From Henriciella sp. (GTDB lineage: Bacteria > Pseudomonadota > Alphaproteobacteria > Caulobacterales > Hyphomonadaceae): a DNA stretch of 35,669 nt. Location: NCBI GenBank assembly GCA_027019605.1, contig JALUWJ010000244.1, forward strand, positions 1-35,669, written 5' to 3'. Positions within the stretch are counted from its first letter, which is position 1; each line of letters opens with the position of its first letter. The notes under the pieces are model-generated. The model had not been told where the DNA came from. It worked only from the letters and a program-made list of their open reading frames with translations, and did no database searches. The translations under genes and the position numbers were made by a program. This document shows positions 1 to 35,669 of this stretch, in pieces.

Positions 1-1285
1 GGTTCTCGACTGCCTTGAAGCAGGCTTCTTCGCCATCAAAGACACGGGCTGGACCCGTGAATTGCAGGCTCTCGAGGCCAGCGACTTTCACGATCGCACC
101 GTCTGGCGCGAGAGAGCCCCAAAGGCCCACAACGCCGCCATTCTCGGTGATTGGCTTGCTCGCCGGATAGATCACTTTCTGGGTCTCATCGAAGCTTAAG
201 TCTTCGAGATAGTCGCCCCAGCTCTTACCAGTCACGGTCAAGCAATCCGGGTTGATAATCTTCTCATCCATAAGCGTTTTCATCAGCATCGGAACGCCGC
301 CAGCTTCGCCGAAATCCTTGGCGACATAGTTTCCGCCGGGCTTCAGATCTGCCACGTATGGCGTGCGCTCAAACACTTCCGCGACATGGCGGAGCGTGAA
401 TTCAACGCCGCACTCATGCGCCATGGCGGGCAAGTGGAGCGCGGCATTGGTCGAACCACCGGTCGCCGCAACCACGATCGCCGCATTCTCAAACGCTTCG
501 CGTGTACAGATCTCGCGTGGGCGCAGATTGTTGGCCACCAAGTCCATGACCACACGGCCGGACGCGCGGGCATAGCCGTCCCGGTCCGTCCAAGGCGCGG
601 GCATCGCCGATGAAAGTGGCAACGCGAGGCCAATCGCTTCGCTGACACAAGCCATGGTGTTGGCCGTAAACTGCCCGCCGCAAGCGCCGTCGCCTGGGCA
701 CGCCACTTTCTCAAGCGCGCGCAATTTATCCGCGCTCATATCATTGGAGCCCGCCGCATGAGCGCCAACCGCTTCAAACACGTCGAGGACGGTGACATCG
801 CGGCCCTCAAAGCTGCCGGGCATGATCGAACCGCCATAAAGGAAGACAGATGGCACATTCAGGCGGAGCATCGCCATCATCATGCCGGGCAGAGACTTGT
901 CACAGCCGGCGACGCCGACCAGCGCATCATAGGAATGCCCGCGCATGGTCAACTCGACCGTGTCGGCGATCCAATCGCGGCTCACCAAGGATGAGCGCAT
1001 GCCTTCATGGCCCATGGCAATTCCGTCAGTCACGGTAATCGTACAGAATTCGCGCGGTGTGCCGTCGGCTTCTTTAACGCCTTCGGAAACCGCATGCGCC
1101 TGGCGCATCAGAGCGGTGTTGCAGGGCGCCGCTTCGTTCCAACAGCTCGCCACGCCCACGAAAGGCTTTTGAATGTCTTTGGTCGACAGGCCCATCGCGT
1201 AATAATAGCTGCGGTGCGGGGCCCGCTCGGGACCTTCCGTAACATGGCGGGAGGGCAGTTTGGATTTATCCCAAGTTTTACTCAT
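1..1285 (-). CDS. ilvD: Dihydroxy-acid dehydratase (partial, C-terminus outside window)
   Basis: Converts 2,3-dihydroxy-3-methylbutanoate or -pentanoate to the 2-keto acid in valine, leucine and isoleucine synthesis, using an Fe-S cluster in the cytoplasm. About 428 codons are visible, reading from ATG at 1285 to the window edge; the family is about 560-620 residues, so the C-terminal quarter is missing. The N-terminus (KLPSRHVTEG...RAPHRSYYYAMGL) is that of the [2Fe-2S] IlvD type. The three cluster cysteines are at C48 (SCWNEAAPCN), C128 (AGCDKSLPG) and C202 (GACGGQFTANTM). The last visible residues include GPARVFDGEE, a conserved motif near the start of the C-terminal domain. The frame is open throughout. 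The start is supported by AAGGA about 9 bases upstream. It follows the isoaspartyl peptidase gene by 67 bases on the same strand, with a hairpin between them. Confidence 0.96.
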   Translation of the reverse strand, partial: MSKTWDKSKLPSRHVTEGPERAPHRSYYYAMGLSTKDIQKPFVGVASCWNEAAPCNTALMRQAHAVSEGVKEADGTPREFCTITVTDGIAMGHEGMRSSLVSRDWIADTVELTMRGHSYDALVGVAGCDKSLPGMMMAMLRLNVPSVFLYGGSIMPGSFEGRDVTVLDVFEAVGAHAAGSNDMSADKLRALEKVACPGDGACGGQFTANTMACVSEAIGLALPLSSAMPAPWTDRDGYARASGRVVMDLVANNLRPREICTREAFENAAIVVAATGGSTNAALHLPAMAHECGVEFTLRHVAEVFERTPYVADLKPGGNYVAKDFGEAGGVPMLMKTLMDEKIINPDCLTVTGKSWGDYLEDLSFDETQKVIYPASKPITENGGVVGLWGSLAPDGAIVKVAGLESLQFTGPARVFDGEEACFKAVEN

Positions 1286-1302
1286 ATCGGCATTCCTTTA
1301 CT

Positions 1303-1327
1303 GCGCTGAGCCTTAGCGGTTCAGCGC
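1303..1327 (-). other. Hairpin in the leader of ilvD
   Basis: GCGCTGA (1303-1309) pairs with TCAGCGC (1321-1327). Two further inner pairs follow after one mismatch, giving a stem of about 10. It lies between the peptidase stop (1353) and the ilvD ribosome binding site. There is no U-run after it on the minus strand, so it is not a standard terminator. It could be an RNA-stabilising or leader structure. Confidence 0.4.
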
Positions 1328-1352
1328 GATCCTGTCACCCGCTCAAAAGGGG

Positions 1353-2366
1353 CTATTCTTGCTCAAAAATCGCTGTTTCCATTCCATCAGGGTCGATCAT
1401 GCCGCGATACATGCCTTTTGAGTTGAAAACATACTCATATTGACCTGCGCCGCCGATCACCACGACCCCGCCATCACCGCCAAGCTCAGCCACCTGATCA
1501 AGTGCGCTGGTGGCCGCCGCGCCGATGCTCTCGCCCGCAAGTTCGACGCGCGCGCAAATCGTCTTGGCCACAGCGACGCGGATGAAATACTCGCCATGGC
1601 CCGTGGCAGAAACTGCACATACGCCATTCTGCGCATAAGTCGCGGCACCGATCAGCGGAGAGTCGCCAATCCGGCCCGCAGCTTTCGCGGTCATGCCGCC
1701 GGTTGTTGTCGCCGCTGCAAGGTTGCCGTCCGCATCAATCGCAACGGCGCCAACGGTGCCATGACGATCGGCATCGGTTCGCTCGCGCTCACGTAAGACA
1801 CGTTCCAAAGACTGCCGGCGGCGCTCAGTATCGAAGTAGGAATTGTCGACCAATTCCAAGCCAACCGATTCCGCAAACGCATCAGCGCCCGCGCCCGCAA
1901 ACATCACATGCTCTGACTGATCCATAACCGCACGCGCGGCCAAGATCGGGTTCTTCACGCGCTTCACACCCGCGACGGCGCCCGCATCGCGCTGATTGCC
2001 GCTCATGATCGAAGCATCGAGTTCGTGTTCAGCCGCAGCGGTAAAGACCGCGCCCTGTCCTGCATTGAACAGCGGATCATCTTCCATCGGGATGACAGCG
2101 GCCTGGACCGCATCGACCGCAGACCCGCCATTGCGCAGGATTTCTGCCCCCGCCTCAAGCGCGGTTTCGAGCGCCGCGGTGTAGGCGGCCTCGCGTTCTG
2201 CGGTCATGTTCTCGCGCAGGATAATCCCAGCGCCGCCATGGATGACCAGTCGCCATTCCGGTTGATCTTCTCCTGAGACCGGGGTGACCTCTTCAACTGT
2301 TTCCTGAACCGGGCCTTGGCAGGCGGCGATCAGAACAGAGGCTGCGACAAGCACAGTGCGAAACAT
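1353..2366 (-). CDS. Isoaspartyl peptidase / plant-type L-asparaginase, predicted lipoprotein
   Basis: N-terminal-nucleophile hydrolase (family T2) that cleaves isoaspartyl dipeptides and asparagine after autocleavage into two subunits. Of 337 residues, the mature start is seen at HGGAG (about residue 47). The nucleophile is T204 in HGTVGAVA, followed by the substrate motifs RIGDSPLIGA and ATGHGE. The N-terminus (MFRTVLVAASVLIAACQGP) has a hydrophobic stretch ending in a lipobox-like IAAC with C16. This suggests a lipid-anchored envelope enzyme; many bacterial homologues are cytoplasmic or lack this anchor. The ATG at 2366 is chosen because AGGAG lies about 5 bases upstream and the signal peptide starts there; the longer open frame runs into valS. 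It starts 10 bases after the valS stop, so the two are probably co-transcribed. Confidence 0.9.
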   Translation of the reverse strand: MFRTVLVAASVLIAACQGPVQETVEEVTPVSGEDQPEWRLVIHGGAGIILRENMTAEREAAYTAALETALEAGAEILRNGGSAVDAVQAAVIPMEDDPLFNAGQGAVFTAAAEHELDASIMSGNQRDAGAVAGVKRVKNPILAARAVMDQSEHVMFAGAGADAFAESVGLELVDNSYFDTERRRQSLERVLRERERTDADRHGTVGAVAIDADGNLAAATTTGGMTAKAAGRIGDSPLIGAATYAQNGVCAVSATGHGEYFIRVAVAKTICARVELAGESIGAAATSALDQVAELGGDGGVVVIGGAGQYEYVFNSKGMYRGMIDPDGMETAIFEQE

Positions 2367-2376
2367 GGCGGTCTCC

Positions 2377-5340
2377 TTAGATGGCGGCGAGTTGCTCCCG
2401 AGCGAGGCTAAGCTTGTCGCGCGTGCCCTGCAAGTCAGCCAGGCGTTCGCGTTGTTCGGCCACGACTTCTGCTGGGGCTTTGGCCACGAAGGCCTCATTT
2501 CCGAGCCGCTTTTCAAGGCCTGTGATCTCACCGGTGAGCTTGCCGAGTTGCTTGTCGAGGCGCGCAACTTCTTCGCTGGCATCAATCAGGTCCGCGATTT
2601 CCAGAACCACGGTCGCTTCATCGACAACGGTTTTGACCGATCCTGCTGGCGCGGCGTCGGCGAGGTCAAACTTCTCCAAACGCGCCAGACGCATGATGAC
2701 ATCGCGGTGCGCATCGACGCAGCGTGCGGTCTCTGCATTGGCGCCGGTCAGGCTGACCGGAACCTTCGCCCCGGCCGGAACATTCACGTCTGAGCGAACG
2801 GACCGAATTTGCGAAATGATGCGCAGCACCCAGCCAAGCTCATCCGCGGCGGCTTGATCTTCAAACCCGCCTTTGAGGCCTGGCCAGCTTTGCTGCATCA
2901 GGAAGTCTGAGCGCTCCGCCGTCTGCTCCCACAGCACTTCGGTAATGAATGGCATGAACGGGTGCAGCGCGACATAGGTCTGCTCTAGGATCCAGCCGAG
3001 AACAGCCTGGGTTTCTTTTTTAGCCGCAGCGTCTTCGCCGCCCAAAATGGGCTTGGAGAGTTCGAGATACCAGTCACACAACACGTCCCAGGTGAAGTGA
3101 TAGGCCGCGCTCGCGGCATCATTGAAGCGATAGTCTTCGATTGCCTCAGAAACAGTTACCGTACATTTGTACAGCTCACCGACGATCCACTTATTTATCG
3201 ACAATTCAAGGCTTTGCGGATCAATCGAACCACCAAATTGCGCTTCGTTCATTTGTGCAAAGCGCGTTGCGTTCCAGAGTTTCGTTCCGAAATTACGATA
3301 GCCGGCAACCCGCTCAACCGACAGGTTGATGTCTCGCCCCTTGGTTGCCATGGCCGCCAAAGTGAAGCGCAGCGCATCGGCGCCATAGGCGTCAAAACCT
3401 TTCGGATAGCGTTTGCGGGTGGCCTTCTCGACCTGCGGGGCTTTTTCGGGTTGGCGCAGGCCTGTGGTCCGCTTGGCGACGAGCGCGTCAGCTTCAATCC
3501 CGTCAATCAAGTCGACCGGGTCGATGACATTGCCCTCAGACTTGGACATCTTTTTACCGTTCTCATCGCGAACGATGGCGTGGATATAGACGTCCTTGAA
3601 CGGCACTTCCCCATCCATGAACTTGATGCCCAGCATCATCATCCGGGCGACCCAGAAGAAGATAATGTCAAACGCCGTGACCAGCGTCGCGCCCGGATAG
3701 AAGGTCTTCAAACCGTCGGTTTCTTCCGGCCAACCCTGCGTCGAGAATGGCCAGAGCCCGGAGCTGAACCAAGTGTCGAGGACGTCTTCATCTTGGGCGA
3801 GTTCAACACCGGCGCCCGCCATGGACTGCGCTTCAGCCTCGGTCTCAGCGCAATAATGGTTTCCGTCAGCATCATACCAAACCGGGATCCGGTGCCCCCA
3901 CCAGAGTTGGCGAGAGATACACCAGGGCTCGATATTCTCCATCCAATTGTAATAGGTCCGGTCCCAATTCTCGGGCACGAATTTGGTCTTGCCAGAGCGC
4001 ACCGCTTCAATCGCGGGTTTGGCGAGCGTTTCGGCATCCACAAACCATTGGTCCGTCAGCATCGGCTCGATGACAACGCCGGAGCGATCGCCGAAGGGCT
4101 GCATGATTTTCTTGTTCTCGACATAAGGGACAAGCGGCGCCTCAGTCTCCTCATCCTTATGCTTGGGATCCGCGATCATCACAGCATTGCCCTCAGCGGT
4201 GATATCCGCAACCACGGCTTTGCGCGCTTCAAAGCGATCCAGGCCGCGATACTGATCCGGGACCAGGTTCATTGCGGCGATCTTGGCTTCGTCGAATTCT
4301 TCTTGGCCTTCGGCAATCCGCTGGGCGACCTCGGCAACCGCCGCATAGTCCTCGCCATCGGCGCGCATGAAGCCCTTTTCGTCCATCAGGGCATACATCG
4401 GAATGCCCCCGCGTTTGGCGACCTGATAGTCATTAAAGTCGTGCGCGCCGGTAATTTTCACCGCACCTGAGCCGAAATTCGGGTCCGGATACTCGTCAGT
4501 GATGATCGGGATCAGGCGGCGATGCTCTTTCGGGCCGACCGGGATCTCACACAGTTTGCCAACGATTGGGGCATAGCGCTCATCACTCGGGTGCACCGCA
4601 ACCGCGCCATCACCGAGCATGGTTTCAGGCCGCGTCGTCGCAATCGAGATATAATCGCGCTCTTCTTCCAGCGTGACATTCCCGTCCTCATCCTTCTCGA
4701 CATAGGTATAGGTCTGGCCACCGGCGAGCGGGTATTTGAAGTGCCACATATGGCCGTCGACTTCTTTATTCTCGACTTCGAGATTTGAAATCGCGGTCTG
4801 GAAATGCGGGTCCCAATTGACCAGGCGTTTGGCGCGATAGATCAGGCCTTCATTATAAAGATCGACGAAGACTTTATTGACCGCAACATTCATCTCTGGA
4901 TCGAGCGTGAACTTGGTGTTCTCCCAATCACAGGATGCGCCAAGGCGTTTCAGCTGATTGAGGATGGTGCCGCCAGACTGCTCTTTCCACTCCCAGACCT
5001 TATCGATGAAAGCATCGCGTCCCATAGACCGGCGATCTTGATTGCCGCTGGCGGCAAGCTGACGCTCGACGACCATTTGCGTCGCGATGCCCGCATGGTC
5101 CATGCCGGGCTGCCAGCGCACATTCTTTCCGCGCATCCGCTCAAACCGGCAGAGAATGTCCTGAACCGTATTGTTCAGCGCATGGCCCATATGCAGGCTG
5201 CCGGTCACGTTTGGCGGCGGGATCATGATCGCATATGGCTCAGCCGATGTGTCCATACTCGGCCGGAAACAGCCCGCATCTTCCCAGCGCTGATAGATAC
5301 GCTGTTCGTGGGCTTTTGGGTCAAAACGCTGGTCGATCAT
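2377..5340 (-). CDS. valS: Valyl-tRNA synthetase
   Basis: Charges tRNA-Val in the cytoplasm. The 987 residues are close to the family's usual length of about 900-1000. The class I signatures are HMGH at residues 50-53 (preceded by PPPNVTGSL) and KMSKS at 597-601. The CP1 editing domain contains TTRPETMLGD and GAVKITGAHDFND. The C-terminal 70 residues or so form the charged coiled-coil arm typical of ValRS (RLDKQLGKLTGEITGLEKRL). An insertion with KRTTGLRQPEKAP shortly after KMSKS is, as I recall, normal for alphaproteobacterial enzymes. There is no clear Shine-Dalgarno before ATG 5340. A strong terminator-like hairpin lies only about 35 bases upstream, after popZ. Confidence 0.98.
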   Translation of the reverse strand: MIDQRFDPKAHEQRIYQRWEDAGCFRPSMDTSAEPYAIMIPPPNVTGSLHMGHALNNTVQDILCRFERMRGKNVRWQPGMDHAGIATQMVVERQLAASGNQDRRSMGRDAFIDKVWEWKEQSGGTILNQLKRLGASCDWENTKFTLDPEMNVAVNKVFVDLYNEGLIYRAKRLVNWDPHFQTAISNLEVENKEVDGHMWHFKYPLAGGQTYTYVEKDEDGNVTLEEERDYISIATTRPETMLGDGAVAVHPSDERYAPIVGKLCEIPVGPKEHRRLIPIITDEYPDPNFGSGAVKITGAHDFNDYQVAKRGGIPMYALMDEKGFMRADGEDYAAVAEVAQRIAEGQEEFDEAKIAAMNLVPDQYRGLDRFEARKAVVADITAEGNAVMIADPKHKDEETEAPLVPYVENKKIMQPFGDRSGVVIEPMLTDQWFVDAETLAKPAIEAVRSGKTKFVPENWDRTYYNWMENIEPWCISRQLWWGHRIPVWYDADGNHYCAETEAEAQSMAGAGVELAQDEDVLDTWFSSGLWPFSTQGWPEETDGLKTFYPGATLVTAFDIIFFWVARMMMLGIKFMDGEVPFKDVYIHAIVRDENGKKMSKSEGNVIDPVDLIDGIEADALVAKRTTGLRQPEKAPQVEKATRKRYPKGFDAYGADALRFTLAAMATKGRDINLSVERVAGYRNFGTKLWNATRFAQMNEAQFGGSIDPQSLELSINKWIVGELYKCTVTVSEAIEDYRFNDAASAAYHFTWDVLCDWYLELSKPILGGEDAAAKKETQAVLGWILEQTYVALHPFMPFITEVLWEQTAERSDFLMQQSWPGLKGGFEDQAAADELGWVLRIISQIRSVRSDVNVPAGAKVPVSLTGANAETARCVDAHRDVIMRLARLEKFDLADAAPAGSVKTVVDEATVVLEIADLIDASEEVARLDKQLGKLTGEITGLEKRLGNEAFVAKAPAEVVAEQRERLADLQGTRDKLSLAREQLAAI

Positions 5341-5373
5341 GTTTTACGGTCCGGTCGGGTCTTGGGTAGAATC

Positions 5374-5401
5374 GAAAAAGGCGCGCCAGATCTGGCGCGC
5401 C
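5374..5401 (-). terminator. Factor-independent terminator after popZ
   Basis: A perfect 22-bp palindrome (5380-5401) has arms GGCGCGCCAGA and TCTGGCGCGCC. On the minus strand it is followed at once by CTTTTTC. It begins about 30 bases past the popZ stop. The GC-rich stem plus U-run is a textbook intrinsic terminator. Its position about 35 bases before the valS start is notable. Confidence 0.85.
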
Positions 5402-5430
5402 CGTCTCTTTAGCAGAGGAATTGTGTGGGT

Positions 5431-6135
5431 CTAGCCAGCCATGCGTGCAATTCGCTGCACTTCGGCTTCCACATGCTTCTCGACGATCCCTGGCAGGTTC
5501 TCGTCGAGCCATTCTTTCAGCATTGGGCGCATCATCTCACGCACCAAGCCTTCAATCGTTGTTGTGCCACCTGCTTCTTCGCCGAACTCGACGTTTGAAA
5601 GCAGTTTGCCAAGCGCACCTGCAGCTGCGGTGACGGTGGCGGTATCGGTTAGCGGAGCAGTCTTTGCGACCATTGGAGCTTCCTCTTCAATCACGGGCTC
5701 TGGTTGAGGCTCAGGAGCAGGTTCGAACGTGTCTTCGACAGGCTCGGCTTCCGCCTCAACAAAGTCTTCAACCCCTTCAAATTCAGTTTCTTCAAAGCTC
5801 TCGAAATTGTCTTCTTCAACGACGAAATCTAAGGCGTCATCTTCATCAGCTTCGAGGCCCGGTGCGACGTCTTCAGTGATGTCTTCCATCGACTGACTGA
5901 TCGCAGCAAGAACGTCTTCTTCGCTCTCGACGGTGGTTAAGTCTTCAGCCTCAGCTTCAATTTCGTCTTCGAACACGCTGTCATTCTCGGCAAAAGCTTC
6001 CGCCTCGACTTCAGGTTCCGGCGCCGGAGCGTCATCGTCGGCAATGATTTTGCGGATGGAAGAAAGAATCTCTTCCATGGTCGGTTCTTTTTGTGCTTGC
6101 TCGGCCATATCCACGTCCACTGAGTTTGCTTCCAT
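5431..6135 (-). CDS. popZ: Polar organizing protein PopZ (DUF2497 family)
   Basis: PopZ self-assembles into a matrix at the cell pole, tethers the ParB-parS centromere and recruits cell-cycle regulators in Caulobacter and relatives. The 234-residue product has the three expected parts. There is an N-terminal helix (EPTMEEILSSIRKIIADDD, near residues 18-36). A long acidic, Pro/Glu-rich disordered linker follows (about 37-155). The C-terminal oligomerisation helices contain LVREMMRPMLKEWLDENLP and IVEKHVEAEVQRI. The upstream ATG at 6135 gives the longest product. A second ATG at 6108 (MAEQAQKEPTMEEIL) lines up better with known PopZ starts, and neither has a strong ribosome binding site. It lies between a TolC gene and valS, an arrangement I recall from Caulobacter. 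A CtrA-like box lies just upstream. Confidence 0.93.
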   Translation of the reverse strand: MEANSVDVDMAEQAQKEPTMEEILSSIRKIIADDDAPAPEPEVEAEAFAENDSVFEDEIEAEAEDLTTVESEEDVLAAISQSMEDITEDVAPGLEADEDDALDFVVEEDNFESFEETEFEGVEDFVEAEAEPVEDTFEPAPEPQPEPVIEEEAPMVAKTAPLTDTATVTAAAGALGKLLSNVEFGEEAGGTTTIEGLVREMMRPMLKEWLDENLPGIVEKHVEAEVQRIARMAG

Positions 6136-6160
6136 TAACCGGCTACTTCAGGTCGGTTAA
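6135..6160. repeat. Inverted repeat TTAACCG...CGGTTAA at the popZ start
   Basis: TTAACCG (6135-6141) and CGGTTAA (6154-6160) are perfect inverted arms separated by 12 bases, overlapping the first popZ ATG. TTAA-type half sites fit binding by CtrA-like response regulators, but the spacing here is not the classic N7. It could also form an RNA hairpin hiding the first start codon. Confidence 0.45.
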
Positions 6161-6171
6161 TAAGGGATTAC
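6157..6171. promoter_or_regulatory. CtrA-like box (TTAA-N7-TTAC) upstream of popZ
   Basis: TTAA (6157-6160), seven bases, then TTAC (6168-6171) matches 7 of 8 defined positions of the CtrA consensus TTAA-N7-TTAA. A GANTC site (GATTC, 6189-6193), the CcrM methylation motif, lies nearby. Both fit cell-cycle control of popZ, but a 7/8 match can arise by chance and no expression evidence is available. Confidence 0.4.
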
Positions 6172-6211
6172 TTAGTAAACTAGCACGCGATTCTTGTTCC
6201 ACCTAACTCGC

Positions 6212-7519
6212 CTAGTAGGCGAGGCTTCCCATCGCGCGTAATAATTGATGAGCGGCAACAAATGCGTCGCGGCGCGCATCGATCAATCCTAGGCGCGCCT
6301 CTAGAAGCTGCTGCTCTTGATCGAGCACATCTAGCGTCGTGCGGGTCCCGACGCTGAGCTCTTCCTGGGCGCCTTCATATGCGATTTCCGCCGCTTCGAC
6401 TTGGCGCTCTGAAGCTGTAATCGCCTGCTCTGCAGCGATATTGCCATACCAGGCTTGGGCAATGCTTGCCGTGATTTGGCGCTCGGCATTGATGGTTTGC
6501 AATCGGGCTTGTTCGCGCTCCAACCGTGCGGCGCGCACACGGCTGCGCAGGATACCGCCCTGGAACAAAGGCACGCTGCCCTGCGCTAACAGTCTCAATT
6601 GCGTGTCTCGATAATTGTCTGGCGGCAGGGTCGCCACGCCTGTCTGTGTGATCACGCTGGCTTCAATATCAAAGGTTTCCTGCGCACTGGCCGTCCCAAC
6701 CAAAGACAGACTTGGTTTGCTTTCGCCTTTGGCACTGCGGACCGCTTGCGCTGCCGCTTTCTCGGCCTGGCGCAGCGCAATCAAATCGGGATTCTCTGCC
6801 AGAGCGGATTGCAGCGCTGCCTCATAGGTTTCAGGAATTGCTGGCGCCTCAGATACCGGCGACAGCACGCCAGCGGGTTGCCCCACAAACACTTCATAGA
6901 CCGCAAGCGAGGATTCCAACTGCGCTTCAGCGCCGGAAAAGGCCGCCTTCGCCCCCTGTAAGCGCGCTTCGGCTTGCTTCACGTCAGTACGGGTCGCAAA
7001 GCCCACGTCGAAACGGTCTGTCGCGGCCCGCAATTGTTCTTCCAAAAGCGCCACGCTATTGGCGCGAATTCGGATCGCCTCTCGGTCGCGCAGCACGTCG
7101 ACATAGGCGGTGACCACGTTCAGAATCAGGTCCTGAGAGACGCCGTCAAATTGCGCATTGGCGGCGAGAATGCCTGCCTTTGCCTGATCAATTCCAGCAT
7201 CGATCCGCCCGCCTGTGTACAGTGGTAGCGTCGCCTGCAATTGCGCTGAGGCAATCGGGCGATCACCAAGATTGAAGGCAATTGGCTGATTGCTATCGAG
7301 CGATTCATAGCCGCCAGACGCCGACAAATCGACAGTCGGAGCCCTTGCGCCGCGCGCTTGGTTCAATTGCTCGCGCGCAATTCCAAGCTCTGCCCGCTGC
7401 ACATCCAAAGACGGGTTTGTCTGGAAAGCCGTAATCAGTGCGTCCTGTAGCGTTTCGCTTTGTCCCGGCAGAGCCAAGACGAGCGCAGACAGGGAAACCA
7501 GAAAAGATTTACGCAGCAT
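6212..7519 (-). CDS. tolC: TolC-family outer membrane channel protein
   Basis: Outer membrane trimeric channel used by type I secretion or RND efflux systems. The 435 residues start with a signal peptide (MLRKSFLVSLSALVLALPGQS, cleavage near 20-22), then two homologous outer-membrane-efflux repeats. The hallmarks are LQDALITAFQTNPSL near the start, LPLYTGGRIDAGIDQAK in the first half and its counterpart VPLFQGGILRSRVRAAR in the second. The C-terminus has the typical SVGTRTTLDVLDQEQQLLEAR and ends in an aromatic residue. AGAGG precedes ATG 7519. No membrane-fusion or inner-membrane partner gene is nearby, so its partner is encoded elsewhere. In Caulobacter the channel next to popZ serves S-layer secretion (recalled, not tested). 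A 19-bp palindrome lies 53 bases upstream. Confidence 0.93.
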   Translation of the reverse strand: MLRKSFLVSLSALVLALPGQSETLQDALITAFQTNPSLDVQRAELGIAREQLNQARGARAPTVDLSASGGYESLDSNQPIAFNLGDRPIASAQLQATLPLYTGGRIDAGIDQAKAGILAANAQFDGVSQDLILNVVTAYVDVLRDREAIRIRANSVALLEEQLRAATDRFDVGFATRTDVKQAEARLQGAKAAFSGAEAQLESSLAVYEVFVGQPAGVLSPVSEAPAIPETYEAALQSALAENPDLIALRQAEKAAAQAVRSAKGESKPSLSLVGTASAQETFDIEASVITQTGVATLPPDNYRDTQLRLLAQGSVPLFQGGILRSRVRAARLEREQARLQTINAERQITASIAQAWYGNIAAEQAITASERQVEAAEIAYEGAQEELSVGTRTTLDVLDQEQQLLEARLGLIDARRDAFVAAHQLLRAMGSLAY

Positions 7520-7571
7520 GGGAGGCCTCTTTTTATCTTTATCGCATTCCTATTTAGTGCACATTCAAAAA

Positions 7572-7590
7572 AAGTGAACACTGTTCACTT
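7572..7590. promoter_or_regulatory. 19-bp palindrome upstream of tolC: operator or terminator
   Basis: Perfect arms AAGTGAACA (7572-7580) and TGTTCACTT (7582-7590) flank one central base. The symmetry and the TGAACA/TGTTCA core resemble TetR-family operators that often control efflux channels. On the minus strand the arm is followed by a T-run, and it sits 16 bases after the stop of the preceding gene. It could therefore instead be a weak AT-rich terminator, or serve as both. Confidence 0.5.
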
Positions 7591-7606
7591 CTTTGTCGCG
7601 ATCGCA

Positions 7607-8254
7607 TCAGACGCGCCCAACCAGCATTGCCCACAAGACACTTAACCGCTTCTGAAGCGCCGACAGGTTTCGCCCCTTTTTCCAGGCATGCCGCAGACGG
7701 TAGTGCGCTATGGCAGGGCGAAGCGCGGACTCGGCTTTTTGGCGGGGCGCGGTTTCGGCCACTGCATCGCCGCGCCGAAGCGCTGCCCATTCGCGTGCAA
7801 TATCCCCGAAAGCCTCAGCCTCTTGCCCGAGCAGTTTCGCCGCGATGTACACCAATTTGTCTTCCGGCTCCGCCGCACGGTCTTCCGCCAAGAACGCTGC
7901 CTCATGCGCCTCCACAAGCTGCTCCAATTGCTCGAAATCGACATCCGCGCGCGGCAAATATGCGCCGAGCGCAAGCACGACATCATGCTGACGCGGTGTC
8001 CCTTGCCGTAATTCTTCCAGCGCATCGCGCCACCATTGAAACCGGATCTGCCCCATCGTGTGATCCGTGACGACCGTTCGCACCCGAGCCAACTCATAGT
8101 AAAATGCATACAAAACAATCAGCGCAGAACGGGCCTCATCCGGCGCATACCGGCTCGACAACCAACGCTCTTCATCGACGGTTTGAATCCGCTGATCCAA
8201 ACGCGCGACAATTTCTTTCATAGAATCACTGGCAGGACTGGTCATGGAACCCAT
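7607..8254 (-). CDS. Squalene/phytoene synthase-fold protein, NDUFAF6-like
   Basis: The 215-residue product belongs to the trans-isoprenyl-diphosphate synthase fold (squalene/phytoene synthase family). The segment ALIVLYAFYYELARVRTVV followed by TMGQIRFQWWRDALEEL closely resembles the mitochondrial complex I assembly factor NDUFAF6. The aspartate-rich DxxxD metal-binding motifs of true prenyl synthases are not visible where expected: the first one is replaced by FYYELARV. It is therefore probably not a terpene synthase. A role in respiratory complex assembly is inference from resemblance. It is shorter than most family members (about 250-300). The start is uncertain: ATGs at 8254, 8245 and 8221 all lack a good ribosome binding site. 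It is divergent from sodB with a 57-base gap. Confidence 0.75.
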   Translation of the reverse strand: MGSMTSPASDSMKEIVARLDQRIQTVDEERWLSSRYAPDEARSALIVLYAFYYELARVRTVVTDHTMGQIRFQWWRDALEELRQGTPRQHDVVLALGAYLPRADVDFEQLEQLVEAHEAAFLAEDRAAEPEDKLVYIAAKLLGQEAEAFGDIAREWAALRRGDAVAETAPRQKAESALRPAIAHYRLRHAWKKGRNLSALQKRLSVLWAMLVGRV

Positions 8255-8311
8255 ATCTGTGGCAAAGGCTGCGCAGAAACAGCGATAAAATTCTTCAAGG
8301 AGACCAACGAC

Positions 8312-8917
8312 ATGGCTTTTGACCTACCAGAACTTCCCTATGGCCGCGATGGCCTCGCCCCGCATATCTCAGAAGACACGCTGAACTTCCACCACGGCAA
8401 GCACCACAATGCGTACGTCACCAACCTCAACAAATTGATTGATGGCACTGACCTCGCAGACGCTTCCCTGGAAGATATCGTCAAGGCAGCAGCCGGCGAT
8501 GCGGCAAAAGCAGGCCTCTTCAACAATGCGGCGCAGGTTTGGAACCACACATTTTACTGGCACTCTATGAAGCCAGGTGGCGGCGGTGCCCCGCACGGCA
8601 AAATCGCAGAACTGATCGAACGTGACTTTGGCTCATACGACGAGTTCGCGACCCAGTTTAAAGCCGCTGGCGGTGGCCAGTTCGGTTCTGGTTGGGCTTG
8701 GCTCGTCCTGAAAGACGGCAAGCTTGCCATCACCAAAACACCAAACGCTGAAACTCCTCTGACAGAAGCCGGTGTCACACCGATTCTGACCATGGATGTT
8801 TGGGAACACGCTTACTATCTCGATTACCAGAACTCTCGCCCCAACTATATGGCGAGCTTCCTGGACAATCTGGTCAACTGGGACTTTGCCAACCAAAACC
8901 TGGCAGACGCCTCATAG
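8312..8917 (+). CDS. sodB: Superoxide dismutase, Fe type
   Basis: Dismutates superoxide to oxygen and hydrogen peroxide in the cytoplasm. The 201-residue protein aligns from end to end with E. coli SodB by eye. Metal ligands are H27 (FHHGKHHNAYV), H79 (WNHTFYW), D162 and H166 (MDVWEHAYYLDY). The outer-sphere glutamine comes from the N-terminal half (Q75 in NNAAQVWNHT), which is the iron-type pattern. The ATG at 8312 is chosen because AAGGAGA lies 8 bases upstream and it matches family starts; the open frame extends further upstream only by chance. It is followed by a strong terminator, so it is probably monocistronic. Confidence 0.97.
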   Translation: MAFDLPELPYGRDGLAPHISEDTLNFHHGKHHNAYVTNLNKLIDGTDLADASLEDIVKAAAGDAAKAGLFNNAAQVWNHTFYWHSMKPGGGGAPHGKIAELIERDFGSYDEFATQFKAAGGGQFGSGWAWLVLKDGKLAITKTPNAETPLTEAGVTPILTMDVWEHAYYLDYQNSRPNYMASFLDNLVNWDFANQNLADAS

Positions 8918-8963
8918 TCGCGTTGGCGACAACCTAAAAAGCACACTCTTTTGGAGATTGAAG

Positions 8964-8990
8964 AGCCCACCTTTGCCGGTGGGCTTTTTT
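8964..8990 (+). terminator. Factor-independent terminator after sodB
   Basis: Stem AGCCCACC (8964-8971) with GGTGGGCT (8978-8985), a 6-base loop, and a run of six T ending at 8990. It lies about 46 bases after the sodB stop. Confidence 0.92.
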
Positions 8991-9066
8991 GCATTATGTG
9001 CGGCGCAACATGTTTGCCGGCGCAGTGATTCTAAGTCGGCCCCGCTGTTCAATTCGGAGCAGCTTG

Positions 9067-10566
9067 ATGAGACCGACCTTAGAATTCCAGCTGGACAACA
9101 CATTGACTGACGAACCTAAAATTACATTCGCTGAGCTAAACCTCGATCCTCGCATTCAAACGGCGATTGACGCCGCTGGATACGAACACCCGACGCCGAT
9201 CCAGGAAAAAGCCATTCCGGTGATCAAAAAAGGTGGGGACGTCACCGGCATTGCGCAGACCGGTACCGGCAAGACCGCAGCCTTCACGCTGCCAATGATG
9301 CACCGCCTGGCCAAAGGCCGCGCCCGCGCCCGGATGCCGCGCAGCTTGATCCTCTGCCCTACCCGTGAGCTCGCCGCACAAGTGGCTGAGAATTTCGAGA
9401 CCTATGGCAAGGACCTGAAGCTCAATATGGCCCTGCTGATTGGCGGCGTGAGCTTTAAAGAGCAAGAACAGAAACTGACCCGCGGTGTCGATGTCTTGAT
9501 CGCGACTCCGGGGCGCCTGATCGATCAGTTCGAACGTGGCAAGATCCTGCTGACCGGTGTTGAAGTCTTCACCATCGACGAAGCCGACCGTATGCTCGAC
9601 ATGGGTTTCATTCCGGACATTGAGAAGATCTGCAAATTGCTGCCCCCGCGCCGCCAGACCCTACTCTTCTCTGCGACCATGCCGAAAGAAATCGCCCGGC
9701 TCGCCAAGACCTTCCAGAAAGACCCGGCCCGCATTGAAGTTGCGCGCCAGTCAAAGACGGCCGAGACGATCAAACAACACGTGGTCAAACTCGAGCGCGG
9801 CGATGACAAAGCCAAGCGCACCGCGCTGCGCCGCGTGATCGAAAGCCGCGATGTGAAAAATGGCATCGTGTTTTGCAATCGCAAACGCGAAGTCGACATT
9901 GTCGCCAAGTCGCTCTCCAAGCATGGCTTTAGCGCCGCGCCGATCCATGGTGACCTGCCGCAAAGCGCGCGGATGGACACGCTGAACAAGTTCCGTGACG
10001 GGGAGTTGCAGCTACTGGTCGCATCGGATGTTGCTGCCCGCGGACTTGATATCCCGGATGTTGGACACGTGTTCAATTACGCGCCGCCGCCCAAAGATGA
10101 AGACTATGTCCACCGTATTGGTCGCACCGGTCGCGCTGGGCGTGAAGGTGAGAGCTTCACGATTGTCGGGCCAGACGACGCCAAAGGCTGGCGCGGCGTG
10201 ATGATGCTGATCAAGACCGACGTTGAAGAGTTTATGCCCGAAGGCTTAGCCGAAGAGCTCGAGAGCCTGCCGACGGATGGCGACCGCCGGCGCGGTCGCG
10301 GCGAACGTGGCAGTCGGCGCAGAGACCGCAGCGAGAGCCGAGGTGAAGGTCGCGGACGCGCGCGCGGACGTAAAGACAAAGAGCGAAGCGAAGTGGTCGA
10401 AGACGCTGCGCCTCAAGAGGCGAGCGAAGACACGCCAAAGCCAAAGCGTGACCGCAAGGACCGCCCGAAGCGCGATTTCAAGCGCAAAGACGACGACCTC
10501 ATCCTCGAACCCGCCCCTGATGTGGTCAAAGGATTCGGCGACGACATACCGGCTTTTCTTAAATAG
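9067..10566 (+). CDS. DEAD-box ATP-dependent RNA helicase (RhlE-like)
   Basis: ATP-dependent RNA unwinding, probably in rRNA maturation, cold adaptation or mRNA decay. Of 499 residues the helicase core spans about 20-385. It has a Q motif (GYEHPTPIQ), motif I AQTGTGKT at 64-71, PTREL at 98-102, TPGR, DEAD at 171-174, SAT at 202-204, and HRIGRTGR at 349-356. The C-terminal 110 residues or so are low complexity: an Arg/Gly/Glu-rich stretch (RRRGRGERGSRRRDR) followed by a Lys/Arg/Asp-rich tail, typical of RNA-binding extensions of RhlE-type proteins. The ATG at 9067 has GGAG 8 bases upstream. The open frame reaches back to 8989 but that part overlaps the sodB terminator. A TTG start a few codons later (LTDEPKITF) is a less likely alternative. 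Confidence 0.95.
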   Translation: MRPTLEFQLDNTLTDEPKITFAELNLDPRIQTAIDAAGYEHPTPIQEKAIPVIKKGGDVTGIAQTGTGKTAAFTLPMMHRLAKGRARARMPRSLILCPTRELAAQVAENFETYGKDLKLNMALLIGGVSFKEQEQKLTRGVDVLIATPGRLIDQFERGKILLTGVEVFTIDEADRMLDMGFIPDIEKICKLLPPRRQTLLFSATMPKEIARLAKTFQKDPARIEVARQSKTAETIKQHVVKLERGDDKAKRTALRRVIESRDVKNGIVFCNRKREVDIVAKSLSKHGFSAAPIHGDLPQSARMDTLNKFRDGELQLLVASDVAARGLDIPDVGHVFNYAPPPKDEDYVHRIGRTGRAGREGESFTIVGPDDAKGWRGVMMLIKTDVEEFMPEGLAEELESLPTDGDRRRGRGERGSRRRDRSESRGEGRGRARGRKDKERSEVVEDAAPQEASEDTPKPKRDRKDRPKRDFKRKDDDLILEPAPDVVKGFGDDIPAFLK

Positions 10567-10597
10567 ATTCCACTTGCGATAATTATATTGAAATATA

Positions 10598-10623
10598 CTC
10601 TGCCCTCAGGATCAAAGGCAGAG
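10598..10623 (+). other. Small inverted repeat before the S9 peptidase start
   Basis: CTCTGCC (10598-10604) and GGCAGAG (10617-10623) are perfect arms with a 12-base loop, ending 4 bases before the start codon at 10628. It could fold in the mRNA and affect translation initiation. There is no T-run, so a terminator for the helicase gene is unlikely. Confidence 0.35.
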
Positions 10624-10627
10624 ACTC

Positions 10628-12574
10628 ATGCGGACCACAATACTAGCATCTCTATTACTTTTTGTTTTCACCATAAGTCATGCGAGTGCCCAATCAGACT
10701 ATCCGCAACCGCCTCTCGAGGCCTATGGCGCGTTGCCGCAAATCTCCGATGCAGAAATCTCCCCTGATGGATCTAAAGTCGCGACGATCGTGAATTTTGA
10801 GGGTGGAACGCGAGTTGTCGTGTTTGACCTTGAAGGCGGCGCCCCCGTTCAAATCGGTGTCAAAAATATAAAAGCAGACAGTGTCAGCTTCTACGACAAT
10901 GAGAACGTTATATTTCGCGCGCGTAAAACCGAAACGACGTTCGGATACCGCGGCGAATTCGAATATAGCGGCGCCTTCGTCATCAATCTGGAATCAACCG
11001 AAACGCAGCAACTCTTGCGGCGGACAGAAAATCTCCACCCGGCACAATCTGGTCTGGGTGAAATCGTAGGCCGCGGCCCTAACGCTGGCGAAGTTCTGAT
11101 GCCCGCTTATGTTGGCGGCGGCGTCAGCGAGGCTCGTTATGATCTGCTCCGCGTAGAACTGGACTATCCCCGGGGGCGGCGGTTCGTGCCAGGCTCAGCC
11201 GATACAAAAGACTGGTTCGTCAACGATGATGGCGAGGTCTTGGCCCGGGTTCGCTACGACAACTCGAAAAACCGGCTACGGGTTCAAACTTATGAAAGCC
11301 GGAAATGGACCACAATATTCACAGCAGAGACTGAGATTCCATGGTTATATCAAGGTGTTACCCCAGACGAGTCGGGTCTTGTATACATCTCTGAAACAGA
11401 TGATGGACACCAGCTGATGAGCCTTCGATTTGATGGCTCCCAAGACGGGCCAATTGTGCCTCCAAATGGACGCGAGATCGAAGCCGTTTATTCGGACAAT
11501 AATCGCAAAGTCCTCGGCGTTCGCTATGCTGGCGTAGACCCCGACTACGCATTCTTGGATCCGTCCCTCCAAGAAAGCTTCGATGCGGTTTCAGAGGCGT
11601 TTCAAGGCGCAACGATCTATCTGGACTCTTGGACAGATGACCGAGAAACAGTCCTCTATCAGGTCTTGGACTTCAGTCTCGGCGATGTTTGGATCACTCA
11701 TCACGCACCGACAAATGAGCTTAGTCTCGTCGCCAAGAGCCGTCCGGATATTCCCGTGGAAGCCATCGCCCCGATGATGAGCATCGAATACAGAGGCCAG
11801 GACGATCTCACAATCCAAGCCATCCTGACGGTTCCGCCAAATTTTCGTCCCGGCGAGTCCGCTCCCAGCCCAGCGATTATGTTACCGCATGGCGGACCTG
11901 CCGCTTACGATCGCTTTGACTTTGATTGGATGGCACAATTTTTCGCCAATCGGGGATATCTCGTCATCCAGCCCAACTTTAGAGGCTCAACCGGTTTCGG
12001 CGAGGCGTTTCAAGACGCTGGCCGAGGAGAGTGGGGCGGCAAGATGCAAGACGATCTCACTGACGGCGTCAACGCGCTCGTCAAAGCTGGGTATGTGGAT
12101 GCAGAGAATGTGTGCATCATTGGCGCGAGCTATGGCGGGTATGCGGCACTCGCGGGCGCTGTTTTTACGCCGGATCTCTACAAATGCGTCATCGCGATCG
12201 CCCCGGTGAGCGACTTAAACCGAATGCTGAGTGATGGAAAACGTCGTTATGGGAGCAATCACTGGGTGGTTAGTTACTGGGAAGATATCTTGGCAGAAGG
12301 CGACGCGCGGCGGAAGAAATTGAGATCTATTTCTCCAGTAAATTTTGCGGAAAACGCGACAGCCCCGGTCCTCTTGATCCATGGCGATGATGATACCGTC
12401 GTGCCTTATGCGCAGAGCACCAGGATGCGAAACGCGCTGAAACACGCCGACAAGGAAGTCGAACTGATCAAGCTCAAAGGTGAAGATCACTGGCTGTCTG
12501 TCGCTGACACGCGGATGCAAACCTTGCGCGCAATGGAGCAGTTTCTGGACACTCATATGCCAGTGGCCAACTAA
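10628..12574 (+). CDS. Secreted S9-family (prolyl oligopeptidase-type) serine peptidase
   Basis: Alpha/beta-hydrolase peptidase of the dipeptidyl/acylaminoacyl-peptidase group, likely degrading short peptides in the periplasm. The 648-residue product has a signal peptide (MRTTILASLLLFVFTISHASA, cleavage near 21-22) and an N-terminal beta-propeller-like half. The hydrolase domain begins near residue 400 (MLPHGGPAAYD). The catalytic triad is S501 (GASYGGYAA), D589 (HGDDDTVVP) and H621 (GEDHWLS). Length and architecture are normal for the family. No strong Shine-Dalgarno is visible. Its codon use looks somewhat less GC-biased by eye than its neighbours, not computed. It is convergent with the aldehyde dehydrogenase gene across a shared terminator. 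Confidence 0.93.
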   Translation: MRTTILASLLLFVFTISHASAQSDYPQPPLEAYGALPQISDAEISPDGSKVATIVNFEGGTRVVVFDLEGGAPVQIGVKNIKADSVSFYDNENVIFRARKTETTFGYRGEFEYSGAFVINLESTETQQLLRRTENLHPAQSGLGEIVGRGPNAGEVLMPAYVGGGVSEARYDLLRVELDYPRGRRFVPGSADTKDWFVNDDGEVLARVRYDNSKNRLRVQTYESRKWTTIFTAETEIPWLYQGVTPDESGLVYISETDDGHQLMSLRFDGSQDGPIVPPNGREIEAVYSDNNRKVLGVRYAGVDPDYAFLDPSLQESFDAVSEAFQGATIYLDSWTDDRETVLYQVLDFSLGDVWITHHAPTNELSLVAKSRPDIPVEAIAPMMSIEYRGQDDLTIQAILTVPPNFRPGESAPSPAIMLPHGGPAAYDRFDFDWMAQFFANRGYLVIQPNFRGSTGFGEAFQDAGRGEWGGKMQDDLTDGVNALVKAGYVDAENVCIIGASYGGYAALAGAVFTPDLYKCVIAIAPVSDLNRMLSDGKRRYGSNHWVVSYWEDILAEGDARRKKLRSISPVNFAENATAPVLLIHGDDDTVVPYAQSTRMRNALKHADKEVELIKLKGEDHWLSVADTRMQTLRAMEQFLDTHMPVAN

Positions 12575-12600
12575 AAAAGCCGCCCGGAAGGACGGCTTCT
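12573..12600. terminator. Bidirectional terminator between convergent genes
   Basis: Stem AAGCCG (12577-12582) with CGGCTT (12593-12598), extended by CC/GG after one mismatch around a short loop. It is flanked by AAAAAA on the left, giving a strong U-run for the minus-strand gene, and by CTCTT on the right, which is weaker for the plus strand. Confidence 0.8.
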
Positions 12601-12620
12601 CTTAGAGATGAAACATGCGC

Positions 12621-14057
12621 CTACTTCTTGATGCGGCCTTGCACTTGTTTGCGAAACTTGTCGCCGTATGGCGGGCGCATCATGGCGAGGATCTCATTGC
12701 CGGTTTGCGTGTAGATCGCCTTCTTGTGGCTGAACTCGTAGAAACCATCGCGGCCGTGATACGCGCCCATGCCCGATGGGCCGACGCCGCCAAAGGGCAG
12801 ATCTTCTTGTGCGACGTGGAAGATCACATCGTTCACGGTTACGCCGCCTGAGGTTGTGTTGTTGAGCACCATGTCACGCTCGTTGGCATCATCACCGAAA
12901 TAGTAGAGGCCAAGCGGGCGCGGATGGTCATTGATGTAAGCCACCGCATCCTTGGTCTCATTATATGATTTAAGCGGCAGGATCGGTCCGAAGATCTCGT
13001 CCTGCATCACTTTCATATCATCGGTTGGGTTCAGCACGATGTGCGGCGCCATTTTATGGTGCGGCTGCTGCGTGAAATTCTCGTTCTGCGGATTGATCTC
13101 AATCACTTCAGCGCCCTTCTCGCGCGCATCGTCGAGATAGGAGTTGAGGCGGTCATAGTGGCGCTGATTGACGATCGACGTGTAGTCATCATTATCCTTC
13201 AGCCCATCAGCGTACATTTTGCCAACTGCCGCCTGCGCCGCACCGACAAATTCTCCGGTCTTTTCTTCAGGCACAAAGGCATAGTCTGGCGCCAAGCAGA
13301 TTTGACCCGCGTTCAGCGTCTTACCGGCCATGATCCGGCTCGCGGCTTTCTGAACGTCTGCGGATTTACCCAGAACAACCGGCGACTTACCGCCGAGCTC
13401 TAGCGTTAGCGGCACCAAATTATCGGCCGCGGCGCGCATCACGTGGTGAGCAATTGAAGTCGCGCCCGTAAAGACGATGTGATCGAATGGCAGCTGCGTG
13501 AAGGATGCGCCAACATCAGGTCCGCCGGTGACAACCGCAACTTCTTCTTCGGTGTAATATTTGGCGATCAGCTCCGCCATCAGCTCGCTGGTTTTCTCAG
13601 TGAACTCAGACGGCTTGATCATCGCGCGATTGCCCGCTGCGAAGACGTTGGCCAAAGGCGCAAAGGTCAGGTTCACCGGGAAATTCCACGGGCTGATAAT
13701 GCCGATAGAGCCTTTTGGTTGATATTGAATTTGCGCTTTTGACCCCAACAGTCCCAGCGGGAATTCAACGCCGCGTTTTTCAGGACGCATCCATTTGCGC
13801 ATATGTTTCTTTGAGAATTTCAGTGCCCCAATGGAGCCCGCGATATCCGTCAGATTTGACTGGTCGACAGAGCGATGTCCGAAATCCTCGGCCATGGCTT
13901 GAGCGAGGGCGTCGCCATGCGTCACCAGGAGGTCAATAGACTTGTCGATCCACGCTTCGCGCTGCGCTGCGGACGGAATACCGTCTCGAATGTGGGCCGC
14001 TTTCTGTTTGGCGAGAATGGCGCCCATGCCATCCGCTGAAAGTCCGTCCAATGCCAT
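12621..14057 (-). CDS. Aldehyde dehydrogenase, coniferyl aldehyde dehydrogenase type
   Basis: NAD(P)-dependent oxidation of an aldehyde to the acid. Of 478 residues, the catalytic residues are N125 (PWNFP), E220 (LELGGKSP) and C254 (NAGQICLAPDY). The GQICLAPDY context and C-terminal YHGRDGFYEFSHKKAI are those of the CalB/coniferyl and fatty aldehyde subgroup. The real substrate, aromatic or long-chain aldehyde, cannot be told from sequence. The C-terminus is basic and lacks an obvious membrane anchor. ATG 14057 has GGAGG 5 bases upstream. It is divergent from a PaaG-like crotonase with a 138-base shared control region. Confidence 0.94.
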   Translation of the reverse strand: MALDGLSADGMGAILAKQKAAHIRDGIPSAAQREAWIDKSIDLLVTHGDALAQAMAEDFGHRSVDQSNLTDIAGSIGALKFSKKHMRKWMRPEKRGVEFPLGLLGSKAQIQYQPKGSIGIISPWNFPVNLTFAPLANVFAAGNRAMIKPSEFTEKTSELMAELIAKYYTEEEVAVVTGGPDVGASFTQLPFDHIVFTGATSIAHHVMRAAADNLVPLTLELGGKSPVVLGKSADVQKAASRIMAGKTLNAGQICLAPDYAFVPEEKTGEFVGAAQAAVGKMYADGLKDNDDYTSIVNQRHYDRLNSYLDDAREKGAEVIEINPQNENFTQQPHHKMAPHIVLNPTDDMKVMQDEIFGPILPLKSYNETKDAVAYINDHPRPLGLYYFGDDANERDMVLNNTTSGGVTVNDVIFHVAQEDLPFGGVGPSGMGAYHGRDGFYEFSHKKAIYTQTGNEILAMMRPPYGDKFRKQVQGRIKK

Positions 14058-14138
14058 TGTATCCTCCGGGGTGAATTATCGTTGACGTAAAGGATAACCT
14101 AGAAATGCCAGAACACAAAACAAATCCGCCTGCCCCCA

Positions 14139-14148
14139 CGTCACGGTT
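14139..14148 (+). promoter_or_regulatory. CGTCACGGTT motif upstream of the PaaG-like crotonase
   Basis: One copy of a 10-base motif that also occurs twice in the control region of the second crotonase gene (31692-31701 and 31719-31728, opposite strand). In all cases it reads CGTCACGGTT towards the crotonase start, 57 to 92 bases upstream. It may be a shared operator; the regulator is unknown. Confidence 0.35.
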
Positions 14149-14195
14149 TTCAGCGCCGCGCAGCTGAATAGATTGAGGCAAAACGGGAGAGCGCC

Positions 14196-14984
14196 ATGAG
14201 CTTCAAGAAGATTTCCTATGAGGTCGTCGACGACATCGCGACGATTGCCTTCAATGACCCATCGACGATGAACGCTGCGGGCATCGACACAATCGAAGAA
14301 ATGTCCCTCGCGATTGAAAATGCCGCAGACGAAGCGCGTTGTACGATCATAACCGGCAATGGCCGCGGGTTTTGCTCCGGCGCGAACCTGTCGGCGCGCC
14401 CAGATGGCGCCCCAGCGCAAGGCAAACCTGATGCCGGCAAAGCGCTCGATTCTCACTATAACCCGTTCATCAAAGCGATGCGCACGCACCCGCATCCGAT
14501 CATTACCGCCGTCAATGGCGCGGCGGCCGGTGTCGGCTGCTCGATCGCCCTGATGGGGGATTTCATCATCGCCTCTGACAAAGGCTATTTTCTGCAGGCG
14601 TTCCGGCGAATTGGCCTGGTTCCAGACGGCGGTTCGACCTTCCTACTGCCGCGCATGGTGGGCCGCGCCAAAGCGATGGAAATGACTCTGTTCGGTGACA
14701 AAATTCCGGCCGAACAGGCGCTTGAATGGGGCATGATCAATCGCGTCGTCGCGCATGATCAACTGATGGATGAGGCCCGCACCTATGCAAAACGTTTGGC
14801 GGATGGCCCAACACAAGCGCTGGCAATGATCCGGGATCTGGTCTGGCAGGCGGAGGATAATGACTTTGACAGCCAGCTACAGGCTGAACGCTTTGCGCAG
14901 CGCACCGCCGGACGCCAACCCGATTTCCGGGAAGGCGTTCAGGCATTTCTTGAAAAGCGGCCGGCAAATTTCCGGAACAGCTAA
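14196..14984 (+). CDS. Enoyl-CoA hydratase/isomerase, PaaG-like
   Basis: Crotonase-superfamily enzyme of 262 residues acting on an acyl-CoA. The oxyanion-hole segments are GRGFCSGANLS (57-67) and NGAAAGVGCSIAL (107-119). At the active site the usual first glutamate is absent (QAFRRIGLVPDGGST). The second acidic residue is D144, the pattern of PaaG-type isomerases rather than classical two-glutamate hydratases. This suggests double-bond or ring isomerisation, but the substrate is unknown. GGGAG lies about 8 bases before ATG 14196. It is divergent from the aldehyde dehydrogenase. No other phenylacetate-pathway gene is in the window. Confidence 0.9.
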   Translation: MSFKKISYEVVDDIATIAFNDPSTMNAAGIDTIEEMSLAIENAADEARCTIITGNGRGFCSGANLSARPDGAPAQGKPDAGKALDSHYNPFIKAMRTHPHPIITAVNGAAAGVGCSIALMGDFIIASDKGYFLQAFRRIGLVPDGGSTFLLPRMVGRAKAMEMTLFGDKIPAEQALEWGMINRVVAHDQLMDEARTYAKRLADGPTQALAMIRDLVWQAEDNDFDSQLQAERFAQRTAGRQPDFREGVQAFLEKRPANFRNS

Positions 14985-14994
14985 CCGTTAGGTC

Positions 14995-15369
14995 TTAGAA
15001 CGTCATGCGGCGCGGAGATTTCACCTTCGCGCGGCGGGCCTGGATGGCGACGTCCAGCGCTTTGCGGCCCCAGGCCGATGCTTCGTCGCGATCATCGAGT
15101 GCGTTTACGGGCAATGACATATAGCTCATTTGAATGGTCTTGCCGGTGTTCGGGTTGGTCCATTCAAACGGCTCTCCGCCTTCTGACTCAAGGTGTTCTT
15201 TTAAGTGCTCGTCTGATTTGACATAGACACGGTCCTTGTCGATCAGAGCAAACATGTCTTCGCCGGAATAGACCCCGGCACCGCCAAACATTTTCCGAAT
15301 TCGGATTCGGCCAAGATTGGCGAATAGGTCTTCTACATAAGTGTGGAACGGGTTGTCCAATTTCGTCAT
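14995..15369 (-). CDS. TfoX N-terminal domain protein
   Basis: Small 124-residue protein with the TfoX/Sxy N-terminal domain (FANLGRIRIRKMFGGAGVYSG, DMFALIDKDRVYVKSD, YMSLP). Full-length TfoX in gammaproteobacteria regulates competence, but single-domain versions like this are widespread and their role is unknown. It ends in a basic tail (RRAKVKSPRRMTF). The start at 15369 has GGAGG about 6 bases upstream. It is convergent with the crotonase gene with only 10 bases between them and no clear terminator. Confidence 0.88.
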   Translation of the reverse strand: MTKLDNPFHTYVEDLFANLGRIRIRKMFGGAGVYSGEDMFALIDKDRVYVKSDEHLKEHLESEGGEPFEWTNPNTGKTIQMSYMSLPVNALDDRDEASAWGRKALDVAIQARRAKVKSPRRMTF

Positions 15370-15576
15370 TCAAATCCTCCGGTGGGTGACCCGCTATCTG
15401 TCTACCGGAACAAGCACCGGCGCGTTTTCGGGACTTACGCGGCGGAACATGGGATTTTTTTGCGGTTTGGCAAGACTGACAACGCTGACATAGTTCGTGA
15501 AAAGTTATTTCAGTTGTTTTGAGGCAGAAAATACCCCTGCGAACACGCGGTCTTTCGGAATGTTTCGCGTTTTAGG
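15370..15576. other. Intergenic region without a recognisable gene
   Basis: The 207 bases between the TfoX-domain gene and the end of the esterase gene, both on the minus strand. They presumably carry the promoter of the TfoX-domain gene. I see no clear terminator, repeat or small coding sequence. Confidence 0.5.
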
Positions 15577-16827
15577 CTACCAGTCCACTGCGGCGTAAAC
15601 CAATTGCTGGAATTGCGGCCGGATCGGGTAACAACCTGTTGGGATCATCTGCGTCGCCTGGATCGCGATAATCTCCTCGACCGGATCGATCCAGAAGAAT
15701 GTGTTCGCAAGACCGCCCCAACTGAAGGTGCCAGGAGATCCAGGCGTCAGTGTCTCGGCGACATCCACAATGGTTGAGCCGCCAAGCCCAAATCCATTGC
15801 CTTCCATTCTGGCTTCCGAGAAGGTTTGGTCGCCCATCTCTTTGATCGTTTTGCCACCCGGAAGGTGATTCATCCGCATGAACTCGACCGTTTTTGGGCT
15901 GAGCAGACGCGCCCCTTCCAGGCTCCCGCCTTGCAGCAACATCAAGCAGAACCGGTGATAATCGCGCAGGGTAGAGACCAGGCCGCCGCCCGCATTCAAA
16001 AGCTTCGGCTGCGTCTTGTAAGCTTTACTGTCCGCCCCTGCTCCGTCGCTCATCGTCACTTCGCCGGTAACCGGATTTTTCGCGTAACAGGCCATCAGCC
16101 GGTCAAGCTTGCTTTCCGGCACATAAAAATCGGTATCGACCATGCCGAGCGGCTCAAAAATGCGTTCCCGGAAGAAAACATCGAGCGTCTGTCCGCTGGC
16201 GACTTCAACCACGCGGCCCAGAATGTCGGTCGAATGGCCATAATTCCAACGCTCGCCCGGGCTGAAGACAAGTGGAAGCTTGGCGATGCGTGCGCACATT
16301 TCGCCAAGCGTTTCGCCATCACCTTCGCCAAGGTTGCCGATTTTCTCCCCGCGATACAAAGCGTCGACTTCGTGCTGGAACAAGAAGCCATATGTGACGC
16401 CGGTGGTGTGGGTAAACGCGTCCCGGACGGTCATCGGACGATCCGGCGCGCGGGTCTTATAGTCTTTCAGGTCGCCGCCATCCCAAACCTGGGTGTCCGC
16501 AAACTCTGGAATGTAGCGCGAAATCTCATGATCAAGCCGGAGGATCCCCTCATCGTGCAGCATCATCGCCGCCACAGAGGTAATCGGCTTGGTCATTGAA
16601 TAGATCCGGAAAATCGTGTCCGGCCCAATTGGGGAGCCGCCCTCGAGATGGGTGTTTCCACGGTAGGATTCGTGGACGATCTGCCCATTGCGCGAAACCA
16701 TAGTCGCCATGCAGGGCAGCTTGCCATCCGCCACATATGCTCTGTCGAAATAGTCCGGAATATAATTCAGGCGCTCGGCGTTGAGGCCAACATCTTCGGG
16801 CGTAAACTCATGCTCTGTGTCGGCCAT
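15577..16827 (-). CDS. Beta-lactamase-fold serine hydrolase (class C / esterase type)
   Basis: The 416-residue serine hydrolase of the beta-lactamase/transpeptidase superfamily has S77-x-x-K80 (IYSMTKPIT) and Y196 (NYGHSTD) in place of the Tyr-x-Asn motif. Such proteins without a signal peptide (it starts MADTEHEFTPEDVGL) are usually cytoplasmic esterases of the EstB type, not antibiotic-resistance enzymes. The start codon directly abuts the stop of the acyl-CoA dehydrogenase gene (TAA then ATG, with no gap). Translation is therefore probably coupled, and the two may act on the same acyl or ester compounds (inference). Confidence 0.9.
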   Translation of the reverse strand: MADTEHEFTPEDVGLNAERLNYIPDYFDRAYVADGKLPCMATMVSRNGQIVHESYRGNTHLEGGSPIGPDTIFRIYSMTKPITSVAAMMLHDEGILRLDHEISRYIPEFADTQVWDGGDLKDYKTRAPDRPMTVRDAFTHTTGVTYGFLFQHEVDALYRGEKIGNLGEGDGETLGEMCARIAKLPLVFSPGERWNYGHSTDILGRVVEVASGQTLDVFFRERIFEPLGMVDTDFYVPESKLDRLMACYAKNPVTGEVTMSDGAGADSKAYKTQPKLLNAGGGLVSTLRDYHRFCLMLLQGGSLEGARLLSPKTVEFMRMNHLPGGKTIKEMGDQTFSEARMEGNGFGLGGSTIVDVAETLTPGSPGTFSWGGLANTFFWIDPVEEIIAIQATQMIPTGCYPIRPQFQQLVYAAVDW

Positions 16828-17988
16828 TTAAATCTCTCCGCGTTTTGCAGCGCGGCTCAGCTCGCGCGCAATAATGATCTGTTGGATTTGTGTCGTGCCT
16901 TCATAGAGGCGGAAAATACGGGCGTCGCGGAAGAACCGTTCAACGCCATAGTCCGCAACATAACCAGCACCGCCAAATACTTGCACCGCTCGATCGGCCA
17001 CACGGCCTACCGCTTCTGAAGCAAACATTTTACAGCACGAAGCCAGCATCGTGACCGGCTCCCCGGCATCGCGTTTCTTGGCGGCATCCAGGATCATACA
17101 GCGCGCCGCATAGGCTTCGGCCTGGCTGTCGGCAATCATCGCTTGGATCAGCTGATGTTGCATGATCGGCTTGCCGAACTGTTCGCGCTCCATCGCATAA
17201 TTGACCATCTCACTGATCAAGCGTTCCATCATACCCGTACAAACCGAGGAGATATGGAGGCGCCCTTTGTCCAGCACGCTCATCGCGACTTTGAAGCCCT
17301 CCCCTTCTCCTGCGACCATCATGTTTGACGGCACGCGCGCATTGTCGAAGTTCACGTCACAAATATGCGCACCTTGCTGGCCCATCTTCTTTTCAGGCTT
17401 GCCGACAGAAAGACCTTCTGTGTCGCGCGGCACGATGAAGGCAGAGACGCCTTTTCCGCCAGGCTCGTCTGGATTGGTGCGCGCCATGACGGTGAACAGG
17501 TCTGCGACGTTTGCATTGGTGATATAGCGCTTGCCGCCATTCAAAACATAATCGTCGCCATCCTTCGTCGCTTTCGTGCGCAGACCGCCCGCGTCTGACC
17601 CGGCTTCAGGTTCGGTCAGCGCAAAGCTGGTGACGATCTCGCCGCTGGCAATGCCCGGCAGATATGTTTCTTTCTGCGCTTCGGTCCCGAACAAGACGAG
17701 CGCTTGCGAGCCAATTCCGATATTTGTTCCCGCAGCTGATCGGAAGGCAGGTGATGTCCAGCCAAGCTCAAAGCCGACCAGACACTCGGTCTCCATATCC
17801 AAGCCAAGCCCGCCATAGGCTTCCGGGACCGCCAGGCCAAACAGGCCAAGCTCTTTCATCTCTTGCACGAGGTCACTCGGAACCAGATCATCCTCGGCCA
17901 CTTGCGCCTCAGCTGGGACACAGCGTTCGCGCACAAAGCGGCGAACCTGGTCGATCAGTGCGTCACGAATTTCAGGATCAAAAGCCAT
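16828..17988 (-). CDS. Acyl-CoA dehydrogenase
   Basis: FAD-dependent alpha,beta-oxidation of an acyl-CoA, passing electrons to ETF. The 386 residues are standard family length. Motifs are FALTEPEAGSDAG (the signature around the FAD and substrate site), the C-terminal QVFGGAGYVADYGVERFFRDA, and the RLYEGTTQIQ block with E363 as the likely catalytic base. The overall pattern fits short- or branched-chain dehydrogenases. ATG 17988 has AGGAGG about 10 bases upstream. It is the first gene of a two-gene operon with the beta-lactamase-fold esterase and is divergent from a thioesterase gene. Confidence 0.95.
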   Translation of the reverse strand: MAFDPEIRDALIDQVRRFVRERCVPAEAQVAEDDLVPSDLVQEMKELGLFGLAVPEAYGGLGLDMETECLVGFELGWTSPAFRSAAGTNIGIGSQALVLFGTEAQKETYLPGIASGEIVTSFALTEPEAGSDAGGLRTKATKDGDDYVLNGGKRYITNANVADLFTVMARTNPDEPGGKGVSAFIVPRDTEGLSVGKPEKKMGQQGAHICDVNFDNARVPSNMMVAGEGEGFKVAMSVLDKGRLHISSVCTGMMERLISEMVNYAMEREQFGKPIMQHQLIQAMIADSQAEAYAARCMILDAAKKRDAGEPVTMLASCCKMFASEAVGRVADRAVQVFGGAGYVADYGVERFFRDARIFRLYEGTTQIQQIIIARELSRAAKRGEI

Positions 17989-18042
17989 GGATCAGTTCCT
18001 CCTATCCCCCACAATAACGAAGCCGCACGCCAAGTCGAACCC

Positions 18043-18055
18043 TGACGCATCGTCA
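18043..18055. promoter_or_regulatory. Small palindrome between acyl-CoA dehydrogenase and thioesterase genes
   Basis: TGACG-CAT-CGTCA is a perfect 5-base-arm inverted repeat in the 120-base divergent control region, 55 bases from the dehydrogenase start and 54 from the thioesterase start. The central position suits a shared operator. It resembles the CGTCAC motif near the crotonase genes, but it is short. Confidence 0.3.
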
Positions 18056-18108
18056 CGCTGGCGAATTATAACATCCGCGCTATCACTGCCGTGCAAGGAG
18101 GGCTGTTT

Positions 18109-18549
18109 ATGGAAGCCAAGCTAATCACTGAAGGCGAGTTTGCGGGATGGTCAACCTGGCCGAATGAACCATTTGAGCATGATGCCGCCGGACCATTTTA
18201 TCTGAAAGAAGACAGCGACGGAAAAATGATCGCCGCCTTCCGCGCTGAGCGAAAGCATATGAATGCTGGCGGCGTGGTACATGGCGGTGCCTTGATGACG
18301 TTCGCGGACTTTTCCCTCTTCGCGCTCGCGCATACGGGCGAAGATGACGGCTATGGGGTCACCGTTGCGTTCACGTCTGAATTCCTGTCCGGCGCGAAAG
18401 AAGGTGAACTGATCGAAGCACGGGGCGAAGTTATGGGCGGCGGACGCTCCATCACCTTTGTCCGCGGCGTGATCACCGGCAATGGCCGTCCGGTCCTCAA
18501 TTTTTCCGGCACAATCAAAAAGCGCCACAAACCCGCGACGACCTCATGA
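18109..18549 (+). CDS. PaaI-family hotdog thioesterase
   Basis: A 146-residue hotdog-fold protein, likely hydrolysing an acyl-CoA thioester. The family motif is seen at [18 protein letters not shown] (His-Gly-Gly, then an Asp in the helix), followed by the [25 protein letters not shown] strand region. ATG 18109 is preferred over the GTG at 18091 because AAGGAGGG lies about 7 bases before it. Its stop overlaps the purT start (ATGA), so the two are translationally coupled, although their known pathways are unrelated. Confidence 0.9.
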
Positions 18550-19730
18550 CTCGGATCGGAACACCGCTTTCTCCGAGCGCGAAAAAGGTCCTCTTCTTGG
18601 GGGCTGGCGAACTTGGCAAAGAAGTCGTGATTGAGCTGCAGCGTTTCGGGGTCGAGGTGATTGCCTGCGACCGATACGCGAATGCGCCGGGCATGCAGGT
18701 AGCGCATCGCGCGCACGTCATCGATATGACGGATGCGTCGGCGCTGCGCGCTGTGATCGAGCAAGAACGCCCTGACTTGATCGTGCCAGAAATCGAAGCC
18801 ATCGCGACGGACGAACTGGCGGCGATTGAAGCCAGCGGCCTCGCCACCGTGATCCCAACCGCGCGCGCCACACAGCTGACCATGGACCGCGAAGGCATTC
18901 GCCGCCTCGCCGCTGAAACCCTCGGCTTGAAGACCAGCCCTTATGCGTTTGCCAGCGATGCCGAAACACTCGCCACCGAAGCGGACAAAATTGGCTATCC
19001 GGTATTCGTCAAACCGGTCATGTCCTCGTCCGGAAAAGGTCAGTCCAAAGTCGACAGCGCCGCTGATATTCAAGCCGCTTGGGATCACGCGCTGACCGCT
19101 GGGCGCGGCAATCAGGTTCGCGTTATTGTCGAAGGCGCTGTGGATTTCGAGTATGAGATCACCCTCCTCACCGTTCGACACAGAGACAGCACAAGCTTTT
19201 GCGCCCCGGTCGGACATCGCCAGGAGGGCGGCGACTATGTTGAGAGCTGGCAGCCGCAACCAATGAGCCAAGCCGCGCTCGAGGCCGCACAAAGCATGGC
19301 GCGCAAGGTGACCGATGATATTGGCGGACTTGGCGTGTTCGGTGTCGAACTGTTCGTCAAAGGCGACGAGGTTTGGTTCTCCGAGGTCAGCCCGCGGCCA
19401 CACGATACTGGCCTGGTCACGCTATCAACCCAGGACCAAAGTGAGTTTGCGCTGCACGCCCGTGCAATCCTCGGTCTTCCCGTCGATACTAGCTTGAACC
19501 GCCCCGGCGCGAGCGCGGTCATTTATGGCGGCGTGGAAGCTGAAGGCGTGGCGTTCGAAAACGTCGCCGAAGCCCTTGCCGAGCCTGGCACGCAGCTTCG
19601 CCTGTTCGGTAAGCCAGTGTCTTACGAGAAACGACGCATGGGCGTCGCGATTGCCCACGCAGAAACAATTGAGGCAGCGCGAGCCAAAGCCAGCCGCGCC
19701 GCCTCAACGGTGAAAGTGGTTACCAACTAG
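18546..19730 (+). CDS. purT: Formate-dependent phosphoribosylglycinamide formyltransferase
   Basis: ATP-grasp enzyme making formyl-GAR from GAR, formate and ATP in purine synthesis, as the alternative to PurN. The 394 residues are the usual length. The N-terminal nucleotide-fold motif [19 protein letters not shown] is followed by [10 protein letters not shown]. The ATP-grasp part contains [16 protein letters not shown] and the metal-site segment [14 protein letters not shown]. It overlaps the thioesterase stop by four bases (ATGA) and has no separate ribosome binding site, so translation is coupled. An 80-bp palindromic element follows the stop. Confidence 0.97.
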
Positions 19731-19731
19731 A

Positions 19732-19811
19732 CCTCATCCTGAGCGAAGTCGAAGGATGATCCCCACGCCGATAATCTCCGCCCTCGTCCTTCGACTTCGC
19801 TCAGGATGAGG
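19732..19811. repeat. 80-bp dispersed-type palindromic element
   Basis: A 28-base left arm (19732-19759, beginning CCTCATCCTGAGCG) pairs with the right arm (19784-19811, ending CGCTCAGGATGAGG) with a single mismatch, around a 24-base centre. Each arm is itself a small inverted repeat (TCATCCT ... AGGATGA). I recall the core TCCTGAGCGAAGTCGAAGGA as a sequence found dispersed in many bacterial genomes, so this is probably a REP-like mobile palindrome. It occurs once in this window. Lying between convergent genes, it may also act as a transcription barrier. Confidence 0.75.
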
Positions 19812-19832
19812 GCTAAGACTAGGGCTGGTTGA

Positions 19833-21011
19833 CTAGTTCTCGACGGTGAAAGTCAGACCGGCTTTCTCGGTCAGGCGTTTGACGATGTGACCGCCCATTG
19901 CCGGCGCGGGCGTCCAAATACCGCCAGGTGTGCCGGTCTCATCTTTGACGAGACAAATCGCGCTTTCCGCGATCATTTTCGAGGTTGAGCCATAGCCTGG
20001 ATCTTTGTCGCCTGTGACACCCGCGACAATTACTTGGCCATCGGCAGATGTGCCATGGAACATGACATCATAGAAGCCTGCCTCGCGCTCTTCCTTGCTT
20101 GGGCCTTCGCCTGGCTTCGGGCCATCGTCGCCGCCCATCATGTCCATGCTGGCAATCGCTTCTGCGGCCGCTTTGCCCTCATCGCCAGGGCCGGTCAGCA
20201 TCATTTCATCATAGACGAAATCCTCACCATAGGCGTGCCCCATCAGCGCGTTTGAACGGTGTACGTTCTTGGTATTGATGGAGGCCATGATGAAAGGCGC
20301 AGACCAACTGCCAATGTCAGCATCTTCAACCGGTTTCATACCGTGCGGCTGATCCGGGCCTTGGAAGCCCATGGTCAAACTGAATGGGTTTTGCAGAACG
20401 CCGAGCAAAGACGGGTCTTTGCCGACAGACGCCATCGTTGCTTTAAAGCTCGCAGCTGTACCACCAGAGAACGTGCCCTGCATCTTGCGGACGCGGCCTT
20501 TAATGCGTGGCACTGGCTTTCCGAACCGCTCTTTCGCTGCCTCTTGGGTAAACCATACGCCGAGATCGAATGGGATTGAGTCAAAACCGCACGAGAAGAC
20601 AATCCGGGCACCGCTCGCTTGGGCCGCGCTTTCATGCTTCTGGATCATCTGATGCATCCAGGCTGGCTCGCCGCACAGATCGACATAGTCAGTTCCGGCC
20701 GCCGCGCAGGCCTCGACCAAGGCTTCCCCATAAAGCTGGTAAGGACCGACCGTCGTACAGACACAGCCAGCCCGCTCAACCATCGCCTTCAGGCTGGCAG
20801 CGTCATTCGCATCAGCCACAACAAACGGTGTATCCGCTGGCGCGCCAATCTCATCGCGCACCGCCGCCAGCTTTTCAGCGCTGCGGCCTGCCATGGCCCA
20901 GGTGACGTCGCCGCCAACTCCATAGGTCTTAGACAGATACTCTGCGACCAAGCGGCCAGTATAGCCGGTTGATCCGTAAACGATGACGTCAAATTCGCGG
21001 CCAGTTGCCAT
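19833..21011 (-). CDS. Saccharopine dehydrogenase-like reductase
   Basis: The 392-residue NAD(P)-dependent oxidoreductase has an N-terminal Rossmann fold (IVYGSTGYTGRLVAEYL, glycines 13, 16 and 19) and the family segments GRSAEKL, TTVGPYQLYGEALVEACAAAGTDYVDLCGE and FSCGFDSIPFDLG. This is the pattern of saccharopine-dehydrogenase-like proteins, including mycobacterial trans-acting enoyl reductases, rather than lysine-pathway enzymes. A role in reducing lipid intermediates is inference. ATG 21011 has AGGAGGG 5 bases upstream. It is separated from the upstream symporter gene by a perfect hairpin. Confidence 0.88.
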   Translation of the reverse strand: MATGREFDVIVYGSTGYTGRLVAEYLSKTYGVGGDVTWAMAGRSAEKLAAVRDEIGAPADTPFVVADANDAASLKAMVERAGCVCTTVGPYQLYGEALVEACAAAGTDYVDLCGEPAWMHQMIQKHESAAQASGARIVFSCGFDSIPFDLGVWFTQEAAKERFGKPVPRIKGRVRKMQGTFSGGTAASFKATMASVGKDPSLLGVLQNPFSLTMGFQGPDQPHGMKPVEDADIGSWSAPFIMASINTKNVHRSNALMGHAYGEDFVYDEMMLTGPGDEGKAAAEAIASMDMMGGDDGPKPGEGPSKEEREAGFYDVMFHGTSADGQVIVAGVTGDKDPGYGSTSKMIAESAICLVKDETGTPGGIWTPAPAMGGHIVKRLTEKAGLTFTVEN

Positions 21012-21075
21012 GGCACCCTCCTAACAGTTGTTGCGCTTTAACTGGCGCACAGAGGGGGCCTTGGCAAATGTTCTC

Positions 21076-21102
21076 GCAGCGTCACTTGAACAGTGACGCT
21101 GC
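21076..21102 (-). terminator. Hairpin after the symporter gene, without U-run
   Basis: Perfect 10-base arms GCAGCGTCAC (21076-21085) and GTGACGCTGC (21093-21102) around a 7-base loop, 6 bases past the symporter stop (21109). The stem is strong but not followed by T residues, so termination is uncertain. It may be an mRNA 3'-end stabiliser, or an operator for the following reductase gene. Confidence 0.5.
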
Positions 21103-21108
21103 TAAGAC

Positions 21109-22782
21109 TTACCAGAACGCCGCGTACAGGCCGATCAGGATAGCGATCGCAGCACCTGCCGAGACTTTGAACGTCGTCGTCGTAGCAAAGCTGATATCGC
21201 CCAATTGAACTGGCTGATGCTCTTCTGGCGGCGGGGTCAGAAGCGAGACGACCACACCAATGATCACGCAGATCAAGAAGATGAACCAGATCCGCACCAC
21301 AAACGGCATATTGGTGACATCAAAGTCCGCCAGGCCGAGGATTGGATTGAAGATTGGACCAAGGACCGCTGCAACACCGCCGCCATCCGAACCGGACGCG
21401 GTGAAGAAGAGCAGCGACAGCACAACAGAAGAGATAAGCAGCGCAAAGGCGCCGGCTGTATTGGTCCGTTTCCAGAAGAACCCGAGCAGGAAGACTGCCA
21501 CGATGCCTGGCGCAACGAAGCCGGTATATTCCTGAATGGTCTGGAAGATACTTGTGCCACCACCCAGCAGCGGGATGGCCAGGAACAGCGCGATCAACAT
21601 CGCCGTCGCCGCTGTGACCCGGCCAATCAGAACATAGTGTCCTTCGGCGCGATCCTTGGCGACATAATCGCGATAGATATCCATCGTGAAGATGGTCGAG
21701 ATTGAGTTGATCATCGAGGCGAGCGAGGACACAATCGCCGCGACCAATGCCGCAAAGATCAGGCCTCGAATACCGACCGGCATGAGCGCCATCAGGGCGC
21801 CATAGGTGCTGTCAGGTTTCGCGCTGAGGGCTTCTTCGCTGAGCCCCTGCAAGCCGTTCTGGGCGAGCCAGAGCGCAGCAATACCTGGGATCACAACGAT
21901 CAGCGGAATGAGGAATTTCAGAAGCGCCGCAAAGGCGAGTCCCTTTTGCGCTTCTGCCAAATTCTCAGCCCCAAGCGCTCTTTGAATGATGTACTGGTTG
22001 AAGCCCCAATAAGAGAAGTGCAGCACCCAAAGACCACCGAGTAGCGTCCAGATGCCCGGCAAGTTGCCATAGCTTGGATGATCGCGGTCGAGGATCATTT
22101 CGAAATGCCCGGGCAACTCGCCCATTAGCGTGTTCAAACCGCCCATCGCGCCGCGGTCACCGCCGACCATGGAGAGCACTAGGATCGTGATCGCAAAACC
22201 GCCCAGGATCAGGATCACAACTTGGATAATGTCGGTCAAAGCCACCGCTTTCAGACCGCCATACAGGGAATAGAGGAGCGCAAATCCGGCTAGCATCGCC
22301 ATACCGGTAAACACGCCGAGCCCGGTCACGGCCTGGATCGCAAGCGCGCCGCCATACAGCACTGTGGTCAGGTTCACAGCGGTAAACAGGAAGATCCAGA
22401 ACACCGCCATAATCGTCTTCACGCTCGGGCCAAACCGGGTCTCGAGGAATTGCGGCATCGTATAGATCCCGCGCTTCAGGAAGATCGGCAGGAAGAACGC
22501 CGCGACAATGATCAGGACCAATGCTGCCTGCCATTCGTAGGCTGCGATTGCGAGTCCGACCACAAAGCCCTGCCCCGACTGGCCGATAATCTGTTCGGCG
22601 GAAATGTTTGCGGCAATCAAGGATGCCCCAATCGCCCACCATGGCAGCGCTTTGCCCGCGAGGAAGTAATCCTCAGTATCTTTTGTCTCGCCCGCGGGTT
22701 CGCGGGACACGAAAATAGCAATGGCGAAGAGCGCGACCGCATATAGGCCGACAATCACCAGATCGATGGTGTCCAAAGACAT
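21109..22782 (-). CDS. Sodium/solute symporter (SSS family, SGLT-like)
   Basis: Inner-membrane Na+-coupled transporter of 557 residues with about 14 membrane helices. The N-terminal YFLAGKALPWWAIGASLIAANIS and the later GLIFAALVAAIVSSLASMINSISTIFTMDIYR are hallmarks of the vSGLT/SGLT branch. The second contains the paired serines of the conserved Na+ site. That branch usually carries sugars or similar polyols, but the substrate cannot be fixed by sequence. No catabolic gene is adjacent to suggest one. ATG 22782 has GGGAGGA 9 bases upstream. A possible promoter with a perfect -35 lies in the gap before it. Confidence 0.93.
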   Translation of the reverse strand: MSLDTIDLVIVGLYAVALFAIAIFVSREPAGETKDTEDYFLAGKALPWWAIGASLIAANISAEQIIGQSGQGFVVGLAIAAYEWQAALVLIIVAAFFLPIFLKRGIYTMPQFLETRFGPSVKTIMAVFWIFLFTAVNLTTVLYGGALAIQAVTGLGVFTGMAMLAGFALLYSLYGGLKAVALTDIIQVVILILGGFAITILVLSMVGGDRGAMGGLNTLMGELPGHFEMILDRDHPSYGNLPGIWTLLGGLWVLHFSYWGFNQYIIQRALGAENLAEAQKGLAFAALLKFLIPLIVVIPGIAALWLAQNGLQGLSEEALSAKPDSTYGALMALMPVGIRGLIFAALVAAIVSSLASMINSISTIFTMDIYRDYVAKDRAEGHYVLIGRVTAATAMLIALFLAIPLLGGGTSIFQTIQEYTGFVAPGIVAVFLLGFFWKRTNTAGAFALLISSVVLSLLFFTASGSDGGGVAAVLGPIFNPILGLADFDVTNMPFVVRIWFIFLICVIIGVVVSLLTPPPEEHQPVQLGDISFATTTTFKVSAGAAIAILIGLYAAFW

Positions 22783-22828
22783 GACTTGTTTTCCTCCCTG
22801 GAGCGAGTTCGTGCTCGTCCTCAGGTAG

Positions 22829-22857
22829 CTCTACGCAATACGTGACAGCGGTGTCAA
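22829..22857 (-). promoter_or_regulatory. Possible promoter of the symporter gene with overlapping inverted repeat
   Basis: On the minus strand TTGACA (22857-22852) is a perfect -35, followed after 17-18 bases by a poor -10 (GTAGAG/TAGAGC). The start would give a leader of about 40 bases. The -35 lies inside TGACA-GCGG-TGTCA (22843-22856), a small inverted repeat that could be an operator. The -10 is weak, so this is tentative. Confidence 0.35.
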
Positions 22858-22886
22858 TACACCTCGCCTATTCCGTGCAGCTTGTC

Positions 22887-23795
22887 TTATTGATCCGGGG
22901 CCTCAGATGCGGTCGGCAACAGCTCCGCCGCGAGGTTTTGCAGCATGGCGCCTTGTTCGGTGCCAGCCGGGAAAACTTGCAAGGCGGCATCCAGATCGCG
23001 CTGTGCTTGCGCCATGTCGCCCATGACGACGCGCGCCCGAATCAACCGCAGCCAGCCTTCAATATCATTCGGATCTTGCTCGAGTCGGACAGCCAGCCCC
23101 TCGACCATGCCTTCAATCATCACCGCCTGTTCGTCAGGCGTCATCGCCTCTATCCGAGCCCGCGCTTCCGGATCGATGGCGGGCGCCGCAGCACGTTCCT
23201 GCAACATTTGCAGGACCCGTTGACGCTCGCCGACAATGTTCTCATCGCCCTGTGAGAGATCGATGGCGACATTATACGCGGCGAGCCCATCCTCGACGCG
23301 CCCAAGACGCAAATAAGACCGCGCCAGCAAGACATAACCATCCGCAGGGGGATTAGGATCTTCCGCAAGCCGGTTTTTCAGCTCCACCACCAATCCTTCG
23401 AGCGTATCAGGAAGATTCGCGGCTTGCTGCGCCTGAAATTCGGCGAAGCTGATCGGCTGTAAGCCTGGGCTACCGACTTGCGTGTAAACGCCGACGCCGC
23501 CGATCAGCAGAACCGCTGGAACGATCGCCATCACCGCAGACTTGAACCGGCGCTCAGACGCAATTTTCTCGGGACTATCGAGCAAGTCGAGTATTCGGCG
23601 ATCAAGGGCATCACGCGCTTCTTGAGCGGCATCAGCGCTTAAACGACCCGCCGCCTCATCGAGATCCACATTTGCCCGCTGTTGCTTGGCTTCATCCAAA
23701 GCGCCAGGCGCTTGATCACCCTGTGTCCGCACGAATGGGAAGATCAGATACGCGCAAGTCGCGAGCAGAAGAATGAGGAAGATAAACCAGATCAT
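22887..23795 (-). CDS. ccmI: Cytochrome c maturation protein CcmI (CycH)
   Basis: Apocytochrome c chaperone that delivers the apoprotein to the CcmFH heme ligation complex in the inner membrane and periplasm. The 302 residues have an N-terminal membrane helix (MIWFIFLILLLATCAYLIF), a second helix near residues 86-105 (AVMAIVPAVLLIGGVGVYT) and a TPR-containing C-terminal part (GYVLLARSYLRLGRVEDGLAAY; IEGWLRLIRARVVMGDMAQAQ). The start overlaps the ccmH stop by four bases (ATGA). It is the last gene of the ccmFGHI run. Confidence 0.93.
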   Translation of the reverse strand: MIWFIFLILLLATCAYLIFPFVRTQGDQAPGALDEAKQQRANVDLDEAAGRLSADAAQEARDALDRRILDLLDSPEKIASERRFKSAVMAIVPAVLLIGGVGVYTQVGSPGLQPISFAEFQAQQAANLPDTLEGLVVELKNRLAEDPNPPADGYVLLARSYLRLGRVEDGLAAYNVAIDLSQGDENIVGERQRVLQMLQERAAAPAIDPEARARIEAMTPDEQAVMIEGMVEGLAVRLEQDPNDIEGWLRLIRARVVMGDMAQAQRDLDAALQVFPAGTEQGAMLQNLAAELLPTASEAPDQ

Positions 23796-24259
23796 TTTGC
23801 GCTCGGCGTGTCCTGAAGCGCTTCAGCGACTCGGGCTTTCTCGGCTTCGCTAAGGCCTTGGCGCTGCGGCGTGGCTTGGCCAGCTCGGAGCCGAAGGATG
23901 AACCAGATGAGCCCGATAAAGACCAAGAATACCGGTCCGGTCCAAAGCAAGAGTGTATTCATCTGCAGCGGCGGCGACATCAAGACGTAATCGCCATACC
24001 GCTCCCGCAAATATTCGCGTGCCTCATCATTGGTGTCGCCTGCTTCGACCCGTTTGCGGACCAGATTGCGCATATCTTCCGCCAGCGGCGCATTCGAGTC
24101 ATAGATCGATTGGTTCTGACACACGACACAGCGCAGCGTCTTCGAAATCGCCTCTGTGCGCGCGTCGATATCTTCAGGCGTCTCAGGGCCCGCGTCTTGC
24201 GCCGTGGCGACAGCGAACGCCCATAGAACGGTCAATAGAAGAATGATCAGCCGTTTCAT
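23792..24259 (-). CDS. ccmH: Cytochrome c maturation protein CcmH
   Basis: Membrane-anchored thiol-disulfide protein of 155 residues that keeps apocytochrome CXXCH cysteines reduced for heme attachment by CcmF. It has a signal-like N-terminus (1-20), the diagnostic LRCVVCQNQS with C44 and C47, and a C-terminal membrane helix near 103-124. This is the short CcmH form, with CcmI encoded separately. Both ends overlap neighbours by four bases (ATGA with ccmG upstream and with ccmI downstream), so translation is coupled. Confidence 0.96.
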   Translation of the reverse strand: MKRLIILLLTVLWAFAVATAQDAGPETPEDIDARTEAISKTLRCVVCQNQSIYDSNAPLAEDMRNLVRKRVEAGDTNDEAREYLRERYGDYVLMSPPLQMNTLLLWTGPVFLVFIGLIWFILRLRAGQATPQRQGLSEAEKARVAEALQDTPSAK

Positions 24260-24795
24260 GAAACCGCTTCACTTTCGATCGCCTCGATCACCGGAACAAT
24301 GGTTCGGGTCCAGACTTCAGGCGTTATCGGGCCGATTTGCTTGTATCGAATGCGGCCGGATGCATCGAGGACAAAGGTCTCCGGCGCGCCAGTTACCCCG
24401 ATTTCAATGACCAGCTCACTCTCCGCATCAAAGACAATCGCTTGATAAGGATCGCCATGCTTTGCCAGCCAGGCCAGCGCATCCTCGCGATCATCGCGCC
24501 AGTTGATGCCGACAATCCGCACGGTTTCACTTTGTGAAAGCTGCATCAGAGTTGGATGCTCCTGCAGGCAAGCCACGCACCAGGATCCGAACACATTCAC
24601 CAAAGTGACTTGGCCAACCAGATCTGCCTGGCTGACCATGGCCGTCTCATCGCGCAGTTCGGGCAGTTCGAAGTCCGGCATCTCGCGATCAATCATCTCT
24701 GTCGGAATAACGCTCGGATCACGTGTGAGCCCAATCGCAAGGAAGATCACCAACACGCCAAACAGGCCGACCGGAAGCAATCGTGACAGTTTCAT
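24256..24795 (-). CDS. ccmG: Thiol:disulfide interchange protein CcmG/DsbE
   Basis: Periplasmic thioredoxin-like protein, anchored in the inner membrane, that supplies reductant for cytochrome c maturation. Of 179 residues, the N-terminal anchor is 4-23 and the thioredoxin fold follows with active site W72-C73-V-A-C76, VGINWRDD, and the cis-proline segment GVTGAPETFVLD. ATG 24795 is chosen because the anchor starts there and GGAG lies about 11 bases upstream; the open frame extends 32 codons into ccmF. It starts 4 bases after the ccmF stop. Confidence 0.96.
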   Translation of the reverse strand: MKLSRLLPVGLFGVLVIFLAIGLTRDPSVIPTEMIDREMPDFELPELRDETAMVSQADLVGQVTLVNVFGSWCVACLQEHPTLMQLSQSETVRIVGINWRDDREDALAWLAKHGDPYQAIVFDAESELVIEIGVTGAPETFVLDASGRIRYKQIGPITPEVWTRTIVPVIEAIESEAVS

Positions 24796-24799
24796 CTCT

Positions 24800-26782
24800 C
24801 TACTCCGCTGCCACGGCTTGAGGGGCGGCTGTTTTAGCGCGCCGCGCGGCAAAGGCGTGACGCCGGTCTGCAACCGACACCAAGCCGCCAAACGCCATCA
24901 TCAGGGCGCCAATCCAAATCCAAATCACCAGTGGATGATAGTAGACACTGATCACCCAACCGTCCTCTGGGTTCCCTTCCCCTTTGGCGGCATATAGGAT
25001 TCTCAGCGCGCCAATCTCCATTGCACCTTCGGTCGTATTGTTTCGCTCCACCGGATACATGCGTTGTTCCGGGTTGAGGGTCGCAACGTATTGGCCATTG
25101 CGTTCAATCACCACTTTACCGGTTTCGGCAATGAAGTTTGGCCCCTGGGCGCGATCGACCTCTTCTAAACGGAACTCGTAGCCCGAGACGGATATACGCT
25201 CGCCGAGTTTCAGACGATCAACCTCTTCATCGGCCCAAACACCCATCGCCACGACGCCTACCGTAGTGACTGCCAGGCCGAGATGCGCCAGTGCAAAGCC
25301 ATGGGTCGCGCCTGGCAACAAGGCGAAGCGCTTTGCCAAATTACCCAGCGTGCTCTTGGTCTCCCCAAGGCGGAGCTTGCGGGCATAATTCGCGGCCGTG
25401 CCGACAAGCAACCAGACAGCCAGCCCCATTCCGAGCGCCCCGAAAACAGTCTTGCCAAACACCATGACAGCAAGCGTGATTGGCACAGCCGCCAACGCCA
25501 TGATCAGCAAGGTTTTGCGAATGCGCTGCCAGCTATCGCTGCGCCATTTCATCAAGGGGGCAACCGCCATAAACAGGATCAGCACCGCCATAATCGGTCC
25601 GAAGGTACGCTCAAAATATGGCGGTCCGACCGTGATTTTGTCGCCCGTCATGGCATCAATGACGAGCGGATAAAATGTGCCAAGGAACACCGTCGCGGTC
25701 GAAACAACCAGCAGGATATTGTTCAGCACCAAACCCGCTTCGCGGCTTTCAAACTCGAAACTCGCGCCATGCGCAATCTTGTTGGAACGCAGGGCATAAA
25801 GCGCGAGGGCGCCGCCGGTGGACAGGATCAGCAATCCGAGAATGAACACGCCGCGATCTGGGTCGACAGCAAATGCGTGAACGCTGGTCAAAACGCCGGA
25901 GCGGACAATAAAGGTTCCGACCAGGCTGAGCGAGAATGTGGTAATCGCCAGCAATAAGGTCCAGCGAATGAAGCTGCCGCGCGCCTGAGCCACGAGGGTC
26001 GAATGCAGGAGCGCGGTACCGGCGAGCCACGGCATGAAGCTGACATTCTCAACCGGGTCCCAGAACCACCAGCCGCCCCAGCCGAGTTCGTAATAGGCCC
26101 AGACGCTACCAAGCACGATGCCGATGGTCAGGAAGCTCCATGCCATCAGGACCCAAGGTCGAACCCAGCGCGCCCACATCGCATCGACGCGTCCTTCAAT
26201 CAGGGCCGCAACAGCGAATGAAAACGCAACCGAGAACCCAACATAACCCAAGTACAAAAATGGCGGGTGCAGCGCCAAGCCTGGGTCTTGCAAAAGCGGG
26301 TTGAGGCCGACGCCATTTTCCGGGATTGGCGACAAACGCTCAAACGGGTTCGAGGTGAAAATCAAAAACGCCAAGAAGCCCGTCGTGGTCAGCCCTTGGA
26401 TCGCGATCGCCCGCGCCCGCAGGCCCGATGGCAGCGTCTTTCCGAACCAAACCATGGCCGCGCCAAACAGCGCCATGACCATCACCCAAAGCAGCATGGA
26501 GCCTTCATGATTCCCCCAAGTGCCGCTGAATTTATAGATCATTGGCTTGGTTGTGTGGGAATTTGTGGCGACCAGTTTCACGCTGAAATCGGAGATCATG
26601 AAAGCGTGCGCGAGGAGCACGAATGCGAGAACGCAGAACATTGCCTGCGCGATGGCAGCGCGATCGGCAAAGGCCATTGCGCGGCGATCATTCTGATGCG
26701 CGCCTTGCAGCCCGAGCCATCCTTGCAGAGCGCTGATCAAAAGCGCCAGGATCAGGGCAATCTGTCCAATCTCTGCGAGCAT
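24800..26782 (-). CDS. ccmF: Cytochrome c-type biogenesis protein CcmF
   Basis: Polytopic inner-membrane heme lyase subunit that takes heme from CcmE and ligates it to apocytochrome c. The 660 residues and about 15 membrane helices are normal. The heme-handling WWD domain is at about 235-249 (GWGGWWFWDPVENVS). LHPPFLYLGYVGFSVAF and the N-terminal SHTTKPMIYKFSGTWGNHEGSMLLWV are conserved family blocks. GAGG precedes ATG 26782. It is the first gene of ccmFGHI. The other ccm genes (ABCDE) are not upstream here, and a terminator of the previous gene ends about 15 bases before the start. Confidence 0.97.
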   Translation of the reverse strand: MLAEIGQIALILALLISALQGWLGLQGAHQNDRRAMAFADRAAIAQAMFCVLAFVLLAHAFMISDFSVKLVATNSHTTKPMIYKFSGTWGNHEGSMLLWVMVMALFGAAMVWFGKTLPSGLRARAIAIQGLTTTGFLAFLIFTSNPFERLSPIPENGVGLNPLLQDPGLALHPPFLYLGYVGFSVAFSFAVAALIEGRVDAMWARWVRPWVLMAWSFLTIGIVLGSVWAYYELGWGGWWFWDPVENVSFMPWLAGTALLHSTLVAQARGSFIRWTLLLAITTFSLSLVGTFIVRSGVLTSVHAFAVDPDRGVFILGLLILSTGGALALYALRSNKIAHGASFEFESREAGLVLNNILLVVSTATVFLGTFYPLVIDAMTGDKITVGPPYFERTFGPIMAVLILFMAVAPLMKWRSDSWQRIRKTLLIMALAAVPITLAVMVFGKTVFGALGMGLAVWLLVGTAANYARKLRLGETKSTLGNLAKRFALLPGATHGFALAHLGLAVTTVGVVAMGVWADEEVDRLKLGERISVSGYEFRLEEVDRAQGPNFIAETGKVVIERNGQYVATLNPEQRMYPVERNNTTEGAMEIGALRILYAAKGEGNPEDGWVISVYYHPLVIWIWIGALMMAFGGLVSVADRRHAFAARRAKTAAPQAVAAE

Positions 26783-26796
26783 GAGGCCTCGTGAAC

Positions 26797-26822
26797 AAAA
26801 AGGCGGGCCACGCCGGTCCGCC
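26797..26822 (-). terminator. Terminator after the fusion amidohydrolase gene
   Basis: On the minus strand GGCGGACC (26822-26815) pairs with GGCCCGCC (26809-26802) with one mismatch, followed by TTTTTG. It lies about 70 bases after the amidohydrolase stop and just before ccmF. Confidence 0.75.
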
Positions 26823-26889
26823 TCTTATCTGTCTATATGTCAAAGTTAGAGGCGCAACCCAATGCTTCCTCTGGCCGCAGGGTTATCCC

Positions 26890-28353
26890 CTACTCCGCCG
26901 CGACTTTCGCAGCCTGCTCATTCAGCACGTGAAGCGGTGGTTCGCAGGCCCAGTCGGCGATCTGCTCCATGTCATAGTGACGGCAGGCTTCCATCAGCAT
27001 GCGCACTTCGGTCCACATGTCGCCATCCACGATTGGCATGAACAGGTCAGCAATATTGTCGATGCCAAGATAGGTGCGGACACCGGCATTTTTCAGTTTC
27101 ACGAACGGTCCGATAGAGTTGTGAAGCGGCCCCTGCATAGGCAGCTGCTTCATCGAGAGTGCCGCGGACGGACAGATGACGATGCCGACATCAGCTTCCT
27201 TACACAGCGCCACAATCCGGTCTTGCTCGCTCTCGTCTTTTGCAGAGACAGAGATCGAGTGAATGCCATAGACCCGGCCTTGCATGCCGTGCTCGATTGT
27301 CTTCAGACAAAGCAGTTCAGTTTCATGCTGGAACGGGTTGTTCTCTTGGTCGACATGGACCTCAACCATCTTGTTGAGCTCTTTCGCCGTCTCCATGACG
27401 ATGTCGAGATGTTTCTCTTCCTGCGGACGATCGCGAGACGGCAAGCCGCCGCAGAAATCTGCCAGTTTACAAGCTTCGATATATTGCTCGCGAGAGGCCT
27501 CGTCCAAGACACCCTCCAGCGGTTGAACCCCGATTTCAAAGCGAATTTTGTCTTTGAAACGCTCTTTCACCTCGACCGCAGCATGGATCGGTTTGAGACC
27601 AATAATGCTGTCAGCATCAACCATGGTCCGGCAATATTGTGAGCCTTGATCGACGACGGTTTGCAGCGCGCGCGAGATCCGCTCGACGAGGTCTTCGTGC
27701 GTGTAGTTCTCTTTCAGGTGGCGGTAGAGTTCCCACTTCTTCTCCATATCGGCAAAGCCGAGCGCCAGGTTTTCAGGAGAGATGAGATAGGCCTTGTCGA
27801 AATGGCCATGATGGTTTGACCAACCACCGCGCTCGCGGACGAGCTCGAGGAAGCGCGTACGCAAATCCCAAGGGCGATCTTCGCTGCCCATTTTGTAGGA
27901 ATAAGTGCCCTCTTGCAGGTCTGAAAGGACCAGCTCGATCGTGTCGCGCGCCACCTGACGGTCGGTATAAAGCGGGATGCCATGCTTGACTGAAAGAGAG
28001 CGAATGCTGGCTGCATCGGAGGCTTCATCATACGTCGTGTCGCCAGTGAGGATGTTCACAACGAAATCAACTTTGCCGTCCTGGATCAAAGTTTTGATAT
28101 TAGGCTCTTCGTCACTGGAAATCTTGCGCGCGGCGATCGACTCAACGCCGTTCTCTGCGAGGAAACGGTGCGTTCCAGGCGTTGCATAAAGACCGACACC
28201 GATATCTGACATCTTGCGGCACGCATCGAGCAAGAACTCTTTGTCTTCCGACGCGCCGGCACTGATGAGCAGCGAGCGCTTTTGGCCGCGCGCCAGCATT
28301 TTCAGGTTGAAGCCGATCAGATCAATTTTTGAATGGGTGTCCAGCGCTGCCAT
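26890..28353 (-). CDS. Fusion protein: MGS-like domain plus cytosine-deaminase-like amidohydrolase
   Basis: The 487-residue product has two parts. Residues about 24-140 match the methylglyoxal-synthase-like domain as it occurs at the C-terminus of CarB (LYATPGTHRFLAENGV, DGKVDFVVNILTG, VKHGIPLYTD), where it binds nucleotide effectors. Residues about 175-475 resemble cytosine-deaminase-type amidohydrolases. The metal-site pattern is H182-x-H184 (HHGHFDKAYL), H333 (VEVHVDQENNP), H365 (YGIHSISV) and D432 (YLGIDNIADLFMP). The position of the deaminase's catalytic glutamate (HCDE) is Q336 here, and other substrate residues also differ. It is therefore probably a metal-dependent hydrolase with a different substrate, perhaps controlled by a phosphorylated ligand through the first domain (inference). 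The ATG at 28353 has AAGGAGAGG upstream; the open frame extends 26 codons further but with no ribosome binding site. It is monocistronic, with a terminator after it. Confidence 0.8.
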   Translation of the reverse strand: MAALDTHSKIDLIGFNLKMLARGQKRSLLISAGASEDKEFLLDACRKMSDIGVGLYATPGTHRFLAENGVESIAARKISSDEEPNIKTLIQDGKVDFVVNILTGDTTYDEASDAASIRSLSVKHGIPLYTDRQVARDTIELVLSDLQEGTYSYKMGSEDRPWDLRTRFLELVRERGGWSNHHGHFDKAYLISPENLALGFADMEKKWELYRHLKENYTHEDLVERISRALQTVVDQGSQYCRTMVDADSIIGLKPIHAAVEVKERFKDKIRFEIGVQPLEGVLDEASREQYIEACKLADFCGGLPSRDRPQEEKHLDIVMETAKELNKMVEVHVDQENNPFQHETELLCLKTIEHGMQGRVYGIHSISVSAKDESEQDRIVALCKEADVGIVICPSAALSMKQLPMQGPLHNSIGPFVKLKNAGVRTYLGIDNIADLFMPIVDGDMWTEVRMLMEACRHYDMEQIADWACEPPLHVLNEQAAKVAAE

Positions 28354-28429
28354 GGTTAGTCCTCTCCTTGAGCCGTGTTCGCCATCGCCGCCGAGCGCGC
28401 AAACGGCCTGAACATGGGTCGATTCCTGC

Positions 28430-28447
28430 ACGTGTCAATCGACACGT
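28430..28447. promoter_or_regulatory. Palindrome upstream of the fusion amidohydrolase gene
   Basis: Perfect 7-base arms ACGTGTC (28430-28436) and GACACGT (28441-28447) with a 4-base centre, 77 to 94 bases before the amidohydrolase start at 28353. Position and symmetry suit an operator for a dimeric repressor or activator. No regulator gene is adjacent. Confidence 0.4.
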
Positions 28448-28857
28448 TTTCGTTTCTTGTGCGCAACCAGTTTGGTTGGCCTGCAAAACCATTGCAATCA
28501 CAACAAAGCAAGCCCTCTTGAGCGGGACCGTCTGCAATTCTCTGTGAGTGCGATTTTAATCACATAAAATCCGGGCGCGGCGATGCGGTCAAACCTGACC
28601 TCCTGGCTGCTTGCAACTCCCCCATTACGCGAGTGGGCTCAGCAGAAAATCTCCCGAAGATTGAAAGAGACGACGAAACGCATTCGCGATGCACGCTGCA
28701 GAGGCGCGATTCACTGGATCAAAAGCATCAAAAATATGCAATCATTTCCGCACATTAACAGAGATACCATTTCGCAATGGATCAAAATGGTGTAACCATT
28801 GCAAGCATGACAAGCTTGAAATGCGGGGAGGTCTCGCATTTTTGCCCCAGTCTAGCT

Positions 28858-28863
28858 TATACT
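28858..28863 (+). promoter_or_regulatory. -10-like element 7 bases before a start codon (possible leaderless mRNA)
   Basis: TATACT matches the -10 consensus in 5 of 6 bases. It ends 7 bases before ATG 28871, so transcription would begin at or within a base or two of the start codon. The gene also lacks a clear Shine-Dalgarno, which fits leaderless translation, known to be common in Caulobacter-type bacteria. No good -35 is seen at the usual spacing. Confidence 0.35.
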
Positions 28864-28870
28864 AAAGACC

Positions 28871-30727
28871 ATGAGTGACGCACCGATCCCCGAAAAAATG
28901 AAACCGTCTGACGCCATTGAACGCTTGCAAGCCGCGCAAAAAGCCTCCGGCTGGCTGGCTTGGGGCGGCTTGGGCTTGGCCTTTTTGTGGTGGGTTGCGG
29001 CCCTGGTTGGAACGGTTGCTATGCTCGGCTCCGAGACAATTGGCGCCCTCGACCCGACCCTGGTTGTAGCCGGTTTGATCGCAATCATTCTGCCTGGCCT
29101 GATGTTGGTCCTCGCCGGAATGTTGGCGCGTGAGCAAGCTCGCTCAACAGCGGCAAACGCTCTCGTTCTCGAAGCTGCTGCACGGCTTTTGCTTCCAGCT
29201 GAGTCCATGGCGGACGAGGCCAGGACTTTTGCCGGTGAGATGTCGAACGCCTCTGCTGAGGTCGATCGCTCAATGGGCCATGCTCTGTCGGCAATGAAAG
29301 CCATGTCGGCTGAAATCGGCGACGAACGCCAGCGCCTCGAGTCGGTCACCTATGCCAGCGCCGACAATGCCCGCGAGCTAGCTGCCCGACTTGGCAATGA
29401 GCGCAATGGGCTCGAACAGCTCGCGAAAGATCTGCGTGAACAAACAGACCTGCTGAATGAAGCCATTCCGGAACAGGCGCGCTTGATGGTGGACTCGGCG
29501 AAAGCGGCTGCGACGGAAGTCAGCGCCGCCGAAGATGCCCTGCAAGGCCGCCTGACAAGCCTGGATCAGACGGGGCGCAGCCTCGCCCAAAAGATCTCGG
29601 CCATGGACACGCTCGCCGCCGAAGCAGGTGAGCGCAACGAGACCTTGCTCTTCGCCATTGCGCGGATGGAAGAAAAACTGGAGCAATCACGCAAAACCGT
29701 TGAAACCGCGGCGCGCGCCGGAGAGCTCGCCGCAGCTGCTGCGGGAACAACCGGTGATCGCTTGATGGAGTCGGTGAAGATTGCGCTCGATGGTGCCAAA
29801 GACGCGAGCAGCCAAATCCAGAACCAAACCTTTGAGGCTTCGGAATCGGCGGCCCGCGCGCTCGCCGAACTGAAAGAAGCTGGTCAACAAGCTGCCGCGG
29901 CCGTCCGCGCCGCCGGTATGGCGGCCCGCGCCGAGATGGATATCGCAGAGCGCCGCGCCACCAATACCAGCCATGCCCTCCTGAAGAAGACACAGACACT
30001 CGAGTCACGCGTCGCGCCTGAGCCGCCAGTTGCAGCGGACACAGCAGATGAGCCGATCCTCGAGACCGAACCCAAAACAGAAACAGACACAAAAGCTCAG
30101 CCGGTCATTCAATCGCCCTCGCGCGCGGTCGAGGAAGACCTGTTTGAAGCCAGCGCCAATCGTATGGCGAAAGCCATGATGGACGAGGAAGAGTTATCGG
30201 AAACCACTCCGGATGCGCCGCTCTCAAATGGCAGCAATGGCGGCACCATTGATGCAGATGACGTGTTCAGCGAAGATGATGCACCGGTCCGTCTGGAAAA
30301 ACCTGTCGCCTCTGCACGGCCACCGAAATCCGGTGAGTCGCTGAGTGATATTATCGCCGACATGGAACGCGACGAACGCTCAATCCTGTCGCGCGAAGAA
30401 ACCGCCGAAGCCTTGCTTGGTCAGTTACAAGAGTCCGGGATCAAATTGACCGACATCTTTCGCCCGAAAGACAAGAAGAAAATCGCTGTCGCGGCGCGCA
30501 AAGGCGAAAGCCAGCGACGTTCTGCGATCAATCAGCAAGTTGGCCGCCAGGTCGAACGGGTGCGCCAGCGACTTCGGGGTAATCTCGAAATGATGACGCT
30601 CGCGCGTGACTTCCTGGCGCTCGAAGAATCGGACGCCCTCAACGCGCTTGAGAATACGCACGCGTCGAACAAGAATGCGAGTGCGCGATTGGCGACTTAC
30701 CTCTTGCTCGACGCTGCAGTGACCTAA
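28871..30727 (+). CDS. Membrane-anchored coiled-coil protein, TipN-like architecture
   Basis: A 618-residue protein of unknown function. It has two N-terminal membrane helices (about 27-51 and 62-86), separated by a short loop. A long Ala/Glu/Arg-rich helical region likely to be coiled coil follows (about 88-380). Then comes an acidic disordered stretch (about 380-480) and a compact C-terminal part with KLTDIFRPKDKKKIAVAAR and basic RQVERVRQRLRGNLEMM. Two N-terminal membrane segments plus a large coiled coil is the layout of the Caulobacter birth-scar landmark TipN (about 880 residues), which works with PopZ. I cannot confirm homology by eye. Alternatives are a chemoreceptor-like scaffold or another envelope protein. 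It has a weak ribosome binding site. It ends 3 bases from the convergent crotonase gene. Confidence 0.85.
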   Translation: MSDAPIPEKMKPSDAIERLQAAQKASGWLAWGGLGLAFLWWVAALVGTVAMLGSETIGALDPTLVVAGLIAIILPGLMLVLAGMLAREQARSTAANALVLEAAARLLLPAESMADEARTFAGEMSNASAEVDRSMGHALSAMKAMSAEIGDERQRLESVTYASADNARELAARLGNERNGLEQLAKDLREQTDLLNEAIPEQARLMVDSAKAAATEVSAAEDALQGRLTSLDQTGRSLAQKISAMDTLAAEAGERNETLLFAIARMEEKLEQSRKTVETAARAGELAAAAAGTTGDRLMESVKIALDGAKDASSQIQNQTFEASESAARALAELKEAGQQAAAAVRAAGMAARAEMDIAERRATNTSHALLKKTQTLESRVAPEPPVAADTADEPILETEPKTETDTKAQPVIQSPSRAVEEDLFEASANRMAKAMMDEEELSETTPDAPLSNGSNGGTIDADDVFSEDDAPVRLEKPVASARPPKSGESLSDIIADMERDERSILSREETAEALLGQLQESGIKLTDIFRPKDKKKIAVAARKGESQRRSAINQQVGRQVERVRQRLRGNLEMMTLARDFLALEESDALNALENTHASNKNASARLATYLLLDAAVT

Positions 30728-30730
30728 GGC

Positions 30731-31636
30731 TTACTCGCCAATCCAGTCGAATTCTGGCTCGTCCCACCAAGGGAAGAAGCTTGGCATGCCGTCAGAGACT
30801 TTGACCGGATAGACCGGCTTACGCTTCTCGAGGAAACTCATCACACCTTCACGCGCATCTTCGGTCTGACCACGAGAATAGATCGCTGCGCTGTCGACGA
30901 TATGTGCTTCCATTGGATGGCTCGCGCCGAGCATGCGCCACATCATGTGACGGGTCAGCGTGGTCGAGACCGCCGCGGTGTTCTCCGCAATCTCATTCGC
31001 CATAGCGCGCGCCACCGTCATTAGATCGGCTTGCGGATGCACAGAATGGACGAGCCCGCCTTTCAGCGCTTCTTCAGCTGGGAAAACACGGCCGGAATAG
31101 CACCACTCCAAAGCCTGCTGGATGCCGACCAAGCGTGGCAAGAACCAGCTGGACGCCGCTTCTGGATTGATCCCGCGGCGGTTAAACACGAATCCAAAAC
31201 GCGCACTATCTGCCGCAATCCGAATATCCATTGGCAGCTGCATCGTGACACCAATGCCAACCGCGGCGCCGTTGATCGCACCGATCACAGGCTTCAAGCT
31301 GTCAAAAATTCGAAGCGTCACACGTCCGCCGCCATCGCGTTGGATGTCGATCTTGTTGGTTCGTCCAGCTTCACCTGTGTCAGCACGCGCCTCATAATCA
31401 AAAGTCTTCGCGCCTTCTGACAAATCAGCGCCGGCGCAAAACGCTCGGTCGCCTGCGCCAGTGACGATAACGGCGCGAATGTCATCATTCGCATCGGTCT
31501 TATCGAACGCATCAAGCAACTCGTACATCATCTTGCCGGTGAAAGCGTTCATCTTCTCCGGACGGTCGAGGGTCAGAATCGCAATCTGTCCCTCTTGTTC
31601 GAGTTTGATTTGTTCGTAATCGCCGAGGCTGGTCAT
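30731..31636 (-). CDS. Enoyl-CoA hydratase/isomerase family protein (crotonase)
   Basis: Crotonase-superfamily protein of 301 residues, longer than the usual 255-265 because of an insertion after the first oxyanion segment (about 75-105) and a C-terminal extension ending in aromatic residues (FFPWWDEPEFDW). The oxyanion segments are DRAFCAGADLS (63-73) and NGAAVGIGVTMQLP (122-135). The catalytic acidic residue is likely E159 (RRGINPEAASSW). The first glutamate of classical hydratases is not present. The acyl-CoA substrate is unknown. AGGAGAG lies upstream of ATG 31636. It is divergent from a GMC oxidoreductase with a 149-base control region. Confidence 0.9.
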   Translation of the reverse strand: MTSLGDYEQIKLEQEGQIAILTLDRPEKMNAFTGKMMYELLDAFDKTDANDDIRAVIVTGAGDRAFCAGADLSEGAKTFDYEARADTGEAGRTNKIDIQRDGGGRVTLRIFDSLKPVIGAINGAAVGIGVTMQLPMDIRIAADSARFGFVFNRRGINPEAASSWFLPRLVGIQQALEWCYSGRVFPAEEALKGGLVHSVHPQADLMTVARAMANEIAENTAAVSTTLTRHMMWRMLGASHPMEAHIVDSAAIYSRGQTEDAREGVMSFLEKRKPVYPVKVSDGMPSFFPWWDEPEFDWIGE

Positions 31637-31678
31637 AGCGCTCTCCTATCTTGGTTCTGGCGACAGGAAGCGGTTTCT

Positions 31679-31776
31679 CTGTGCAATCGTCAACCGTGAC
31701 GCAGCGTTGCCCTTTTGAAACCGTGACGCTTGTGTCATCTTTATAAAATTACCCCGTCCAAAAGTGGATTGCACAG
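31679..31776. repeat. Long-range inverted repeat in a divergent control region
   Basis: CTGTGCAATC (31679-31688) and GATTGCACAG (31767-31776) are perfect 10-base inverted arms 78 bases apart. One lies near the start of each of the two divergent genes (crotonase at 31636, GMC oxidoreductase at 31786). Symmetric placement suggests a pair of binding sites for one regulator acting on both genes, possibly with DNA looping. Confidence 0.4.
31692..31728. repeat. Two direct copies of AACCGTGACGC
   Basis: AACCGTGACG at 31692-31701 and again at 31719-31728 (each followed by C), 27 bases apart. The reverse complement CGTCACGGTT also occurs at 14139-14148 upstream of the other crotonase gene. These are likely regulator-binding sites, inferred from repetition. 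Confidence 0.4.
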
Positions 31777-31785
31777 GAGCGTAGA

Positions 31786-33417
31786 ATGGCTGAGTTTGAC
31801 TATATCGTAGTAGGCGCTGGCAGCGCCGGATGTGTGCTGGCAAACCGGCTGAGCGAGGACGGAAAATCGACTGTCCTGCTGCTTGAAGCTGGCGGTAAAG
31901 ATACGTCGCCAATGATCCACATCCCTGTCGGCTACGCGACCACTTTGAAAGACCCTAAAGTCAACTGGCTCTACGAAACAGAGCCAGATCCCGGCACGCA
32001 TGACCGGGTTCATACCTGGCCGCGCGGTAAGGTCCTCGGCGGGTCATCCTCGATCAATGGCCTTCTTTATATTCGCGGCCAGCGCCAGGATTATGACGGT
32101 TGGGCGCAGCTGGGTCTGCGTGGTTGGTCTTATGATGACCTCCACCCTTACTTTCTGCGCAGTCAGCACCAAGAACGCGATGGCATGGACGGTCACGCAA
32201 AAGGCGGCCCTCTCAATGTCTCAGACGTCACCGAGAAGCACCCTGTTTCAGACGCTGTCATCGAAGCCGGGAAAGCCTTGGGCCTGCCCCACCGCGATGT
32301 GAATGGGGAAGATCAGGAAGGCGTCGCTTACTATCAGCTTACCGTTAAAAATGGTCGTCGTTGCAGCGCCGCTGTCGCCTATCTTAACCCGGCCAAAAAG
32401 CGACAAAACTTGCAGATCGAAACCAAGGCGCTCGCAGCCCGAGTTCTGTTTGAAGGAAAGCGCGCGGTTGGCGTGGAGTATACCCAAGGCGGCCAAACAA
32501 AGACCGCGAAAGCACGTGGTGAGGTCATTCTGGCGGGCGGCGCGATCAACAGCCCACAGCTGCTGGAACTGTCAGGTATCGGTCATCCCGACCTGTTAAA
32601 CGCGCAAGGGATCGAAACCGTCTCGGCGCTGCCGGGTGTTGGCGAAAACCTGCAGGATCATTTCGTCATCGGCAATCGCTACCGAATGAAATCTGGCAGT
32701 CCGTCTGTGAACCAACAGTCGCGCGGTTTGGCGATGATTGGTGAAGTGTTCAAATACCTCATTCAACGCAAAGGCCTTCTGACCTTGTCGGCGGCGCATG
32801 TGGCGGCGTTTATCAAAACCCGTCCAGAGCTCGCAACGCCAGATGTTCAGTATCATATTTTGCCAGCCACCATGGACCTGCAGAAAATGAGCGAGACGGG
32901 TGATATGGAACTGGAAAAACAACCTGGTCTAACAATTGCGCCTTGCCAATTGCGCCCAGAGAGCCGCGGCAGCGTACATATCAAATCCGCCAAGCATGAT
33001 GCCCACCCGGCCATTCGCCCAAATTATTTGTACGATCCACTTGATCAACAGACGGCCGTTGCAGGTCTGCGCTGGGCCCGTGACTTGGCAGCGCAACCGG
33101 CACTCGCGCGTTATATCGAGCACGAATTGGAGCCAGGCGAGGCTCTGCAATCAGATGACGAATTGCTGGAATATGCCCGCGAAACCGGCGGCACAATCTA
33201 TCACCCAGTTGGCACCTGCAAGATGGGACCTGATGGTGACATGATGGCAGTTGTCGATGACCAATTGCGTGTGCGCGGGGTTGAAGGTCTGCGTGTCGTT
33301 GATGCCTCGGTGATGCCACGCCTGGTTAGCGGCAACACCAATGCACCAACTATTGCGATTGCAGAAAAAGCGAGCGATATGATCCGTTCAGCTGCGAGAG
33401 AAAGCATCACTGCGTAA
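31786..33417 (+). CDS. GMC-family FAD oxidoreductase (choline dehydrogenase-like)
   Basis: FAD-dependent oxidation of an alcohol. The 543 residues have the ADP-binding motif [15 protein letters not shown] (glycines 10, 12, 15) and the GMC signatures [14 protein letters not shown] and [15 protein letters not shown]. The catalytic pair is H473 (HPVGTCKMG) and N517 ([19 protein letters not shown]). The pattern fits alcohol dehydrogenases of the AlkJ/choline dehydrogenase group, which act on hydrophobic or polar primary alcohols; the substrate is not determined. GGAG lies about 8 bases before ATG. A sterol-desaturase-family gene follows after 3 bases, so the two form an operon. Confidence 0.95.
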
Positions 33418-33420
33418 CCC

Positions 33421-34320
33421 ATGCCTGGCGACATCCCTATCGAAGCGCTCTTCGCGCCCTTCTTCGTTCTCTCTGTCGCGATTGAGTGGTGGTCGGTAAA
33501 AACCGGTCGCGCCAACGGGCGTTACGAGACCGCCGACGCGATCACCAGCATGGCGATGGGGCTCGGCAATGCGATTGTGGGAACACTTACCGGCGTCGCC
33601 GCGATTTGGATCATGATGCTGGTTTGGCCCTACCGCGTAATGACCATGCCGAACACATGGTGGAGCTTCCTGATTGTGTTTGTGCTGTATGATTTCGTCT
33701 ACTACTGGAAGCATCGGTTCGCGCATCGCATCCGCTGGTTCTGGATGGAGCACGTCACACATCATTCCAGCAAGCACTACAATCTAACGACCGCATTGCG
33801 GCAGCCTTGGTTCGGCCCATTTACGGGGCTGATTGTACTCGGATGGTCGCTTGTCCTGCTTGGATTTCACCCTGCCATGATTGGCCTCGCGGGTGGCATC
33901 AACCTCGTCTATCAATTCTGGATCCACACAGAAGCTGTCGATAAATGTCCGCGTTGGTTTGAGGCGATTTTCAACACGCCGAGCCATCACCGCGTTCATC
34001 ATGCAACGAACCCGCGATATTTGGATGCCAATTATGCTGGCGTCTTTATCACCTGGGACAAGATGTTCGGCTCTTTCACTCCCGAGCGCGAAGACGACAA
34101 GCCCAATTATGGCATCGTCAAACCACTCAACACCTACAATCCGATTGTCGTCGCCTATCATGAATTCGTAGGCCTGATGAAAGATTGCTGGTCGGATGGG
34201 CTGCGTCCACTGACCTGGCTGAAGCGCGCCGCGAATGCGCCGGGCTGGAGCCCTGATGGCGCGCACAATCGCACCGAAGAAATTCGGGCGCGTTGGAAAG
34301 CGGAAAGCGAGTCGTCTTAG
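33421..34320 (+). CDS. Sterol desaturase / fatty acid hydroxylase family protein
   Basis: Membrane di-iron oxygenase of 299 residues. The three histidine clusters are HRFAH (98-102), HVTHH (111-115) and HHRVHH (189-194), with H169 (FWIHTE) as a further likely ligand. There are several membrane helices (about 8-23, 42-70, 80-95, 133-165). The family hydroxylates or desaturates lipids, sterols or carotenoids. It starts 3 bases after the GMC oxidoreductase stop. One plausible scheme is hydroxylation here and oxidation of the alcohol by the GMC enzyme (inference). Its stop codon overlaps the stop of the convergent Lrp gene. Confidence 0.93.
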   Translation: MPGDIPIEALFAPFFVLSVAIEWWSVKTGRANGRYETADAITSMAMGLGNAIVGTLTGVAAIWIMMLVWPYRVMTMPNTWWSFLIVFVLYDFVYYWKHRFAHRIRWFWMEHVTHHSSKHYNLTTALRQPWFGPFTGLIVLGWSLVLLGFHPAMIGLAGGINLVYQFWIHTEAVDKCPRWFEAIFNTPSHHRVHHATNPRYLDANYAGVFITWDKMFGSFTPEREDDKPNYGIVKPLNTYNPIVVAYHEFVGLMKDCWSDGLRPLTWLKRAANAPGWSPDGAHNRTEEIRARWKAESESS

Positions 34321-34805
34321 GCGGGTTGCACGGGCAAGACTTGCGCGTGTTTGACACTGCCATAGGCAAAGCTGGTATCAATGCTCGCTATGCCCGGGAC
34401 GCGCTGCAACTCGCGCCGAACGAAACGCTCATAATCGTCCAGGTCCGACGCGATCACCCGTAAGAGGTAATCTGACCGCCCCGTCATCAACCAACAATCC
34501 ACAACTTGCGGCATGTTCTGGATGGCCTTTTCGAACTTGGACACGGCTGCATCGCCATGCCGTTCGAGCTTGATGCGAATGAAGATCGTGACTGGCAGCC
34601 CCCATGCTTTTTGATCCACGACAGCCGTATAGCCTTTGATCACCCCCTGCTCCTCAAGCATTCTGACCCGCCGCAAGCAGGGGCTCGGGGAGAGGTTCAC
34701 GCGCTCTGACAGGTCTTGATTGGTCAAACGACCTTCTGCCTGCAACGCCTGCACGATTTGACGATCCTTGCTATCCAAACGCTCATCCTTAGCAGTTCCT
34801 GCCAA
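34317..34805 (-). CDS. Lrp/AsnC-family transcriptional regulator (MdeR-like position)
   Basis: A 162-residue regulator with an N-terminal helix-turn-helix (DRQIVQALQAEGRLTNQDLSE then PCLRRVRMLEEQGVIKGY, about 14-60) and a C-terminal RAM/AsnC ligand domain (about 70-150; VDCWLMTGRSDYLLRVIASD). It is divergent from the methionine gamma-lyase gene with 77 bases between. In Pseudomonas putida the Lrp-type MdeR controls the divergent lyase gene mdeA, so the same control by methionine is a reasonable inference here. Its last four bases overlap the end of the convergent desaturase gene, with interleaved stop codons. Confidence 0.93.
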   Translation of the reverse strand: MAGTAKDERLDSKDRQIVQALQAEGRLTNQDLSERVNLSPSPCLRRVRMLEEQGVIKGYTAVVDQKAWGLPVTIFIRIKLERHGDAAVSKFEKAIQNMPQVVDCWLMTGRSDYLLRVIASDLDDYERFVRRELQRVPGIASIDTSFAYGSVKHAQVLPVQPA

Positions 34806-34882
34806 TAATTATGGATTACATGGATGATTTTGGAAACCCCTGCGCCAGGTTCTGGACTATTCTAGCGCACATGGAGGGTGAC

Positions 34883-35669
34883 ATGATTGATGATTCCAAG
34901 AGCGGCTTTTCAACCCGTGCAATCCATCACGGATATGATCCGCTTGATGCAGAAGGCGCCCTGACGCCGCCGCTTCACATGACCTCTACTTTCGCGTTCG
35001 AAACAGCCGAGCAAGGCGGCGCCCGTTTTGCCGGCGAAGCCGAAGGGCATATCTACACCCGGATCTCCAACCCAACCACGGATCTGCTAGAACGGAGAAT
35101 GGCATCGCTCGAAGGTGGCGAGGCTGCGGTTGCCATGGCGTCCGGCATGGGCGCGATCACATCTGTTCTGTGGAGTTTTCTGCGCGCTGGTGATGAACTC
35201 ATCACCGATAAGACACTGTATGGATGCACATTCTCGTATTTTCAGCACGGCTTGAGCCGGTTTGGGATCACGGTCCGACATGTCGATCTGACAAACCCTT
35301 TAGCGCTCGAAACCGCGATGACAGCGCGAACCAAAGTCGTCTATTTCGAAACCCCGGCCAACCCAAACATGCGCCTGGTCGATATCGCCGCGATCAGCGC
35401 AATCGCGCGGCGACGAGGCGCGAAAACCGTCGTCGACAACACATATGCAACCCCGGTTCAAACCAGACCGATTGAGCATGGCGCCGATGTGGTCGTGCAC
35501 TCGGCAACCAAATATCTCGGCGGACATGGAGATTTGGTCGCGGGCATCGCTGTCGGCTCCTCAGAAGATATGGCTGAGGTTCGCATGGTCGGGGTCAAAG
35601 ATATGACCGGCGCGGTGCTGGCGCCGTTCAATGCAATGCTCATCTTGCGCGGGCTAAAAACGCTAGAAC
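34883..35669 (+). CDS. megL: Methionine gamma-lyase (partial, C-terminus outside window)
   Basis: PLP enzyme splitting methionine into methanethiol, 2-oxobutyrate and ammonia. The first 262 residues of about 400 are present. PLP lysine K210 lies in HSATKYLGGHGD, the ring-binding aspartate is D185 (VVDNTYATP), and Y58/R60 are in YTRISNP. C115 in TLYGCTFSYF is the residue that marks methionine gamma-lyases rather than cystathionine synthases, and ETPANPNMRLVDI is also typical of that group. ATG 34883 is chosen for GGAGGG about 5 bases upstream; an in-frame ATG at 34871 would place the ribosome binding site inside the gene. Confidence 0.93.
   Translation, partial: MIDDSKSGFSTRAIHHGYDPLDAEGALTPPLHMTSTFAFETAEQGGARFAGEAEGHIYTRISNPTTDLLERRMASLEGGEAAVAMASGMGAITSVLWSFLRAGDELITDKTLYGCTFSYFQHGLSRFGITVRHVDLTNPLALETAMTARTKVVYFETPANPNMRLVDIAAISAIARRRGAKTVVDNTYATPVQTRPIEHGADVVVHSATKYLGGHGDLVAGIAVGSSEDMAEVRMVGVKDMTGAVLAPFNAMLILRGLKTLE

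Follow-up and report, generated by a model that had tools for sequence, protein, structure and literature searches.

Fusion of a CarB-type MGS domain with a PRK06886-family amidohydrolase in Henriciella: a putative effector-controlled enzyme

A single gene of Henriciella sp. encodes a CarB-type MGS domain at the amino-terminal end, a variable linker and an amidohydrolase domain of the PRK06886 family at the C-terminal end. The two-domain fusion is real, on evidence far beyond chance. What might such a protein do? Conserved positions in both halves make it moderately probable that the product is an amidohydrolase under the control of an effector, with the MGS domain binding a phosphorylated ligand. 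The gene lies in a stretch of 35,669 nucleotides, here called the window; the features of the gene are collected in Table 1.

The fusion gene and its two domains

The minus-strand reading gives 487 amino acids and a stop codon, whereas the plus-strand reading is interrupted by stops. A sequence-only reading of this DNA had proposed an MGS-like segment (residues 24-140) and a cytosine-deaminase-type hydrolase (residues 175-475) in a single open frame with one ribosome binding site. The frame is as described, and the fusion is conserved in two classes; a Shine-Dalgarno-like sequence precedes the ATG, and both domain calls are borne out by Pfam, NCBIfam, phmmer and the fold matches of an AlphaFold model.

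Table 1. Features of the fusion gene, with window coordinates
Feature	Coordinates	Strand	Evidence or conservation
MGS-amidohydrolase fusion gene, 487 aa + stop codon	26890..28353	-	ORF
Shine-Dalgarno-like AAGGAGAGG	28361..28369	-	7 nt to ATG
MGS (CarB-type) domain, residues about 24-145	27919..28284	-	PF02142, CPS chains, 2yvq/1jdb fold
Variable linker, residues 146-163	27865..27918	-	lowest aa identity of the three segments (7/7 pairs); pLDDT <50 at 151-162
Amidohydrolase domain, PRK06886 family, residues 164-476	26926..27864	-	NF005365, E 6.7e-154
K38, equivalent of CarB K954	28240..28242	-	24/24 fused rows
T58-P-G-T61, equivalent of CarB T974/T977	28171..28182	-	T58, G60, T61 in 24/24 fused rows
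K77, equivalent of CarB K993	28123..28125	-	24/24 fused rows
N100, equivalent of CarB N1015	28054..28056	-	24/24 fused rows
HxH metal ligands H182, H184	27802..27810	-	24/24 fused and 32/32 standalone rows
Metal ligand H333 (CodA H214)	27355..27357	-	56/56 rows
Q336, at the cytosine deaminase Glu217 position	27346..27348	-	Q in 24/24 fused and 32/32 standalone rows; E in CodA and three CDA-like outgroup rows
H365 (CodA H246, AtzC H249), proposed proton shuttle	27259..27261	-	56/56 rows
Metal ligand D432 (CodA D313)	27058..27060	-	56/56 rows

HMM searches, which the earlier reading had suggested for each half, assign PF02142 (MGS) to residues 41-130 (E 2e-17; 63.5 bits, above the cut-off of 24.1). 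In the C-terminal half they assign Amidohydro_1 to residues 208-476 (E 3.3e-7; 30.3 bits, cut-off 25) and NCBIfam NF005365 (PRK06886) to the whole domain (511.8 bits, cut-off 340). The NCBIfam cytosine deaminase models stay below their cut-offs (84.2 vs 438, 76.2 vs 403 and 73.9 vs 483 bits). Among solved chains, phmmer places AtzC and cytosine deaminase within residues 177-467 and CPS within 26-142. The protein as a whole does not fall into a characterised enzyme family: the NCBIfam model that it matches bears the name 'hypothetical protein' and spans the C-terminal part only. Among the titles and abstract starts listed in the literature matches, no paper was found on a fusion of MGS with an amidohydrolase or cytosine deaminase or on PRK06886, nor was any found on Pasteurellaceae amidohydrolase together with cytosine deaminase.

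The AlphaFold model, built from 14 aligned fused proteins, is of moderate confidence (mean pLDDT 70.8, pTM 0.69). The pLDDT is 81-93 by blocks across residues 31-100 and below 50 in the loops 188-203, 396-413 and 434-451. Structure prediction had also been suggested as a check, and the N-terminal part matches the CPS MGS fold, both in human CPS1 (2yvq; TMt 0.75, rmsd 5.0 A) and in E. coli CPS (1jdb; 120 columns at 2.4 A). The best structural match of the model is AtzC, the N-isopropylammelide isopropylaminohydrolase (2qt3, E 3.6e-13), and cytosine deaminases (CodA barrel) come next. AtzC is thus the best solved relative of the barrel, but it is only about 25% identical and its 403 residues leave no room for an MGS domain. 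CodA is not known to have an MGS domain. The type III CRISPR-associated deaminase 8z3k matches the model weakly as a whole (rmsd 24.5 A over 632 columns); we take it to be a deaminase of the same superfamily that carries a ligand-gated sensor, an analogue of the fusion in the way it works, with no homology of the sensors claimed.

Active site and effector pocket

The hydrolase parts of 24 fused and 32 standalone proteins were aligned with E. coli CodA, whose record numbering is that of the literature plus one. The fold and the H-x-H, H, H and D positions are those of CodA, and the metal centre is probably mononuclear. Glu217 and Gln156 have roles in the CodA active site. In all 56 rows Glu217 is replaced by Gln, Gln156 by Leu (L279), Phe154 by Gln and Asp314 by Asn; Trp319 is Phe in the fused rows (Phe438 in the window protein) and Met in the standalone rows. 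Glu217, Gln156 and Phe154 are retained in three more distant relatives whose length is that of an ordinary CDA, but this outgroup also has Phe at Trp319 (3/3) and Asn at Asp314 (2/3). The latter two changes are therefore not diagnostic, and only those at Glu217, Gln156 and Phe154 mark the PRK06886 family. A further distant relative, L030, has Gln at the Glu217 position but Pro at Gln156, and the motif of a Gemmobacter relative is HVDQ. Only 18 residues of the hydrolase proper precede HxH and 55 follow the metal Asp, where CodA has 61 and 113, and so the CodA-type flanking parts are missing. In CodA, the flanks of the barrel form a second small domain.

Can a member of the superfamily work without this Glu? 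AtzC resembles the fusion in that it has Asn for CodA Asp314, keeps the catalytic His and does not keep Glu217; it differs in having Gln160 and Trp309 where the fusion has Leu279 and Phe438. The excerpted text of the AtzC structure paper equates CodA Glu217 with AtzC His219 and Asp314 with Asn304, reports that His249Ala abolishes activity, judges the side-chain NH2 of Gln160 (CodA Gln156) not crucial, and has the enzyme, which is without CodA Glu217, active on an aminotriazine, a ring-substituted triazine (PMC4577212). The superfamily can thus hydrolyse a ring-substituted triazine without Glu217. The published equivalence of Glu217 and His219 is a spatial one, as in the phmmer alignment the Asp after the second His of the AtzC HIHD stretch lies against Q336.

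For the MGS half, the fused proteins were aligned with E. coli CarB, with a CarB-like ORF of the same genome (33% identical) and with E. coli MgsA; the 24 fused rows are related to each other and hence not independent. The likeness to the CarB C-terminal MGS domain lies in the fold and in the effector-site residues: equivalents of CarB K954, T974, G976, T977, K993, N1015, G1019 and D1025 are kept in 24/24 fused rows. The domain of the fusion differs in that it stands at the N-terminus of another enzyme, has an insert of three residues (near residues 110-112) and is changed at CarB T1017 (Leu or Met) and R1020 (Asp, Glu or Asn), and because of these last two changes the effector may be neither UMP nor IMP. 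All fused rows also share Y108, D109, E110 and D131; E110 sits in the insert and D131 at CarB T1043, and these residues may face the ligand or the barrel.

We take K954, T974 and N1015 to be contacts of the CarB pocket. For E. coli CPSase, the excerpted text of PMC6245113 describes Thr977 and Lys993 as crucial both for the binding of UMP and for inhibition by it. In CPS1, a Thr pair (TxxT) lines the N-acetylglutamate site together with Trp1410, Asn1437 and others, according to an excerpt of PMC4655335. The TxxT pair alone is therefore no proof of phosphate binding. CPS1 presumably has Trp1410 at the position of fusion K77, and the invariant K77 would favour a phosphate ligand. With the CarB pocket residues invariant in every fused row, a phosphorylated effector is the best guess for the MGS domain, and the same residues lend plausibility to the allosteric control suggested in the sequence-only reading.

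Judged by its residues, the MGS half resembles CarB and not methylglyoxal synthase. The CarB model scores 43.9 bits on the fusion protein and the PurH model 11.8 bits. The Asp of GGDQQ and the Asp of FFWD are catalytic residues of MgsA. Among the rows listed in the alignment, the former stands against E or Q and the FFWD segment against NILT (NIMT in one row). A methylglyoxal synthase enzyme was rejected on these two positions.

Distribution, history and gene neighbourhoods

GTDB genomes were scanned with the protein itself, a search of a wider collection for close relatives; the whole-genome family searches were of Pseudomonadota. The scan gave 14 distinct loci, all alphaproteobacterial by title and 69-98% identical (Henriciella, Hyphomonas, Hyphomonadaceae, Alphaproteobacterium and Euryhalocaulis), of which 13 are intact. 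The copy in a Euryhalocaulis MAG (L016:7983-9422) loses the frame after about residue 309, up to which it is intact; this is either an assembly error or a recent pseudogene. Searches with the PRK06886 model (E <= 1e-40, in sampled genome sets that overlap) found matches in 6/398 genomes of the phylum, 5/337 of the window's class (two above the curated cut-off), 7/150 of its order, 8/61 of its family and 6/15 of its genus; with six of 15 same-genus genomes carrying it, the fusion gene is accessory. In another class, matches were found in 7/42 genomes of the order of genome G558, in the fused form, and in 56/61 of the family of genome G160, where the standalone form is near-universal; the class of G160 as sampled gave 3/368, two above the cut-off. 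By gene content the G160 family looks Pasteurellaceae-like, the G558 order Beggiatoa-like and the class Gammaproteobacteria. The 14 named control genomes gave no PRK06886 match. A search with the fused alignment (E <= 1e-30) returned 4/349 phylum genomes, the window's own and three with standalone proteins.

The proteins of the Beggiatoa-like order are open frames of 475-511 aa that align with the window protein from residue 8-25 onward, and the two scanned by Pfam both have MGS and Amidohydro_1. Other proteins with the same two-domain order, for which a search had been proposed, thus occur in Alphaproteobacteria and in this order. The standalone proteins (NF005365, about 328 aa) are 32-36% identical to the window protein. 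Their open frames span 328-385 aa in the 56 matches. Loci are available for 32 of these, and the alignment starts at residue 164 in 28 of them and at residues 126, 129, 151 and 174 in the other four; Pfam finds no MGS domain in the one protein scanned. They share the HVDQ motif and the Leu for Gln156 in 32/32 rows. We take HI0842 to be the PRK06886 member of H. influenzae. The excerpted text of a computational annotation of that species calls HI0842 'N-isopropylammelide isopropyl amidohydrolase' (PMC3877243). Some standalone genes contain stops: one divides the G1222 gene (L116:6965-7951) into two parts, and three further matches without loci are flagged with TAG or TAA.

Two other origins of the gene were rejected. 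An ORF-fusion artefact does not agree with the recurrence of the intact fusion in separate genomes, including the single-contig G065. As for a phage or plasmid gene, 0/8 phage and 0/575 plasmid records hold 80% of the query, and viral contigs are without a relative.

For the alignments, L016 was left out (frame broken), as were L018, L019, L020, L022, L023 and L040 as repeats, recognised by identity, position or the length of the contig, L082-L084 also being repeats; the standalone alignment has 32 of the 56 matches, including L074, whose match carries one in-frame TAG. A tree built on the hydrolase part with 36 rows groups the 17 fused rows in a single clade (97/97) and 13 standalone rows in a second (100/100). 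The two clades are joined weakly (89/69), with the standalone L030 and L081 and four CDA-like rows outside; long branches join the groups, and the program cautions that the joins could be spurious. A single fusion event is the most economical explanation of these sequences. Rough dN/dS values, with synonymous change saturated, are 0.02-0.09 for the MGS half (computable in 3/7 pairs) and 0.008-0.023 for the hydrolase half (5/7 pairs), from seven of the 13 relatives in the alignment. In 7/7 pairs the hydrolase half has the higher amino acid identity of the two.

Do the neighbouring genes offer a hint of function? No gene was found to adjoin the PRK06886 gene in all lineages (10 alphaproteobacterial, seven G558-order and 30 standalone loci). 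Next to the alphaproteobacterial fusions two neighbours, an enoyl-CoA-hydratase-like gene and a coiled-coil gene (by eye), recur in 6/10 loci. In the window, ORFs resembling by eye a cytochrome c maturation set, an enoyl-CoA hydratase, a GMC oxidoreductase and a fatty-acid hydroxylase lie at 22887-26782 (minus strand) and 30731-34320. The neighbours of the G558-order fusions vary over the seven loci, where some of the fusion genes are near contig ends and only one side is visible. An RNase T gene lies 3' of the fusion in two of these, at L038:10648-11274 (10 bp after; confirmed by profile, 306.8 bits) and L088:2619-3263 (about 550 bp). Another two have a DusB gene at a distance of two genes, at L086:4835-5806 (confirmed by profile, 412 bits) and L087:2959-3930.

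The standalone neighbourhoods, 30 loci from the 56 matches in the Pasteurellaceae-like family, have other recurrent genes. In 7/30 loci (L034:9507-11897, L094-L096, L108, L112 and L116) the standalone gene and a thiB-type gene for thiamine transport are divergently arranged, two of these thiB genes being confirmed by NCBIfam (416 and 428.8 bits). A pyrE-type gene is 1.5-3.4 kb away in 9/30 loci (one confirmed, 221.1 bits), a dus-like gene within 1.2 kb in 8/30, and a YejM-like gene recurs in 12/30. Neither thiB nor pyrE recurs beside the fusion genes in the 10 alphaproteobacterial and seven G558-order loci. The thiB and pyrE context is weak evidence, as these are shared synteny blocks of related genera; if it favours any chemistry, it is that of pyrimidines or thiamine, and the thiB adjacency is a lead to thiamine-pyrimidine salvage. 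A third, more distant group of standalone PRK06886-like genes (L081:5953-7095 and L039:4052-5149; 130.6 and 153.5 bits, below the PRK06886 cut-off) has the motif HVDQ/HTDQ-x-NHP. On a Gemmobacter plasmid its neighbour is an AMP-binding ligase gene, and in genome G585 a gene with weak likeness to P450, with genes for YicC and RNase PH nearby.

Possible function and significance

In the proposed mechanism a phosphorylated metabolite, with nucleoside monophosphates (UMP or IMP, for example) the likeliest candidates, would bind to the MGS domain, and binding would raise or lower hydrolysis at the barrel. There a metal-bound water, aided by H365, would attack a C-N bond of a small substrate. The substrate would probably be cyclic or ring-substituted, with no need for the cytosine deaminase Glu217, and is for that reason probably not cytosine itself; cytosine appears unlikely, and another pyrimidine-like compound possible. 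The sequence-only suggestion of a deaminase of nucleobase-like compounds is weakened by the Glu217 to Gln and Gln156 to Leu changes in all rows. It retains some ground in the action of AtzC on an aminotriazine without the Glu, and in the thiB- and pyrE-like genes near some standalone relatives.

How else might the domains be read? The MGS half might be a structural or oligomerisation module, which replaces missing N-terminal parts of the fold and senses a non-phosphate ligand or nothing. The short stretches of the hydrolase on either side of its metal ligands, shorter than those of CodA, would fit this, as would the lower identity of the MGS half in every pair. However, the standalone proteins are also without the flanking parts and, by their lengths and the one scanned, without MGS, so that MGS is not needed for the barrel; the pocket residues are moreover invariant in all fused rows, and the module reading is unlikely. 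It is decidedly unlikely that the enzyme deaminates or hydrolyses a true nucleobase or another pyrimidine (cytosine, isocytosine, a thiamine-type aminopyrimidine) under feedback control by a nucleotide. This reading does have the closest solved relatives, AtzC and the cytosine deaminases, on its side, together with a CarB-like pocket that fits end-product control, the thiB- and pyrE-type settings of standalone genes and, from the excerpt of PMC4577212, a Gln160 NH2 that is not crucial in AtzC, by which the loss of Gln156 is no proof. Against these stand the replacement of Glu217, Gln156 and Phe154 in 56/56 rows, when three CDA-like outgroup rows keep them, and the nature of the thiB and pyrE settings, which are synteny blocks of related genera and do not recur beside the fusions.

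Two further readings concern catalysis. MGS-fold enzymes with activity exist (MgsA, PurH), and a catalytic MGS half, similar to methylglyoxal synthase or IMP cyclohydrolase, could pass its product to the hydrolase; but with E or Q against the GGDQQ Asp and NILT or NIMT against FFWD among the rows listed, and with CarB outscoring PurH, such a bifunctional enzyme is very improbable. The replacement of Glu217 throughout the family could also be taken as a sign of a pseudoenzyme, a metal-binding sensor that has given up catalysis with the Glu. This is scarcely credible given that the metal ligands and H365 are invariant, the barrel is conserved and AtzC, by the excerpt of PMC4577212, is active with the same Glu missing. 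An effector-controlled PRK06886-family amidohydrolase is the reading preferred here.

Tentatively, and with somewhat less assurance than effector control itself, the fusions might represent a class of allosterically gated amidohydrolases, in which a CarB-type MGS domain is a transplanted switch outside CPS, the cytosine deaminase mechanism is altered from Glu to Gln and the substrate is new to the superfamily; the standalone form would then be an unrecognised core enzyme of the Pasteurellaceae-like family, perhaps in thiamine or pyrimidine salvage. With an effector domain of the CPS type on a different enzyme, it would become possible to study how the effector is recognised and the signal passed on without the very large CPS, and the identity of the effector could point to the substrate. 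The fusion further draws attention to a hydrolase family that is uncharacterised and consistently changed at a key active-site position. The standalone form occurs in 56 of the 61 sampled Pasteurellaceae-like genomes, and yet the NCBIfam model of the family carries the name 'hypothetical protein'.
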